A stretch of DNA of 64,000 nucleotides from the NCBI GenBank assembly GCA_031287575.1, contig JAITSV010000081.1, positions 1 to 64,000 on the forward strand. Direction: 5' to 3'. Shown in pieces: positions 1 to 64,000 of this stretch. How positions within the stretch are numbered: the first letter of the stretch is position 1; each line of letters opens with the position of its first letter. This stretch comes from Desulfovibrio sp. (lineage in GTDB: Bacteria; Desulfobacterota; Desulfovibrionia; Desulfovibrionales; Desulfovibrionaceae). A program made the translations under genes and the position numbers. Below the pieces are notes generated by a model that worked only from the letters and a program-made list of their open reading frames with translations, was not told the origin of the DNA and ran no database searches.

Positions 1-2
1 AG

Positions 3-173
3 TCTTCCGCCACGGCGGGCAAGCCCGTGGCCAAAAAGGCTGTCCCGGCCAAAAAGCAGGCGGTCAAGAAGCCCGGCGCCCAGAAGCAGCCCGCCAAGGC
101 CCCTGCCAAAAAGGCAGACGGCAACCCTGCGGCGAAACAGGCCCCCAAGGCAGCCCCCAAGCCCACTGTCTAG
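3..173 (+). CDS. 3' end of a protein with a Lys/Ala/Pro-rich tail (partial)
   Basis: The window opens inside a reading frame that closes at TAG 171-173. The 56 visible residues are almost only Lys, Ala, Pro, Gln and Val, with recurring AKK, PAKK and QAPKAAPK-like units and no folded domain. Such basic tails occur at the C-termini of nucleic-acid-binding proteins such as histone-like proteins or topoisomerase I, but the functional part lies outside the window, so no function can be assigned. The frame is chosen because it is the only one with a compositionally coherent product and a stop just before the long non-coding gap. Confidence 0.55.
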   Translation, partial: SSATAGKPVAKKAVPAKKQAVKKPGAQKQPAKAPAKKADGNPAAKQAPKAAPKPTV

Positions 174-595
174 GCGGTTCGTCCACTGGCCACCGTCACG
201 CAGGGCGCGCCCCGGTCGGGACAGTACCCTTCAGGCCCCTCCGATGGGGTGTGGCGGGAAGTGGCGTGGCGGTGATTTTCGACGGTGCGTCCGGAATGTT
301 GGGGAAAGGTCCGGCCGTGCGCTGAAACGGTGCGCCGCCGGGCCTTTTGCATGCGGTGCCGCACGGCCCCATGGGGGTGAAAGGGGTGGATGTGCGCGCG
401 GAAAGGGCGCGGCAACGCCTGTCGGAGTGGCCCGCCGCGTCGATTTCACTTGAATTCCAAGCCCGAAGGGCCTATGTCTGCGGTGCCGGAGACGGGCCTT
501 GCCTGACCCGGCCTTGCCAGTCGGGCCGATCTGGCCAGCACGGTCTGGTCCTGCTGGTCCTGTCCGTTTTGTCCGGTCCCGCCGGTCCTGTCGTC

Positions 596-655
596 CCGGC
601 AGTCCGGTCCGCCCGGTCCGCCCGGTCCGCCCGGTCCGGTCCGCCCGGTCCGGCA
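596..655. repeat. Short tandem repeat, 9-bp unit CCGGTCCGC
   Basis: A run of CCGGTCCGC-type units with slightly varying spacing lies in the gap upstream of rpmH. It is simple-sequence DNA, not a CRISPR array, because there are no spacers. Open frames across it in several phases are side effects of the composition. Confidence 0.7.
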
Positions 656-700
656 TCCCTTGGTCGCATGCGGCCCCGTGCCCGGCATGGCAGCCTGCGC

Positions 701-729
701 TTGACGCGGGCCTGCATACCGGGTAAACA
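701..729 (+). promoter_or_regulatory. Putative sigma-70 promoter of the rpmH operon
   Basis: TTGACG (701-706) and TAAACA (724-729) are separated by 17 bases and lie 33 bases upstream of the rpmH start. The -35 box matches the consensus in five of six bases; the -10 box is weaker. A GGAG Shine-Dalgarno sequence follows at about 751, before ATG 762. Confidence 0.45.
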
Positions 730-761
730 GGTCCGTTCATATTTTTTGAAGGAGAAATTCC

Positions 762-899
762 ATGTCGAAGAGAACCTACCAGCCCAGCAAAATCCGCCGC
801 AAGCGCACCTTCGGCTTCCGCGTCCGCATGAGCACCGCCAACGGTCGCGCCGTCATTCGTCGTCGTCGTGCCAAGGGGCGCAAGAGATTAGCTCTCTAG
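762..899 (+). CDS. rpmH: 50S ribosomal protein L34
   Basis: The 45-residue product begins [20 protein letters not shown] and ends in an Arg/Lys-rich tail closing with KGRKRLAL. It is the complete, standard-length L34, a basic protein bound to 23S rRNA in the large subunit. The AAGGAG ribosome-binding site 6-7 bases before the ATG is strong. It heads the cluster rpmH-rnpA-yidD-yidC-jag-mnmE, whose order is widely conserved in bacteria. The neighbouring rnpA frame stays open through this whole gene in another phase, which matters for the rnpA start (see rnpA). Confidence 0.97.
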
Positions 900-1429
900 T
901 CTTCCCACGGCACAATCGACTTGTCCGCAGGCCTGACTACCTGGCCTGTTACGACAGGGGACGCCGTCTCTTTACCAAGCATTTCGTCCTGTTCGTCCTA
1001 TTCGACCTGGATCGCACGGCCAGCCCGGAAGGGTGGCGCCTGGGGCTGGCCGTTACCAGGAAGACGGGGTCGGCCGTGCAGCGCAACCGCGTCAAGCGGG
1101 TGCTGCGCGAGTTTTTTCGGCTCCACCGCGCATTGATGCCCGATGACGTGGACGTCATCGTGGTGCCCAAGCGCCACCTCAAGCCCGAGCGGGTCACACT
1201 CGCCCTCGTCACCCAGGAACTCCTGCCCCTGCTGCCGGAACTTCGCGCCCACCATGGCGCGGACGACCGCACCGGCGCCCCCAGGCCGGAGGCAGCCGTG
1301 GCGGATGGTTCCGGACCGGTGCCCTCCGGACCCGAAGCGGCCACGCCGCGCACGGCTCCATCAGGCACCGCCTCCACCGACGAGGTCCGGCCAGGCACGG
1401 CCCGCGAGGCGGAAACCGGAGCGCAATGA
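887..1429 (+). CDS. rnpA: Ribonuclease P protein component
   Basis: The protein contains the RnpA signature [13 protein letters not shown] and the N-terminal fold starting [20 protein letters not shown]. It binds the RNase P RNA and helps mature tRNA 5' ends. No ATG, GTG or TTG lies in this frame between the rpmH start region and the conserved part. I place the start at ATT 887, eight bases after AAGGGG, giving about 180 residues that overlap the end of rpmH. An alternative is an upstream start in a frame that stays open across all of rpmH, as described for Thermus rnpA. A tail of about 60 residues rich in Ala, Pro, Gly and Thr follows the conserved domain. It overlaps yidD by four bases (ATGA). 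Confidence 0.85.
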
Positions 1430-1743
1430 GCACCTTACCGCGCGAACTGGTCGTGTGGCCCATCCGCTGCTACCAGCGCTTCATCTCGCCTTGTCTTCCG
1501 CCCGCCTGCCGGTACGTGCCGACCTGTTCCGCCTACGCCGCCGAGGCCGTGCTGACGCATGGCATCGTGCGCGGCCTGCTGCTGGCCTGCCGGCGGTTGC
1601 TGCGCTGCCACCCGTGGTGCGCAGGCGGGTATGATCCCGTGCCCCCGCCCCGGCATTCCGGTAGCGCCGCCCCCGGCGCTACCGCCACCGCAACAGCCAG
1701 ACACGCAACCGCACAGGAGCTGTCGATCTCCCATGGAAAGTAA
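1426..1743 (+). CDS. yidD: Membrane protein insertion efficiency factor YidD
   Basis: The product has 105 residues. It carries the compact YidD pattern: an amphipathic N-terminus ([20 protein letters not shown]), the Cys-rich segment [15 protein letters not shown], and the motif [14 protein letters not shown]. YidD is a small membrane-associated factor that helps YidC insert proteins. The C-terminal 30 residues are low-complexity Ala/Thr/Gly. It starts inside the rnpA stop and overlaps the yidC start by 11 bases, so translation is probably coupled. Confidence 0.93.
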
Positions 1744-3343
1744 GCGCGCCATCATCGCCATCGCCTTGAGCTTCGTGGTCCTCGTGGGCTGGAGCTACCT
1801 TGCCGATCACATGGGCTGGAACGGTCAGCCCGCTCCCCAGGCCCAGCAGGAAGAAGCCGCCCCGCAGTCGGCCCCCCAGGCTGCCTCGCAGGCCGCCGCG
1901 CCCGCTCCCCGCGCCGAAGCCCCCGTCTTCCTGCCGTCCGCCGGGCGCGAGGTGACGGTTGCCACGCCGCTGTACAAGGCCGTGCTGCATTCCGGCGGCG
2001 GCGTGCTGAAGCATTTCAGCCTGACGCGCTACCGGACGGCCATCACCGCCGGTGCCCCGGCCGTGGACATGGTGGACACCGCCTCCACGGTCATGTCGCC
2101 CCTGGGCCTGCTGATCAACGGCCAGCCTTCGTGGAACACCGGGCAGTGGTCCTTCGACGGTGGCGACCTGTCCCTGGGCGCCGGGCAGTCCGGCGTGCTG
2201 ACCTTTACCGGCGAGGTGGACGGCGTGCGCGTCGTGCGCGAACTGACCTTCAGCGCCGACACCTACCTTATCTCCGAAAAGGTGCGCCTGGCCCCGCTGG
2301 CCGATGCGCGCACCGTGCGTCTGGGCTTTACCGTGGGCACGGGCAACCTGTCGCCCAACGGCGGCCAGTACGACCACACCCGCGTGGCCTGGCTGCACGA
2401 GGGTTCGTTCAGCGAAAAGACCAGCGCCTCCGACCTTGAAAAGGGCGTGCTGGAAACCGGCACCCTGAGCTGGGGCGCGGTGATGAGCAACTACTTCCTG
2501 GTGGCGGCGGCCCCGGTCGACACCACCGGCGTCACCCTGAAGGGCAAGTTGCAGGAAGGCGTGTACCGCGTGGCCATGGAGCGCGGCGACGTGTCCATCC
2601 CCGCTGGCGGCGAAACCACCGTGGCGTGCAACTACTGGTTCGGCCCCAAGGATCGCGGCCTGCTGAAGGAAGCGCCCAACCAGCTGTCCGAGGCCATCAA
2701 CCTTGGCTGGTTCAGCATCATCGCCCGTCCGCTGGTGGACCTGCTGGAGTTCTTCCACAAGTACGTGGGCAACTACGGCGTGGCCATCATCCTGCTGACC
2801 GTGCTCATCAAGCTGGTGTTCTGGCCGCTTTCGCACAAGAGCTACAAGTCCATGGAGCAGATGAAGAAGCTGCAACCCATGCTCCAGAAGCTGCGCGAAA
2901 AGCACGGCGACGACCGCGAGAAGATGAACGAAGAGATGATGCGCCTGTACAAGACCTACAAGGTCAACCCGGCGGGCGGCTGCCTGCCCATGCTGGTGCA
3001 GATCCCCGTCTTCTTCGGCCTGTACCAGGCGTTGCTGAACGCCATCGAACTGCGCCACGCCTCGTTCGTCACGCATCTGCCGTTCACCGACATGGTCTGG
3101 CTGGCCGACCTTTCGGCCAAGGACCCCTACTACATCACCCCCATCGTCATGGGCGCCACCATGCTGTTGCAGCAGAAGCTGACGCCCGCCCCCGGCGACC
3201 CGACCCAGGCCAAGATCATGATGTTCATGCCCGTGGTGTTCACCTTCATGTTCCTGAGCTTCCCGTCGGGCCTCGTGGTGTACTGGCTGTGCAACAACGT
3301 GCTGTCCATCGCGCAGCAGTGGTGGATGCTCCGCAAGGCATAG
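1733..3343 (+). CDS. yidC: Membrane protein insertase YidC
   Basis: The 536-residue protein has an N-terminal membrane anchor (residues about 5-24), an Ala/Gln/Pro-rich linker, a large periplasmic domain to about residue 325, and a five-helix insertase core at the C-terminus. This is the Gram-negative architecture. In the core, [20 protein letters not shown] matches the first core helix and cytoplasmic loop; a Lys stands where the E. coli protein has its groove Arg. YidC inserts inner-membrane proteins alone or with SecYEG. The ATG at 1733 is preceded by GGAG at 1716-1719 and lies inside the end of yidD. A 159-base gap separates it from jag. Confidence 0.97.
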
Positions 3344-3502
3344 GAAGGCCCTTTCGCCCCTCATCGCCCGCTCCGCGCGGGCGGTGGGGCGGCCGCGCAC
3401 CGGGCGCGCGTCCGCATGACGGGCGCATGACCGCGCGATGGGCCGACCGCCCGCAAGGCAGCTTCCGCTCCGCCCCCTTCCCTCCCACTTCGAGGTGACA
3501 GC

Positions 3503-5089
3503 ATGGATGGATACAAGGAGTTTCAGGGGAAAAGTCTCGACGATGCCATTCGCGAGGCCTGCTCCTACTTCGACGCCCCGCGCGAGAAGCTCGAGATAGA
3601 CATCGTCCAGGATGCCAAGTCCGGCATCTTCGGCATCGTGGGCGCGCGCAAGGCCAAGATCCGCGCGCGCCGCGCCCAGATAGGGCAGATAGGCCGCCTG
3701 GCTTCGTCAGCACAATCCGCGCAATCGGGCCAGTCGGGCCAATCCGTCGGGACGGGCCAGTCGGCCGCGCCCGGTACCACGGACACCTTCGCCACCAACG
3801 GCACCTCTTCCACCGTGCAGCCCCGTGACGAACGGGGCGCCGCTACCGCAGAAACCGGAGAGGCGGAAGCCGGCGAATCCCGTGCCCTCCATCCGCGTGA
3901 CGAGCGTCCCCGCCGTGAACGCGGTGAAGCCGCCCCGGCCATGGCCGAGGGCGTTGCGGGTGTCGATGCCCATGACGACGCCGCATCCGCCGACGATGAC
4001 GACGAACGCAGACCGGATGGCGAACGCAACGGTCGCCGTCGCCGCCGTGGTGGCCGTGGCCGCCGTGAACGTGACGGCGAAGCCCGTGGCGACAACGGAG
4101 ACCGGGGCGACCGCGATGACCGTGGTGACCGTGGTGACCGTGGTGACAGGCCCGGCCAGCCCCGCGAGACCAACGGTGAGTCTGCCGAAGGTGCCGCGCC
4201 CGACGATTCCCGTCCCGGCGGCAGGTCCGCTCGCACCCCACGTGCGCCGCAGGCCCCGCGCGAAGCTCGTCCCGCACGCCAGCCGCAGGATGGAGAATCC
4301 GGCGCGCAGGCGGGACAGCAGGAGCGCCGTGGTGGCCCTCGTCGCAACGGCGAGAGGCCGGAACGCCCCGAGCGTTCTGACCGGCCCGATCGGCCCGATC
4401 GGCCCGAACGGGCCGAGCGCCCGGCCCGATCGACCAGTCCTGAAAGACCGTCCAGGCAAGAGCGGCACCCCAGGCCCGGACGGCCCATGGGTGACGCAGG
4501 CCTGGGCATGCCGGATATGCCGGATATGCCCGATATGCCCGATATGCCAAATATGTTGGACATGCTGGACGGGGCCGACGAGCACGGCGGCGACGGCCTG
4601 CCGGAAATCCCGCTGGAACAGCTGGACCGGGAGCAGGTGACCCAGGTGGCCGTGGAGGTCATGGAACGCCTGGTCACCCCGGTCATCGGCGAAGCGGGCT
4701 TCACCGTGGAACTGGCCGAAGGCCGCGTCAACGTTTCCGTGGATTGCGGCGAGAATTCCGGGCTGCTCATCGGCCGCGAAGGACAGACCCTGTCGGCGTT
4801 GCAGTACCTGGCCTCGCGCATCGTGTCGCGCAAGCTCGGCGCCTCGGTGCGAGTGCAGCTGGATTCCGGCGACTACCGCGAACGCCAGGACGACAAGCTG
4901 CGCGACATCGCCCTGCACCTGGCCGAAAAGGTGCGCGCCACCGGCAAGCCGCAGTCCACCCGTCCGCTCAGTTCGTACCACCGCCGGGTGGTGCACGTGA
5001 CCCTGCAGGACGACGAAGAGGTGGTCACCCGCAGCAAGGGCGACGGCCCGCTGAAGCGGGTCATCATCATGCGCAAGAAGAAAGGGTAG
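3503..5089 (+). CDS. jag: RNA-binding protein Jag/KhpB with a giant repetitive linker
   Basis: The 528-residue protein has an N-terminal Jag domain (residues 1-52), a very long disordered linker (about 60-365), a KH domain (about 375-450, with the loop IGREGQ) and a C-terminal R3H domain (STRPLSSYHRRVVH). Jag/KhpB binds RNA and is usually encoded next to yidC, as here. Typical family members are about 200-330 residues, so the linker is exceptional. It holds GDR repeats, RPDRPERPER repeats and a MPD-type repeat near residues 334-350, each encoded by in-frame 9- or 12-bp DNA repeats. A GAGGTG ribosome-binding site precedes ATG 3503. The TAG stop is the first base triplet of a dispersed repeat. 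Confidence 0.95.
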   Translation: MDGYKEFQGKSLDDAIREACSYFDAPREKLEIDIVQDAKSGIFGIVGARKAKIRARRAQIGQIGRLASSAQSAQSGQSGQSVGTGQSAAPGTTDTFATNGTSSTVQPRDERGAATAETGEAEAGESRALHPRDERPRRERGEAAPAMAEGVAGVDAHDDAASADDDDERRPDGERNGRRRRRGGRGRRERDGEARGDNGDRGDRDDRGDRGDRGDRPGQPRETNGESAEGAAPDDSRPGGRSARTPRAPQAPREARPARQPQDGESGAQAGQQERRGGPRRNGERPERPERSDRPDRPDRPERAERPARSTSPERPSRQERHPRPGRPMGDAGLGMPDMPDMPDMPDMPNMLDMLDGADEHGGDGLPEIPLEQLDREQVTQVAVEVMERLVTPVIGEAGFTVELAEGRVNVSVDCGENSGLLIGREGQTLSALQYLASRIVSRKLGASVRVQLDSGDYRERQDDKLRDIALHLAEKVRATGKPQSTRPLSSYHRRVVHVTLQDDEEVVTRSKGDGPLKRVIIMRKKKG

Positions 5090-5309
5090 GGGCTGTCTCC
5101 AAATTGTCCTTTCGCCCGTTGGCTTCCGACCCGAAGGGCGCGAAGCGTGGCCGTTAGGCGAGCGCGTAGCGCGAGTCTTACGGGCATCGTGCGCAACGAG
5201 GTCAAACTTCACCTGCCATATCGGTCGAATACGATAAGAGTATACTTCCTCATGGCGTGCTTGTTTTCCTTGCCAACGGACGAAAAACCTAATTTTGAAA
5301 CAGCCCCTA
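5087..5309 (+). repeat. Stop-codon-linked structured repeat, copy A (long form)
   Basis: The element starts at the jag TAG. Its left end reads GGGGCTGTCTCCAAATTGTC and its right end closes with AATTTTGAAACAGCCCC, an imperfect terminal inverted repeat flanked by TA on both sides (5087-5088 and 5308-5309). Inside are a GACCCGAAGGGCGCGAAGCG block with a hairpin module (about 5136-5192), then the core GTCAAAC...GGTCGAATACG...GAGTATAC...GTTTTCCTTGCCAACG. It is in the same orientation as jag. Confidence 0.85.
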
Positions 5310-5506
5310 GGCCGACCGACTCCGCCGGGGCGGCACAGCCTCCTGGGCGCGCGGACGGCGCATTCCGTTCGCGCCAGGCGGCGGACACATATCGTCGAAT
5401 CGCGTCGCGGGGGAGGCCCACTGGGTTTCCCCCGTTCGCGTCCGCAAGGGCGCGTGCCCGCCGGGTCCGTGGGACCGGGCAGGGGAGCAGCGCCGGGGAG
5501 CACGCC

Positions 5507-6940
5507 ATGCGGCAGGAAGGCAGCATCGTCGCCATAGCCACCCCACCCGGACACGGGGGGGTGGGCATCGTTCGCGTCAGCGGGCCGGAAAGCCATGCCA
5601 TTCTGGGGCGGCTGTTCCTGCCCGCTTCGCCGCGTTTTGCCGGGTTCCGGCCCTGGACGCTGCACCGGGGCCGCGTGTGCGACGCCACGGGCGCGCCGCT
5701 GGATGACGTGCTGGCCGTGGCCATGCCCGGCCCGCGCACCTTTACCGGCGAGGACGTGGCGGAAATTCACTGCCACGGCGGTCCTGCCGTGCTGGCGGCG
5801 GTGCTGGAGGCGGCCTGCGCCTGCGGGGCGCAGCTTGCCGGGCGGGGCGAATTCACCCGGCGGGCCTTTCTGAACGGTCGCATGGACCTGACCCAGGCCG
5901 AAGCCGTGGCCGAAATGATCGCCGCGCCCGCGCAGGGCGGGCTGCGTCTGGCCCAGGCCCGGTTGCAGGGGCTGCTGGGTGTGCGGGTGGCGGAACTTCG
6001 GGCACGCCTGCTGGACCTGCGCGCGCAGGTATGCGTGGCCGTGGACTTTCCGGAGGACGAGGTGGACTGCCTTGCACCCGAGGCCTTCGTGGCCGAATGC
6101 GATGGGGTGGCCGCCGGGGTGCGCGGGCTGCTGTCCGCCCAGCAGCGGGGCCGCTGCTGGCAGGAGGGCGCGCTGCTGGTGCTGGCCGGGCACGTCAACG
6201 CGGGCAAGTCCAGCCTGATGAACGCCCTGCTGGGCCGCCGCCGGGCCATCGTCACCGACATGCCCGGCACCACGCGCGATTTCATCGAGGAACCGGTGCA
6301 ACTGGCCGGGCTGCCGGTGCGCCTGGTGGACACGGCAGGCCTGCGCGACACCGGCGACATCGTGGAGCAGGAGGGCGTGCGCATCAGCCGCGACCTGGTG
6401 GCCCAGGCCGACCTGGTCCTGCTGGTGGTGGACGCCGCCGCCGGACTTGGCCATGCCGAGCGCGAACTGCTGCGCCAGGTGCGCGACCAGCATGCTCACG
6501 TGGGCAAGCCGACTGGCCGGGTGCTGGTGGTGCTGAACAAGACCGATCTTGCCAATGGGGGCGAATCCGGTGCCGCCTTCCCGTGCCCGCGAGAGGTAGA
6601 GGGCTGCCCCTGCGTGGCCGTTTCCGCCCTGCGCGGACAAGGTGTGGACGAACTGGCCGCCGCCGCGCGGGCCATGGTATTGATCGGGCTTGGCGAGAGC
6701 GATGCAGGCGGTGAGCCGGAATCCGGCGATCTTGCCCCCAACCTGCGTCAGGCTCAGGCGTTGCGCCGTGCGCTGGACGAACTGGATGCCCTGATGGCGG
6801 ACGTCCGCGCCGGGGTGCCCTACGACCTGTGCTCGGTGCGACTGGACGGTGCCTGCGCCGTGCTTTCCGAAATCACCGGAGAGACCACCCCCGCAGAGGT
6901 GCTGGAGCATATTTTTTCTTCGTTCTGCATCGGGAAATAG
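5507..6940 (+). CDS. mnmE: tRNA uridine-5-carboxymethylaminomethyl modification GTPase MnmE
   Basis: The 477-residue protein has the N-terminal tetrahydrofolate-binding domain ([20 protein letters not shown]), a helical middle domain with an inserted G domain, and the C-terminal FCIGK with its conserved Cys. G1 is GHVNAGKSS (residues 228-236), slightly unlike the usual GRPNAGKSS; the DMPGTTRD switch segment and NKTD (344-347) are intact. With MnmG it modifies the wobble uridine of certain tRNAs. ATG 5507 follows GGGGAG at about 5494, preferred over upstream in-frame codons that lie in the repeat. It follows jag across repeat copy A. Confidence 0.96.
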
Positions 6941-6993
6941 GTGAAATTCGTCTTGTAACGGGACCACTGCGAAGTATACTGCCCATCCGCCCC

Positions 6994-7009
6994 TTGTGAC
7001 CTGCGTCAC
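6994..7009. promoter_or_regulatory. CRP/FNR-family-type palindrome upstream of the Fe-S genes
   Basis: TTGTGACCTGCGTCACC contains GTGA-N6-TCAC symmetry about 60 bases before the ATG at 7069. This half-site is typical of CRP/FNR-family regulators; in Desulfovibrio the HcpR family is a candidate. A second site of the same form lies upstream of the cupin gene. Confidence 0.4.
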
Positions 7010-7068
7010 CGACCGGAACCCGCCGCCGTGCCACGGTGCACGCATGGCGGACACGCCACAGGAGTATC

Positions 7069-7872
7069 ATGTCCGATCGCGCTCCCTCTCCCTTCATCGT
7101 CAACGGTTGTCGAGGTACGACCGTTGCCTCCTCTCGCGGGGGCACCTGCCGCTTTTCCCTGCCCGTGCCGGATGGCTTTCTGGCCCGGCTGGAACGGGTG
7201 GTGGCCGAAAGCGGCTGGCCGGACTTCCTGCGCGACGTGGTGCGCGGTCCCATCCTGCACCATCATGCCTTCCGGGTGGCGGTGTCCGCGTGTCCCAACG
7301 GCTGTTCGCGCCCGCACATCGCGGACGTGGGCATCATCCGGGCCTGGACGCCGGGCCGCGCTACCGATGCCTGTACCCGTTGCGGGTTGTGCGAGCGGCT
7401 GTGCCCCGACCACGCCATGACGGTTGAAGATGACGGCCCGCGCCTGCACCCCGAAAACTGTCTTTCCTGCGGGCTGTGCATCAAGCGTTGCCCGGAAAAG
7501 GCCCTGCCCGTGGCCCGCGAGGGCTGGCGGGTGGTGGTGGGTGGCCGCCTTGGCCGCCGCCCCCGGCTGGCCACCGAACTGGACGGACTGGACGAAGTGC
7601 CCGGCGCTTCCGGCTTTCCCGGCCAGTCGCACCTGCTGGACGACGACGGCGTGGTGCGCGCCCTGCGCAACGCGCTGGCGTGGTACATGCGCGAATACCG
7701 GCTGCACCTGCGCTTTGGCGACCTGGTGGCCTCAGACCCCGCCACGGCGGCGCGTCTGGCGGGTACCCTGCCGGGGCCGGTGCGCACCCCTGAAAAGATG
7801 CCCCCCATGCGCTTCGACACCCCGGACCCGGAAACCGGAGAAGGGGAGGGCGCGGCGGGCGCAACCCCGTAG
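7069..7872 (+). CDS. Sulfite/nitrite reductase-like 4Fe-4S protein
   Basis: The 267-residue protein contains ACPNGCSRPHIADVGI (around residues 75-90), which resembles the second cysteine pair of siroheme-4Fe-4S reductases. Directly after it come two ferredoxin clusters, CTRCGLCERLCP and CLSCGLCIKRCP. The first C-x5-C pair of true siroheme reductases is absent, and the protein is half their length, so it is probably an electron-transfer relative and not a full reductase. ATG 7069 has AGGAG at 7060-7064; the upstream in-frame ATG at 7036 lacks one. It lies 17 bases before the membrane Fe-S gene and probably forms a unit with it. Confidence 0.8.
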   Translation: MSDRAPSPFIVNGCRGTTVASSRGGTCRFSLPVPDGFLARLERVVAESGWPDFLRDVVRGPILHHHAFRVAVSACPNGCSRPHIADVGIIRAWTPGRATDACTRCGLCERLCPDHAMTVEDDGPRLHPENCLSCGLCIKRCPEKALPVAREGWRVVVGGRLGRRPRLATELDGLDEVPGASGFPGQSHLLDDDGVVRALRNALAWYMREYRLHLRFGDLVASDPATAARLAGTLPGPVRTPEKMPPMRFDTPDPETGEGEGAAGATP

Positions 7873-7889
7873 CTTCTCCGTTCACGCGC

Positions 7890-9470
7890 ATGGCCAGCCA
7901 CAATCCCGATTCCCGCCGCCCGCAGGTGGCAGCGGCACTGTCGCACGACGGGGCCAACGCCTCGGTAGACTGTTCGGGCATCGGGGCGGGCAGCACGGCA
8001 GGCATCGGCGCACCCGCCGGGGGCCATCCGGTCATGCAACCGCTTTCCGACGATCCATTCCGGCCCGTGCCGCCGTGTTCGCCCCCTGCTGATGGGGCGG
8101 GCGGCAGCGCGGGCCGTGCCGCGTTCTGGTCCGTGACTGTTCCCTGCCTGCTGGCCTTTGCCCTGCTGACCGCCCACGCCGTGCGCTCCGGCGACTGGGG
8201 CACGGCGGCGGCATGGGGCGTGCTGGCGGGACTGGCCTGTACCCGGCTGGCCTGGGCGCGTCTGGTGATGTGCGCCGCGCTGTTCGCCGGGGGGCTGTTC
8301 TGGGTGTCCGTGGGCGTGGAACTGGTGCGCTTCCGCATGGCCTTCGGCCTGGACTGGTTGCGCCTCGCGGGCATCATGGCGACGGTCACGGGACTGACCA
8401 TGGCCGCATGGTGGCGGCTGGCGGGGGATGCGGGTCGGCTGCGCCATAACCTGGGTACGGACACCGCATGGCCCAGGGCCATTGCCTTCGTGCTGGCCGC
8501 CGGGCTGCTGTGGCTGGCCCGCTGGCGCGCAGCACGTATCGTGTTGCTGCTGTCCGACCGTTTCCTGCCCGGCTCCGGGCCGCTCCAGATCGCCCTGGCC
8601 GGGGTGTATGCCGCGTGGGTGGCCGGGCTGCTGCTGGACCCCGCCCGGGCGCGCAAGGCCCGTCCGCGCCTGTGGGCGCTGTTTTCCGCCGTGTTCTTCG
8701 GCCAGCTGGCCCTGGGCCTGCTGGGCGCGCACCGCCTGCTGATGACCGGGGCGCTGCACCTGCCCGTGCCCGCGCTGATCATGGCCGGGCCGCTGTACAG
8801 GGGCGAGGGCGTGTTCATGCTGGTGCTGTTCGGCGTCTCGGTGCTGCTGCTGGGGCCGGCGTGGTGCAGCCATCTGTGCTACATCGGCGCGTGGGATGAT
8901 GCCTGCTCGCGCCTGCGCGGGGCAGCCGCGAAAGCGCAAGGCAAGGGCAGGAGGGGCAAGGGGCCCGCACCCCTTCCGCGCTGGGCCGTGGTGCTGCGCT
9001 GGTGCCTTGCCGCCGTGGTGTTTGCCGCCGCCTTCGCCATGGGCCGGGCCGGGGTACCGCTGGGCGTGGCCGCCACCGCCGCCGGGCTGTTCGGGCTGGC
9101 CGGGGTGGCGGTGATGGCGGGGCTGAGCACGCGCCGGGGCATGATGGTGCATTGCACCGCCTTCTGCCCCATGGGCGTCGTGGGCAACCTGCTGGGGCGC
9201 ATCGCGCCGTGGCGGCTGCGCGTGGGGCCGGGCTGCACCCGGTGCGGGGCCTGCCTTGCCGTCTGCCGGTACAATGCACTGGATGCGCGGCGGCTGGAAG
9301 CCGGGCGGCCCGCCCTGTCCTGCACCCTGTGCCGTGATTGCATCGGCGTGTGCCGACACGGGGCCATGCAGCTGACCCTGCCGGGTGTGGCCCCGGTGAC
9401 GGCGTGGCGCATCTTCTCCGTGCTGGCCGCCGTGCTGCACGCGGTATTCCTTAACGTGGCCCGCATGTAG
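7890..9470 (+). CDS. Membrane 4Fe-4S protein, NapH/NosR/CcoG-like
   Basis: The 526-residue product has a long variable N-terminus (about 80 residues, low complexity) and many hydrophobic segments. A cysteine pair WCSHLCYIGAW and a second HCTAFCPMG are typical of polyferredoxin-type membrane proteins. The C-terminal ferredoxin domain has CTRCGACLAVCR and CTLCRDCIGVCR. Such proteins pass electrons between the quinone pool and periplasmic or cytoplasmic partners. It follows the soluble Fe-S gene closely. The exact start is uncertain: ATG 7890 has only a weak ribosome-binding site, and an internal ATG at 8034 could also serve. Confidence 0.82.
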   Translation: MASHNPDSRRPQVAAALSHDGANASVDCSGIGAGSTAGIGAPAGGHPVMQPLSDDPFRPVPPCSPPADGAGGSAGRAAFWSVTVPCLLAFALLTAHAVRSGDWGTAAAWGVLAGLACTRLAWARLVMCAALFAGGLFWVSVGVELVRFRMAFGLDWLRLAGIMATVTGLTMAAWWRLAGDAGRLRHNLGTDTAWPRAIAFVLAAGLLWLARWRAARIVLLLSDRFLPGSGPLQIALAGVYAAWVAGLLLDPARARKARPRLWALFSAVFFGQLALGLLGAHRLLMTGALHLPVPALIMAGPLYRGEGVFMLVLFGVSVLLLGPAWCSHLCYIGAWDDACSRLRGAAAKAQGKGRRGKGPAPLPRWAVVLRWCLAAVVFAAAFAMGRAGVPLGVAATAAGLFGLAGVAVMAGLSTRRGMMVHCTAFCPMGVVGNLLGRIAPWRLRVGPGCTRCGACLAVCRYNALDARRLEAGRPALSCTLCRDCIGVCRHGAMQLTLPGVAPVTAWRIFSVLAAVLHAVFLNVARM

Positions 9471-9696
9471 CGGCGCGCCGTGACACCGGCCCGCATGGCG
9501 CACGGGAGAACGGGCGCGGCGGTGTTCCCCGCCTGGCCGGTGGGCCGCCCCTTCGCCGGGGGTTTACGTAATCCGGCCCATCATGTATGAATGCCGCCGC
9601 CGGAGCCACCGCGCGCTTCGTGCCTTTTCAGCATCCCGCGCCGCCGGTCCGTCGCATTTCCGGCTCCGTGGACCGCGCCTTCACGAGTGCCACCTG

Positions 9697-10302
9697 ATGA
9701 AGAAGATTCCCGAACGGTATCGGCGTAAGATCAGCAAGGACGAGATCAACGAGCTGCCCCTCGAGCGGTATGCGGGTGAAATCCGCATCGTCCGCAGCGA
9801 GGAGGAACTCGCTGATGCCGTTGACCGCCTGCGTGACGAGGACGTGCTGGGCTTCGACACCGAAACCCGCCCCACCTTCCGCAAGGGCAAGGTCAACCTG
9901 CCCTCGCTGGTGCAGCTTGCGTGCAGCGACGTGGTCTACCTGTTCCAGCTCAACTGGCTGGCTTTCGGCGAGGCGCTGGCCTCGGTGCTGTCCGACGCGG
10001 ACATCGTCAAGACCGGCGTGGCCGTGCGCGACGACATCCGCGACCTGCAAAAGCTGTTCGCCTTCAATGACGCGGGCGTGGTGGACCTGGGCGAGGTGGC
10101 GCGCGACCTGGGCCTAGAGACGCATGGCCTGCGCAACCTTGCCGCCAATTTCCTGGAAGTGCGCATCTCCAAGGGTGCCCAGTGTTCCAACTGGAGCAAC
10201 CGCGAACTGGCCCCCCAGCAGGTGCTGTACGCCGCCACCGATGCCTGGGTCAGCCGCGAGATCCACCTGCGCATGCGCAGGCTGGGGCTCATCGACCGCT
10301 AG
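9697..10302 (+). CDS. RNase D-like 3'-5' exonuclease
   Basis: The 201-residue protein is a single DEDD exonuclease domain. The motif I segment is LGFDTETRPTF; motif II is near TGVAVRDDIRDLQKLF; motif III is YAATDAWVSREI. There is no HRDC domain, so it is a short RNase D relative, likely acting on RNA 3' ends. The start is placed at ATG 9697 (MKKIPERYRRK) because the upstream open part is basic low-complexity sequence. Neighbours on both sides are unrelated. Confidence 0.88.
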   Translation: MKKIPERYRRKISKDEINELPLERYAGEIRIVRSEEELADAVDRLRDEDVLGFDTETRPTFRKGKVNLPSLVQLACSDVVYLFQLNWLAFGEALASVLSDADIVKTGVAVRDDIRDLQKLFAFNDAGVVDLGEVARDLGLETHGLRNLAANFLEVRISKGAQCSNWSNRELAPQQVLYAATDAWVSREIHLRMRRLGLIDR

Positions 10303-10497
10303 CCGGGCAGTCTGCTTTTCCCGCTGGCCTGACAGGCCGTTGGCCGGTCAGGTCGTGGTCGGTCAGGCCGTTGCCCTGACAGGTCGGCTTGCCGGTCCGC
10401 CCCTCTTGCCGCTTCCCCTCGCCGCATTTTCCGCGCGCCCCCTGCATGGCATGGTGGCGCGCGTTTCGTTTTTCGCCTCTTCTCCGTTCCGCCGCCG

Positions 10498-10515
10498 TTG
10501 TCACACCGCCGTCAC
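10498..10515 (+). promoter_or_regulatory. Pho-box-like direct repeat (distal)
   Basis: TTGTCAC-ACCG-CCGTCAC fits the 7-4-7 spacing of PhoB half-sites, with the TGTCAC core in the first half and CGTCAC in the second. It lies upstream of phoB and may support autoregulation. Confidence 0.3.
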
Positions 10516-10591
10516 CAACATGCGTCATGTGTGGGTGCGCCATGGCGGCATGCCCCGGAAATTCCTGTCGCCTTGGCAGTGCCGGGGAAAA

Positions 10592-10609
10592 ATGTCACAT
10601 CCTTGTAAC
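10592..10609 (+). promoter_or_regulatory. Pho-box-like direct repeat (proximal)
   Basis: ATGTCAC-ATCC-TTGTAAC has two 7-base half-sites separated by four bases, the layout of a PhoB-binding pho box. It ends 68 bases before the phoB ATG. Autoregulation by phosphorylated PhoB would fit. Confidence 0.45.
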
Positions 10610-10677
10610 GGTGCAACCACGCATCCGTCACCGGCAACGCACATCTTCTCGGGCAGGAAAGCGCCAAGGAGTACCAC

Positions 10678-11370
10678 ATGACGAAAGAGCGCATTCTGGT
10701 GGTGGAAGACGACGAGGACATCCTTCAGTTGCTGACCTTCACCTTCGAATCCGCCGGGTTCGAGGTGCGCACGGCCACCACGGGACGCGAAGGTCTGGAC
10801 ATCGCGCTGCGGCAGAAGCCCGCGCTGGTCCTGCTGGACCTGATGCTGCCCGGCATGAGCGGCCTTGACGTGTGCCGCGAACTGAAGCGCCTGCCGGAAA
10901 CGGAAGACGTGCCGGTGATCATGCTCACCGCGCGCGGCGAGGAAGTGGACCGCATCGTGGGGCTGGAACTGGGCGCCGACGACTACGTGGTCAAGCCCTT
11001 CAGCCCGCGCGAACTGGTGTTGCGCATCCGGGCCGTGCTGAAGCGCGCGCAGGGCGTGGCCGAAAACCCCCAGCGCTCGCAGTGGCAGATCGACGGGCTG
11101 GCCCTGGACCTTGACGCGCACCGGGTGGAGGTGGACGGCGAGGAAGCCGCCCTGACCGCCACGGAATTCCGCCTGCTGGCGGAACTGGTGCGCAACCGGG
11201 GCCGCGTGCGCACCCGCGACCAGTTGCTGAACACGGTGTGGGGTTACGAGTTCGAGGGGTACGCCCGCACGGTGGACACCCACGTGCGCAGGCTGCGCCA
11301 GAAGATCGGCGGCTACGCGGCCATGATCGAAACCATCCGGGGCGTGGGATACCGCTTCAAGGAGCAGTAA
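10678..11370 (+). CDS. phoB: Phosphate-type response regulator, OmpR/PhoB family
   Basis: The 230-residue protein has an N-terminal receiver domain (VVEDDEDILQLL, phosphoacceptor Asp in LVLLDLMLPG, Thr in MLTARG, Lys in DYVVKPF) and a C-terminal winged-helix DNA-binding domain (RTVDTHVRRLRQKIG). The family is certain; the PhoB name rests on pstB and phoU directly downstream. No phoR histidine kinase lies beside it, so its kinase must be elsewhere. A strong AAGGAG ribosome-binding site precedes ATG 10678. Confidence 0.9.
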   Translation: MTKERILVVEDDEDILQLLTFTFESAGFEVRTATTGREGLDIALRQKPALVLLDLMLPGMSGLDVCRELKRLPETEDVPVIMLTARGEEVDRIVGLELGADDYVVKPFSPRELVLRIRAVLKRAQGVAENPQRSQWQIDGLALDLDAHRVEVDGEEAALTATEFRLLAELVRNRGRVRTRDQLLNTVWGYEFEGYARTVDTHVRRLRQKIGGYAAMIETIRGVGYRFKEQ

Positions 11371-11612
11371 CCCCGGATTCCGGGTGGCGGCCATGAACCG
11401 CGGGGCGGCCTGCACGGCGCGCCCGTCATGAGCCACTGCATTATGGCGCCACTGCATCACGGCACCGCCGCATCATGGCCCGACAGACCGCCCCGGCATC
11501 GACAGACCGCCCCGGCACGGGCACACCGTCCCCAGCGGCGGCATGCCCCACTTTCGCCCAACGCCCCAATGCCCCCAACGCGCGGCGCGCCACGCGCCGC
11601 CGGGAACGAGAC

Positions 11613-12380
11613 ATGCCAGACAGCAAGAACGTGAAGATGCACGCGGCGTCGCTGAATTTCTACTACGGCGATTTTCAGGCGCTGCACGACATCAACCTGG
11701 AATTCGAACGCAACCAGGTCACCGCGCTCATCGGGCCTTCGGGCTGCGGCAAGAGCACCTTTCTGCGGTGTCTGAACCGCATGAACGACCTCATCCCCAT
11801 CTCGCGCGTGGACGGCGAGATATGCCTCGACGGCATGAACATCCACGACGCCCGGCTGGACGTGGTGGAACTGCGCCGCCGCGTGGGCATGGTGTTCCAG
11901 AAGCCCAACCCCTTCCCCAAGTCCATCTTCGAGAACGTGGCCTACGGGCTGCGCGTCAACGGCGTGCGCGACAAGGAATACATCGCCGAAAAGGTGGAAC
12001 AGAGCCTGCGCCACGCCGCCCTGTGGGACGAGGTGAAGGACCGCCTGCACGAGTCGGGGCTGGGCCTTTCCGGCGGCCAGCAGCAGCGCCTGTGCATCGC
12101 GCGGGCCCTGGCCGTGGAGCCGGAGGTGCTGCTGATGGACGAACCCGCCTCCGCGCTGGACCCCATCGCCACCCAGAAGATCGAGGAACTCATCCACATC
12201 CTGAAGAAGGACTACACCATCATCATCGTGACCCACAGCATGCAGCAGGCGGCCCGCGTCTCTGACCTGACGGCCTTCTTCTACATGGGGAAACTGGTGG
12301 AGTGGGGCGCGACGGAAATGATGTTCACCAGGCCGCGCAACAAGCAGACCGAAGACTATATTACCGGCCGGTTCGGGTAG
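11613..12380 (+). CDS. pstB: Phosphate ABC transporter ATP-binding protein PstB
   Basis: The 255-residue ATPase has Walker [10 protein letters not shown], the PstB-specific NRMNDLIP stretch after it, the signature [15 protein letters not shown], Walker B VLLMDEP and the switch [12 protein letters not shown]. PstB powers phosphate import through PstSCA. The window holds pstB and phoU but no pstS, pstC or pstA, so the permease must be encoded elsewhere, or a second pstB exists there. ATG 11613 is chosen by homology; a weak GGGAACGAG precedes it. It is ten bases from phoU. Confidence 0.95.
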
Positions 12381-12390
12381 GGGGCTTTCT

Positions 12391-13071
12391 GTGGAAACGC
12401 ATTTTCACCAGCAATTGCAGAAGCTTCGCCTGAAGGTGCTGGAAATGGCCGCGCATTCGCGGACGGCCATCGAAACCGCCGTGCGCGCCTTGCAGCACCG
12501 CGACGCCGACGCCGCGCGCTCGGTCATCGCGGGCGACAAGCTGATCAACACCATCGAGTGCGAGATCGACGAGCTCAGCTTCCGGCTGCTGGCGCTGGAC
12601 CAGCCCATGGCCGTGGACCTGCGCATCATCGTGGCCATCATGCGGGCCAGCATGTACCTGGAGCGGGTGGGCGACGAGGCCGTGAACATCGCCGAGGCGG
12701 CCATGTTCCTGGCATCCCGTCCGCCGTTGCCGGAAATGCCCAGCCTGAACGAACTGGGCACCCACGCCGTGGACATGTTCCGCAAGGCGGTGATGTCCTT
12801 CCGCGAAAGCGACGCCGGGCTGGCCCGAGAACTGCGCATGCTGGACAAGCGCTGCAACCAGCTGGACGTGCAGGTGCTGCGCGAACTGATGGACTACATG
12901 AGCCGCGAAAGCCCCGCCGTGGAGCGCGCGGTGCACACCATCCTGGTTTCCCGCAGCCTGGAACGGGTGGGCGACCTGTCCACCAACGTGGGCGAAACGG
13001 TGATGTTCATCGTCGAAGGGCTGAACATCAAGCATAGTTTCCAGATCAATTCCGGCGGCGCGTGCAGCTAG
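12391..13071 (+). CDS. phoU: Phosphate signalling protein PhoU
   Basis: The 226-residue all-helical protein has the duplicated PhoU fold, with a metal-binding type E/DxxxD pattern in each half (LERVGDEAVNIAE and LERVGDLSTNVGE). PhoU links Pst transport to the PhoR/PhoB switch and represses the Pho regulon when phosphate is ample. The start is GTG 12391, ten bases after the pstB stop, with GGGGG as a modest ribosome-binding site. Co-transcription with pstB is likely. Confidence 0.95.
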   Translation: METHFHQQLQKLRLKVLEMAAHSRTAIETAVRALQHRDADAARSVIAGDKLINTIECEIDELSFRLLALDQPMAVDLRIIVAIMRASMYLERVGDEAVNIAEAAMFLASRPPLPEMPSLNELGTHAVDMFRKAVMSFRESDAGLARELRMLDKRCNQLDVQVLRELMDYMSRESPAVERAVHTILVSRSLERVGDLSTNVGETVMFIVEGLNIKHSFQINSGGACS

Positions 13072-13245
13072 CGCGCGGCACCGTACTCCACCGGCATGGC
13101 GGGGCTGCCCAAAGGCGGCCCCGCTTTGCATTCGCGGGCGGCTGCGGTATGCTATCGCCCCGTCGCCCGCCGGATTGCCGGAAGATGGCGACACATCCCC
13201 TACACCCTCGCGGCCCGCACCTGCGGCACCCGCCCCGGAGACCCG

Positions 13246-13518
13246 ATGACCCAATACGGCAAGCGTACCGTGCAGTTTCCCATAACCCCGGAAGAAGCCC
13301 CGGCCCTGGTGAGCCGCATCGGCGAGCAGATGGCCAGCGGTGTGATCACCCTGGAAGGCCGCTCCATAGAGATCGACGGCTTCGAGAGCATCGGCATTTC
13401 GCTGAAGCGCACCGGCGACAAGCTGCGCGCCCGGGTGAAGGTGAAGTTCCCCAAGCGGCCCGGTGAAATGGGTGACGCTGGCGGCGATACCGATGACAGT
13501 GACGGGGATGACGATTAG
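13246..13518 (+). CDS. Small acidic-tailed protein, possibly amphi-Trp-like
   Basis: The 90-residue product has a compact predicted alpha/beta N-terminal part (residues 5-72, with EEAPALVSRIGEQMASGVIT) and ends in an Asp-rich tail (GDTDDSDGDDD). The pattern resembles the small amphi-Trp-type domains found near CofD-like genes, although no Trp is present, so the family link is tentative. CCGGAG precedes ATG 13246. Its end overlaps the start of the CofD-like gene, which suggests coupled translation. Confidence 0.65.
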   Translation: MTQYGKRTVQFPITPEEAPALVSRIGEQMASGVITLEGRSIEIDGFESIGISLKRTGDKLRARVKVKFPKRPGEMGDAGGDTDDSDGDDD

Positions 13519-15025
13519 CCGTCACGCTGCGGCAGGGGGGGGCGGTGTCCCCGGCACCCCCGGCGGTTCAGCCCGTCCTGGCCCAGGCGCGTCCGTGGGC
13601 AGTCCGAATGGCGGTGCCCCTGCCGATCATGGTGCCCCTACCGATCGCGCCCCGAAGGGGGGGGCGACTGACAGTGGTGCCACGCCCGGCGATGCCGCGC
13701 ATGGTCCGCGCATCGTCTTCTTTACCGGCGGCACGGCGCTGAAGTCGCTCAGCCATGCCCTGACGGACCGGACGCACAATTCCGTGCATCTGGTCACCCC
13801 GTTCGATTCCGGCGGCAGCACGGCCGTGCTGCGGCGCTACATCCGCATGCCCGCCGTGGGCGACCTGCGCAACCGCCTGCTGGCCCTGGCCGACCCGACC
13901 GTGGCCACGCCGCCGCTGCTGGCGCTGTGCGACCTGCGCCTGGCCGACGCGGGCGCATACGACACCCTGATGCAGCGGCTGTATGCGCTGGGCTCTGAAC
14001 GAGACCCCGCCTGGCGCGGCATCGACCCGCTGGTGGCCGACGTGCTGCGCCTGCATCTGCGCTGGTTTCTTGAATTCGCGCCGTCCGGCTTCGACCCGCA
14101 CGGGGCGTGCCTGGGCAATCTGCTGCTGGCGGGCGGCTACCTGCGCCACGGCGGCGGGCTGGGGCCGGTGCTGCACCTGTTCACGCGCCTGCTGCGGGTG
14201 CGGGGCACGGTGGCCCCCATCGTGGACGACGACCTGCATCTGGTGGCGGAACTGGCCGACGGCGCCGTGTTGCTGGGGCAGCACCGCATCACCGGCAAGG
14301 GCGTGCCCGGCATCACCGCACCGGTGCGCCGCCTGTTCCTGACCCGTACCCGCCCGGATGATGACGGACACGGCGGAGGCGGCGGGCCAAATGGACAAGC
14401 GGGACAAAACGGACACGCCGGGCAGGCCGGGCACAACGGACACGCTGGGCAGGCCGGACACGATGGACCGGGCGGGCGGAATGGGGCCGGGGGCGAAGAA
14501 CGCCACGGCGCCGATGACGGAAATTCCCCACCGCCCGCCGAGGCGCGCGTGCCCGTATCCGGCGTGGCCGCCCGGCACATCGCGGAAGCGGACCTGATCT
14601 GCTTTCCCATGGGCAGCTTCTACACCAGCGTACTGGCCAATCTTCTGCCCGAAGGAGTGGGGCGCGCCGTGGCCGCGGCCCCGTGCCCCAAGGTGTACGT
14701 GCCCAACAGCGGTACCGACCCGGAACAGCTTGGCCTGTCCGTGGCCGACTGCGCCGCCGCCCTGCTGACCATGCTGCGGCGTGACGCGGGGGCGGAAATG
14801 CCCGCCGCCCGGTTGCTGCAAACGGTGGTGGTGGATACCCGCAACGGGGTGTACCCCGGCGGCATCGACCACGAAGGGCTGCGCGCGCAGGGCGTGGAAT
14901 TGCTGGAAGCACCCGTGGTGCGGGCGCTGCCCGGTGAAGGGGCGCAACCCGTCACGATGGCGGGGCGGCATGACGCCGACGCGGTGGCCGACCTGCTGAT
15001 GGGACTGGCCCGCCCGCACCTATAG
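13508..15025 (+). CDS. CofD-like protein (possible GAK-system type)
   Basis: The product is about 505 residues. After a low-complexity N-terminus of some 65 residues comes the CofD/YvcK-type nucleotide fold: IVFFTGGTALKSLSHAL, then LVTPFDSGGSTAVLRRYI and GDLRNRLLAL, with the C-terminal motif CFPMGSFYTSVLANLLP. True CofD transfers a phospholactyl group in F420 synthesis, but this divergent branch has no established reaction. A Gly/Asn/Gln/His-rich insert lies at residues about 286-337, encoded by short DNA repeats. The start is uncertain: ATG 13508 overlaps the upstream stop; 13463 and 13493 are also in frame. Confidence 0.75.
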   Translation: MTISRHAAAGGGGVPGTPGGSARPGPGASVGSPNGGAPADHGAPTDRAPKGGATDSGATPGDAAHGPRIVFFTGGTALKSLSHALTDRTHNSVHLVTPFDSGGSTAVLRRYIRMPAVGDLRNRLLALADPTVATPPLLALCDLRLADAGAYDTLMQRLYALGSERDPAWRGIDPLVADVLRLHLRWFLEFAPSGFDPHGACLGNLLLAGGYLRHGGGLGPVLHLFTRLLRVRGTVAPIVDDDLHLVAELADGAVLLGQHRITGKGVPGITAPVRRLFLTRTRPDDDGHGGGGGPNGQAGQNGHAGQAGHNGHAGQAGHDGPGGRNGAGGEERHGADDGNSPPPAEARVPVSGVAARHIAEADLICFPMGSFYTSVLANLLPEGVGRAVAAAPCPKVYVPNSGTDPEQLGLSVADCAAALLTMLRRDAGAEMPAARLLQTVVVDTRNGVYPGGIDHEGLRAQGVELLEAPVVRALPGEGAQPVTMAGRHDADAVADLLMGLARPHL

Positions 15026-15080
15026 GGCGGATGGAGGTTTCCGGGCGCCGGGTTGGCATGGTTTCCTAATGACAAATGAA

Positions 15081-15120
15081 GACGCCCCCGCGTGCATGGC
15101 ACGCGGGGGCGGTGTCTTTA
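15081..15120 (+). terminator. Rho-independent terminator after the CofD-like gene
   Basis: A 12-bp stem (GCCCCCGCGTGC paired with its complement) with a tiny loop spans 15083-15109 and is followed by a short T-containing run. Confidence 0.8.
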
Positions 15121-15123
15121 GTC

Positions 15124-15274
15124 TAGTGGGACTGTGTCCAAATTAGGATTTTTGTTCGTTGGCAAGGAAAACGAGCCTGTCATGAGGGAGTATACTCTTG
15201 TCGTATTCGACCGACATGGCAGGCGAAGTTTGACGCAGCCAACGGGCAAAAAGACAATTTAGATACAGTCCCTA
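15124..15274 (-). repeat. Stop-codon-linked structured repeat, copy B (short form)
   Basis: Read on the minus strand, the element begins at the alaS TAG (15274-15272) with GGGACTGTATCTAAATTG and ends with AATTTGGACACAGTCCC before TA. The core GTCAAACTTCGCCTGCCATG ... GGTCGAATACGACAAGAG ... GTTTTCCTTGCC is intact. The long-form GACCCGAAGGG block is missing. The orientation is the same as alaS. Confidence 0.85.
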
Positions 15275-17911
15275 ACCTGCGATGGTCTTGCGCAAGATAT
15301 CAAACGCCTCGTCAATGCCCGCCGGGTTGGTACCCCCGGCCTGGGCCATGTCGGGGCGCCCGCCGCCGGAGCCGCCCACGGCGGCCGCCACGGCCTTGAT
15401 CAGGACCGGGGCGGTGAAGCGGTCGTGCAGATCCTTGGAAACGGCCACGATCAGGCTCACCTTGTCGCCGTCGGGGGCAGCCAGGCAGGCGATGCCCGAA
15501 GGCAGCTTCGAGCGCACGTCGTCCATCAGGTCGCGCAGGGCCTTCACGTTGGGCACGTCCACCCTGGCGGCCAGCACCTTCACGCCGTTGATCTCGGCCA
15601 GTTCGTCCATGATGTTGCGGCCCTGGCCGGAGGTGGCCTGGGAACTGGCCTTTTCCAGATCCTTACGCAGGCTCTTCACGTCCTTTTGCAGGGCCTCCAC
15701 GCGGGGCACGATCTCTCCGGAGCGCGCCTTCAGCAGCCCGGCCACCTGGCCCAGTTCGGTGCGCTGGTCCATGACCATGCGCAAGGCGTTCCAGCCGGTG
15801 ATGGCCTCTATGCGGCGCACCCCGGCGGCCACGCCGCCCTCGGACAGGATCAGGAACAGCCCGGCCTGGCCGGTGGCGCGCAGGTGCGTGCCGCCGCACA
15901 GTTCCACCGATTCGTCGGCAATGGCCACCACGCGCACCTCGTCGCCGTACTTTTCGCCGAACAGGGCCATGGCCCCCCGGGTCAGCGCGGCGTCGTAGGC
16001 CATGTGGTCGGTTTCCAGTGGCAGGTCGGCCAGGATCACCCGGTTCACCTCGCGCTCCACGGCGGCGATTTCTTCCGGCGTCATGGCGGCGATGTGGGTG
16101 AAGTCGAAGCGCAGGCGGTCGGGGGCCACCAGCGACCCGGCCTGCTTGACGTGGTCGCCCAGCACGCGGCGCAGGGCGGCGTGCAGCAGGTGGGTGCAGG
16201 TGTGGTTGCGGGCCGAGGCCACGCGCTCGTCCTCTTCAACCTGCAACTGCACTTCCTGGTCGGGCAGGATTTCGCCGTCCACCGTTTCGATCTGGTGCAC
16301 GGTGAGTTCGGGCGAAGGCTTCAGGGTGTCCAGAACGCGGGCCTTGCCCGACGGAGACGTGATGGAGCCCAGGTCGCCCGTCTGGCCGCCCGAGGCGCCG
16401 TAGAACGGGGTGCGGGTGGCCACCAGGTAGCCCTTGGTGCCCTTGGGCAGTCCTTCGCTGGGCAGGCCGGTGGCATCCAGCAGGGCCACCACGCGGCTGT
16501 CGCCCGAAAGGTGGTCGTAGCCGATGAATTCGGAGCGCAGGCCTTCCTCGAGCAGGGCGTGGAAGCGCGAGGCGATGTCCGATTCGCCCGATCCCTTCCA
16601 GGCGGCCTTGGCGCGTTCCTTCTGCTCGGCCATCAGCGTGCGGAAGCCGTCCTCGTCCACCGTGAAGCCGCGCTTTTCCGCGATGTCGTTCACGATGTCG
16701 AGCGGGAAGCCGAAGGTGTCGTACAGCTTGAAGGCCACGTCGCCCGCCACGCGGGTGCTGCCCGCGCCGCGCAGGCTTTCCAGTTCCTCTTCCAGCAGGG
16801 CCAGACCCTTGTCCAGGGTGCGGTTGAAGCGCTCTTCCTCCTCGCGCACCACGCGGGCCATGAAATCGGCGTTGCCGCGCAGTTCGGGGTAGTCGTCACC
16901 CATCACCTCGACCACCTTCAGGGCGGTCTTGTGCAGGAAGGTGCCGGTCTGCCCGATGAGCCGCCCGAAGCGGTAGGCGCGGCGGATCAGGCGGCGCAGC
17001 ACGTAGCCGCGCCCTTCGTTGGAGGGCAGGATGCCGTCGGTGATCATGAAGGCCATGGAGCGGCTGTGGTCGGCGATGACGCGCAGGGCGGTGTCCGTCT
17101 CGTCGTTGGCGCGATAGGACACCCCGGCGATGCCGCAGGTGTACTGGATGATGGCCTGGAACAGGTCGGTGTCGAAGTTCGAGTACACGCCCTGGCACAC
17201 GGCGGCGATGCGTTCCAGCCCCATGCCCGTGTCGATGGAGGGCTTGGGCAGCGCGGTGCGGGTGCCGTCGGCGGCCTGGTCGTACTGCATGAACACCAGG
17301 TTCCAGATTTCCAGGTAGCGGTCACAGTCGCACTTGCCGATGCCGCAGTTGGGCCCGCAGGTCATGTGCTCGCCCTGGTCGATGAGGATTTCCGAGCACG
17401 GGCCGCAGGGGCCGGTATCGCCCATGGACCAGAAGTTGTCCTTCTCTCCCATGCGGTAGATGCGTTCCGCCGGGACGCCGGTGTGCGCCAGCCACAGGTC
17501 GCGCGCTTCGTCGTCGTCGCGGAACACGGTGGCGTACAGCCGTTCCTTGGGCAACTTCAGGTCTTCGGTCAGGAACTTCCAGGCGAACTTGATGGCGTCT
17601 TCCTTGAAGTAGTCGCCGAACGAGAAGTTGCCCAGCATTTCGAAAAAGGTGTGGTGGCGCGCGGTGCGGCCCACGTTTTCGAGGTCGTTGTGCTTGCCGC
17701 CCACGCGCAGGCACTTCTGCGAGGTGGTGGCCCGCACGTAGCCGCGCTTTTCCTGCCCCAGGAAAATCTTCTTGAACTGGACCATCCCCGCGTTGGTGAA
17801 CAGCAGCGAGGGGTCGTCCTTGGGCACGAGGGAAGAGGAGCGCACGATCTCGTGGCCCTGCGACTGGAAGAATTCAAGGAACCGGCGCCGGATTTCGTTG
17901 GCGGTTATCAC
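15272..17911 (-). CDS. alaS: Alanyl-tRNA synthetase
   Basis: The 879-residue enzyme is full length for AlaRS. It has the class II catalytic core ([12 protein letters not shown] at the start, then [11 protein letters not shown]), the editing domain with HTCTHLLH and CGGTHL zinc/editing residues, and the C-terminal oligomerisation part ([15 protein letters not shown]). It charges tRNA-Ala and edits Ser and Gly. GTG 17911 is chosen over an upstream ATG at 17968 because AGGAG lies about nine bases before it and the family starts there. It follows recA by 102 bases on the same strand. Its TAG lies inside the terminal repeat of copy B. Confidence 0.97.
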
Positions 17912-18013
17912 TGGGTGTCTCCTGTGCGGATCGTATGGCGTCGCAGGCGCCGGCGCCGCGCACGTCACCGTGCCCGCAGGGCGGGGCTGGTGGCGGCGCG
18001 GCGCACGGTGCGG

Positions 18014-19087
18014 CTAGAATTCGTCGTCGTCCATGGCCCCGGCGTTGTCGTCCGGGTCCACGACCTTGGTGGGCATCATGCCCAGATGTTCGATGAGCTT
18101 GGCTTCCACGTTCAGGCGCAGGGCCTCGTTTTCTTCCAGCAGGGCACGGACGTTTTCCTTGCCCTGGCCAAGGCGCTCGGACCCGAAGGCGAACCACGAG
18201 CCGCTCTTTTCGATGATGCCCACGTCCGAGCCAAGGTCGATGAGTTCGCCGGTGCGCGAAATGCCCGTGCCGTACAGGATGTCGAACAGCGCCTCGCGGA
18301 AGGGCGGGGCCACCTTGTTCTTCACCACCTTGACGCGGGTGCGCGACCCGTAGACTTCTTCCTTGTCCTTTAGGGTCTGGATCTTGCGGATGTCCAGACG
18401 GATGGAGCTGTAGAACTTCAGCGCGTTGCCGCCGGTGGTGGTTTCCGGGTTGCCGTAGCCCATGGTGCCGATCTTCATGCGGATCTGGTTGATGAAGATG
18501 ACGGCGGTGCGCGACTTGTGGATGGTGCCGGTAAGCTTGCGCAGGGCGTGCGACATCAGGCGGGCCTGACCGCCCACCTGCATTTCGCCCATCACGCCTT
18601 CCAGTTCCGCCTGGGGAATCAGCGCGGCCACCGAGTCGATGACCACGATGTCCACGGCGCTGGAACGCACCAGCATGTCGGCGATGTCCAGGGCCTGTTC
18701 GCCAAAGTCGGGCTGCGAGATCAGCAGTTCATCGGTCTTTACCCCAAGGCGCCGGGCGTAGTTGGTGTCCAGCGCGTGTTCGGCGTCGATGAAGGCGGCG
18801 GTGCCGCCCAGCTTCTGGCATTCGGCGATGATGTGCAGGGCCAGCGTGGTCTTGCCCGAAGATTCCGGGCCGTAGATTTCCGATACGCGGCCACGCGGGA
18901 TGCCGCCCACCCCAAGGGCCAGGTCCAGCCCGATGGAGCCGGTGGGAATCACCGGAATGTTCACGTGGGCGGTGTCGGACAATTTCATGACCGAGCCCTG
19001 GCCGTACTTGCGCTCGATGGTGCTGAGGGCCGTCGAGAGGGCCTCGCGGCGCATCTCTTCCGGCGTCAGCGCGGGTTTCTTCGCCAT
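18014..19087 (-). CDS. recA: Recombinase RecA
   Basis: The 357-residue protein has Walker [10 protein letters not shown], Walker [15 protein letters not shown], the L2 loop region [21 protein letters not shown] and an acidic C-terminus ending DDDEF. It forms filaments on single-stranded DNA, drives homologous recombination and triggers the SOS response. ATG 19087 follows GGAGA. The recA-alaS pairing is found in several bacterial groups. I could not identify a LexA box in the 286-base gap upstream. Confidence 0.98.
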
Positions 19088-19373
19088 GTATGTCTCCGGG
19101 GTGGGATGATTGCGGGCTTGGGGTGCCCCCGGATACGCTGCCGGGCCTGACGGGCCGGGCGCAGAGGGCTTCACGGAGAATATCAGAAGGCGCGGCGGCG
19201 GGCAACGCCGGGTGCGCGGCTCCGGACGGGAGGGGGTGGAGCCGGTGGCGGACAGACGGGGACAGGGCAGGGGCCGGATGTCGGCCAGACGGGGGACGGC
19301 CACGCCCCATCCGCCGCCCGTGCACGCTCCGCGCCCCTTGCCAACGGCCCCCCCGCGCCGTATGTCACCCCGC

Positions 19374-20480
19374 ATGGAACGCAAACGCTATGACGCCGTG
19401 GCCCTGCTGTCCGGTGGTCTCGATTCTATTCTGGCGGTGAAGGTCATCGAGGAGCAGGGGCTTGCGGTCAAGTGCCTGCACTTCGTCTCTCCGTTTTTCG
19501 GCAAGCCCGGCAAGGTGAAGCACTGGGAGGCCATATACGGCCTGGACATCGCCGCCGTGGACCTGGGCGAGTCCTTTGCCACGCTGCTGCGCGAACGCCC
19601 GGCCCATGGCTTCGGCAAGGTGCTGAACCCCTGCGTGGACTGCAAGATCATCATGATTTCCCGGGCGCGGGAGATGATGGAGCGCTACGGCGCCTCGTTC
19701 ATCATCACGGGAGAAGTGCTGGGGCAGCGCCCCATGTCGCAGCGGCGCGACACCCTGAACGTCATCCGGCGCGACGCCGGGGTAAAGGAACTGCTGCTGC
19801 GCCCCCTGTGCGCCCGGAAACTGGACCCCACCCCCGCCGAGGAATCGGGGCTGGTGGACCGCAGCCGCCTGCACGCCATCTTCGGGCGGGGCCGCAAGGA
19901 ACAGATGGCCCTGGCCGAAAAGTACGGCCTGACGGAAATTCCCACTCCCGCCGGGGGCTGCAAGCTGGCGGAGCGCGAGAACGCGCGCCGTTACTGGCCG
20001 GTGCTGGCCCATTCCCCGCTTGCCACCGCCGCCGAGTTCAAGCTGGCCAACATCGGGCGGCAGTACTGGGCCGGGCCGCACTGGCTGTCCATAGGCCGCC
20101 ACCAGGCCGACAACGATGCCTTGGTACGCTTTGCCTTTCCGGCGGACCTGCACTTCAAGGTGGCGGGTTTTCCCGGTCCGCTGGCCATCGGGCGGCAGTT
20201 CGACGGCAAGGCCTGGGACGAGGAGGTTGTGCGCGATGCCGCCGCCTTCGTGGCCTCGTTTTCTCCGAAGGCGGTGCGCGAGGGCACGCCCGTCACGGTG
20301 CGCGTGGCCGGGCCGGACGGCATGGACGAGGTGACGGTAACCCCGGCACGCACCACCCCGCTGGGCTGGGGCGAGCTGAACTGGCAGGGCGTGCGCGAGG
20401 AAATCCGCGCCGATGCCCGCGCCCGCGCGCTGCCCGTGCCCGAAGGCAACGACGACGGCCCCGACGGGCAGTCGGAGTAA
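19374..20480 (+). CDS. PP-loop (ThiI/MnmA-like) ATP pyrophosphatase protein
   Basis: The product (368 residues from ATG 19374, or 372 from ATG 19362) has an N-terminal PP-loop [13 protein letters not shown] and then [18 protein letters not shown], a Cys pair spaced like the thiolation enzymes. The C-terminal half has a further conserved part ([15 protein letters not shown]). Such enzymes adenylate RNA or small molecules, most often for tRNA sulfur transfer, but the substrate here is not known. Neither candidate ATG has a good ribosome-binding site. It is divergent from recA. Confidence 0.8.
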
Positions 20481-20791
20481 GGATGTGGAGCGGTCGGACG
20501 TTCTTCATCCGTTCTGACCACGCACCATCCCCACGTCCGTCCCCGTTGCGTGGTACCAGAAAGTACGACCAGCATTGCTCCCTTCACAGGCGGCACTTGC
20601 GTATGCGAGTGCCGCTTCTTTTTGGTATGGTCTGCCATTTCGCACCATTTCGCACTGTTGCGCGCCGCTGTCGGATTTCGGGGTGCTTCCGGAGGCTTCG
20701 GGCAGCACAAATCCCTTGATAAAGAAGGGGGATGAGCCTAATGAGGGGTGCCCGGATAGCCCGGAGCCCACATTTCAAGGAAACAGTGCAC
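20481..20791. other. Gap between the PP-loop gene and the NSS symporter gene
   Basis: No gene is seen. It contains the terminator at 20590 and, near the right end, the AAGGA ribosome-binding site of the symporter gene. Confidence 0.6.
20590..20624 (+). terminator. Rho-independent terminator after the PP-loop gene
   Basis: The stem GCGGCACT...AGTGCCGC is extended by inner pairs around GTAT and is followed by TTCTTTTT. Confidence 0.85.
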
Positions 20792-22156
20792 ATGGCGAAA
20801 CAGATCACCACCGCCCGCGACGGCTTCGCAACGCGCCTCGGCGTGCTCGCGGCCACCCTCGGCTCGGCCGTGGGCCTCGGCAACATCTGGAAGTTCCCGG
20901 CCCTCACCGGGCAGAACGGCGGCGCGTCGTTCCTGCTGGTGTACGTGCTGGCCACCCTGCTGGTCGGCCTGCCGGTGATGATATCCGAAATCATGCTCGG
21001 CCGCCGCGCCCGGGCCAACGCGGTGGGCACCTTCCGCCAACTTGCCCCCAAGGGCCAGCCCTGGCATCTGGTGGGCCTTTCGGGCGTGGTGGCCGCGTTC
21101 CTGATCATGGGCTTTTACACGGACGTGGCCGGGTGGGTATTCGCCTACATCTTCAAGGCCCTGTCCGGCGAAATCGCCACCACCGATCCCGCCGTGGCCG
21201 CCAAGGCCTTCGAGGCGCTGGTGGGCAACCCGGTGCAGTCGCTGCTGTGGCAGTGGGGCGTGCTGGTGCTGATCAGCGTCATCATCATCGCCGGCGTCGC
21301 GCAGGGCATCGAACGCACCACCAAGGTGCTCATGCCCGTGCTGCTCCTGCTGCTGGTGGCGGTGTGCGCGCGCAGCCTTACCCTGCCCAAGGCGGGCGAG
21401 GGCCTGGCCTTCCTGTTCACCCCCGATTTCAGCAAGATCACCCCCGGCGTCATCCTGATGGCCTTGGGGCTGGCCTTCTTCAAGCTGTCCATCGGCATGG
21501 GCACCATGACCACCTACGGCAGCTACTTCCGCAACGACCAGGACATTCCACTGACGGCCACCCGCGTCATGCTGTGCGACCTGACCATCTCCATCCTTGC
21601 GGGCATGGCGGTGTTCCCGGCCGTGTTCAACTTCGGCTTCGAGCCCAGCGCCGGGCCCAGCCTGCTGTTCATGACCATTCCCGCCGTGTTCACCTCGCTG
21701 CCGGGCGGCCAGGTGTTCATGGTCATCTTCTTCTGCCTTACCGCCATCGCCGCCACCGGCGCCATGCTCTCGCTGCTGGAAGTGCCCGTGGCCTGGCTGG
21801 CCGAATCGTTCGGCATGCCGCGCAAGCGCGCCACCATCCTCACCTCGGTGACGCTGGCCATCATCGGCATTCCGGCCACGCTGTCCATGTCCACCATGGC
21901 CAACGTGAAGATCTTCGGCATGACCGTGTTCGACCTGTACGACTTCCTGTCGTCCAACGTGCTGCTGCCCGTGGGCGGCATCTTCATCTGCCTGTTCGCG
22001 GGCTGGGTGTGGGGCGCGGCCAACGTGAAGACGGAACTGTCCAACCGGGGGCAACTGCTCAACGGGCCCATCATTTCCGCGTTCCTGACCGTGGTGCGCT
22101 GGGTGAGCCCGGTGCTGGTGTTGCTGGTGCTGCTCAAGGGGCTCAAGGTCTTCTAG
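20792..22156 (+). CDS. Sodium-dependent transporter, NSS (SNF) family
   Basis: The 454-residue membrane protein has about 11-12 hydrophobic segments. The first carries the sodium/substrate motif GSAVGLGNIWKFP characteristic of neurotransmitter:sodium symporters. Bacterial members such as LeuT, TnaT and MhsT import amino acids with sodium; the exact substrate cannot be read. ATG 20792 follows AAGGA at about 20778. A divergent relative of the dispersed repeat lies immediately downstream of its TAG. Confidence 0.93.
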   Translation: MAKQITTARDGFATRLGVLAATLGSAVGLGNIWKFPALTGQNGGASFLLVYVLATLLVGLPVMISEIMLGRRARANAVGTFRQLAPKGQPWHLVGLSGVVAAFLIMGFYTDVAGWVFAYIFKALSGEIATTDPAVAAKAFEALVGNPVQSLLWQWGVLVLISVIIIAGVAQGIERTTKVLMPVLLLLLVAVCARSLTLPKAGEGLAFLFTPDFSKITPGVILMALGLAFFKLSIGMGTMTTYGSYFRNDQDIPLTATRVMLCDLTISILAGMAVFPAVFNFGFEPSAGPSLLFMTIPAVFTSLPGGQVFMVIFFCLTAIAATGAMLSLLEVPVAWLAESFGMPRKRATILTSVTLAIIGIPATLSMSTMANVKIFGMTVFDLYDFLSSNVLLPVGGIFICLFAGWVWGAANVKTELSNRGQLLNGPIISAFLTVVRWVSPVLVLLVLLKGLKVF

Positions 22157-22189
22157 CGCGCGTCGAAAACGCGCAGTACGCGGGCAATG

Positions 22190-22266
22190 GCAGCGTCAAA
22201 CCGTTTTTTTGCTCCGGTCGAATACGGCAAACGTATGCTCCCGTCGCAAAAAAACGGTTTTCCTTG
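22190..22266 (+). repeat. Divergent relative of the repeat core, with replaced stem
   Basis: GTCAAACCGTTTTTTTGC pairs with GCAAAAAAACGGTTTT across a loop containing GGTCGAATACG...CGTATGCTCCC, then TTTTCCTTGCC follows. The order matches the core of copies A-E, but the stem bases are wholly different while complementarity is perfect. It begins 34 bases after the TAG of the NSS symporter, in the same orientation. The terminal inverted repeats are not recognisable. Confidence 0.7.
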
Positions 22267-22339
22267 CCGGAAAACGGAAATGCCGTGCGCAGTTGGAAAT
22301 ATAGGCCGAGGTTCGTGCGAACCAGCACGCCATGAATGC

Positions 22340-22366
22340 AAAGGCCCCGCTTCGGCGGGGCCTTTC
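22340..22366. terminator. Bidirectional terminator hairpin
   Basis: AAAGGCCCCGC-TTCG-GCGGGGCCTTT is a perfect stem with a stable TTCG loop, placed between two convergent genes (NSS symporter and nuclease). Confidence 0.88.
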
Positions 22367-22449
22367 GCGTTGGCGGGGCGGGGGACTGGCAAGCAGGAGA
22401 ATGGGCAGGGGGAAAAGGATGGGAAAAGATGCAGGCCAACTCCGCAATC

Positions 22450-22914
22450 TCACCACTCCTTGCGGCCACCCGCGTAAGGTTTGGCCAGCCCTCGTTGGAT
22501 GAGCGCGGAGGCGATGTCGCCGCCGTCGGCTTCTACGTCGGCCAGTAGACGAAAGTACTTGTCGCGGCGCAGGTTGCGCAGGGTCACCGTGCTGCCGGGC
22601 GCCGCCATAAGCAGGGTCAGTTCGCGGGCGCGGCGCGACAGTTCGCGCAGTTCCGCGCGCGGGTCGCGTTTTTCCGGGGTGTCGCACCCGGCTATGCGCA
22701 CGCTGATGGCCCGGCCCGCCACGGGCGGGTAACCGGGGATGTCTACTACCAATGTGTCGCCGTCCGGCACGCGCAGCACCACGGCCCGCGCATCGCCGAA
22801 TGTTTCCCCTGCCCGGCAGGCAAAACCGCCCGTGTCCGCCAGCAGCGGCGGAAACAACAGGGGCAGGGCCAGAAGCCCGGCGCGGAGCATGCGGGCAAGG
22901 AATGTGCGGCGCAT
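22450..22914 (-). CDS. Secreted staphylococcal-nuclease-like protein
   Basis: The 154-residue protein begins with an export-type signal (MRRTFLARMLRAGLLALPLL) and then carries an SNase domain. The catalytic segments are visible: VPDGDTLVV, VRIAGCDTPEKRDP and RRDKYFRLLADV, giving the Arg-Glu-Arg pattern of this calcium-dependent fold. It probably cuts DNA or RNA outside the cytoplasm. ATG 22914 was chosen because the signal peptide begins there. It is preceded by an AT-rich promoter-like stretch (about 22915-22945) that contrasts with the surroundings. Confidence 0.85.
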   Translation of the reverse strand: MRRTFLARMLRAGLLALPLLFPPLLADTGGFACRAGETFGDARAVVLRVPDGDTLVVDIPGYPPVAGRAISVRIAGCDTPEKRDPRAELRELSRRARELTLLMAAPGSTVTLRNLRRDKYFRLLADVEADGGDIASALIQRGLAKPYAGGRKEW

Positions 22915-23116
22915 GTATATATAAAAATCTATATGCAGAAAAAGTGCAAGGGTGCGCCGCCGCTCGGTGCGGGGTTGGCGATGGGGGCATTGGCCCATGT
23001 TCGCGCGGCTCGGGCGTGCCCGTGTTCGGAAAAACCGGCATCCGTTGCCGCCGCAATCGCGCTGTCGCCCGAATGGCGTGAAAAGGAATGGAACTTGCTG
23101 TACTTTTGGCGGAAGG

Positions 23117-23152
23117 AGAAAAAAATGCCCCGGCGGCACGGCCACCGGGGCG
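23117..23152 (-). terminator. Rho-independent terminator after moaE
   Basis: On the minus strand, GCCCCGG and CCGGGGC form a stem and are followed by a run of seven T residues. Confidence 0.85.
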
Positions 23153-23188
23153 GAACGGAATGCGGCAGGGGCCTTGCGGCCCGTGGCG

Positions 23189-23551
23189 TCAGCCGAAGAT
23201 TTCTTCCTTGGTCACCGCCTCGGCCTTGATGCGGTCGAGCAGTTCGGCAAACACGGCCTTGACGTTTTCGCGGATGTCGCCCGCCACCACCAGGAACAGC
23301 ACGTCGTCTCCGGGGGCCAGTTCGCCCTCCACGGCGTCGGCCAGGATGCGGAAGATGCCCGGACGTGCCGACAACTCGCGGCATATTTCATTGATGCGCT
23401 CGCGGTCGGGGGTTACCCTGATGGCGACCACGTTGCTCTTGTCCTTGCGCGACCAGCCGCGCACCACGCCGTTGTGCACCAGCACCATGCCGACGTTGTC
23501 GGCGAAGCCCGGTTCCTTCTTCAGGTCCGCGAGGGCCTTGGTAACGTCCAT
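23189..23551 (-). CDS. moaE: Molybdopterin synthase catalytic subunit-like MoaE
   Basis: The 120-residue protein resembles MoaE in its middle (IRVTPDRERINEICRELS and RPGIFRILADAVEGEL) and in its Lys-containing C-terminal end, AEAVTKEEIFG. MoaE joins MoaD to convert precursor Z into molybdopterin, needed for formate dehydrogenase and related enzymes in sulfate reducers. It is shorter than the E. coli protein (about 150 residues) and stands alone, without moaD. It is divergent from the TPR gene, 52 bases away, and ends in a strong terminator. Confidence 0.75.
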   Translation of the reverse strand: MDVTKALADLKKEPGFADNVGMVLVHNGVVRGWSRKDKSNVVAIRVTPDRERINEICRELSARPGIFRILADAVEGELAPGDDVLFLVVAGDIRENVKAVFAELLDRIKAEAVTKEEIFG

Positions 23552-23603
23552 TCATCACTCCGTATCAGGGTTGTTCCCTGGTTAGCCGTATCCAGAGGTC
23601 CGG

Positions 23604-26228
23604 ATGCCCCAGTTGCAATCGTTGCTGCGCCGCCTGCCGGAGTTCCGCGAATCGCGCATGAGCGCCGCGGGCCTTGCCCTGTGGCTGAACTGGCAGGGAG
23701 ACATCAACCCCGCCGTGCCGCAGACCTTGCAGGATTACGGCGGCATGACCATCGCCGCCGAGCGCGACCAGTCGCTGTGGTTCTTCTTTTCGGCGGACGT
23801 GTTCCTGGCGCTGGCGCGGCTGGAAATATGGGGCAAGTTCAACCCGTTGCCCGTGGCCGGGCAGGTGCTGCCCGCGCGCCTGCTGCTGGGCATGAAGCGC
23901 GAGATTTCCCTGTCGCTGGAAAACGTGCTGACCACGCAGGAACTCATTGCCCCCCAGGAATTCCAGGTGTGGGTGCACCCGCGCGCCCGCGAGATGGGCG
24001 CCGGCGTGCCCGGCCTGTCCTTCGAGAAGGCGGCGGCCCTGCGCGGCATGGTGCCCGCCGAATGGACCATGCTGCGGGCCGACTCGCGCCTGCCGTACCA
24101 GTCCACCACCGGATGGTACTCGGTGCTGCGCCCCCTGGGCAACCCCCTGGACAAGGGATTTCAGGCGGGCTGGCGCTCCATGTTCGGCGAGATCGAGGAA
24201 ATCCTCAAGCGCCACAAGTTCAAGTACATCCTGCACGAATCCTTCCTTATCTTTCCGCTGGAAAACCTGCGCCTGTACCGGCAGTGGTGCCGCGACCTCC
24301 TGCAACGCGTGCGCGAGGTGAAGGAACAGCGCCCCGACGGCTACTGGCCGTGCGTCAGTGCCATCGTGGACCGCAAGGGGCTGAACTTCAACAATGAATT
24401 GCCCAGAAAGGTCGCGCTGGACTGGGACCAATTGGTGCCGGACTACCCGCATACCAGTTTTCGCAACGCCTACCTGCTGGGCGAGGGCTTCACCATCCAC
24501 GAGGTGCGCTTTTCGGTCGAGCACAGCAGCATGGACGACTGGTGCAACGTGGGCCTTGCCGATGACGGCCAGGAAGCGGGCGCGCTGCCGGTGGTGGTTT
24601 CCACCCGCGCGGTGGCGGGCAACAACCCGTGCTGCTTCTACTGCGGCATGCGCAACCACGAGGTCACCGCCTGCCCCACCCGCAAACTGGAGACGCTGAC
24701 CCCCAGCGTGTGGCGCGACGTGGCCCTGCTGGACTTCGAAACCCTGAACCAGGGCTTCCAGATCATCGACGCGCAACTGGCCGGTGACATTGGCGAAGGG
24801 GTTTCCGCGCTGTTGGGCTCTGAAGGAGCCGAAGGCATCATGACCCGCGCCATGTTCGACATCGGCAGCGCCGGGCAGCACCGCATGGTGCGCCGCATGT
24901 GGCTGGCGCGGGGCAAGGAATATCCCAAGGGCCTCGACGAAATGGCCCCCAAGGACGACAACCCGGTGTGGGGCGTGCTGGAATCCATCCGCCACGGCGA
25001 GCCGGTGGCGCTGGAACGCGAGCTGGCCCAGATCCAGATCAAGAACCCGCGCGATTACCGCAACCGCACCATGCTGGGCTACGTGGCCCTGGAACGCGGC
25101 GACCATCTGCGCGCCGCCTCGCTGTGGAAGGAAGCGGAAACCCTGGCCCCCACGGCGTTGCAGCAGGGCTGGCACATCTTTCTCCAGGCCCGCCTGCACG
25201 AGGTGCAGGGCAAGTACCAGCCCGCCACCCAGCTGTACCGGCAGGTGGTGCGGCTGTGCCCGCAGTGGGCCGATGCCGAGTACCGGCAGGCGGTCTGCCA
25301 TGTGAAGATGGGCTTCGTGGAGCAGGCCACCTCGCAGTTGCTGACCCTGATCGCCCAGGACCCCAACGTGTTCAACCGCGTACTGCTGGACCCGGAACTG
25401 GAGCGCGGTCACCTGCACCTGCTTACGGCGCTGCACGTGCCGTGGAGCGAGGCGGAGAACCGCGTCGAGGAAGAAAAGCAGGGGCTGGGGCGCCTGCGGG
25501 CGGAACTGGGCACGTGGTTCAGCGAGGAACACCCCTTTGCGGTGCAGACCGACGTGCGCGTGACCAATCTGGTGCGCATGGCCGAGATACGCAACTTCGT
25601 GCCGTTCCAGACGGTTATCAATGGGCGCTCGCAACTGGAAAAGGACATGCAGTTGCGCATCGGGCGCGAGGCCAAGGACCTGAAGACGCGGTTCAACGGG
25701 TTCATGGCCCGGCTGATGCACATCCGCGACGAGGCCGCCTGGTTCCCGTTCCCGCGCATCCTCGTGGAGTTCAACAAGAACTACAACATGTGCGCCGCCA
25801 GTCTGAACTGGGCGCTGAAGACCAATTTGCAGGTGGCGGAAACCTTCAAGCGTGCCCATGCCGTGGCCGAAGCCGAGGAGGAACGGTTGAAGGACCTGGA
25901 ATCGCGCCTGAAGTTCCTGCGGATGGTGCGCGATTCCACGCTGTTCATGCTGCTGTTCTGGCGCAGCTTCCTGTGGATGGAGATCGTCGGGCTGCTGCTG
26001 ATCCTGGTGGCGGCGCCGCTGGCCCTGTTCTATGGCGAGCGCGCCGGGGCCACGTGGGCCTCGGGCCTTATCAGCACCCAGAAATGGCAGTTGCAGAAGG
26101 GGTTGATCCTCATCCTGTCCGTGGTGGCCCTGGGCCTTGCCGCGCTGCGCACCACCCTGGTCTTCGAAAAGAAGAAGGACAAGCTGTTCAACGAGGCCCG
26201 CGAAAAGCGCACGAAGAAAAAGAAGTAG
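23604..26228 (+). CDS. Large TPR membrane protein with a CCHC zinc-knuckle motif
   Basis: The 874-residue protein has no signal peptide. A long N-terminal region contains C344-x2-C347-x4-H352-x4-C357, the exact spacing of a retroviral-type zinc knuckle. TPR-like repeats follow at about 480-620 (RNRTMLGYVALERGDHLRAA). A possible coiled stretch at 750-775 is rich in Glu and Ala, and two membrane segments (about 790-815 and 830-850) precede a basic C-terminus ending KKKRTKKKK-like. The domain order suggests a membrane-anchored scaffold. I do not recognise a characterised homologue. ATG 23604 has a modest AGAGG site. Confidence 0.85.
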   Translation: MPQLQSLLRRLPEFRESRMSAAGLALWLNWQGDINPAVPQTLQDYGGMTIAAERDQSLWFFFSADVFLALARLEIWGKFNPLPVAGQVLPARLLLGMKREISLSLENVLTTQELIAPQEFQVWVHPRAREMGAGVPGLSFEKAAALRGMVPAEWTMLRADSRLPYQSTTGWYSVLRPLGNPLDKGFQAGWRSMFGEIEEILKRHKFKYILHESFLIFPLENLRLYRQWCRDLLQRVREVKEQRPDGYWPCVSAIVDRKGLNFNNELPRKVALDWDQLVPDYPHTSFRNAYLLGEGFTIHEVRFSVEHSSMDDWCNVGLADDGQEAGALPVVVSTRAVAGNNPCCFYCGMRNHEVTACPTRKLETLTPSVWRDVALLDFETLNQGFQIIDAQLAGDIGEGVSALLGSEGAEGIMTRAMFDIGSAGQHRMVRRMWLARGKEYPKGLDEMAPKDDNPVWGVLESIRHGEPVALERELAQIQIKNPRDYRNRTMLGYVALERGDHLRAASLWKEAETLAPTALQQGWHIFLQARLHEVQGKYQPATQLYRQVVRLCPQWADAEYRQAVCHVKMGFVEQATSQLLTLIAQDPNVFNRVLLDPELERGHLHLLTALHVPWSEAENRVEEEKQGLGRLRAELGTWFSEEHPFAVQTDVRVTNLVRMAEIRNFVPFQTVINGRSQLEKDMQLRIGREAKDLKTRFNGFMARLMHIRDEAAWFPFPRILVEFNKNYNMCAASLNWALKTNLQVAETFKRAHAVAEAEEERLKDLESRLKFLRMVRDSTLFMLLFWRSFLWMEIVGLLLILVAAPLALFYGERAGATWASGLISTQKWQLQKGLILILSVVALGLAALRTTLVFEKKKDKLFNEAREKRTKKKK

Positions 26229-26288
26229 GGCGAAGCGTGTACAGTATTTAGGACGAGTAGTAGCCGGAAAGCTCTTTTCGTCTGTTTG

Positions 26289-26753
26289 CTACCTTCGCCA
26301 TCCGACACCAGTATTCATGTCCAGCATGTAGTCCACGGTGCCATGCCCACCCCGGTATTCGATGCACCGCACTTCGTATACTTTGGCTTGTTTTAATGGG
26401 GTGATCCGAACGACCTCTGCGCACAGATGACCGTTTAGATTGAGCATAAGTGCAGCAGCTTTCTCCGCGCTCATGTCACTGCCAGCCGATGGCGTGGATG
26501 GTCTTTCTCCGGTAGATTGTTGGCGGGGACAGCCTTGGGTCATTGAGGTCAGCACTACCAGCGCGGCAATAGCCAGTATCACAAACAGGACGGCCTTCAG
26601 CAGTGCGGTAAAACACCCTCCGCCCTGTGCCTGTGCAGTATGCTCCTCGGGGTGTTCCAGCCTTCGTCTTTTCAATGGGCAGCCACAGCCTGGACAATCG
26701 TATGCCGCGTCAGAGATATCCCGCTGGCACTCCGGGCATTTGATTAGGGCCAT
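26289..26753 (-). CDS. Zinc-ribbon membrane protein of lower-GC origin
   Basis: The 154-residue protein begins MALIKCPECQRDISDAAYDC; the Cys residues form C-x2-C...C-x2-C, a zinc ribbon. A membrane segment follows (about residues 47-68), then a Ser/Thr/Pro linker and a globular C-terminus. This matches the common small zinc-ribbon/TM family of unknown function. GGAGGTG lies about six bases before ATG 26753, giving a clear start. The gene and its flanks (about 26230-26900) are visibly richer in A and T than neighbours, which suggests horizontal acquisition. Confidence 0.78.
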   Translation of the reverse strand: MALIKCPECQRDISDAAYDCPGCGCPLKRRRLEHPEEHTAQAQGGGCFTALLKAVLFVILAIAALVVLTSMTQGCPRQQSTGERPSTPSAGSDMSAEKAAALMLNLNGHLCAEVVRITPLKQAKVYEVRCIEYRGGHGTVDYMLDMNTGVGWRR

Positions 26754-26909
26754 ATGCACCTCCATGTCATCGGCTAGCAAGTACAGCGGATGCGTGCAAG
26801 GTGCTTAGTTGGCTTGATGACCCTGGCCCTAATTAAATTCGATGAAGCTGTATTGATGGGGTATGTTGAATTGGGCAGTCCGGTTCCGCTTGGGCTGTTA
26901 CGTTTACCT

Positions 26910-26950
26910 GAAACCGCCCGGTTCCGCATAAGCGGGGCCGGGCGGTTTCC
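26910..26950. terminator. Hairpin between the zinc-ribbon gene and tex
   Basis: GAAACCGCCCGG pairs with CCGGGCGGTTTC over a 17-base loop. It lies beyond the tex stop on the minus strand and has only a weak T run on either side. Confidence 0.6.
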
Positions 26951-27000
26951 AACGGGTCGATGAGCGAATTTGTCGATGCGGCCTGCGTTCGTGCCGGGGG

Positions 27001-29349
27001 CTACTGCTGGTCCACGCCCTTCATGGCCAGGCTCACCCTGCCGCGCGCCCGGTCCACCTCCAGCACCCGCACCCGCACGGTGCGGCCCGGGGCCACCACC
27101 TCCGCCGGGTCGCGCACGAAGCGGTCGGACAACTGGCTGACGTGCACCAGCCCGTCGCGGTGCACCCCGATGTCCACGAACGCCCCGAAGGCGGTGACGT
27201 TGGTGACGATGCCCGGCAGCACCATGCCCGGTTCCAGGTCGTCGGGCGAATGCACCCCCTCGGCAAAGCGGAACGGGGCGAAGGACGGGCGCGGGTCGCG
27301 CCCCGGTCGTGCCAGTTCGGCCAGGATGTCGGTGAGCGTGGGCAACCCCACCCCTTCGGAAACATAGCTTTCGGGCCGGATGCGCCCGCGCAGGTCGTCG
27401 CGGCGCAGCAGGTCGGCCAGGGCGCAGCCAAGGTCCGCCGCCATGCGGGCCACAAGGGTGTAGCGCTCCGGGTGCACCGCGCTGGCGTCCAGCGGGTTGT
27501 CGCCGCGTACGCGCAGAAAGCCCGCCGCCTGTTCGAAGGCCTTGGGGCCAAGGCGCGGCACCTTCAGCAGGTCCCTGCGGCTGCGGAAGGGGCCGTTTTC
27601 CGCCCGGTGGGTCACGATGTTGCGGGCCAGCACCGGGCCGATGCCGGAAACGTGGGCCAGCAGTTCCGGGCTGGCGGTGTTGGCGTCCACGCCCACGGCG
27701 TTGACGCACGAGGCCACCACTTCGTCCAGGGCGCGGCGCAGGGCGGCCTGGTCCACGTCGTGCTGGTACTGGCCCACGCCCAGCGAGCGCGGGTCGATCT
27801 TCACCAGTTCCGCCAGCGGGTCCATCAGCCGCCGCCCGATGGAAACGGCCCCGCGCACGGTCAGGTCGTGGTCGGGAAATTCGCGGCGGGCCACGTCGGA
27901 CGCGGAATACACCGAGGCCCCGGTTTCGTTCACCAGCACCACGTCCACCCCGGCGGGCAGGCCCACCCCCCGCGCGAAGGCTTCCGTCTCGCGCCCGGCG
28001 GTGCCGTTGCCCACGGCCACCACCTCGATGGCGTATTTCGCGCAGCAGTCGCGCAGGGTGCGCGCGGCGCGTTCCGCCCCGGCGTCGCCGGTCAGGGGGT
28101 GGATGACCTCGTGGTGCAGCAGGGTGCCCTGCGCGTCCAGGCAGACCAGCTTGGACCCGGTGCGCCAGCCGGGGTCCAGCGCCAGCATGCGGCGTCCGCC
28201 CAGGGGCGGGGCCATGATCAGTTCGCGCAGGTTGGCGGCGAACACGCCGATGGCCTGGGCTTCCGCCCGTTCGCGCAGGGCCGTGCGCAGTTCGTTTTCC
28301 AGCGATGGGGCCAGCAGCCGCTTCCAGGCATCGGCAAGGGCCGCGTCCACCTGCCCGGCGGCGGTTTCGGGCCGCAGGGCGGTGCCGGTGGCGGCGATGC
28401 CCGCCCTGCGGTGCAGGGTGTCCAGCGCGTCGGCGTCGTCGGGACGCACGGCCACGGAAAGAAAACCCTCGCGTTCGCCGCGCAGCATGGCCAGCAGCCG
28501 GTGCGAGGGCATGGCGGCGGCGCGTTCCTCGTGGCCGAACCAGTCGGCGTAGGTGGCGCCTTCCGCTTCCTTGCCGGGCACGGCCTTGGCGCGCAGCACG
28601 GCGCGCCGCACGAACAGGTCGCGCAGGGCGCCGCGCAGGGGGGCGGATTCCGCGTAGTTTTCGGCCAGGATGTCGCGGGCACCGGCCAGGGCGGCCTGCG
28701 CGTCGGGCACGGCCAGTTCCGGGTCCGTACCTTCCGGTGTGACATGGGGCGTGACATGGGGCGTGACATGGGGCGCGGCCAGCGCAAGGGCGTCCGCCGT
28801 GGGCCGCGCCGTGCGCAGGGCCTCCGCCAGCGGGGCCAGGCCGCGCCGTCGGGCCTTTTCCGCGCGGGTGACGCGCTTGGGCCGGTAGGGCAGGTACACG
28901 TCCTCCAGCGCGGTGAGCGTGGATGCCCCCGCCACGGCATTGGACAACTGCGGGGTGAGCAGGCCGCGTTCCTCCAGCGATGCCAGCACGGCGGCCCGCC
29001 GCTTGTCCAGTTCGCGCGCCTTTTCCAGGGCGTCGCGCACGGCGGCCACCTGCACCTCGTCCAGGCTGCCCGTGGCTTCCTTGCGGTAGCGGGCTATGAA
29101 CGGAATGGTGGCCCCTTCGTCCAGCAGGGCCATGACGGCGGACACGCCGGGCACCGGCAGGGACAGCACGGCGGCCAAGGCTGCCGGGGCAGCGGCGACT
29201 GGCGCGACTGGCACAACTGGCGCTGCTGGCGGAACGGCAGGAGCGGACGTGGCCGAGGAGGCAGGGGCAGCGGGGGCGGAGGCGGTGGCCTGAAGTTCTG
29301 GCGTCACGGGATATTCCTGTTGTTGTCCGGTGGTGGACGATGTAAACAT
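27001..29349 (-). CDS. tex: Transcription accessory protein Tex, S1 RNA-binding
   Basis: The 782-residue protein has the Tex architecture: the N-terminal GATIPFIARYRKEATGSLDE segment, a YqgF/RNase H-like domain (ALDPGWRTGSKLVCLD), helix-hairpin-helix motifs (VSGIGPVLARNIVTHR) and a C-terminal S1 domain (GMVLPGIVTNVTAFGAFVDI). Tex binds nucleic acid and affects transcription. The first 50 residues are low-complexity Ala/Pro/Val, so the true start may be downstream of ATG 29349. An in-frame 12-bp DNA repeat near 28739-28775 encodes HVTP units. Confidence 0.93.
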   Translation of the reverse strand: MFTSSTTGQQQEYPVTPELQATASAPAAPASSATSAPAVPPAAPVVPVAPVAAAPAALAAVLSLPVPGVSAVMALLDEGATIPFIARYRKEATGSLDEVQVAAVRDALEKARELDKRRAAVLASLEERGLLTPQLSNAVAGASTLTALEDVYLPYRPKRVTRAEKARRRGLAPLAEALRTARPTADALALAAPHVTPHVTPHVTPEGTDPELAVPDAQAALAGARDILAENYAESAPLRGALRDLFVRRAVLRAKAVPGKEAEGATYADWFGHEERAAAMPSHRLLAMLRGEREGFLSVAVRPDDADALDTLHRRAGIAATGTALRPETAAGQVDAALADAWKRLLAPSLENELRTALRERAEAQAIGVFAANLRELIMAPPLGGRRMLALDPGWRTGSKLVCLDAQGTLLHHEVIHPLTGDAGAERAARTLRDCCAKYAIEVVAVGNGTAGRETEAFARGVGLPAGVDVVLVNETGASVYSASDVARREFPDHDLTVRGAVSIGRRLMDPLAELVKIDPRSLGVGQYQHDVDQAALRRALDEVVASCVNAVGVDANTASPELLAHVSGIGPVLARNIVTHRAENGPFRSRRDLLKVPRLGPKAFEQAAGFLRVRGDNPLDASAVHPERYTLVARMAADLGCALADLLRRDDLRGRIRPESYVSEGVGLPTLTDILAELARPGRDPRPSFAPFRFAEGVHSPDDLEPGMVLPGIVTNVTAFGAFVDIGVHRDGLVHVSQLSDRFVRDPAEVVAPGRTVRVRVLEVDRARGRVSLAMKGVDQQ
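28736..28776 (-). repeat. In-frame 12-bp tandem repeat in tex
   Basis: GTGACATGGGGC (plus strand) recurs three times, encoding the peptide unit HVTP. Changes in copy number would keep the frame. Confidence 0.8.
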
Positions 29350-29416
29350 GTGATTACGTCAGTGGATTGGTTTTCTGCCACAGTCCTGCCATCCGTAACC
29401 GTGAAGGAGGCCTGCC

Positions 29417-29653
29417 ATGAGCCATACCGAAGCCGACCTGCCCGCCGTCATCCACGAGACGGAGTTCGTCATCCTGGCCGACGGAACCCAAGTGCGCTAC
29501 GAGGAAAGCGGCGGCGCGCGCGACGTGTTCGTCAACGACGAATGGACCGCCCGCTCCACGCTGTTTCCCGGTTCGGACTACTGTCTCGAAACCGGGGGCT
29601 GCACCTATCTGCTGACCGCCACCGACGACGGGCTCAAGGTGGAGAAGCAGTAG
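29417..29653 (+). CDS. Hypothetical small protein
   Basis: The 78-residue product begins MSHTEADLPAVIHETEFVI and is mostly predicted beta-strand (VILADGTQVRYEESG, TYLLTATDDGLKVEKQ). There is no signal, membrane segment or known motif. A strong AAGGAGG ribosome-binding site lies eight bases before ATG 29417, and a hairpin terminator follows, so it is a real gene. Its function is not recognised. Confidence 0.8.
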   Translation: MSHTEADLPAVIHETEFVILADGTQVRYEESGGARDVFVNDEWTARSTLFPGSDYCLETGGCTYLLTATDDGLKVEKQ

Positions 29654-29687
29654 CCAGCCCGGTGTCCGGGGGGCGGCCGGAAAATTG

Positions 29688-29716
29688 CGGGGCCGCGCAT
29701 GTGCGCGGCCCTTGGC
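29688..29716 (+). terminator. Terminator hairpin after the 78-residue gene
   Basis: GGCCGCGCA-TG-TGCGCGGCC (29691-29710) is a perfect stem; the T run after it is short (CTTGG), so efficiency is uncertain. Confidence 0.6.
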
Positions 29717-29879
29717 GTTTGCGGAGCCGGTCTGCGAAGCCGGTTCGGGCGTTGGTTCCGCAGAACTGACGGCCTGCGCATGGACGACTGTGTCCGCCGG
29801 TACGCCCCCTTCCCATGTAGGCAACCCTGCTGACATCCGTGGGGAAGGCTGCGGCCAGGGCGATCCGGGCCTGCCGTAT

Positions 29880-30353
29880 CTATTGGACGGGTCCCTGACC
29901 GCGCGCGGTGAGCCGGGCGCGCAGGTATGCGCCCAGCAGGGCGCCCGCGTCGTCGGGTTCATTCTCTCCGCCCTGCGCGATGCCAAGGGCGTGCAGATCT
30001 TCCGCCACCTGGCGTTCCATCTTTTCCGATTCCATGAACATCACGTAAACCAGGGCGATGGTGGCATCGTTGTCTTCGCTGCCGTCGCACAGGGCCGTCA
30101 GGTGTTCGTGGGGCACGGTTTCCTGCAAGCGGTCCACGAACATGGATGCCCACTTGCCGTACAGCGATTCCGGCAGTTGGGGCACCATGGCCGACAGCAC
30201 GCTCGCGCCCCGTTCGTCCATGTCGGGCAGGGTCACGGCCAGGAATTCCTCCAGGGCCTCCGTGCGGCTTCCGGCGTCGCGCGACAGGTGGCGCAGCACC
30301 GTGGCGACGAGGTGGGCGCGGGCCTGGTCGGGGGCGAGAGGGGATGCGGACAT
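29880..30353 (-). CDS. Hypothetical helical protein
   Basis: The 157-residue product is predicted to be mostly helical and acidic (DGSEDNDATIALVYVMFMES). It has no signal peptide or recognised motif. GGAG precedes ATG 30353 at a fitting distance. An unrelated open part continues upstream in the same frame into GC-rich low-complexity sequence, which I exclude. Function is unknown. It lies between two convergent or tandem neighbours without an obvious operon. Confidence 0.75.
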   Translation of the reverse strand: MSASPLAPDQARAHLVATVLRHLSRDAGSRTEALEEFLAVTLPDMDERGASVLSAMVPQLPESLYGKWASMFVDRLQETVPHEHLTALCDGSEDNDATIALVYVMFMESEKMERQVAEDLHALGIAQGGENEPDDAGALLGAYLRARLTARGQGPVQ

Positions 30354-30549
30354 GCGGGCTGCTCCTGCGGCGTGGTGGTATTCGTCCGGTGCCCCGCACG
30401 GACCGCGCGCGATGCGCATTCGTGCTGGGGATGACGAGGTGCGCAGCCTAGCCCAGGCCGGGCCGCCGTGCAAGGCTGGCGGTCCGGTGGGGCCCGGTCG
30501 GTGCGGCATGTCCGGTGGGTTGGGCGCGGCCCGGCCCACCGGGCCGGTG

Positions 30550-30590
30550 CGGACCGGCGCGAACCGGCGCGAACCGGCGCGAACCGGGAT
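30550..30590. repeat. Tandem repeat, 10-bp unit CGCGAACCGG
   Basis: Three to four copies of GGCGCGAACC-type units occur in a row in non-coding sequence upstream of the tpx terminator. Confidence 0.75.
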
Positions 30591-30663
30591 GTCCGATGCG
30601 CGACGGGCAAGGCAGGGAGCAGGCAGGGCAAGTAACCGGACTGGGCAGGGGCAACAATAAGGA

Positions 30664-30697
30664 ACAATGCGGTTTCGCGTGGGCGAAACCGCATTGT
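30664..30697 (-). terminator. Rho-independent terminator after tpx
   Basis: ACAATGCGGTTTCGC pairs perfectly with its complement across a GTGG loop. On the minus strand a T-rich run (TTCCTTATT) follows, 110 bases after the tpx stop. Confidence 0.8.
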
Positions 30698-30805
30698 CAT
30701 TTTCGTAAAACAGGCTGTTTTCGTATGTCCTGCGCCATTCCCTCCCGTTGGCGCGCACAGCGCGGCGGGGTGAATGTCGTGCGCCGACCCCGTCGCCGGT
30801 CTCAG

Positions 30806-31318
30806 CTACAGGGCGGCCCGCACGGCGGCCAGGGCGGCCTCGTAGTTGGGCTCGTGGCTCACTTCGGGCACGATTTCGGTGTAGGTGACCGTTCCGGACC
30901 GGTCCACCACGAAGATGGCGCGGGTCAGCAGGCGCAGTTCCTTGATCACCACGCCGTAGGCGCTGCCGAAGGACAGGTCGCGGTGGTCGGACAGGGTTTC
31001 CAGCGCGTCCACCCCGGCGGCACCGCACCAGCGGGCCTGGGCGAACGGCAGGTCGCAGCTGATGGTCAGGATGCGCACGTCCGTGCCAAGGCGGGTGGCT
31101 TCCTGGTTGAAGCGCCGGGTCTCCATGTCGCACACGCCGGTATCCAGCGAGGGCACGGCGGAGATGAGCAGCACCTTGCCCGCGTAATCGGACAGGGAGC
31201 GCGGGGACAGGTCGTTGGCCAGTGCGGAGAAACCGGGGGCCTTGTCGCCCTTGGCCACCGGGGTGCCGCCGAGGGTGAGGGGGGTGCCCCTGAAGGTGAT
31301 GATGCCGGTACGGTCCAT
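30806..31318 (-). CDS. tpx: Thiol peroxidase Tpx
   Basis: The 170-residue protein is a 2-Cys peroxiredoxin. The peroxidatic cysteine is C63 in PSLDTGVCDMETRR and the resolving cysteine is C98 in CDLPFAQARWC, the positions of the Tpx family. It reduces hydroperoxides at the expense of thioredoxin, useful for an anaerobe exposed to oxygen. AGGAGG lies nine bases before ATG 31318. It is divergent from amtB. No clear regulator site was found in front of it. Confidence 0.95.
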   Translation of the reverse strand: MDRTGIITFRGTPLTLGGTPVAKGDKAPGFSALANDLSPRSLSDYAGKVLLISAVPSLDTGVCDMETRRFNQEATRLGTDVRILTISCDLPFAQARWCGAAGVDALETLSDHRDLSFGSAYGVVIKELRLLTRAIFVVDRSGTVTYTEIVPEVSHEPNYEAALAAVRAAL

Positions 31319-31561
31319 GGGTATCCGCCTCCTGCGGAAGGGGGTTCTGAAGGTCCGCCTCGCGGGAACGAGGAGCCTTGGCGGTGTCCCGCGCCTCCTG
31401 CGCGGGGGCGCGGCGGCTTCGTGCCCTGGCCATCCGTGGCGGATGGTGGGCACGGCGGTTCGCAGAGACATACCACAACGGCGTCGGCATGCAAACCGGC
31501 GCGGGCACTTTTTCCGGTGCGCACTGCAAAAGTGTATGTTTTTACAAAAAGGGAATCAAAT

Positions 31562-31650
31562 CCATTTGTAGTGTTACCAAAATGGAAAAAAACAATATTG
31601 CTTGATTTGCGCAATATGGTGAATTCATTGGAGCCGACCATTTTGTAGTG
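31562..31650 (+). promoter_or_regulatory. Activator-binding candidates upstream of amtB
   Basis: Two features suggest an enhancer region: the inverted repeat ATATTGC-N9-GCAATAT at 31595-31617, and the direct repeat CCATTTGTAGTG (31562-31573) with CCATTTTGTAGTG (31638-31650). They lie upstream of the sigma-54 promoter, the usual position of NtrC-type sites, although the NtrC consensus itself is not present. Confidence 0.45.
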
Positions 31651-31652
31651 AA

Positions 31653-31667
31653 TGGCACGCTCCTTGC
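31653..31667 (+). promoter_or_regulatory. Sigma-54 promoter of the amtB-glnB-glnD unit
   Basis: TGGCACGCTCCTTGC matches the -24/-12 consensus exactly, with GG and GC 12 bases apart. It lies 82 bases before amtB. Nitrogen-limitation control via sigma-54 and an NtrC-type activator is the expected arrangement for these genes. Confidence 0.85.
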
Positions 31668-31748
31668 CTTTACCTGGGCATCATTCGGGTTTGCCCCTGT
31701 GCGTTCGGTCCGGCAGGGGATGTACGTCAACTTTTCGAGGAGGTTCAC

Positions 31749-32957
31749 ATGAACGCGGCGGATACCGCCTTCATCCTGGTCTGCTCCGCTCTGGTCATGT
31801 TCATGACCCCGGGGCTCGCCCTGTTCTACGGGGGGCTCGTGCGTGCGCGCAACGTGCTGTCCACCACCATGCACAGCTTCATTCTTCTGGGCGTGGCCAG
31901 CATCGTCTGGGCGGTCATCGGCTACACGCTGGCGTTCGGCCCCGACATCGGCGGGGTCATCGGGGGGCTTGATTTCGCCTTCCTGAACGGCGTGGGCATG
32001 GAACCCAGCGAATCGGTCACCAACATTCCGCATCTGCTGTTCATGGTGTTCCAGTGCATGTTCGCGGTGATCACCCCGGCCCTGATTTCCGGCGCCTATG
32101 CCGAACGCATCCGCTTCCGCGCCATGCTGCTGTTCTCGGTGCTGTGGCTGGTGGTGGTGTACGCCCCCATGGCCCACTGGGTGTGGGGCGGCGGCTGGCT
32201 GTTCGGTCTTGGCGCGCTTGACTTCGCCGGTGGCGCCGTGGTGCACATGAGCTCCGCCGCCGCCGCCCTGGCCGCCGCCCACGTGCTGGGCCGCCGCCAC
32301 GGCTACGGCCGCGAACCCTTCGTGCCCCACAACCTGCCCATGACCGTGCTTGGCGCGGGCATCCTGTGGTTCGGCTGGTTCGGCTTCAACGCGGGCAGCG
32401 CCCTGGCCGCCAACGGCCTGGCCGCCAACGCCTTCGTCACCACCCACCTGTGCGCCGCCGCCGCCGCCGTCAGCTGGGTGGCCGCCGAATGGCTGCACAC
32501 CGGCAAGCCCACCACCCTTGGTGCCGCTTCCGGCGCCGTGGCCGGCCTTGTGGTCATCACTCCCGCCGCTGGCTTCGTGGCCCCCATGCCCGCCATCATC
32601 ATGGGCCTTGTCGGCGGCGCCCTGTGCTACGGCGGCGTGCTGATGAAGCATGTCTTCAAGTACGACGACGCCCTGGACGTGGTGGGCGTGCACGGCGTGG
32701 GCGGTACCTTCGGCGCCCTGGCCACCGGCATCTTCGCCACCACTGCCGTGAATACCGCCTCCGGCCTGCTCGAAGGCAACCCCTCGCAGCTCTGGATCCA
32801 GTTCATCTCCGTGGTCGCCACCTGGCTGTTCTGCTACGTGGCCAGCCGCATCCTGTTCCATGTGGTTGACGCCCTCGTCGGCCTGCGCGCGGATACGGAG
32901 TCGGAGGTCGCGGGCCTCGACGTCAGCGAGCACAACGAGACAGGTTACCAGCTCTAG
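31749..32957 (+). CDS. amtB: Ammonium transporter AmtB
   Basis: The 402-residue membrane protein has 11 hydrophobic segments. The twin-histidine pore is indicated by HMSSAAAALAAAHVLG and VVGVHGVGGTFGALATG, and the FGWFGFNAGSA motif is present. AmtB carries ammonium across the inner membrane and is gated by PII. AGGAGG lies before ATG 31749. There is no clear cleavable signal. It is the first gene of a unit with glnB (75 bases downstream) and glnD, under the sigma-54 promoter. Confidence 0.96.
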   Translation: MNAADTAFILVCSALVMFMTPGLALFYGGLVRARNVLSTTMHSFILLGVASIVWAVIGYTLAFGPDIGGVIGGLDFAFLNGVGMEPSESVTNIPHLLFMVFQCMFAVITPALISGAYAERIRFRAMLLFSVLWLVVVYAPMAHWVWGGGWLFGLGALDFAGGAVVHMSSAAAALAAAHVLGRRHGYGREPFVPHNLPMTVLGAGILWFGWFGFNAGSALAANGLAANAFVTTHLCAAAAAVSWVAAEWLHTGKPTTLGAASGAVAGLVVITPAAGFVAPMPAIIMGLVGGALCYGGVLMKHVFKYDDALDVVGVHGVGGTFGALATGIFATTAVNTASGLLEGNPSQLWIQFISVVATWLFCYVASRILFHVVDALVGLRADTESEVAGLDVSEHNETGYQL

Positions 32958-33380
<423 letters not shown>

Positions 33381-33467
33381 CCGCAACATACCGCAATCCG
33401 TGGGCGGCGCCTCGGCAACGAACGGGGCGCCGCCCGTCCATATCCACCCTTCACCCACCACCCCTAC

Positions 33468-36434
33468 ATGACGCAGGCACACGGGCCATCTTCCTCCGCT
33501 CCCGCCGGTAGTTCCGGCTCGCCGCGCGATGCCGCCACGGTCCTGCGCGAGGGGCGCGCCGCGCTGCTCGAACGTCTGGACGTCTCCCTTTCCCCCACGG
33601 ACGCGGCACCGCCGGAAAACGCCTGCGCCTCCCGGCCCGATGCCGTCAGGCCCGATGCCTCCCGGCCCGATGTCCCCCGGCCCGATGCCCATTGTCGCGA
33701 CACCACGCCCGCGTCCACGTCCATGGGCGCGTCGCGCTTCGAGCGGGCCTACAGCCGCCTGCTGGACGACTATTTCCGCCTTCGCTTCGCCGAACTGCGC
33801 GGCGGGCACGACAAGGTGGCCCTGGTGGCCGTGGGCGGCTATGGCCGCGAGGAACTGTGCCTGGGGTCGGACATCGACATCCTGATCCTGTGCGGCCGCT
33901 CCATCCCGCCGCAGGCCATCGACCTGGCCCAGCCGCTGTTTCTGCCCCTGTGGGACGCGGGCTACACCCTGGGGCACGGGTTCCGCACCATCGGCGACTG
34001 CGTGAAGCTGGCCGCCAAGGACCACAAGGTGCTGGCCAGCCTGCTGGACGCGCGGCTGATCACCGGCAACGAGGCCCTGTTCCGCGAGATGGTGGACCGC
34101 CTGAACGACAAGGTGCTGCCGCGCCGGGGGGCCTCGTTCCTGTCCTGGAACGACGAGGAGCACGAGCGCAGGCGCGCCTCGCACGGCGACGGCGCCGTGC
34201 TGCTGGAACCCAACCTGAAGGAAGGCCTGGGCGGCCTGCGGGACTACCACCGCATCCTGTGGCTGGGCCGCATCCGCAACGAGGCGGGCAGCGTGGAGGA
34301 AATCCTGGCCCAGGCCGGGTTCTCCGCGTCCGATGCCGCCCTGCTGCGCGAAAGCGTGGGCTTTCTGCACGACGTGCGCAACCTGTTGCACCATCTTTCG
34401 CATCGCAAGAACGACCAGCTGTTCCTGGACCTGCAACCGGAAATCGCCGCGCGTCTCGGCTTTCGCGAATGCGGCAACCTGCTGGCCGTGGAATGCTTCC
34501 TGGGGCGCCTGCACCGGTGCATGTCGCACATCAAGGCACTGTCCGCCGCCTTCCGGGGCATCCCCGGCGGGCCGGTGCACCCCGACCAGCCCTGCCCCGA
34601 GGTGGAAGGCCCCGTGGTCATGGCGGGCGGCACGCTGCACATCTGTCTGCCCGACCCGGCGGTGGTCACCCCCGGCCTGGCCCTTTCCGCCTTCGTGCGT
34701 GCCGCCGAATGGCCCGGCCCCGAGGCCCCCGCCCCCGACTGGAACACCCGCAAGGCCATGGAGCAGGCCCTGCAACAGGCCCTGTCCGGCGAGGAGGGCG
34801 CCCTTTCCGGCGCCGATGTGGGCGCGGCGCTGATGCGCATCCTGGGGTCCGGCAAGGCGTTCCCGGTGCTCGGGCACATGGACGAGACGGGCCTTTTGCC
34901 CGCCATCCTGCCCGCCTACGCCGAAGCGCGCGACAGGGTGCAGTTCGACGGGTTCCATACCTATCCCGTGGGCATGCACACCCTGTTCGTGATCCGCCAG
35001 CTGGAATCGCTGGCCAGCGAAGACTTCGAGCCGTTTTCCGGCTTCTGGCGCGGTGGCTGCCTGAGCGTTCCGGATGGGCCAAGCGGGCCAGGCGGGCAGC
35101 AGGGCACGGGCGAAGGCGCCGCAGGCACGCCCGCGTACCCGTCCGGGCAGGACGCGGACGCCGCGCGCGACAGGCTGTGCCTGCTGCTGGCCGCGCTGCT
35201 GCACGACCTTGGCAAGGGCGGGGCCGACGCCTCGCACCATTCCGAGGTGGGGGCCGAGATGGCCATGCGCCTGCTGGGCGAGTGGGGCGCGCCGCCCGAG
35301 ACCATCGACGACGTGGTCTTTCTGGTGCTGCACCACCTGCTGCTCATCCGCACCGCCCAGCGCCGCGACCTCAACGACGAGTCGGTGGTGGCCCAGTGCG
35401 CGGGCACCGTGGGCAGCCTGCGTCGCCTGAACATGCTCTACCTGCTCACCCATGCCGATTCCATGGCCACCGGCCACAAGGCGTGGAACCGCTGGACCGC
35501 CAGCCTGCTGTACGAACTGCACGGCAAGGTGGCCAACATGCTGCGCGACGGGCAGCTTGCGGGCACGCAGACCGCCCAGGCCATCGTGCGCACCCGCGAC
35601 ATGGCGCGGGCCTTGGTGCGCGAGCGCCAGTCCGCGCTGCACTACACGCCGGAAACGGCGGGACTGTATCTGGACGCCATGCCTTCGCGCTATCTGCTGG
35701 CCATGCCGCCGGAAGACATCGTGCGGCACATGTCGCTGGTCTACCAGCTGAACCGCGACGTGGCCGAATCGCGGCGCCGCCTGCCCGAGGACCGGGCCGA
35801 GCGGGGCGTGGTGGTGGTGGAGGGCAGGCCCCTGCACGGCGGGCGCGACAGCGAGCTGTGGGAGGTGCTGGTGGCCGCGCGCGACCAGTCCGGGCTGTTC
35901 GCTACCATTGCCGGGGTGCTTTCGCTGCACGGGCTGAACGTCTTCGGCGCCGATGCCTATGTGTGGAGCGACGGTACCGTGCTGGACATCTTTCACGTCA
36001 CCGCGCCGCCCGATCCGCTGTATGCCAAGGATTTCTGGGGCAAGGTGCGCGGTGCCATCCATTTCGCGCTGACGGGCAAGCTGTCGCTGGATTACCGGCT
36101 GGAGCAGGCCCGCGCGTCCAACGCGCTGAAGCACAAGGTGCCCAGCGTGCTGCTGGATGCGGTGCGCCGCCCGCCCGAGGTGCGCATCGACAACGAGTTG
36201 TCGGATTTCCACACCGTGGTGGAAGTGTTCGCGCCGGACCGGCCCGCATTGCTGTATGATGTCGCGCGGGTGTTGCAGGCGTTGCAGCTGGATATCCTGT
36301 TTGCCAAGATCGCCACGCTGGGCAACCGTACCTCGGACAGCTTTTCGGTGCGCACGGTGTACGGCCAGAAGATCACCGACGAGCAGCAGATGGACGAGGT
36401 GCGTGCGGCCCTGCTGCACGTGGTGTCGCAGTAG
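33468..36434 (+). CDS. glnD: PII uridylyltransferase/uridylyl-removing enzyme GlnD
   Basis: The 988-residue protein has the nucleotidyltransferase motif GGYGREELCLGSDIDILIL (residues about 122-140), an HD domain with HDLGKG near residue 580, and two C-terminal ACT domains (LLVAARDQSGLFATIAG-like and FAPDRPALLYDVAR). It adds or removes UMP on PII according to glutamine. The first 90 residues are low-complexity and include a RPDA/RPDV repeat encoded by 15-bp DNA repeats. It follows glnB by 87 bases. Placing sensor and modifier in one sigma-54 unit is notable. Confidence 0.95.
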   Translation: MTQAHGPSSSAPAGSSGSPRDAATVLREGRAALLERLDVSLSPTDAAPPENACASRPDAVRPDASRPDVPRPDAHCRDTTPASTSMGASRFERAYSRLLDDYFRLRFAELRGGHDKVALVAVGGYGREELCLGSDIDILILCGRSIPPQAIDLAQPLFLPLWDAGYTLGHGFRTIGDCVKLAAKDHKVLASLLDARLITGNEALFREMVDRLNDKVLPRRGASFLSWNDEEHERRRASHGDGAVLLEPNLKEGLGGLRDYHRILWLGRIRNEAGSVEEILAQAGFSASDAALLRESVGFLHDVRNLLHHLSHRKNDQLFLDLQPEIAARLGFRECGNLLAVECFLGRLHRCMSHIKALSAAFRGIPGGPVHPDQPCPEVEGPVVMAGGTLHICLPDPAVVTPGLALSAFVRAAEWPGPEAPAPDWNTRKAMEQALQQALSGEEGALSGADVGAALMRILGSGKAFPVLGHMDETGLLPAILPAYAEARDRVQFDGFHTYPVGMHTLFVIRQLESLASEDFEPFSGFWRGGCLSVPDGPSGPGGQQGTGEGAAGTPAYPSGQDADAARDRLCLLLAALLHDLGKGGADASHHSEVGAEMAMRLLGEWGAPPETIDDVVFLVLHHLLLIRTAQRRDLNDESVVAQCAGTVGSLRRLNMLYLLTHADSMATGHKAWNRWTASLLYELHGKVANMLRDGQLAGTQTAQAIVRTRDMARALVRERQSALHYTPETAGLYLDAMPSRYLLAMPPEDIVRHMSLVYQLNRDVAESRRRLPEDRAERGVVVVEGRPLHGGRDSELWEVLVAARDQSGLFATIAGVLSLHGLNVFGADAYVWSDGTVLDIFHVTAPPDPLYAKDFWGKVRGAIHFALTGKLSLDYRLEQARASNALKHKVPSVLLDAVRRPPEVRIDNELSDFHTVVEVFAPDRPALLYDVARVLQALQLDILFAKIATLGNRTSDSFSVRTVYGQKITDEQQMDEVRAALLHVVSQ

Positions 36435-36886
36435 AGGCTGCGGTTCTTCCTGCGGTGTGGCCGCTTGGACGAACGCTGGTCCCCTTCATTTTTTGTAAGC
36501 CTCCGGCGGGCAGGGGGCCTTGTGCGCGTTGCGATCGCTATCCGCGCTTTGCGGTCCCTATCCGTAAGGTTCGCTGCACTCACCTGACGGCTAGGGCAAT
36601 GCTCGAAGACTCGCATAACGGCTACCGTCCCCTGCCCCCCTCTTTTCGTGCGTTCCGGATGCCTGCGCATCCCTTGGGGACGCACGTTTTTTTTGCTATC
36701 CACCTTGGGCGACGCGATAAGGCGGGGCAGGGCGGCTGAGTGTACCAGCAGAGGGCATCCCATTGCGTGGCAATGCCCAGGCGGGCGGGGTGTGGCTGGG
36801 GCACGGCAATGGTGGGCGTATCGGGTACGGCAGGGAAGGCCGACCCGGCGGAATCGGCAGGTTCTTTCACGGCACACGGAGGCAGC
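36435..36886. other. Gap after glnD with repeat remnant
   Basis: No gene is seen. A degenerate copy of the palindromic module found in repeat copy E lies at about 36515-36628. GC-rich sequence and a ribosome-binding site for the next gene complete the gap. Confidence 0.55.
36515..36628 (+). repeat. Degenerate relative of the repeat modules after glnD
   Basis: TATCCGTAAGGTTCGCTGCA and ACTCACCTGACGGCTAGGG match module 2 of copy E (TATCCGTAAGGTTCGCAAGC ... TCACCTAACGGCTAAGG). A second half-module ending ATAACGGCTACCG follows. No terminal inverted repeats are visible. Orientation matches glnD, 81 bases after its stop. Confidence 0.65.
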
Positions 36887-37567
36887 ATGTTCGAGCGGTA
36901 TGCCGCGCAGGTGGATGAATGGCGCGACATTCATTCCGGGGTGGACTTCATCAACAGCCGCAAGCAGGGAGAGGCCGAGGCACGCGCGCTGCTGGATGCG
37001 GCCTTCGGGCCGGGTGGCGGCGGGGTCATGTCCGCCGCCGACTTTCGGGCCATGTGCCTGGCCGTGAACCGCGAATGCATCGAGGGCAGCGTGCCCAAGC
37101 GCATCACCTGCACCCGCTTCGGGGCGGGGCTGGCCAGCCTGTTGCGGCTTGCGCCGCGCCTGGGCGAGCTTGGTCCCTGGCTGTTGGGGCTGTGGGCGCT
37201 GCCCGTTGCCGGAAGCGCGGACGCGGTGCTGGCCGAGGCCTTTCGCCTGCACGAGGCGCGCAAGGTGGCGGGCGTCGGAGTCTTTGTGCTGTCGCTGCTG
37301 CTGTACCTGAAGTCGGGCGCGGATATGGGCACGGACAACGAGACCGACGATGCGGATTTTTTTCTGCCGTGCACCCCGGCCCTGTGGCGCGGGCTGGCCT
37401 TCCTGAAGGGGCAGGCGGTGCGTGACGGCTCCGGCCCGCGTACGCAGGCCGATTACCGGCGCTTTCTGTACGACGCTCATGCCCTGCGCGAGCGGTTCTG
37501 CTTGTTGCCGCTGGAGGTGGATTTCGCGTTGGCCCGCGCCGAGGGCATGCGCATCGCCGGTCGTTGA
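36887..37567 (+). CDS. Hypothetical protein of unknown family
   Basis: The 226-residue product starts MFERYAAQVDEWRDIHSGVD with GGAGG nine bases before ATG 36887. It is mainly helical, with Leu- and Ala-rich amphipathic stretches and possibly one weak hydrophobic segment near residues 128-142 (VAGVGVFVLSLLLYL). A Cys/His pattern is absent. I do not recognise the family. It stands alone between glnD and the ABC operon. Confidence 0.75.
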   Translation: MFERYAAQVDEWRDIHSGVDFINSRKQGEAEARALLDAAFGPGGGGVMSAADFRAMCLAVNRECIEGSVPKRITCTRFGAGLASLLRLAPRLGELGPWLLGLWALPVAGSADAVLAEAFRLHEARKVAGVGVFVLSLLLYLKSGADMGTDNETDDADFFLPCTPALWRGLAFLKGQAVRDGSGPRTQADYRRFLYDAHALRERFCLLPLEVDFALARAEGMRIAGR

Positions 37568-37740
37568 GGCAGGACGGCATCCCGCAGTACGGGGTGTTCC
37601 AATTTTTACGTCATCCTCACCGGGCCGGGGCCATGCTCCGGCCCGGTGGCGTTTCCGGGCCGGTGATTTCCCTGGATGTATGGTCGGCCAGCCATCAGGC
37701 CGGACATGCCCGGATGGCCTTGCAGCGCGCCAGGCAACGA

Positions 37741-37772
37741 AAACGGGCCGCCCCTTGCGGAGCGGCCCGTTT
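37741..37772 (-). terminator. Rho-independent terminator of the amino-acid ABC operon
   Basis: AAACGGGCCGC pairs with GCGGCCCGTTT; on the minus strand TTTTCGTT follows the stem. Confidence 0.85.
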
Positions 37773-37807
37773 GCATGTGTCCAGTGGCCTGCGGCGCGGC
37801 GGGCGCG

Positions 37808-38554
37808 CTACAGTATCTGATTCAGGAACTTCTGGAGACGGGGGTGCTTGGGCGCGCTGAAGAATTCCTGCGGCGCGTTTTCTTCCAGCACCTGGCCGTG
37901 GTCCATGAAGATGATGCGGTCGGCCACTTCGCGGGCAAAGCCCATTTCGTGGGTCACGCAGACCATGGTCATGCCTTCGCGGGCCAGGGTGACCATGACG
38001 TCCAGCACTTCGCCGATCATTTCCGGGTCCAGCGCGCTGGTGGGTTCGTCGAACAGCATGATCTTGGGGTTCATGGCCAGGGCGCGGGCAATGGCCACGC
38101 GCTGCTGCTGCCCGCCCGAAAGCATGGCCGGAAAGACGTTGGCCTTGTCGCTGATGCCCACCTTCTTCAGCAGTTCCAGCGCCCGGCTTTCCGCCTCGGC
38201 GCGCGGGGTCTTGCGCAGCCGCATGGGGGCCATGGTCAGGTTCTGCAGCACGGTCTTGTGCGGAAAGAGGTTGAAGCTCTGGAAGACCATGCCCAGTTCC
38301 TGGCGGATCTTGTTGATGTCGTTGTCGGGCGAGTTCACGTCCTGCCCGTCCACGATGATGCTGCCCTTGTCCACCGTTTCCAGCCGGTTGATGGAGCGCA
38401 GCAGGGTGGACTTGCCCGAGCCGGACGGCCCGCAGATGACCACCTTTTCGCCGGGCATCACGTCAAGGCTGACGTCGTTGAGGGCCGTCAGCTCGCCGAA
38501 GAACTTCCAGGCGTGGCTGATGCGGATGATGGGTTCGACGCTATCGGCGGTCAT
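37808..38554 (-). CDS. Polar amino-acid ABC transporter, ATP-binding protein
   Basis: The 248-residue ATPase has Walker [10 protein letters not shown], the Q-loop [10 protein letters not shown], the signature [15 protein letters not shown], Walker [15 protein letters not shown] and the H-loop [13 protein letters not shown]. It belongs to the GlnQ/HisP subfamily. It works with the permease upstream and the binding protein before that. It overlaps the permease gene by 14 bases, so translation is probably coupled. Confidence 0.93.
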
Positions 38555-39332
38555 AGTAGTTCAACCTCGATTCCATGATGCTGACGCCCTTGGACAGGAA
38601 CAGCGTGATCAACAGGTAGATGAGGGCAACCATGGTGTACGTCTCGAAGTACAGGAAGCTCTCCGAGGCGAATTCGCGCCCGCGTCGCAGGATGTCGGCC
38701 ACGGCGATGATGGACACCAGCGAGGTGTCCTTCAGCATGGCGATGAATTCGTTGCCCACCGGCGGCAGGATGGTGCGCCACGCCTGCGGCAGGATGACCA
38801 TGAACATGGTCTCCGCCCGATTGAAGCCCAGCGAGCGGGCGGCTTCGGTCTGGCCCTTGGAGATGGAGTCGATGCCCGCGCGGAACACCTCGCCCATGTA
38901 GGCGCCGTAGCACACGCTGAGCGCGATGATGGCGGCCAGCAGGTCCGGCACCTTCAGGAACCGGCCAAGGGCGTAGTAGATGTAGAAAAGTTGCACCAGC
39001 AGGGGAATGCCCCGGACCACCTCCACGTAGGTGGAGGCCACGAGGTTGATCAGCCGGTTGCGCGACAGGCGGCCAAGCCCGGTGATGAGCCCGATGGGGA
39101 TGGAGCACAGGATGGACAGCACGGTCACCTTGAAGGTGACGGCAATGCCGTCCGGCAGGAATTGCAGCAACCGCCAGTAGGGTTCGGGCCGGCTCGCGCA
39201 CAGGTAGACGAGCGCGCCCAGCGCGCCCACGAAGGAGATGGACCATGCGGTTATGATCCGCCGTTCCTTCGGGTCCGGTATGATCGCGCCGTCGGTAATG
39301 ACGATGCGGACGTTCTGGGGTTCGTTGGTCAT
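38541..39332 (-). CDS. Polar amino-acid ABC transporter, permease
   Basis: The 263-residue protein has about five to six membrane segments and the EAA-type loop [20 protein letters not shown] typical of HisM/GlnP permeases ([16 protein letters not shown] precedes it). It forms the membrane channel for the solute delivered by the binding protein. A possibly cytoplasmic N-terminus of about 25 residues precedes the first membrane segment. It is separated from the binding-protein gene by a hairpin that may reduce read-through. Confidence 0.92.
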
Positions 39333-39362
39333 GGCGTCTCTGAGGCTTAGACGTTGAAAAAC

Positions 39363-39393
39363 GGGGGACCGGCGTAATACCGCCAGTCCCCCA
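39363..39393 (-). terminator. Intra-operon terminator-like hairpin
   Basis: GGGGGACC...GTCCCCC with an inner GGCG/CGCC stem is followed on the minus strand by GTTTTTC. It lies between the binding-protein and permease genes and could raise binding-protein output relative to the permease. Confidence 0.75.
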
Positions 39394-39421
39394 TGGTGCG
39401 CAAGTATCTAGCCGGGCACGG

Positions 39422-40162
39422 CTAGCGGCCGATCCACTTTTCGCGGAGCTGCTTGTCGATGCCCTTGGCCTTCACGGCGGCGATGCCCTTGTTCAGAAGG
39501 TCCAGAACTTCCTTGTTCCCCTTCTTCACGGCGATACCGTAGAATTCCTTTTCCTGGGTTTCGATGACGAAGGCGATCTTCATCTTGGCGGCGTACTGTT
39601 CCTGCTGCAGGGCGTAGCTGGCGGCAACGGGGTCGTCGCACACCACGCCGTCGATGCGGCCGTTGAACAGGTCTTCCATGGCCAGGCCGATTTCGTCGTA
39701 CGACTTGGCGGTGACGCCGGCGGTCTTCTTGATGGTGAAGTAGCCGGTGGTGCTGATCTGGCCGCCAAGGGTCTTGCCCTTCATTTCGTCCAGCTTGGTG
39801 ACGTTGGTGGTCTTGGGCACCACGAGCGCCTGGCGCACTTCGTAGTAGGGGGTGGTGAAGTCCATGGCGTTCTTGCGTTCGTCGGTGATGGACACCGAGG
39901 AAACGATGGCGTCGTAGCTGCCGGATTCGAGCCCGGCGAAGATGCCGTCCCAGGCCACGTTCTTGTGCACGATCTTGAAGCCCGCTTCCTTGGCCATGGC
40001 GTCGGTGTAATCGACGGAGAAGCCGACGAGGTTCTTGTTCGCGTCAACAAATTCCATGGGCGGCCAGGTGGCGTCCTGGGCAACGACGATGGTCTTCTCG
40101 GCAAAGGCCACGTTGGCGGTGACCAGCAGGGCCGCAAGGGTGAGGACGATCTTCTTCAGCAT
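39422..40162 (-). CDS. Polar amino-acid ABC transporter, periplasmic binding protein
   Basis: The 246-residue protein has a Sec signal (MLKKIVLTLAALLVTANVAFA, cleavage after AFA) and then the family 3 solute-binding fold (DATWPPMEFVDANKNLVGFS, YDAIVSSVSITDERK). It captures an amino acid in the periplasm for the permease; the substrate cannot be read with confidence. ATG 40162 is chosen for the signal peptide and GAGGAGA ribosome-binding site. Confidence 0.93.
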   Translation of the reverse strand: MLKKIVLTLAALLVTANVAFAEKTIVVAQDATWPPMEFVDANKNLVGFSVDYTDAMAKEAGFKIVHKNVAWDGIFAGLESGSYDAIVSSVSITDERKNAMDFTTPYYEVRQALVVPKTTNVTKLDEMKGKTLGGQISTTGYFTIKKTAGVTAKSYDEIGLAMEDLFNGRIDGVVCDDPVAASYALQQEQYAAKMKIAFVIETQEKEFYGIAVKKGNKEVLDLLNKGIAAVKAKGIDKQLREKWIGR

Positions 40163-40478
40163 CCCGGATTCTCCTCTGGACATGTGGTTGGTGTGACGGA
40201 CGGACTCCCTCTTCTGGAGCATAAGTGAGCAGATTGTCAATGAATGAGTGAGAAAACGCCAGACCCTGGCGGCATGATTGACACATTTGTCACCACTTTG
40301 CAGGGGGGCGGGAAGAGGGGCGGCTTAGGAGAAAGAGAGGCGGGGTCGATAAGGAAGCGGGGACGCCGAAGAAGGAGTGGTGAGGACCGGAGAGGAGGGA
40401 AAGGGATCAGGGGGCGAAGCAGTGGAAGGGGGCGGCATGCGCGGGCAGCCGCCCCAGTGCGCGTCGAGGTGGGTGCCT
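40163..40478. other. Purine-rich gap between the LysO pair and the ABC operon
   Basis: No gene is seen. From about 40310 to 40435 the plus strand is strongly G/A-rich with few pyrimidines. The ABC operon's promoter is expected near 40200-40290, which is AT-rich. Confidence 0.55.
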
Positions 40479-41084
40479 CTACATCCAGGTGAAGATGGCC
40501 GTCACCAGGATGGGCACGGCCACGGTCAGCACCATGCCGCTGAATACGGCGATGATGCCGTAACGCTCCCCGGCGTAGCGGGCAATGATCGGCAGGCTGG
40601 TGTCCATGCTGGTGGCCCCGCCCGCCATGACCGGGGCCAGCCCGCCGAACAGGCGCACCAGCAGCGGGGCGGAGAGCAGGGTGACCAGTTCGCGCGAGAT
40701 GTTGGCGATGAGCGCCATGGAACCAAGGGCCGCGTCGCCCATTTTGGTGATCATGATGCTGGACAGGCTGTAGTAGCCAAAGCCCGCGCCTACCCCAAGC
40801 ACGTCGCGCAGGGGCATGTCGCCCAGCAGGGCCCACGCCGCCAGCGAGCCGCCAAGGGTGCCGATGCCCACGAACAGCGGCACCAGCGCCACCTTCACGT
40901 GCAGTTCGCGCAGGATGCGGAACGAGCGGGTATCGAACCCGATGCCCATGCCCACCACGAACAGCAGCATGTACAGCGCCCACGAGGCCAGGTCGCCCGC
41001 CTGGTCGGCCCTGGGGATGATGTCCAGCCTGCCCAGCAGCACGCCGGACAGGAAGAAGCCGAGAATGATCAGGCTGCCCTTCAT
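40479..41084 (-). CDS. LysO-family exporter, C-terminal half-type subunit
   Basis: The 201-residue membrane protein has about six hydrophobic segments and the conserved GFGYYSLSSIMITK and GGATSMDTSLPIIAR segments of the C-terminal half of LysO (DUF340, E. coli YbjE), a lysine exporter. It overlaps the upstream partner by four bases (ATGA). E. coli LysO is one chain of about 300 residues; here the halves are separate genes. Lysine as substrate is by homology only. Confidence 0.85.
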   Translation of the reverse strand: MKGSLIILGFFLSGVLLGRLDIIPRADQAGDLASWALYMLLFVVGMGIGFDTRSFRILRELHVKVALVPLFVGIGTLGGSLAAWALLGDMPLRDVLGVGAGFGYYSLSSIMITKMGDAALGSMALIANISRELVTLLSAPLLVRLFGGLAPVMAGGATSMDTSLPIIARYAGERYGIIAVFSGMVLTVAVPILVTAIFTWM

Positions 41085-41464
41085 GGCCGGTCCCCAGAGT
41101 GGTCTGTCGCGTGGTCACCTGCGTGGTTCAAGGCCGGGGCCGTGGCGGTACCCGCGCCCAGGGGGGGCGGGCTGGCGGCACCGGGGCCGTCCAGCGCACC
41201 ACGCAGCAGCACGTGTTGCAGCAGCCATCCGGCGGCCACGCTGCCCGCCAGCGACGCCATGCTGATGACCACGGCCCGCAGGCCGATGTCGCCCGCCTTG
41301 GCCACCAGCGCGTCGTCCGAGCCCAGCGCCAGGCCCAGCAGAAAGAGCAGCGCGTAGATGGACCAGGTGGTCAGCCGGTCCACGGCGCCGACCACGGCGG
41401 GGCGCGTGCGCAGCAGGTAGCCCGCGGGCACGCCCACGGCGATGCAGCCTATTTCGACGATCAT
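41081..41464 (-). CDS. LysO-family exporter, N-terminal half-type subunit
   Basis: The 127-residue membrane protein covers the N-terminal half of LysO: it starts MIVEIGCIAVGVPAGYLLRT and has LLFLLGLALGSDD and a following segment VISMASLAGSVAAGWLLQ. The polar C-terminal 35 residues are variable. It pairs with the downstream gene by a four-base overlap, which suggests a two-chain transporter. ATG 41464 is chosen because upstream codons in the frame are GC-rich low-complexity sequence. Confidence 0.82.
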   Translation of the reverse strand: MIVEIGCIAVGVPAGYLLRTRPAVVGAVDRLTTWSIYALLFLLGLALGSDDALVAKAGDIGLRAVVISMASLAGSVAAGWLLQHVLLRGALDGPGAASPPPLGAGTATAPALNHAGDHATDHSGDRP

Positions 41465-41620
41465 GAAAACTGTCCTTGCGCGGCACCGCCTGGGGCGCAC
41501 GCCGCGATGATGCGCGGCAACGGGCCGCCGTTTCAGGGAAAGGCCAGCGGTAGCCTGCCCGTACCGGGCTGTCAACCCGGCGCCCGGTGGGGAGGGGAGA
41601 GTCGAGACGAGTTGGGACGG

Positions 41621-41660
41621 GTAAGGGCGAGCCGGGGCGGGTAAGGACGAGCCGGGGCGG
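41621..41660. repeat. 20-bp tandem duplication
   Basis: GTAAGGGCGAGCCGGGGCGG is followed at once by GTAAGGACGAGCCGGGGCGG, differing in one base. Confidence 0.9.
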
Positions 41661-41750
41661 ACGGGAACGGGAAGGGCGGGCGGGTTGGTGGCGGGGGCGC
41701 TCTCCGCCGGGCCGTGAGCAAAAAAAAAAATCGAAAAAGACCTTCCGCCC

Positions 41751-41764
41751 GTGATGCGCGTCAC
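41751..41764. promoter_or_regulatory. CRP/FNR-family-type palindrome upstream of the cupin gene
   Basis: GTGATGCGCGTCAC has GTGA-N6-TCAC symmetry, like the site at 6994. It lies 135 bases before the cupin ATG, between the cupin gene and the LysO pair, so either side could be regulated. Confidence 0.35.
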
Positions 41765-41898
41765 GCATGGCCCGCACGGAGAACCTATCTTGTGGGCGAG
41801 GACGGAGGAAATCACTCCGCCCCGCAACAGGACCACACCGGGCGCGTACCGCCGTCCGCGACAACCATGACGACAAGGAACCATACAAGGAGACCACC

Positions 41899-42216
41899 AT
41901 GCGCCACATCCGCCTCGACGACATGCGCACCTTCAAGGACGCCGGGTTCGCCATGAACCTGGTGCACGACTCGGAAAACTTCAAGATCATCAATTTCAAC
42001 TTCAAGGCCGGACAGGAACTGCCCGTGCACAGCCACGACATCGACGGCGAACTGGCCATCACCGTCATCGAGGGCGAGGGCGAATTCCTGGGCGCGGACG
42101 GTGCGGCCATCCCCGCGAAGCAGGGCGACATGCTGGTCTCGGAAATCCGCGTGCCCCACGGGGTGCGGGCGAAGACCGAAATGCGGGTTATCGTCGTTAT
42201 CGCCCCTCCCATCTAG
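41899..42216 (+). CDS. Small cupin-domain protein
   Basis: The 105-residue protein is one cupin barrel: the first metal-binding motif is seen around LPVHSHDIDGELAITVIEGEGEF and the second around VPHGVRAKTEMRVIV. Its ligand cannot be predicted. A strong AAGGAGA ribosome-binding site lies nine bases before ATG 41899. A CRP/FNR-type palindrome is upstream. Its TAG stop is the first triplet of repeat copy C. Confidence 0.88.
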   Translation: MRHIRLDDMRTFKDAGFAMNLVHDSENFKIINFNFKAGQELPVHSHDIDGELAITVIEGEGEFLGADGAAIPAKQGDMLVSEIRVPHGVRAKTEMRVIVVIAPPI

Positions 42217-42362
42217 GGGCAGTTTCTAAATTGTCCTTTCGCCCGTTGGCGTCGTCAAACTTCGCCTGCCATGTCGGTCAAATACGATAAGAGTATATTC
42301 CCTCATGGCAGGCTCGTTTTCCTCGCCAACGAACGAAAATCCTAATTTAGAAACAGCCCCTA
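42214..42362 (+). repeat. Stop-codon-linked structured repeat, copy C (short form)
   Basis: The element begins at the cupin TAG with GGGGCAGTTTCTAAATTG and ends AATTTAGAAACAGCCCC followed by TA (42361-42362). The terminal repeats differ by few bases. The core stem GCCTGCCATG/CATGGCAGGC is perfect, across a loop with GGTCAAATACG and GAGTATATTCC. The orientation is that of the cupin gene. The GACCCGAAGGG block is absent. Confidence 0.9.
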
Positions 42363-42406
42363 TGGGCAAACCGCGCACGGCTGTCGGACAGCACCCCGCC
42401 AATAAG

Positions 42407-42434
42407 AAAGGGAGGCCCCACGGGGCCTCCCTTT
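42407..42434 (-). terminator. Rho-independent terminator of the mla operon
   Basis: AAAGGGAGGCCCC pairs with GGGGCCTCCCTTT; on the minus strand CTTATT follows. It lies 33 bases after the mlaA stop. Confidence 0.88.
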
Positions 42435-42466
42435 GTCGTTCGCGGATTGAATTGGCGTCTGCCGGG

Positions 42467-43246
42467 CTACTTGGCCACCTTGGCGCGGCGCATCTGGATG
42501 TAGGCGTTGCGCACCGAGGTGTACGGCTCCACCGCGCTCTTGGTCACGGCTTCGTAGCTGTCGATGGTCTCGTCGGCCTTGTTGAATTCGCCGTAGGCGC
42601 GTGCCGAGAAGTAGGTCAGGTCGTCGTCCACCATGTAGCCGAACGGTTCGGCGAAGTAGTCGCCCGCAAGGCCCACGCTGTCGCGCAGGGTGCTGGGGCC
42701 GATCAGCGGCCAGACGATGTAGAAGCCTTCGCCCGCGCCCCATACGCCCAGGGTCTGGCCGAAGTCTTCCTTGTCCGGTTCCACGATGGGCTTGTCCTTC
42801 TTGGCCACGTCGATGAACCCGGCCATGCCCACGGTGGAATTGATGATGAACCGTCCCATCTCCACCCCGGCCTCCTTGGGCTTGCCCTGCAACAGGCAGT
42901 TCAGGAAGCGGAGGGGAAAGGCGAGGTTGTGGAAGAAATTGCGGACGCCGCTGCGCAACTCGTCCGGCGTCACCGCCACGTAGCCCTGGTGCACCGGCTT
43001 GATGACCTTGAGCAGCAACACGTCGTTGACGGCGAACCACATGCGGTTCCAGCCTTCCAGCGGGTCGGCCACCATGTCTTCGTTGTTGGTGTCGTAGTCG
43101 TCCAGGTCCGCCGTGACCGTGGGCGGGGCATGGGGCGTGCCTTCGGCGGGCGTGTCGGCGCTGGCCGCCGCCGGGGTCAGCAGCAGGGTACAGGCAAGAC
43201 ACGCCGTACACAGCGCGATGTTGATGCGGAACGGACCTGCGGCCAT
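42467..43246 (-). CDS. mlaA: Phospholipid-binding lipoprotein-like protein MlaA (VacJ)
   Basis: The 259-residue protein has an N-terminal signal (MAAGPFRINIALCTACLACT; a lipobox-like LACT is possible) and the MlaA segments DPLEGWNRMWFAVNDVL, NFFHNLAFPLRFLNCLLQG and GVWGAGEGFYIVWPLIGPST. MlaA sits in the outer membrane with OmpC/F and removes misplaced phospholipids. ATG 43246 has GGAGG seven bases before it and is preferred to 43252. It ends the operon mlaE-F-D-C-A. Confidence 0.93.
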   Translation of the reverse strand: MAAGPFRINIALCTACLACTLLLTPAAASADTPAEGTPHAPPTVTADLDDYDTNNEDMVADPLEGWNRMWFAVNDVLLLKVIKPVHQGYVAVTPDELRSGVRNFFHNLAFPLRFLNCLLQGKPKEAGVEMGRFIINSTVGMAGFIDVAKKDKPIVEPDKEDFGQTLGVWGAGEGFYIVWPLIGPSTLRDSVGLAGDYFAEPFGYMVDDDLTYFSARAYGEFNKADETIDSYEAVTKSAVEPYTSVRNAYIQMRRAKVAK

Positions 43247-43286
43247 GGGCATTCCTCCGAAGGCGGGTTCTTGTTCGTGCGGCGGA

Positions 43287-44000
43287 CTATTTGCCCGGCT
43301 GGCCCGGCGCGGGTTGGGCGGGCTGCTTGCGCACGTCGTCGGCCTTGGCCCGCACCCGCTCGATGAGCTGGTCGGCGGTGCCCTTTTCCAGCAGGTCCTG
43401 GAACTGGGTACGGTAGTTCTTGACCATGCTCACGCCTTCGATGATCACGTCGTACACCACCCAGCTCTGCTGGCGGTTCTGGAGCATGCGGTAGGCCACG
43501 GGCACCTGCTTGTCCTTGATCACCACGGTGGTCTGCACCTCGACCTTGTCGCCCTTGCCGCTGACGAGCTCGCCGGTGAACAGCACCTGCTGGCCGGTGT
43601 AGCCGTCGAACTTTTCAAGGTAGGTGGCCCGCAGCAGCGAGGCGAAGGCCTCGGCAAAGCGGTCCTGCTGGTCGGGAGTGAACGAGGGCCAGTTCATGCC
43701 CACGGTGCGGGCCGAGAATTCGCGAAAATCGAAGATGCGGCGGATTTCGTTCTCCACCTTGTCCATCAGCGCGGGGCGCTGGCCGGGGTCGGTGTAGCCC
43801 GGCTGCTTCACGATGTCGAGAATGCGGTCCACCGAGGTTTTCAGGGCCTCGCGGGCGGCACCCGCGCTGTCCGTGGCGGCAAGGGCCGGGCCGGACCAGT
43901 AGAGCAGAGGGCAGAGCAGACCGCAGAGCAGGGCGCGGGACAGGGTTTTGAAAAGCGGCGCGGCAGGGAGGGCACCGCGCCGGAAAGTGTGCATGAACAT
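43287..44000 (-). CDS. mlaC: Periplasmic phospholipid-binding protein MlaC
   Basis: The 237-residue protein has a signal peptide with a hydrophobic core near residues 20-42 and then the MlaC fold (RIFDFREFSARTVGMNW, VVYDVIIEGVSMVKNYRTQF). MlaC ferries phospholipids between MlaA and the inner-membrane MlaFED complex. The Pro-rich tail (AQPAPGQPGK) is low-complexity. It lies two bases from mlaD. Confidence 0.92.
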   Translation of the reverse strand: MFMHTFRRGALPAAPLFKTLSRALLCGLLCPLLYWSGPALAATDSAGAAREALKTSVDRILDIVKQPGYTDPGQRPALMDKVENEIRRIFDFREFSARTVGMNWPSFTPDQQDRFAEAFASLLRATYLEKFDGYTGQQVLFTGELVSGKGDKVEVQTTVVIKDKQVPVAYRMLQNRQQSWVVYDVIIEGVSMVKNYRTQFQDLLEKGTADQLIERVRAKADDVRKQPAQPAPGQPGK

Positions 44001-44002
44001 GC

Positions 44003-44449
44003 CTAGACTCCTCCGAACACGTACTTGCTGATCAGCGATTCGATGTCGATGGCCGATTCGGTTTCCGTGATTTCGTCGCCTTCGCCAAGCTGTTCCGGAG
44101 AACCGCCGGGCGAAAGCTTGATGTACTTGTCGCCAATGAGGCCGCTGGTCTTTACCGAAGCGATGACATCGTCGGTCAGGTGCACGCCTTCCTGCATGCG
44201 CAGGCTAACCACCGCCACCGGCTTGTCCGGCGCCAGGGTGATGCCCGCCACGCGCCCCACGGGCACGCCCGCGATTTCCACCTCGGCACCCACGCGCAGG
44301 CCGGTGATGGAGGTGAACCGGGCATGCACGGTGTAGCCCTTGTCGGACAAGAGTTCCATGCGCCCCAGCTTTATGGTGAGGTAGCCGACGCACAGCAGCC
44401 CGATGAGCACGAAGATGCCGACCGATGTTTCTCGCGAATATTTTTTCAT
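44003..44449 (-). CDS. mlaD: MCE-domain protein MlaD
   Basis: The 148-residue protein has an N-terminal membrane helix (VGIFVLIGLLCVGYLTIKLG) and one MCE domain (RFTSITGLRVGAEVEIAGVPVGRV). Hexameric MlaD sits in the periplasm on top of MlaFE. It lies about 130 bases after mlaF, a gap containing short repeats. ATG 44449 is preferred; the usual length for MlaD is 150-180 residues. Confidence 0.94.
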   Translation of the reverse strand: MKKYSRETSVGIFVLIGLLCVGYLTIKLGRMELLSDKGYTVHARFTSITGLRVGAEVEIAGVPVGRVAGITLAPDKPVAVVSLRMQEGVHLTDDVIASVKTSGLIGDKYIKLSPGGSPEQLGEGDEITETESAIDIESLISKYVFGGV

Positions 44450-44578
44450 GCTGCCCTTCCCGTATCCGTTGGGGGCTTTGGTTGACAGTAGTTGCCGTGC
44501 CTGCCGTCAGGTGCCTGGCGTCAGCCTGTCCGGTCGAACGTCAGAAGTCCGGTCAGGCGCCGGAAGCCCAGCCAGGCG

Positions 44579-45400
44579 TCAGCGGTCCAGCCAGGCGTCA
44601 AGGGCCTGCTGCACCTCCGGCGCCAGCGATACCCCGGTCCGCTGGTCCTCGTCGGCCCGCCGGTCCAGAAAGCTGCGCACGTACGGATCGTCGGACGCGC
44701 GCAACGCATCCACCGGCCCCGCGAAGGCCGCCGTGCCGTCGTGCAGCATGAGCACGTAGTTGGCGATGGCGTCCAGGCTGCGCAGGTCGTGGCTGACCAC
44801 AACGATGGTCATGCCGGGAAAATTGGCCCGCATGTCCAGCAGCAACTGGTCCATGCGCGCGGCGTTGACCGGGTCCAGGCCCGACGTTGGTTCGTCGCAC
44901 AGCAGGATGGGCGGGTCCATGACGATGGCCCGCGCCAGGCCCGCGCGCTTGCGCATGCCGCCGGAAAGCTGGTTGGGGTAGTAATCCGCGTAGTCGGCCA
45001 GGCCCACCAGGGCCAGCTTGTGCAGCACGATCTGGCGGATGGTGGCCTTGGGCAGGCCGGTGTGCTCGCGCAGGGGCAGGGCCACGTTGTCGCCCAGCGT
45101 CAGCGAGCCCAGCAGCGCCCCGTCCTGGAACAGCACGCCCATGCGCCGCCGCACCTTGCGAAAGTCGCGCCCGGCAAGGGCGAACAGGTCGCGCCCGCCC
45201 ACCGAAAGGGTGCCCGCCATGGGCCGTTGCAAGCCCAGCACGTGGCGCAGCAGGGTAGACTTGCCGCAGCCCGAGCCACCGATGATCATGGAAATTTCGC
45301 CCGCGGGCAGCAGCGCGTTCACGTCGCGCAGCACCACGTGGTCGCCGTAGCCCACCGCAAGGCCGTCAAGCCGTATGTCCCATCCGGAAGTCGCGCGCAT
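44579..45400 (-). CDS. mlaF: Phospholipid ABC transporter ATP-binding protein MlaF
   Basis: The 273-residue ATPase has Walker A GGSGCGKST, Q-loop MGVLFQDGALLGSLT, signature NQLSGGMRKRAGLARAI, Walker B ILLCDEPTSGLD and an H-loop SHDLRSLDAIA. It drives MlaE. A 14-bp duplication (CCAGCCAGGCGTCA, 44568-44581 and 44587-44600) contains its stop codon, so the last residues come from a recent duplication. It lies 12 bases after mlaE. Confidence 0.95.
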   Translation of the reverse strand: MRATSGWDIRLDGLAVGYGDHVVLRDVNALLPAGEISMIIGGSGCGKSTLLRHVLGLQRPMAGTLSVGGRDLFALAGRDFRKVRRRMGVLFQDGALLGSLTLGDNVALPLREHTGLPKATIRQIVLHKLALVGLADYADYYPNQLSGGMRKRAGLARAIVMDPPILLCDEPTSGLDPVNAARMDQLLLDMRANFPGMTIVVVSHDLRSLDAIANYVLMLHDGTAAFAGPVDALRASDDPYVRSFLDRRADEDQRTGVSLAPEVQQALDAWLDR

Positions 45401-45412
45401 GGCCGTGGTCTC

Positions 45413-46216
45413 TTACAGCAGGAACGAGGTCAGCGCGTAGTCGGCCACAAGCACGAACACGCACGAAAGGACCACGGCGGAGGTGGTGGAGTTGCTGACG
45501 CCCTCGGGCCCCACGCCGTCGCGGCGCATGTGGGTGAAATAGCCCTGGTAGCAGCTTACCGTGGCCACGATGACCGCGAACAGCAGCGACTTCATGAAGC
45601 CGCCGGTGATGTCGGCCATCTCGACGCTGGTCTGGATGCGGTAGAAGTACACGCCCTCGTTGATGCCCAGCAGGGTGACGCCGGTGACGTATCCGCCAAG
45701 GATGCCCACCACGTCGAACACCGCCGTCAGCAGCGGGAACGAGATCAGCGAAGCGGCGATGCGCGGGGCCACCAGATAGGCCATGGGGTTGATGTCCATG
45801 ACGTCCAGCGCGTCGATCTGGTCGGTGATGCGCATGACCCCGATTTCTGCGGCCATGGACGACCCGGCCCGCCCGGTGACCATGATGGCCGTCAGCACCG
45901 GCCCCAACTCGCGGATCAGCGAAAGGGCCACGGCTGCGCCCAGCAGCCCTTCGGACCCGAACTTGACCAGCGTGTAGTACCCTTGCAGGCCCAGCACCAT
46001 GCCGGTGAATATCCCGATGAGCAGGATGACGAACAGCGACTTGGAGCCGATGACGAACACCTGGTTCAGGATCTTGGGGATCTGCTTGGGCGAGGCGAAG
46101 ATGAGGCGCAGGCCGTCCGCCAGGAACAGGAACATGGCGCCCATCTCGCCCAGCAGGCGCAAGGTGGCCGCGCCAATGGCGGTGACGGGGGCGAGTATGC
46201 CGGGGCCTGTGCTCAT
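45413..46216 (-). CDS. mlaE: Phospholipid ABC transporter permease MlaE
   Basis: The 267-residue membrane protein has about five to six hydrophobic segments and the conserved core VTGRAGSSMAAEIGVMRITDQIDALDVM. MlaE forms the transmembrane channel for phospholipid with MlaF and MlaD. ATG 46216 has GAGGA nine bases before it; the open frame upstream is low-complexity Pro/Ala and I exclude it. No STAS-domain MlaB is encoded in the operon. Confidence 0.94.
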   Translation of the reverse strand: MSTGPGILAPVTAIGAATLRLLGEMGAMFLFLADGLRLIFASPKQIPKILNQVFVIGSKSLFVILLIGIFTGMVLGLQGYYTLVKFGSEGLLGAAVALSLIRELGPVLTAIMVTGRAGSSMAAEIGVMRITDQIDALDVMDINPMAYLVAPRIAASLISFPLLTAVFDVVGILGGYVTGVTLLGINEGVYFYRIQTSVEMADITGGFMKSLLFAVIVATVSCYQGYFTHMRRDGVGPEGVSNSTTSAVVLSCVFVLVADYALTSFLL

Positions 46217-46377
46217 GCTGTCCTCTTCCGGTGGCGCGGCGGTGTCCGCGCTGGTCTCCGCGTGGTTCGCGGGCGGTTTGGGCCGTTCAGGGCAAGGGGA
46301 CGGAATGGTCCCGTCCGTTCCCGGCCTCTTCACATCATTGCAAGGTAGTCCCGTCGCAACATGCCGTCAAGGCAGCC

Positions 46378-47286
46378 CTATCGGGAAACCGGCGTCTTGC
46401 TGCGCAGGATCACCTTGTCGATACCATGCTTGGCAAGCGCGGCACGCAACTGGCGCGTATCCTCGGGCGTACCCCGGAACAGCGCGTTCAGGCGGTACCA
46501 CGACACGTCGTTTTCCACCGAGGAATCCATCCGCACCTTGATGCCGGAGGCCTCCAGCTTGGCCTTCAGGGCGTTGGCGGGGGCCGCCGCCTTGTAGGCC
46601 GCCACCTGGTACACGTAGTCGAAGCGGTCACCGTCGGCGGGCTTGGACTCCGCCGTCTTGGCGTCTTTGGAATCTCGGGCGTCCTTGGAATCCCGGGCGT
46701 CTTTCGGCGCGGCGGCGGTCGTCGCCGCAGCTTTCTTGTCGTCCTTTTTGGCGTCGGGCCTGGCCTCGGCCTTCTGGGCGGTCTTGGAATCCGCCTTGGC
46801 CTCGGGTTTGGCCGCCGTCTTGGCGTCCTTTCTGGCGTCCGCTTTCGTGTCCGTTTTGGTGTCGGGCTTCTGGTCCTTCTTGCCGCTTCTGGTCACGATT
46901 TCCGAAGCGTTCACCGCCACCCCCGCGTTGCCGGAAACCGGGGCGGGCTTGGCGCGCAACGAATCCATGAACTGGAGTTCTTCCGGTTTGATCACCCCGC
47001 CGGGCATGGGGATGGAACCCGCTCCGGCAGTGGCGTTGACGGCGGGCTTGGGCATGATGCGGTCGATGCCCAGGCGTTCTTCCGGGTTGTAGCCGCGCCC
47101 CACGATGACGCCGAGCACGAACACCCAGCCGAAGCCGATGATGGCCACGATGCCCGCCGAAATGAGCGAGGGCAGGGTGACGTTGATGGTGTAGACGCCT
47201 TTCTTGCGTCCGCCATCCTTCGTCCCCTGGCCGCCACGCCCGTTTTGCGGGCCCGGTCCGGACTGCCCTTGTCTGGGTGCTGCCAT
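46378..47286 (-). CDS. SPOR-domain membrane protein
   Basis: The 302-residue protein has one membrane segment (about residues 37-63), a long Lys/Asp/Ala-rich linker with KDARDSKDAR-type repeats, and a C-terminal SPOR-like domain (FDYVYQVAAYKAAAPANALK; KVRMDSSVENDVSWYRLNALF). SPOR domains bind denuded peptidoglycan and often mark cell-division proteins. It lies between argS and mlaE in one direction. No partner in the window explains its role. Confidence 0.85.
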   Translation of the reverse strand: MAAPRQGQSGPGPQNGRGGQGTKDGGRKKGVYTINVTLPSLISAGIVAIIGFGWVFVLGVIVGRGYNPEERLGIDRIMPKPAVNATAGAGSIPMPGGVIKPEELQFMDSLRAKPAPVSGNAGVAVNASEIVTRSGKKDQKPDTKTDTKADARKDAKTAAKPEAKADSKTAQKAEARPDAKKDDKKAAATTAAAPKDARDSKDARDSKDAKTAESKPADGDRFDYVYQVAAYKAAAPANALKAKLEASGIKVRMDSSVENDVSWYRLNALFRGTPEDTRQLRAALAKHGIDKVILRSKTPVSR

Positions 47287-47310
47287 GCCTGATTCCCGCG
47301 CCGTGGCGCG

Positions 47311-48966
47311 CTACATGGCCTCTGGCGCTTCGACGCCAAGCAGGTTCAGGCCGTTGGCCACCGCCTGGCCCACGGTGCGCAGCAGGGCAAGGCGGGCCAC
47401 GATGGTTTCCGCGTCGGCGGCGTTCAGTACCGGCACCTTGGCGTAGTAGCTGTGCAGGGCGCCCGCCACTTCCATCAGGTAGAAGCTGACGTGGTGCGGG
47501 GCCAGCCCTTCGGCGGCGGCGGAAAGGGTGTCGGGCATGCGGTCCACGAGGCGCAGCAGGTCCAGTTCCTCGGGCTGGGTCAGCGGGGCCAAGGCCGCCG
47601 CGTCCAGCCGCGCGGGCAGGACGATGCCACGTTCCGCCGCCTTGCGCAGCACCGCGCACACGCGGGCGTGGGCGTACTGTACGTAGTACACCGGGTTGTC
47701 CATGGAGCGCTGCTTCACCAGATCCAGGTCGAAGTCGAGGTGGCTGTCGCTCTTGCGCGAAAGGAACATGAACCGCGCGGCGTCGGCGCCCACTTCCTTG
47801 ACCACGTCGTGCAGGGTCTCGAACTGCCCGGCCCGGGTGGACATGGCGATCTGTTCGCCGTTCTGCAGCAGGTTCACGAGCTGCACCAGAATCACGTCGA
47901 ACTGTTCGGGCCGCTTGCCCAGCGCGGCCACGGCGGCGCGCATGCGCGGCACGTAGCCGTGGTGGTCGGCGCCCCAGATGTCCACGACAAGGTCGAATCC
48001 CCGGTCGTACTTGTCGTCATGGTAGGCGATGTCCGAGGCGAAGTAGGTCAGGGTGCCGTCGGACTTGCGCAGCACGCGGTCCTTGTCGTCGCCCAGGGTG
48101 GTGGTGCGGAACCACAGCGCGCCGTCCTGCTCGAAGGCGAGGCCAGCGGCCTTCAGCCGCTCGAAGGTCTTTTCCACCGCGCCCTCGCGCACCAGCGAAA
48201 GTTCGGAGAACCACACCTGGTGCTCCACGCGGAAGTCGGCGAGGTCCTGCTTGATGCCGTCCATGATGGAGTTCATGGCGTATTCGAAGCAGCGGTCCTG
48301 GCCTTCGGCTTCGGGAAGGTCCACCAGACCGGGGTCTTTCGCCAGCATCTCGGCGGCGATGTCCTTGATGTAGTCGCCGCGATAGAAATCCTCGGGCAGG
48401 GTGAACGGGCGGCCGGAAAGCTCCAGCGCGCGCAGCCAGACGGAAAGGCCCAGCAGGCGCATCTGCCGTCCGGCGTCGTTGATGTAGTATTCGGTGGTCA
48501 CGTCGTACCCGGCAAAGCGCAGCACCCGCGCCAGGCAGTCGCCAAGGGCGGCGCCGCGACCGTGGCCGATGTGCAGCGGCCCGGTGGGGTTGGCGGACAC
48601 GTACTCCACCTGCGCCTTGCGGCCCGCGCCCACGCTGGTGGCGCCATAGCGCTCGCCCGCCGCTTCCACGTGCAGCACGGTTTCGCGCCAGAAGTCGGGC
48701 GAGTAGGTGACGTTCAGGAAGCCCGGTCCGGCGATGTCCACGGAGGCGATGTCCGGGTCGGAGTCGCGCAGGGCACCGGCAAGACGCGAGGCCAGTTCGC
48801 GCGGGGGCACGCCCGCGTCCTTCGAAAGCACCAGGGCTATGTTGGCGGCAAGGTCGCCGAACGACTTGTCGCGGGGCGGTTCAAGGGTGGCCTTTTCGGG
48901 CCAGGAAAGCCCCATGTCCTTCACGATGGCCTGAAGGGAGGCCAGCAACTGCTGACGTGCGCGCAT
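47311..48966 (-). CDS. argS: Arginyl-tRNA synthetase
   Basis: The 551-residue enzyme has the N-terminal additional domain ([17 protein letters not shown]), the HIGH motif in [15 protein letters not shown], and the MSTRAG motif corresponding to KMSKS. It charges tRNA-Arg. ATG 48966 (MRARQQLL) starts the family's usual N-terminus; the frame continues open upstream only by composition. A ribosome-binding site (AGGA) is weak. Confidence 0.96.
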
Positions 48967-49501
48967 GGATGTATGGTGTCCTGTTGGCTTGTGGGATTGT
49001 GCTGTCTGCGTGGGCGGCGGCTGGCAACGGCTGGCAACGGTCGGGTGGCCGCCGTATGAAAAATGCGCGGATTCCGCGCGTGCGGAAGTGCCGAAGCGCA
49101 CCGGACCTTTCCGGATTTCGCCGGAGATTGCCGGATGGCCCGAACCGCGCGGAGTTGTCCGTACAGGCCCGCAAAGGCTCGCAAGCGGGCTGCCGCGCGG
49201 GCGGGTACGGTGCCGCAAGGGCGGGGCGCTTGTCCGAAGTGGGTCGTGTACCAGAAAACGGCGCGACTGCAAAGCCGTCGGGACGCTCGGTACCGGCGGG
49301 GCGTACGCGGTGCCGGGACGGGGGACGTTGCCGTGACGCGCGACGTGTTTGCCGTAACGCAGGCAGGGCCAGCCACGGCGCAACGACCGCGCAACGGCAT
49401 GGAAGGGACCATGCACGCGAAGGGCCGGGTGCGCATGCGCACACCCGGCCCGTGGGATGTCTGTCCGCCCGCCCGCGCGAGCGGGAAGCGGTGGAGCGAA
49501 G
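48967..49501. other. Gap between argS and fabD
   Basis: No gene is seen in these 535 bases. It contains a direct repeat GGCTGGCAACGG (about 49018-49041) and the fabD terminator-like hairpin at 49422. A promoter for argS is expected but not identified. Confidence 0.55.
49422..49453 (-). terminator. Hairpin after fabD
   Basis: GGGCCGGGTGCGCATGCGCA pairs with its complement through CACACCCGGCCC. The T run on the minus strand is short (TTCG), so it may be a weak terminator. Confidence 0.6.
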
Positions 49502-50464
49502 CTAGAACGACAACGCGTCGGCCTGTTCCAGGCTGCCCGCGCCTTCCGCCGTCCAGCCGCCTTCCTCGGTGGCGGGCACGCCCGACGCGGCAAGTATGGG
49601 ACCCACCATCTTGGTCAGCACGCCCTTGGGACCGGATTCCACCCAGCGGCGCACCCCGGCGTTCCACTGGTTGGTCACGGTGGCGATCCACCGCACCGAA
49701 GCCGTCATCTGCCGGGTCATGACCTCGTGCAGCGATTCGCCGTCGGTGACGGCCTGGCCGGTCACGTTGCAGTACACGGCAAAGCGCGGGCGCGACCAGG
49801 TGGCCGTGCGCATGGCCTTGGCCAGTTCCTTCGCCGCCTCGTCCATGAGCGGGCTGTGGAAGGCCCCGCTGACGGGCAGGATGATGGCCCGGCCCTTGCG
49901 GTCCTTGACCCTGGCGGCGGCATCGGCGATGGCGTCGCGCGTGCCGGACAGCACCAGCTGGCCCGGCGTGTTGTAGTTGGCGATGCGGATCATCTGGCCG
50001 GTGGCTTTGGCGGCCTCCGCCACCACGGCGTCCACGTCGGCCTGCGAAAGCTTGAGCACGGCGGCCATGGACCCCTTGCCGTCGGGGTCGGCCTCGGCCA
50101 TCAGGCGACCGCGCAGGGCCACCAGTTCCAGCGTGCTGTCCACGGAAAGCGCGCCGCTGGCGGCGGCAGCCGCGTATTCGCCCAGGCTGTGCCCGGCGGC
50201 GCAGGCCGGGGTGACGCGCCCGGCAAGGCGCAGCCACAGGGACAGGTTGACCACGGTCAGCGCGGGCTGCAGGTTGCGGGTATCGGCCATGGCCTTGTCG
50301 TCGCCGCCGTCCCAGTAGATTTCGCGCAGGGGCAGGCCGCTTGCGCGTTCGGCCTTCTTCCACAGGTCCATGGCCTCGGGCATGGCGTCGGCCACGTCGC
50401 GGCCCATGCCGGGTTCCTGCGAGCCCTGGCCGGGGAACAGGATGGCGATGTCGGTGCGGTTCAT
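49502..50464 (-). CDS. fabD: Malonyl-CoA acyl-carrier-protein transacylase FabD
   Basis: The 320-residue enzyme has the N-terminal [16 protein letters not shown], the nucleophile in [16 protein letters not shown], and the [19 protein letters not shown] segment with the catalytic His. It moves malonyl groups onto acyl carrier protein for fatty-acid synthesis. It stands without other fab genes here. GGAG precedes ATG 50464 by nine bases. It is divergent from rsmG. Confidence 0.95.
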
Positions 50465-50911
50465 TCTGTGTCGCTCCAAACGTGGGAATGGTGCCGGGTA
50501 CGTACCGGCGATGTGGTGTACGGTATCGTGCGTGGGCGACGCGGTGGCCGTCCCCCTCAGGACGGTGCGCGGCGATGCCGGGCGTGGGCGCGTCGCCCGT
50601 TCGCTGCATAGTCAAACACGCGCGCGGACGCAAGTGGTGCTGCCGTTTTCGCCCGCGCGGCCCAAAACGGGAGGGCGCGAGAAGGCACGAGAGGACAGGG
50701 AGGCGGCCCGGCGCTTGCCGCCGTCTGTTGCCGCCGTCCGTTGCCGCTTGCCAGCGCGCGCCGGGGCGGCTACAAGGCCGCCAACTGCCGCGACCTTTCC
50801 GCATCAGGTCCCGCATCAGCTGCCGCGACCTTCCCGCACCAGGTATCGCGACCTTCCCGCATCAGCTCTCGCATCAGGCGCGCGCCGGTCGGTCAATTTT
50901 CAGGAGACGCC
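50465..50911. other. Divergent gap fabD-rsmG with tandem repeat
   Basis: No gene is seen. The right part is a repeat array (see next feature). A ribosome-binding site for rsmG (CAGGAGA) ends it. Confidence 0.6.
50786..50878. repeat. Degenerate tandem repeat before rsmG
   Basis: Three units of 35, 23 and 35 bases share the core CGCGACCTTCCCGCA followed by CATCAG or CACCAG. It lies 30-120 bases upstream of rsmG. Confidence 0.8.
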
Positions 50912-51670
50912 ATGCCCCCCGCAGATGTCCACGTATCGTTGAAGGAACTGTCCCGGCTGTGCGCCGAGGCAGGGTTCGGCCCCGACAGCGTGCCCGAGGC
51001 CGCGCGGACGGCCCTGGCGGGCTACCTGGAACTGCTGATGAAGTGGAACCGGGTCATGAACCTGGTGGGCACGCATACCTGGCAGGCCACCTTCCGCACC
51101 CTGATCGTGGACAGCCTGCACCTGGCGCGCCTTCTGCGCTCGTTACCCCTGCCCGAGGCGCCGGAAACGTGGGATCTGGGCGCGGGGGCGGGGCTGCCGG
51201 GCATTCCCCTGCGCGCGATGTGGCAGGCGGGCACCTATCATCTTGTGGATGCGCGCGAGAAGCGCACCCTGTTCCTGTCCAACGTGCTGGCCCGCCATCC
51301 CCTGCCGGGCACCGTGGTGTTCCGGGGCAGGGTGGAGGAATTCATGCCCACGCGGCCCAAGGCGGATTGCGTGGTGAGCCGGGCCTTTCTGCCCTGGCCG
51401 GAGGTGCTGGAACTGGTGCGCGGCCACGTGGCCCCTGGCGGGGTGGTGGTGTTTCTGGCCAACGAGGGTGCGCCCGCAAGCCTGCCCCCCGGCTGGCGAG
51501 TGGCGGCGCGGGCGGAATACGAGGTGCAGGCTCCGCCGCCGCACGGTGCGGGCGGTGCGTCAGGGCGGGGGGGACAAGCCGGACGGAACGTAAGCGGCGG
51601 CGCGACGGGCAAAGGCGGTGCGGAATCCGCCACCACCACACGCCATCTGTGGGCGCTGGCCCTGGAGTGA
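50912..51670 (+). CDS. rsmG: 16S rRNA (guanine-N7) methyltransferase RsmG
   Basis: The 252-residue protein has RsmG's N-terminal helices (LLMKWNRVMNLVGTHTWQA), the SAM-binding motif WDLGAGAGLPGIPLR and the following HLVDAREKRTLFLSNV. It methylates G527 of 16S rRNA. A Gly/Ser/Ala low-complexity stretch interrupts the C-terminal part (residues about 205-240). CAGGAGA lies six bases before ATG 50912. Confidence 0.93.
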   Translation: MPPADVHVSLKELSRLCAEAGFGPDSVPEAARTALAGYLELLMKWNRVMNLVGTHTWQATFRTLIVDSLHLARLLRSLPLPEAPETWDLGAGAGLPGIPLRAMWQAGTYHLVDAREKRTLFLSNVLARHPLPGTVVFRGRVEEFMPTRPKADCVVSRAFLPWPEVLELVRGHVAPGGVVVFLANEGAPASLPPGWRVAARAEYEVQAPPPHGAGGASGRGGQAGRNVSGGATGKGGAESATTTRHLWALALE

Positions 51671-51815
51671 CGCTGGCCGCCGGGCCTGCATGACGCCGGG
51701 CGCCGGGCCAGGATTCGGGACGCACGGTGGTGGCCTGACCGCTGTCATTGCCCAGGCGGGCCGTCCGGACTCCGGCCTGCCCGTCCCTGACCGGGGCGGG
51801 GATGGCGGAACGGGC

Positions 51816-52034
51816 CTACTTTTCGGGCGGGGTGCCCATCAGCGCGCCCAGTTGCGACTTGCGGAAGATCAGTCGGGTGGCGGCGGCGTCGGCCTTGTCC
51901 GCCACGTCCATGAGGCGTTCGAGAAATTCGAGGATTTCGTGCCGCCGTTCTTCGGGCGAATATTCGAATTCGTCGTCCAGGCGTTCCGACGACAGGTATT
52001 CCTCGATTTCGTCGAGATACTTCATGTTCAGCAT
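51816..52034 (-). CDS. Small acidic hypothetical protein
   Basis: The 72-residue protein is helical and acidic at the start (MLNMKYLDEIEEYLSSERLD) with no membrane segment or known motif. GGAGA precedes ATG 52034 by eight bases; ATG 52025 is an alternative. The family is not recognised. It faces rsmG and lies close before the oligosaccharyltransferase gene. Confidence 0.72.
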   Translation of the reverse strand: MLNMKYLDEIEEYLSSERLDDEFEYSPEERRHEILEFLERLMDVADKADAAATRLIFRKSQLGALMGTPPEK

Positions 52035-52509
52035 GGCGGCGTCTCCATGGGCCGACGGGGCTGACCCGGCGGTGCGGTGTGGTGGCGGCGCGCGGCCCGT
52101 GCACGAATGTCCGCGCATGTTCGCGGAGGTGCGCATGGGCCTGGCGGTTCGGGCGGGGCGGCAGCCCGCTCGGCTGTTCGGTTCGCGCAGTGCTCTAACG
52201 CATTTCGCGGCGCAGGTGAAGCGGTTGCCCGCACCATTGTCGCACCCGGCCCCGGCGCCCCTTCGTGCAGGGTGGTTCTGCCCGGTTTCGTCGGGTCTGG
52301 TTCAATCCGGTTCGGTCAGGTTCAATCCGGCCAGTCCGTTCCAGCAGTTTCGGTCGGCTCCGGTTCTGCCCGTCCGGGCATGGCGCTGCCGCGTCCGGCC
52401 CCGGTTTCCACGGTGGCGTGCCCCGGCCCGCTGGCGATGCTCCACCGTTTCGCGTATATCCCCCCCTGCGCGGTCCACGGGCCGCAGCCCTTTTTCACGG
52501 CAGGAAGCC
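52035..52509. other. Gap before the oligosaccharyltransferase gene
   Basis: No gene is seen. GGTTCAATCCGG recurs at 52299 and 52319, in GGTTC-rich sequence. No clear promoter is visible. Confidence 0.5.
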
Positions 52510-54828
52510 ATGAGCGTGCACTCGCCCGAAACATCTCCCCTTGCCGCCTCCCATGCCGGGGACCCGGAATCCGGGGGCAACGGCGAATCCGGCACCCTGT
52601 CGGACGGCGAACAGCGTACCCCGGCGCGGCGAACTCCGCGAACCCCGCAAGCTGGGCTGCGCGCCGCCGTCATGGCGCTGTGTTCGCCTGGCGGGCGCGC
52701 CGTGCTGCTGGCCCTGCTGGCCTTCGGCGTGGCCTTTGCCATGCGCATGCTGGAATATCCGGCCTGGCAGACCCCGGAATACCAGTTGGACGGCGAATAT
52801 CTGCTGGCCACGCATGACGCCTATCACTGGACGGCGGGGGCCGACGGCTTCGAGTTCGGCGCGGGGCACCCCATGTCGGAACTGGTGCGTTACGTGGCCC
52901 TGCTGACACATTCCACGTCCGGAGCGGTGGGCTTCTGGCTGCCGCCGGTCATGGGCAGCCTGCTGGCGGTGGCGGTGTTCGCCTGGGCCACCGCGCTGGG
53001 CGGCATGGAGGCGGGGCTGTGCGCCGGGGTGCTGGCCTCGCTGGCGCCCGGCTTTCTGGCCCGCACCCTGCTGGGCTACTGCGATACCGATCTGGTGACC
53101 CTGCTGTTCGCCCTGGTGGCCGCGCTGGGACCGGGGCTGTGGCTGGCCCCGCGCCTGCGCACCCTGCCGGAGATGGGCGTGGCGCTGTACCGCCGGCTGC
53201 GGCATGGGCGCGCATTCACGCTCACCCCCGGCGCTTCCGCAACCCCGTCGGACGGCGACGATCCCCTTGCCCCCCACTGGATGGCGGTGCTGCTGTGCAG
53301 TGGCCTTCTGGGCTGGTGGTCGCAGGAATGGCATTCCATGTTTCCATATCTGGTGCGCTACTACGCGCTGCTGGTGCCCGGCCTGGCCGTGGTGTTCGGC
53401 AGGCGCGGCGGCCGGGCCGACCTGATGGTGGGCGGCCTGCTGTACGCCCTGCCCATGCTGGGCGGGTGGCCGGGCTTTGCCGGGGCGGCGTTGCTGGCGG
53501 TGGGGCTGCGCGGTCCGTGGCCCTTCCTGCGGGCGCTGGCGGAGCGGCGGGTGGTGCACGCCGCGCTGTGGCTGGTGGTGCTGTGGCTGGTGGCCGATGC
53601 CGAAGTGTTCCGGACCATGCTGAATTCCGCCCAAAGCTACATCAAGCGGGCGGGCGATGCCGTGGCCCAGCCCGACGGCGACGTGCTGGTCTACCCTTCG
53701 GTGGCCCAGAGCATCATCGAGGTGCAGGATCTTTCGGTGGCTGAGGTGCTGGCCTACTTCCACCCGTGGATCCCTGCCGCGCTGGCGGGGCTGGCCGGGT
53801 TCGGGGTGGCTCTTGTCGCGCGCCCGGCGGCGTTGTTCCACCTGCCGCTGGCGGTGCTGGCCTTCCTGTCCATCAAGCTGGGCGGACGCATGGTCATGTT
53901 CGGGGCGCCGGTGATGGCCCTTGGCATCTGCATGCCGGTGCACTGGCTGGCGGGCCTTGTGCTGCGCGACAATTTCTACCGCACCGCCGGGCGGCTGCTG
54001 GTTTCCGCCGTGCTGCTGGTGGTGCTGGGCGCGCCGTACCTCGAAGTCATCCCGGCCATGACGCAGGGCCCCATCCTGAACCGGCGGCATGCGGCGGCGC
54101 TGAAATTCCTGCGCACCAACACGCCGGAAGAATCCATGATCTGGAACTGGTGGGACTGGGGCTATTCCACCCACCACTTCGCGCACCGCTCGACCATTGC
54201 CGACGGCGCGAGCCACGGCGGGCCTTCGCTGTTCGTGCCCGCCGCCGTGTACGCCTCGGACAATCCGCGCTTTGCCCGGCAGCTCATCAAGTACGCGGCC
54301 AGCAAGGGCAACATTCCCGGCAACGTCTTCGAGGGCATGAACAACCACGATGCCGACGACCTGATGCGCAAGCTGGCCGCCCGCAAGGAGCCGCTGGTGG
54401 CGGCGCAGGGCAGGCAGTATCTGGTGGTCAGCTTCGACATGCTGCGCCTGGGATTCTGGATAACCACCTATGGCCGTTGGGACTTCCTGGCCAAGGAAGG
54501 GCGCGGCTACCAGATCGCCTCCATCAGCAAGCCGCTGCAATTCAGCATGGAGAACGGCGTGGTGCTGGTGCAGAACATGGACCCGGTGTACGCGGAATCC
54601 ATCGACGTGTTCGACGATACCGCCCTGCAACGCCAGATGTACTTCCGGTTCAACGGGCGGCACTTCATTTTCAACCGCACCACCGGCGACAAGCTGGTCA
54701 TCGACGACGACATGTACAACACGCTGATGGTGCAACTGCTGCTGTCGTCACCGGAAGACCCGCGCTTCACGCCGTATTTCAAGCTGGTGTTCGACAATGT
54801 GCATACGCGCGTGTACGAGGTGCTGTAA
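52510..54828 (+). CDS. STT3/PglB-type oligosaccharyltransferase
   Basis: The 772-residue protein has many membrane segments in the N-terminal two-thirds and a soluble C-terminal domain with WWDWGY, the acceptor-binding motif of STT3/PglB/AglB enzymes. An acidic pair (DGEYLLATHDAYHW) sits near the first external loop. It transfers lipid-linked glycan to Asn of exported proteins; Desulfovibrio species are known to have a functional PglB. The first 45 residues are low-complexity. AGGAA precedes ATG 52510. Confidence 0.9.
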   Translation: MSVHSPETSPLAASHAGDPESGGNGESGTLSDGEQRTPARRTPRTPQAGLRAAVMALCSPGGRAVLLALLAFGVAFAMRMLEYPAWQTPEYQLDGEYLLATHDAYHWTAGADGFEFGAGHPMSELVRYVALLTHSTSGAVGFWLPPVMGSLLAVAVFAWATALGGMEAGLCAGVLASLAPGFLARTLLGYCDTDLVTLLFALVAALGPGLWLAPRLRTLPEMGVALYRRLRHGRAFTLTPGASATPSDGDDPLAPHWMAVLLCSGLLGWWSQEWHSMFPYLVRYYALLVPGLAVVFGRRGGRADLMVGGLLYALPMLGGWPGFAGAALLAVGLRGPWPFLRALAERRVVHAALWLVVLWLVADAEVFRTMLNSAQSYIKRAGDAVAQPDGDVLVYPSVAQSIIEVQDLSVAEVLAYFHPWIPAALAGLAGFGVALVARPAALFHLPLAVLAFLSIKLGGRMVMFGAPVMALGICMPVHWLAGLVLRDNFYRTAGRLLVSAVLLVVLGAPYLEVIPAMTQGPILNRRHAAALKFLRTNTPEESMIWNWWDWGYSTHHFAHRSTIADGASHGGPSLFVPAAVYASDNPRFARQLIKYAASKGNIPGNVFEGMNNHDADDLMRKLAARKEPLVAAQGRQYLVVSFDMLRLGFWITTYGRWDFLAKEGRGYQIASISKPLQFSMENGVVLVQNMDPVYAESIDVFDDTALQRQMYFRFNGRHFIFNRTTGDKLVIDDDMYNTLMVQLLLSSPEDPRFTPYFKLVFDNVHTRVYEVL

Positions 54829-54857
54829 GTCGTCCGGATGCTGTTTGCGGTAATGCT

Positions 54858-55066
54858 TTTGGATTCCGCGAAGAGTGATTTCGTTCGCTGGCCAGGAAAA
54901 CGAGCCCGGCATGAGGGAGTATACTCTTGTTGTATTCGACCGAAATGGCGGGCGAAGTTTGACCGCGTTGCGCTCGATGCCCGTAAAGCTCGCAAGCTCG
55001 CGTAACGGGCACGCTTCGCGCCCTTCGGGTCGGTCTGCCAGCGGGCGAAAGCACCCTTCGCGGCTA
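54858..55066 (-). repeat. Stop-codon-linked structured repeat, copy D (long form)
   Basis: Read on the minus strand from the rlmH TAG (55066-55064), the element has TTTCGCCCGCTGGC, the GACCCGAAGGGCGCGAAGCG block, the module GCCCGTTACGCGAGC...GCTTTACGGGC, then the core GTCAAACTTCGCCCGCC...GGTCGAATACAACAAGAG...GTTTTCCTGGCC. The terminal repeats are degenerate. Orientation equals rlmH. Confidence 0.8.
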
Positions 55067-55531
55067 GTGGTGATATGGCGAACCGCGCAAGATGCAGTCC
55101 GCACGGTACAACTGCTCCAGCAGCACCACGCGGGCCATCTCGTGGGGGAAGGTCATGGGGCCAAGGCAGACGCGCAGGGCGGCCCTTTTGAGGACGGCAT
55201 CGTCCAGGCCGTAGGCGCCGCCAATGACAAAGCACGGCACCGCCGTGGCGTTTTCCGTCAGCCGGTCCAGCAGCGCGGCAAACTCGCGCGAGGTGTGGGC
55301 CTTGCCGCGCTCGTCCAAGCACACCACTATGTCGGCGGGGCCAAGGGCGGCCAGCAGGCGCGTGCCTTCGTCGGCGTTGCGTTTGGCGGGCGGCAGGGCG
55401 GCATCGCCGTCGCGGACCAGGGTTTCGGTCACGCGCCAGGTGTGGCGCAGCCGTTCCAGGTAATGCGCGGCGGCCTGCTGCCAGAACGGCGTCTTCAGCT
55501 TGCCCACCGCCAGCAGGCGCAGTGATTTCAC
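55064..55531 (-). CDS. rlmH: 23S rRNA (pseudouridine-N3) methyltransferase RlmH
   Basis: The 155-residue protein is the exact standard RlmH length, starting VKSLRLLAVGKLKTPFWQQA and carrying the SPOUT knot segments CFVIGGAYGLDDAV and LLEQLYRADCILRGSPYHH. It methylates pseudouridine 1915 of 23S rRNA. The start is GTG 55531 with GGAGG five bases before it. The TAG stop is the edge of repeat copy D. Confidence 0.95.
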   Translation of the reverse strand: MKSLRLLAVGKLKTPFWQQAAAHYLERLRHTWRVTETLVRDGDAALPPAKRNADEGTRLLAALGPADIVVCLDERGKAHTSREFAALLDRLTENATAVPCFVIGGAYGLDDAVLKRAALRVCLGPMTFPHEMARVVLLEQLYRADCILRGSPYHH

Positions 55532-55642
55532 GAAACCTCCGGATGCGTGCGTTCTCGGGCCATGGTCTATCCCGGCGCGGCACGGGCGGCAAGCCGTATG
55601 GCGCGGCGCGGCATCCTGCCGGATTTCAGGGCTTTTCCCGTC

Positions 55643-56329
55643 ATGCCGGAACCAACAACGGATTGCTTCATGCACAGCCTGGATGATGCCGCCGCGCTGC
55701 TGCGCGCGGGACGGGTGGTGGTGTTTCCCACCGAGACCTTTTTCGGGGTGGGGTGCCTGGCCACCCATGCCGGAGCCGTGGACGAGGTGTACCGGGTGAA
55801 GCGCCGCGCCCACCGTCTGGCCCTGCCGGTCATCGTGGGCCAAGTGGACCAGTTGGCGCAGGTGGCGGCCCCTCTGAGCCCGGCGGCGGAGGGCTTGGCC
55901 CGGCGGTTCTGGCCGGGGCCGCTGTCCATCCTGCTGCCCGCCGTGCCCGGCGTGCCCGAGCCGCTTACCGGCGGCACCGGCCGCGTGGCCGTGCGTCTGA
56001 CCCCGCATCCCGTGGCCCGCGAACTGTGCCTGTTGGCCGGTGGGCCGCTGGTGGCCAGCAGCGCCAACATCAGCGGACGCCCTGCCGTGACCCGCGCCAC
56101 GGACCTTGATTTGGAACTGCTGGCCGAGGTGGCCGGGGTGCTGGACTTGCCCCCCGCACCGCCCGGCGGGTTGCCCTCCACGCTGGTGGAGGTACTGGAT
56201 GGGGGTGGCGCCCGGACTGGCGCCCGGACTGGCGGGGGGACTGGCGGCGGTGCGCCGCGCCTGCGCGTGTTGCGGGCCGGGGCCGTGCCGGCGCAGGCCC
56301 TGCGTGATGCCGGGTATGTGCTGGAATGA
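55643..56329 (+). CDS. YrdC/Sua5/TsaC-type threonylcarbamoyl-AMP synthase
   Basis: The product has about 228 residues (219 from ATG 55670). It has the SUA5/YrdC fold: GRVVVFPTETFFGVGCLATH, the YRVKRRAHRLALPVIVG segment, FWPGPLSILL and SSANISGRPAVT. These proteins make threonylcarbamoyl-AMP for the t6A tRNA modification. A second domain of full-length Sua5 is absent. The start is ambiguous; both ATGs have weak ribosome-binding sites. An Ala/Gly/Thr repeat lies near residues 185-205. Confidence 0.9.
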   Translation: MPEPTTDCFMHSLDDAAALLRAGRVVVFPTETFFGVGCLATHAGAVDEVYRVKRRAHRLALPVIVGQVDQLAQVAAPLSPAAEGLARRFWPGPLSILLPAVPGVPEPLTGGTGRVAVRLTPHPVARELCLLAGGPLVASSANISGRPAVTRATDLDLELLAEVAGVLDLPPAPPGGLPSTLVEVLDGGGARTGARTGGGTGGGAPRLRVLRAGAVPAQALRDAGYVLE

Positions 56330-56502
56330 GCGGGTGGGGACAACCCTACCGGGAGTACAAAAAATTTTTGCAGGGCCACGGCGGAAAAATGGCCGCAAAA
56401 CCGCACGGGACGGGAAGCTCACGGCGGCGGGAAAGTGGCTGGCAAAAAAGTTGAACTGTTTGTGCAAACGGCCTGTGTTGGCCCCCAGACGGGGCTTTCT
56501 GT

Positions 56503-56539
56503 AAAATATATGCAAAAACAGCAGGATATTTGCTATTTT
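56503..56539. promoter_or_regulatory. Inverted repeat upstream of the sigma-54 promoter
   Basis: AAAATATATGCAAA and TTTGCTATTTT form an imperfect palindrome about 40-75 bases upstream of the -24 box. Its half-sites resemble ATATTGC/GCAATAT upstream of amtB. Confidence 0.35.
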
Positions 56540-56576
56540 GAAAGCGACGGGGCATGCGGCAAGCCGATTTTGGGCG

Positions 56577-56592
56577 TTGGCACACCGCTTGC
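56577..56592 (+). promoter_or_regulatory. Sigma-54 promoter of a candidate small RNA
   Basis: TTGGCACACCGCTTGC fits the -24/-12 consensus, with GG and GC 12 bases apart. The predicted start is about 56604. Confidence 0.7.
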
Positions 56593-56603
56593 TATATCCT
56601 GAT

Positions 56604-56662
56604 CACCTTCCTTTCTTTGCAGAGAGCCGGTCCTACAGGGGTGTGGGACCGGTTTTTCTTTT
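56604..56662 (+). ncRNA. Candidate sigma-54-dependent small RNA
   Basis: The predicted transcript starts about 12 bases after the -12 box and ends at a strong terminator after roughly 58 bases. It has a C/U-rich single-stranded 5' part (CACCTTCCTTTCTTTGCAG) that is complementary to Shine-Dalgarno sequences, followed by an 11-bp stem with a GGGG loop and TTTTTCTTTT. No open frame of useful length is present. It could also simply terminate the upstream TsaC-type gene. Confidence 0.45.
56627..56662 (+). terminator. Strong rho-independent terminator
   Basis: CCGGTCCTACA-GGGG-TGTGGGACCGG is an 11-bp stem (one GU pair) followed by TTTTTCTTTT. Confidence 0.9.
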
Positions 56663-56755
56663 GTGCTCCATCCTCTGCCGTCGTGTGTACGCACGGTTTC
56701 TGGCTGCCGGGGGCGCATCGCACGCTTGCGCACGCATGCGCCCGCCCCATCGTGC

Positions 56756-57934
56756 CTATTTCCCTTCCTTGCCGGGTATCCCGAGCAATTCCCACGTCTT
56801 GTCCAGTGTCGCCTGTACGGTGATGGCGGCCATGCACGGGGATGCCCCTTCGCGGTCAACAGTGCCGCTGTGCCCCTCCTCACCGTGGGGGCTTCCGGCG
56901 TCTTGCCCCCAACCGCAGGCAAGCTCGCGCAGGGTGGCGGAGCAGGGGGCACATGCCAGCGGGCTGGTCAGGGGGATGGCACCATGCGGGCACCATACCC
57001 CGGCAGGGGCCGGGCCGAACAGGGCCAGCACCGGCACGCCGTGCAGCGCGGCAAGGTGCAGCGGTCCGGAATCGTTGCCGATCACCAGGCGCGCGCGGCG
57101 CAGCAGATGGGCCAGTTCGCCATGGTCGGCGGGGGTGACGACTGGCACCTCACTTCCCTCCGGCATCAGGTCGCCCTGATCAAGGCCACGCTCCAGTTCC
57201 GCCGGGCCCAGCACGTACAACGGATTGTACCCGGCCCGGAGCAGCGCCCCGGCCACGGCGGCGAACCGCCGGGGCGGCCACTGCTTGGCCCGGTGTCCCG
57301 CGCCCGGCACCAGCACCACGGCGCGCGAATCCGCCCCGTCCCAGCCGCCGAACAGCGTTTGCCACGTGTCCTGCCAGTGTGCGTCCCAGCGGGGCGGCCA
57401 GGGCAGGGCGGGCGGGCCTGGCCGCGCAAGATGCTTCCGCAGTACCTCGATGACGTGGCAGGTGTGCATGGCGGGTTCGGCTGCCCGATCACTCGCGCCT
57501 GCATCGCTGTCCGACATGCCTGGCCCGGCTGTCAGGCAGGGCAGGGGCACCACGCGCGGATGGGCGGCCACCGGCGCGCGGTCCAGGCAGAACCATGCCA
57601 CCGTTGCCTCGGCCAGGGCGTCCGGCCAGCCGGGTGCCTCCGTCTCGCCGTACAGTCCGTCCAGCGCCCGGCGCATGGCCGGGGGGCAGGGCGCATAGCC
57701 CAGCGGGGCCAGCCAGCGCATGCGCTCCATGTTGCCCGCGAACAGCAGGCGTGGGCCATCGTTGCCCTCTCCAGCCTGCGCCCCGGCGCGTTCCGGCCCC
57801 GCGCCGTCCTTTTTCGCATCCGGCTTCGCAGCCGCCGGGGCAGCCCCCCGCGCCAGCGCCAGCAGGGCGGGCCAGGCACACAGGAAATCGCCCAACGCAC
57901 CGTTGTGTACGGCTATCAACTTGTCACTTTTCAT
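56756..57934 (-). CDS. Glycosyltransferase family 9 (heptosyltransferase-type)
   Basis: The 392-residue protein has the GT9 N-terminal fold (IAVHNGALGDFLCAWPALLAL) and the C-terminal donor-binding region (RRARLVIGNDSGPLHLAALH; LALFGPAPAGVWCPHG). Such enzymes add heptose or related sugars to lipopolysaccharide core. An insert of about 30 residues (AKPDAKKDGAGPERAGAQ) interrupts the N-terminal domain. It converges with the candidate small RNA. Confidence 0.85.
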   Translation of the reverse strand: MKSDKLIAVHNGALGDFLCAWPALLALARGAAPAAAKPDAKKDGAGPERAGAQAGEGNDGPRLLFAGNMERMRWLAPLGYAPCPPAMRRALDGLYGETEAPGWPDALAEATVAWFCLDRAPVAAHPRVVPLPCLTAGPGMSDSDAGASDRAAEPAMHTCHVIEVLRKHLARPGPPALPWPPRWDAHWQDTWQTLFGGWDGADSRAVVLVPGAGHRAKQWPPRRFAAVAGALLRAGYNPLYVLGPAELERGLDQGDLMPEGSEVPVVTPADHGELAHLLRRARLVIGNDSGPLHLAALHGVPVLALFGPAPAGVWCPHGAIPLTSPLACAPCSATLRELACGWGQDAGSPHGEEGHSGTVDREGASPCMAAITVQATLDKTWELLGIPGKEGK

Positions 57935-58090
57935 CTCTGCGCGTACTCTGGGAAAGTGGTGTCGTATCCTCGCCGCCTTCCGGGACGGTTCGTTCCGGCT
58001 TGCGGCGGCGGGGCGGACGGCCGGGACAGCCCGCCCGCAACCTCGTCACGTCAACCTCGTCCACAACCGGCAAGAACGGACACGCCCGCC

Positions 58091-58669
58091 ATGGAACATC
58101 GCGTCCCCTGCCCGCACTGCGGCGGCCCCGTGGTCATGTACCGCAACCCCGCGCCCACCGTCGACATCCTCATTCACGAGCCGGGGCGGGGCATCGTGCT
58201 CATCCGGCGGCGCAACGAGCCGCCCGGCTGGGCGCTGCCCGGCGGGTTCATCGACTACGGCGAATCGGCGGAGGCGGCGGCGGTGCGCGAAGCCCGCGAG
58301 GAAACCGGGCTGGACGTGGAACTGACCGGCCTTGTGGGTGTATATTCCGAACCGGGCCGCGACCCGCGCCACCACACCCTCAGCGTGGTCTATGCCGCGC
58401 GGGTGCGTGGCGGTGCAGGGGCGGGACCGGCGACAGGGGATGCGGCTCCCCCGGTGGCGGGACCCGTTGCCGGCCCCGTTGCCAGCCCCGTTGCCAGCCC
58501 CGTTGCCGGACCCGTTGCAGGACCCGTTGCAGGAGATGACGCGGCGGACGCCCGGTTCTTTGCGCCGGACGAACTGCCGCAACCCATGGCCTTCGACCAC
58601 GCGAAGATCATCGCCGACTGGCTGCGCGGCCGGGGGTGTTGCCCGGAGCGCACGGGGGACGGGGCCTGA
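58091..58669 (+). CDS. Nudix hydrolase with N-terminal zinc ribbon and repeat insert
   Basis: The 192-residue protein starts with CPHCGGPV, a half zinc ribbon, and then a Nudix domain with GFIDYGESAEAAAVREAREE, matching G-x5-E-x7-RE-x2-EE. This resembles NADH pyrophosphatase or ADP-ribose pyrophosphatase members. Residues about 118-148 are a PVAG/PVAS tandem repeat (12-bp DNA unit) placed inside the Nudix fold. The ATG 58091 has no strong ribosome-binding site; a weak CCGGCAAG lies upstream. The substrate is unknown. Confidence 0.85.
   Translation: MEHRVPCPHCGGPVVMYRNPAPTVDILIHEPGRGIVLIRRRNEPPGWALPGGFIDYGESAEAAAVREAREETGLDVELTGLVGVYSEPGRDPRHHTLSVVYAARVRGGAGAGPATGDAAPPVAGPVAGPVASPVASPVAGPVAGPVAGDDAADARFFAPDELPQPMAFDHAKIIADWLRGRGCCPERTGDGA
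58458..58530 (+). repeat. In-frame repeat in the Nudix gene
   Basis: GGACCCGTTGCC- and GCCCCGTTGCC-type units encode PVAG and PVAS seven times in a row. The units are 12 bp, so copy-number changes keep the reading frame. Confidence 0.85.
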
Positions 58670-58835
58670 GAAGCCCCGCGCCTGCCCGCGCAGGTAGACC
58701 AAACGTGCCGCGCCGCATTGCGGGGCGAAGGTTTTGTCGGGGCCGCCGCCCCGGCACGATCGGGACGCACGCGCCGGATGGCGCGCAACGCATCGCGCGG
58801 AAACGCCGCGCGCGCAAGGGGAGGAACGCGCGATC

Positions 58836-60302
58836 ATGCGACGTGAGGTCGTTTTCGTCACCTCGGAAATGTATCCCTTTTCCAAAAGCGGGGGGCTTGG
58901 CGACGTGCTGGGCGCGCAGCCCCTGGCCCTGCACCGCATGGGCGTGCCCACCTCGGTGATCACGCCGTTCTATGGCCGCCTGCGCACGGCGGACTACGGC
59001 ATCCACCTGACCATTTCCGACTGCCACGTGGGCTACCCGTGGGACCCCATCACCTGCGACGTCTACGAGGCCGACTACCACGGCATGAAGGTGTACTTCG
59101 TGCACCGTGGCGAGTACTTCGACCGCCGCTACTACTACAACGACCACAAGGGCGACTATTTCGACAACTGCGAGCGGTTCATCTTCTTCTGCCGTGCCGT
59201 CATGGCGCTGCTGCGCCGCCTGGGCACGCCGCCCGCCGTGCTGCACGCCAACGACTGGCAGAGCGGGCTGGTGCCCGCCTACCTGCACTTCTGGCGGCAG
59301 ACCGACCCGTTCTGGGCCGATACGCGCAGCGTCATGACCATCCACAACCTGGCCTTCCAGGGGCGGTTCGCCTCTCGCCTGTTCACCGGCTGCGGCCTGC
59401 CGCCGCAGGCGTGGACCATGAGCGGGGTGGAATTCTGGGGCGATTTCAACGTGCTGAAGGCGGGCATCGCCTATGCCGACATGGTCACCACGGTCAGCCC
59501 CAGCTACGCCCGCGAAATCCTGGGCCCTGCCTACGGCTGCGGGCTGGAGGGCATCCTTCAGGCCCGCCAGCACGCGCTGCACGGCATCCTGAACGGGGCG
59601 GACTACGGCATCTGGAACCCGGCGCAGGACAAGTTCCTGCCGTGCCGCTACGGGCCTGAGGACCCCCAAGGCTTTGCGGGCAAGCAGCGTTGCAAGACGG
59701 CCCTGCTGGACGAACTGGGCCTTGCTCCGGAACTGGCCCACCGGCCCGTGCTGGGCTTCATCGGGCGGCTGCGCGGGCAGAAGGGCATAGACCTGCTGCT
59801 GGACATCGTGCCCCGGCTCATGGAGCGCGACGTGGGCGTGATCATCCTGGGCGAGGGCAACCTTGCGCACGAGGCGCGGGCGCTGGACCTGATGGAAACC
59901 TACCGGGGCAGGCTGTGCGCCGTGGTGGGCTACACGGAAGACCTGGCCCACCGCATCCAGGCGGGCAGCGACATCTTTCTCATGCCCTCGCGCTACGAGC
60001 CGTGCGGCCTGACCCAGATGTACGCCCTGCGCTACGGCACCCCGCCCGTGGCCACGGCGGTGGGCGGCCTGCGCGACACCATCATGCCGTGGCCGTCACC
60101 CGAGGCCACCGGCTTCACCTTCGGGCGGAGCGACCCGCAACTGTTCCTAGAAGCCATCCTGGACGCCGTGCACTACTGGGAGCACGATACCGAAGGCTGG
60201 CGCGCCATGATGATCCGCGCCATGCGCCAGGACTTTTCGTGGGAACGGGCCGGGCGCAGCTACGTGAACCTGTACCGGCAACTGGGATTCGACTTTTCCT
60301 GA
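58836..60302 (+). CDS. glgA: Glycogen synthase (ADP-glucose type) GlgA
   Basis: The 488-residue enzyme has the ADP-glucose-binding [13 protein letters not shown] near residues 17-29 and the C-terminal donor site [19 protein letters not shown]. It is a retaining GT5 enzyme that elongates glycogen. GGGGAGGA lies 10 bases before ATG 58836. It is 72 bases upstream of glgB. No glgC (ADP-glucose pyrophosphorylase) is in the window. Confidence 0.95.
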
Positions 60303-60374
60303 TTCCGGCCCGCCGCCGCTAACCGCCCGCCTCCTTCCGAACCGGTTGACCCCAAGCCACTGGACGCACACGTC

Positions 60375-62306
60375 ATGCAGCTTACCCACCCCGCCTTCAT
60401 CGAGCCCTTCGACCTGTACATGTTCGGCAAGGGCGAACACTGGGACCTCTACCGGGTGCTCGGCGCGCATCCCGCCACGCAGGACGGCGCGGAAGGCTAC
60501 CGGGTGGCCGTGTGGGCGCCCTCTGCCCGCGAGGTGCATCTGGTGGGCGATTTCAACGACTGGCGCTGGGGCGAATATCCGTTGTACCCGGTGGGCGTTT
60601 CCGGCGTGTGGGCGGCCTTCGTGCCCGGCATGCGCAAAGGCGCGCTGTACAAGTTCGGCATCCGCACCGGGGATGCGGGCGGCGGGCGCATCGTCTACAA
60701 GACCGACCCCTTCGCCCTGTACGCCGAAATGCGTCCCGGCGTGGCGGCAGTGGCCTGGGACATCGACAATCACCAATGGGCCGACGACGACTGGATGCGG
60801 CGCCGCGCGGAGGCGGGCACCCCGCTCCGGCAGGCCGTGTCCATCTACGAGGTGCACGCCGGTTCGTGGCAGCGCAAGACCGACGGCACGGGCGTGGGCG
60901 GCCATCCCTTCCTGTCGTGGGACGAACTGGGCGACGGGCTGATTCCGCACGTGCAGAACCTGGGGTTCACCCACATCGAACTGCTGCCCGTGGCGGAACA
61001 TCCGCTGGACCAGTCGTGGGGCTACCAGACCGGGCACTACTACGCCCCCACGTCGCGCCACGGCAGGCCGGAGGACTTCAAGCGCTTCGTGGACCGCTGC
61101 CATCAGGCGGGGATAGGGGTCATCCTGGACTGGGTGCCCGCGCACTTTCCCAAGGACGACTGGAGCCTTGGCCGTTTCGACGGCACGGCCCTGTTCGAGC
61201 ATCTGGACCCCCGCCGGGGCGAGCACCCGGACTGGGGCACCTTCATCTTCAACTACGGCCGGCACGAGGTGCGCAACTTCCTGCTGGCCAACGCCCTGTA
61301 CTGGCTGCGCGAATTCCACATCGACGGCCTGCGCATGGATGCCGTGGCCTCCATGCTCTACCTCGACTACTCACGCGAGGACGGCGACTGGCTGCCCAAC
61401 GAGCACGGCGGGCGCGAGAATCTGGACGCCGTGGAGTTCGTGCGCCAGCTCAACGTGGTGGTGCACGGGCAGTTTCCCGGCGCCATGACCATAGCGGAGG
61501 AATCCACGGCCTGGGCCGGGGTGTCGCGCCCGGTGTACACCGGCGGCCTCGGCTTCACCTTCAAGTGGAACATGGGCTGGATGCACGACACGCTGGACTA
61601 CTTCCGGCACGAGCCGGTGCACCGCGCCTACCACCACAACGCGCTGACCTTTTCGCTGCTGTACGCCTTCACCGAGAATTTCGTGCTGCCGCTCTCGCAC
61701 GACGAGGTGGTGCACGGCAAGGGCGCGCTGCTGTCCAAGATGCCCGGCGATGCCTGGCAGCAGCAGGCCAGCCTGCGCGCGCTGTATGCCTACATGTGGG
61801 CGCATCCGGGCAAGAAGCTGCTGTTCATGGGCGGCGAGTTCGGCCAGTGGAACGAATGGGACGAAAGCCGCGCGCTGGACTGGTGCCTGTACCAGTTCCC
61901 CGCGCACGGGGGCATCCACGCCCTGCTGCGCGACCTGAACGGCATACTGCGGCGCGAACCGGCCATGCACGCCCACGACCACGACTGGACGGGCTTTCGC
62001 TGGATGGACTTTTCCGATTGGGGCGGCTCGGTGATCAGCTTCGTGCGGCAGTGCCCGGACGGGGAAGGCGCGCCGCCCGTGCTGTGGGTGTTCAACTTCA
62101 CCCCGGTGGTGCGCGAATACTATCGGGTGCCCGCGCCCAGGGGCGGCACCTGGCGCGAGGTGCTGAACACCGACAGCGAATACTACGGCGGCTCCAACGC
62201 GGGCAATGGCGGCGCATTGCAGGCCCGCACCGACGAGTGGAGCGGGGGGCATCACCTAGTGCTTACCCTGCCGCCGCTGGCGGGGGTGGCGTTGATGCCC
62301 GCGTAG
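60375..62306 (+). CDS. glgB: 1,4-alpha-glucan branching enzyme GlgB
   Basis: The 643-residue enzyme has an N-terminal carbohydrate-binding part (VWAPSAREVHLVGDFNDW) and the GH13 barrel with the nucleophile in DGLRMDAVASM, the acid Glu in IAEESTAW, and LSHDEVVHGKGAL. It creates 1,6 branches in glycogen. It starts with ATG 60375 after the GlgA stop. The stop is TAG, 5 bases before the recognisable edge of repeat copy E. Confidence 0.96.
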   Translation: MQLTHPAFIEPFDLYMFGKGEHWDLYRVLGAHPATQDGAEGYRVAVWAPSAREVHLVGDFNDWRWGEYPLYPVGVSGVWAAFVPGMRKGALYKFGIRTGDAGGGRIVYKTDPFALYAEMRPGVAAVAWDIDNHQWADDDWMRRRAEAGTPLRQAVSIYEVHAGSWQRKTDGTGVGGHPFLSWDELGDGLIPHVQNLGFTHIELLPVAEHPLDQSWGYQTGHYYAPTSRHGRPEDFKRFVDRCHQAGIGVILDWVPAHFPKDDWSLGRFDGTALFEHLDPRRGEHPDWGTFIFNYGRHEVRNFLLANALYWLREFHIDGLRMDAVASMLYLDYSREDGDWLPNEHGGRENLDAVEFVRQLNVVVHGQFPGAMTIAEESTAWAGVSRPVYTGGLGFTFKWNMGWMHDTLDYFRHEPVHRAYHHNALTFSLLYAFTENFVLPLSHDEVVHGKGALLSKMPGDAWQQQASLRALYAYMWAHPGKKLLFMGGEFGQWNEWDESRALDWCLYQFPAHGGIHALLRDLNGILRREPAMHAHDHDWTGFRWMDFSDWGGSVISFVRQCPDGEGAPPVLWVFNFTPVVREYYRVPAPRGGTWREVLNTDSEYYGGSNAGNGGALQARTDEWSGGHHLVLTLPPLAGVALMPA

Positions 62307-62627
62307 GCCGGGGGGCTCCAAATCGTCTTTTTGCCTGTTGGTGGACCGACCCGAAGGGCGCGAAGCGTGCCCGTTAAGCGAGCTTGCGAGCTTTACGGGC
62401 ATCGTGCGCAACGCGGTCAAACTTCGCCTGCCATAGCTCTGCTGTCCTTATCCGTAAGGTTCGCAAGCTCACCTAACGGCTAAGGCTCGGTCGAATACGA
62501 GAAGAGTACGCGCTGCGGTCGCCATCCGTAAGGCTCGCAAGCTCGCCCAACGGCTGCCGCACTCCCTCCTGGCAGGCTCGTTTTCCTTGCCAACGAACAA
62601 AAATCCTGATTTGGAGACAGCACCCCA
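62304..62627 (+). repeat. Stop-codon-linked structured repeat, copy E (longest form)
   Basis: It follows the glgB TAG in the same orientation. The left end is degenerate (GGGGGGCTCCAAATCG); the right end reads GATTTGGAGACAGCACC. Besides the GACCCGAAGGG block and GCCCGTTAAGC/GCTTTACGGGC module it has two extra palindromic modules, TATCCGTAAGG...CCTAACGG and ATCCGTAAGG...CCAACGG, placed inside the core's loops. Confidence 0.85.
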
Positions 62628-62803
62628 AGTTGCGACAATCCGCGAGTTATGAAAGATGCCCGCGTGGCCTGTCTCCTTTCCCTCGCCCTTTCCCCCTGCC
62701 TTTCCCCTTCACCTTCGGGCCGCAATTGCGTAGATTCCGCCCCGTCCTCGCTGAGTGCATGAGGCACGCCGCGCGGGCGCATTCCGGAACCGCAGAGACA
62801 CAC
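62628..62803. other. Short gap before the isoaspartyl peptidase gene
   Basis: Apart from repeat copy E this stretch is C/T-rich (62670-62720), with no clear promoter. Nothing else is seen. Confidence 0.5.
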
Positions 62804-63802
62804 ATGACCGAACCGAGAATCATCGTGCACGGCGGCGCGTGGACCATCCCCGCCGACCGGCGGAAGGCCCATGTCGACGGTTGCCGCGCGGCGGTGGATG
62901 CCGTGTGGGGCGAACTGCAACGCGGCATGCCCGCGCTGGAGGCCGTGCGCCTGGCCGTCAACGTGCTGGAGGTCGACCCCACCTACGACGCGGGGCGCGG
63001 GGCCGTGCTGAACGCCGACGGGCAGATCGAACTGGACGCCGCCATCATGGACGGGGCCACCCTGAACTTCGGGGCCGTGGCGGCGGTGCGCAACTTCCTG
63101 CACCCCGTGGACATCGCCCGCAAGGTCATGGACACCGAATTCTGCTTCCTGGTGGGCGAAGGGGCGGAACGCTTTGCGCACGAAGCAGGCATTGCCGCCA
63201 TCGACCCCGCCGAACTGGTGGTGGAACGGGAAGTGCGCCTGTTCAACGAACTGCGCGCCCGCGCGGGCTTTTCCACCCACGACGCCTTCCGGCCCCAGGC
63301 CGGGGTGAACGGGGCAGCCGGGGAAACGGCTTCCACGGACGGCCCCGCATGCAACTGCCCGGTGGGGCCGGAACCCGCCATGCCCAAGGGCACCGTGGGC
63401 GCCGTGGCGCTGGATGCGGCGGGCAACATCGCCGCCGCCACCTCCACCGGGGGCACGCCCATGAAGCGGCCCGGACGGGTGGGCGATTCGCCCTTGTGCG
63501 GCGCGGGCACCTATGCGGACAATGAAACCGGCGGGGCTTCCGCCACCGGCTTCGGCGAAGGCATCATCCGGGTGCTGATGACCCGTTCCGCCTGCGATTT
63601 CCTGCGCGATGGCGGCGCATCCCCCGATGAGGCCGCACGCAGGGCCATCGACCTGCTGCACCGCCGGGTGGCGGGCCACGCCGGGCTGATCATGCTGGAC
63701 CGGCACGGCCGCTACGGCGTGCACTGCAACACCGAACACATCGCCCATGCCTATGCCCTGCCGGGCGGTGGCATCCACGCGGACGTGGAATTGCGGCGCT
63801 GA
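62804..63802 (+). CDS. Isoaspartyl peptidase/L-asparaginase (Ntn hydrolase)
   Basis: The 332-residue protein is a type 2 asparaginase: it starts IIVHGGAWTIP, has DAGRGAVLNADGQIELDA, and the autoproteolysis site lies before Thr in KGTVGAVALD, followed by AAATSTGG. Autocleavage into two chains is expected. It removes isoaspartyl dipeptides or hydrolyses asparagine. ATG 62804 lacks a strong ribosome-binding site. It stands alone after repeat copy E. Confidence 0.93.
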   Translation: MTEPRIIVHGGAWTIPADRRKAHVDGCRAAVDAVWGELQRGMPALEAVRLAVNVLEVDPTYDAGRGAVLNADGQIELDAAIMDGATLNFGAVAAVRNFLHPVDIARKVMDTEFCFLVGEGAERFAHEAGIAAIDPAELVVEREVRLFNELRARAGFSTHDAFRPQAGVNGAAGETASTDGPACNCPVGPEPAMPKGTVGAVALDAAGNIAAATSTGGTPMKRPGRVGDSPLCGAGTYADNETGGASATGFGEGIIRVLMTRSACDFLRDGGASPDEAARRAIDLLHRRVAGHAGLIMLDRHGRYGVHCNTEHIAHAYALPGGGIHADVELRR

Positions 63803-64000
63803 CGGCGGTATGGCTTTGGGAGAACATGCATGGCGGCGGCAGGCTTCGGTTTGTTGCCGCCTTTCGCATGTGACTCCAACCTGCTCACCGCGCACGGCCC
63901 ATGCACCATGCGCACGGGCATCCATAGGCGTATGGACAGCCCGCGCGAATGCGCATAGCCTGTGCGGCATGCGTGCGGAACCGTTGCTGATAACCCTTGG
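63803..64000. other. Non-coding end of the window
   Basis: No supported gene is visible. A hairpin near 63832-63862 may be the terminator of the peptidase gene. Confidence 0.5.
63832..63865 (+). terminator. Hairpin after the isoaspartyl peptidase gene
   Basis: GGCGGC and GCCGCC pair across an 18-base loop and are followed by TTTCG. Confidence 0.6.

Follow-up and report, generated by a model that had tools for sequence, protein, structure and literature searches.

Downstream of the gene for an NSS family symporter in Desulfovibrio sp. (contig JAITSV010000081.1, positions 1 to 64,000 of the forward strand; this whole stretch of 64,000 nucleotides is referred to below as the window) lies a hairpin, copy 22190, whose loops are those of other hairpins in the window and whose stem is not. 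The locus raises the question whether this hairpin is a true member of the family of those others and, if so, what kind of element keeps its loops and exchanges its stems. The family to which copy 22190 belongs is a divergent ERIC-like element and not a local oddity; the name is given since the Desulfovibrio copies are devoid of the ERIC primer sequence.

The hairpin downstream of the symporter gene

Direct reading of the sequence bears out the earlier note, in which family loops around a different but perfect stem were described: the stem, AAACCGTTTTTTTGC/GCAAAAAAACGGTTT by a minor correction of the note, comprises 15 bp with zero mismatches, GGTCGAATACG occupies positions 22216–22226, CTCCC positions 22238–22242, and TCCTTGCC lies directly 3' of the right stem arm (22261–22268). 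The loop pairing, which the note had also pointed out, is formed by ATACG (22222–22226) and CGTAT (22232–22236). GGTCGAATACG with at most one mismatch occurs nine times in the 64-kb window, against 0.67 occurrences expected. The stem is, however, not unique to copy 22190, since related forms are found at two other loci of the same genome (L002 and L003), and the orthologous site carries this T-rich stem in four congeners (G001, G002, G003, and G005). In G006, G004, and G007 this site has GACTGCGCCCGCCAC/GTGGCGGGCTTGTC instead, with loops recognisably similar, and in G004 and G007 a second, main-type element lies directly 3' of the stop codon of the symporter gene.

Kinship of copy 22190 to the family was assessed with a covariance model (R1) built from 24 diverse Desulfovibrio copies with a fixed structure of 30 pairs. 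The copy is a full-length member, scoring 86.4 bits (whole-genome E value of 3.4e-20) with this Desulfovibrio-only model and 57.2 bits with a cross-phylum model (R2), and its stem shares the register of the GCCTGCCATG copies exactly, with the same alignment columns paired. The lack of any stem sequence common with the main subfamily could be taken to mean that it is an unrelated hairpin resembling the family by chance, but the E value, the common register, and the presence of the other stem type in orthologues at this very site rule this out, leaving it a practically nil probability. The right flank of the copy (22261–22300) looks chimeric: the outer right arm, which G005 and G003 have kept, is missing, and the sequence is similar to the right arm that the other element type has in G006.

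Stretches of 121–153 nt, of both the main and the variant subfamilies, fold as one long hairpin. A single structure accommodates the 24 Desulfovibrio copies, with 94% of cells pairing vs 41–48% when the partner is slid by one to three columns; both sides change in 23 of the 30 pairs, two-sided cells number 146 and one-sided ones 11, and the observed values were not attained in any of 500 shuffles. The covariation among genomic copies proposed as a check in the earlier note is thus overwhelming. The structure was derived from the same 24 copies, so that more weight is carried by an independent set of copies from enterobacteria, Porphyromonas, and Gallimonas, absent from the building of R1, in which 84% are paired vs 33–51% in slid registers and 27 of the 30 pairs change on both sides, in an alignment whose fitting to R1 somewhat favours pairing. 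One clear case of an in situ compensatory change, from C–G to T–A, is provided by L098 and L023. The letters of the internal loops (TGCGTYR/CCTTG and GGTC..RTAC/GTAY.CTCCC) are kept across phyla. The letters of the stems turn over with Watson–Crick pairing kept, and those of the loops are conserved.

Functional RNA helices usually tolerate G–U pairs. In 175 distinct copies, mainly from Desulfovibrio, 4631 of the 5,092 cells scored are Watson–Crick, 138 are A–C and only 78 (ca. 1.5%) G–T, the copies being related and hence not independent events, whereas in 58 tRNAs of these loci the 1,250 cells include 71 G–T and no A–C, a comparison in which the tRNA finder may itself exclude A–C. Because G–T is rarer than A–C here, unlike in tRNAs, covariation alone does not prove an RNA function; of the earlier reading, the covariation and the conserved loops stand, and a protein that binds the loop is conjectural. 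The scarcity of G–U makes a process at the DNA level a serious rival explanation, albeit one that we regard as less likely than the explanation favoured below. According to it, a selfish element would need a folded single-stranded DNA hairpin for its movement, stem changes would be templated by the opposite arm, through quasipalindrome correction or mismatch repair in a hairpin intermediate and not through selection on RNA, and the orientation of the copies would stem from insertion. The almost purely Watson–Crick pairing and the excess of two-sided over one-sided cells speak for it as well. On the other hand, templating by the arms alone would erase asymmetric loops, yet the loops are conserved, and in the non-Desulfovibrio set the direction is opposite, with G–T (39) exceeding A–C (24).

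In the copies of the own genome A–C cells (72) outnumber G–T cells (28); leading-strand C-to-T mutation, like RNA wobble, would produce the reverse. The excess of A–C over G–T prompted the idea that the minus strand is the functional RNA; it was dropped, as the per-column counts are inconsistent (ca. 14 vs 9 columns), the non-Desulfovibrio set shows the opposite, and the copies follow the plus-strand gene.

Copies and their placement at stop codons

When the own genome (4.19 Mb in 84 contigs) was searched with copy 22190 and one main-type copy as queries, dozens of related places were found. With R1, the genome has at least 123 copies of the element and each of seven congeners at least 71–95, while in the complete, single-contig genome of G007 there are 102 copies among the matches listed. 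The window contains six, at 5.1k, 15.1k, 22.2k, 42.2k, 54.9k, and 62.4k (Table 1), of which the last is heavily inserted; its core was unscored by the covariance model, and the copy was identified by sequence and motif.

Table 1. Copies of the ERIC-like element in the window and the features of copy 22190
Feature	Position	Strand	Basis or remark
ERIC-like element, nested hairpin left of GTC	5089..5307	+	TA on both sides (5087-5088, 5308-5309)
ERIC-like element, main (A) subfamily	15128..15272	-	in stop codon of minus-strand gene
NSS family symporter CDS	20732..22156	+	ORF; Pfam PF00209 SNF, E 2.7e-50
TAG stop of NSS CDS	22154-22156	+	intergenic region opens here
ERIC-like element core, 'T7 stem' type (copy 22190)	22173..22288	+	covariance models R1, R2
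Conserved internal loop 3, left side AGCGTC	22192..22197	+	invariant GTC (22195-22197)
Replaced stem, left arm AAACCGTTTTTTTGC	22198..22212	+	sequence; columns common to other copies
Apical block GGTCGAATACG-GCAAA-CGTATGCTCCC	22216..22242	+	invariant columns in alignment; kept across phyla
Replaced stem, right arm GCAAAAAAACGGTTT	22246..22260	+	sequence; columns common to other copies
Conserved internal loop 3, right side TCCTT	22261..22265	+	invariant TCCT
Separate terminator-like hairpin AAAGGCCCCGCTTCGGCGGGGCCTTT	22340..22365	+	3' of element; sequence
ERIC-like element, main subfamily	42216..42360	+	TA on both sides
ERIC-like element core, nested hairpin on left side	54870..54984	-	model match
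ERIC-like element, three nested hairpins	62330..62620 (ends approximate)	+	sequence and motif match

The copy at 62330–62620 has nested hairpins at three internal-loop positions simultaneously. Another repeat, likewise a hairpin and ca. 50 bp long (GCGGTCGCCATCCGTAAGGCTCGCAAGCTCGCCYAACGGCTGCCGC; 36551–36597, 62441–62486, and 62515–62560), is found both standing alone and nested inside ERIC-like copies. The loop position that the nested hairpin occupies can differ between orthologues, namely G004 and G007 at the 22.2k site, and the own genome and G005 vs G007 at the 5.1k site. Counting of nested-hairpin positions by pattern was abandoned since the parse proved unreliable.

Genes were called by a simple ORF finder based on codon usage. 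The upstream gene lies on the strand of the element in 104 of 112 own copies, and no copy in the own genome is located within any called gene. The core starts at most 40 nt from a stop codon in 89 copies, with a mode of 15 nt (31 copies), as would follow from insertion into the TA of the stop codon itself; copies in reverse orientation so close to a stop number only three in the own genome. The stops upstream of elements comprise 81 TAG, 12 TAA, and 6 TGA, and those of other genes at the same loci 85 TAG, 27 TAA, and 39 TGA. In G007, 26 of 30 copies follow a same-strand gene, and the same tendency is seen in other phyla with cruder gene calls. Those upstream genes whose products were checked encode ordinary housekeeping proteins, among them L35, MraY, and chorismate synthase. 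Orthologous elements are about as similar as the flanking coding sequence, and the DNA 3' of them diverges, which speaks for constraint on the element. The copies lie at TA, typically that of a stop codon, and in a strongly preferred orientation.

A strong hairpin directly after stop codons might act as an intrinsic terminator of transcription. This is very unlikely, as no U-run follows the outer stem, copy 22190 has a separate terminator-like hairpin downstream, genes of the same strand flank 82 of the 112 copies on both sides, and conserved asymmetric loops would be superfluous for a simple terminator. As regards the process at the DNA level, it is favoured by the nested hairpins sitting at internal-loop positions and by the plus strand of the element being on the leading strand in 75 of the 102 listed G007 copies, as judged from sampled GC skew, a share exceeding that of called genes on the leading strand in the samples. 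Against it, all five examined G007 copies with a lagging plus strand follow the orientation of the gene, and the near absence of reverse copies at stops is explained most simply by an effect on the transcript.

Kinship with ERIC and host range

R1 contains no enteric sequences; nevertheless, on whole genomes it finds matches in Izhakiella (E 1.3e-11), Rahnella (6.4e-7), Serratia (1.4e-5), and Citrobacter (0.016), all of them carrying the ERIC centre. In E. coli, to which the Citrobacter copy led, a match is present in 5190 of 5426 genomes, and the relative situated between hsdR and hsdM of E. coli K-12 scores 25.2 bits with R1; each of the two ERIC-PCR primer sites is present in it with three mismatches. 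In three Desulfovibrio loci the ERIC1R and ERIC2 primer sites have 20–23 mismatches out of 44, i.e., the chance level, so that the kinship rests on the structure model and the loop motifs.

The element resembles ERIC (IRU, RU-1) in being one long imperfect hairpin of about 127–145 bp, in the TA target duplication, the intergenic location, and the high copy number, and in the conserved centre GGTCAC.TAC..GTA.GCTCCC and the GCGTTG/CGCCTTG loops. It differs in the stems and outer ends, which are almost completely different in Desulfovibrio, in the ERIC-PCR primer sites, which are not conserved, and in the very strict stop-codon placement in one orientation. In Rfam, no family scores above its gathering score over the Desulfovibrio element. 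RF02818 (V_AS5, Vibrio RNA AS5) overlaps a Serratia ERIC copy (L229:4281–4405) on the opposite strand, below gathering; this family may itself be derived from an ERIC copy.

R1 also matches over its full length outside these groups, for instance in Clostridia, Porphyromonas, and Lysobacterales. When named genomes were screened for the apical motif, at least 116 stretches turned up, of which a few tens are estimated to be chance matches; they come from Clostridia, Coriobacteriales, Bacteroidales, Lentisphaerae, Acidobacteria, Proteobacteria, and further groups, and most match R1 at full length, often in tandem at a spacing of about 125 bp. Within Desulfobacterota, R2 has matches in 89 of 198 genomes and 64 of 145 genera. 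Tandem arrays of two to three copies at this spacing are found at seven loci from unrelated phyla (L246, L286, L189, L186, L195, L202, and L230), and in two Clostridia genomes (L195, L237) ERIC-like copies lie close to the secY–adk ribosomal protein operon. A search for a common neighbour gene in other phyla, by an all-against-all comparison of the ORFs near about 45 loci, returned only unrelated common families. The range described for ERIC comprises Enterobacteriaceae and Vibrionaceae (PMC10969869; PMC2267715). The literature covered, largely open-access, holds no report of such repeats in Desulfovibrio.

Movement and proposed function of the element

The family most likely consists of small mobile elements that are non-autonomous and ca. 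145 bp long, almost the whole length being one long imperfect hairpin. At 5087–5309 a copy lies between two TAs, and the site is uninterrupted (empty) in G002 and G003; the TA duplication with an empty counterpart rests on this one clean site and is modest evidence. The element at 15128–15272 is absent from the orthologous site in G002, G003, G005, G006, and G007.

The copies of Porphyromonas levii end in GAGACTGTTGCA, the terminal repeat listed for the IS5-family element ISPg4 (PMC4596501, Table 2). In P. levii such ends also border a multicopy IS-like sequence at contig ends, whose short ORF fragments match no Pfam or NCBIfam model, so that the attempt to name this IS by these models failed. 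The link to IS5 through the Porphyromonas ends is suggestive only. GAGACTGTTGCA is common to the Porphyromonas ERIC-like copies and to MITEPgRS/MITE464 and ISPg4; the Desulfovibrio copies, in contrast, have other ends, and an ERIC-like core is not described in PMC4596501, where the word ERIC has no occurrence. In the own genome no autonomous partner and no IS-sized pair of the element's ends was found, the end pairs being only about 130–370 bp apart, i.e., the elements themselves, and a resident IS with the same ends was discarded as a candidate.

Like the other MITEs, YPAL/RU-2, Correia/NEMIS, and RUP are small palindromic non-autonomous elements, set apart from the present one by their descriptions, these families being defined by conserved terminal repeats or sequence and not by conserved internal loops on free stems. 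NEMIS and RUP also have a terminal TA (PMC2229807, Table 1). The high copy number, intergenic location, and palindromic nature would equally suit a REP/REPIN element mobilised by a transposase of the RAYT (Y1) type, but the unit is of about 145 bp, not 20–40, and TA is duplicated; for Y1_Tnp the genome yields a single match, a 74-aa open frame lying at the end of a contig, and the stretch examined around it contains no element. With no RAYT gene flanked by repeats in the own genome, this origin was dropped as improbable in the extreme.

The explanation that we favour, with moderate confidence, is that of an ERIC-like element mobilised in trans, whose hairpin, starting from the stop codon, acts on the upstream mRNA. 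It would insert at the TA of a stop codon, possibly by IS5-type transposases acting in trans on its outer ends, and the hairpin would then run downstream of the gene and probably be co-transcribed with it. A hairpin with this starting point should form part of the 3' untranslated region of the upstream mRNA and, in copy 22190, would precede the terminator-like hairpin. A cellular factor (nuclease or RNA-binding protein) may read the loops, and the terminating ribosome could cover the left arm, so that translation would be coupled both to folding and to how stable the upstream mRNA is, along the lines suggested for Yersinia ERIC. There, upstream transcripts are reported to be destabilised in an orientation-dependent manner by exposure of an RNase E site (PMC2229807; PMC10969869). 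The position and orientation of the own copies fit this mode, and by analogy a Yersinia-like effect on mRNA is the most likely one here.

It may tentatively be proposed, with less assurance than the above, that ERIC is one lineage of a pan-bacterial class with conserved loops and free stems, in which a translation-sensed hairpin is installed at the stop codon, always facing the same way, and moved by different transposases in different phyla. Notable here are a host range much wider than that reviewed for ERIC, the strict stop-codon position, and the clear pattern of conserved loops on free stems. Bacterial fingerprinting has relied on ERIC for decades, and the definition by structure, together with the range and the stop-codon orientation, makes its mobility and role testable questions. 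The natural compensatory variants show which letters matter, namely those of the loops, and a comparison of genomes that possess the element with those that do not should reveal the protein by which it is read or moved.
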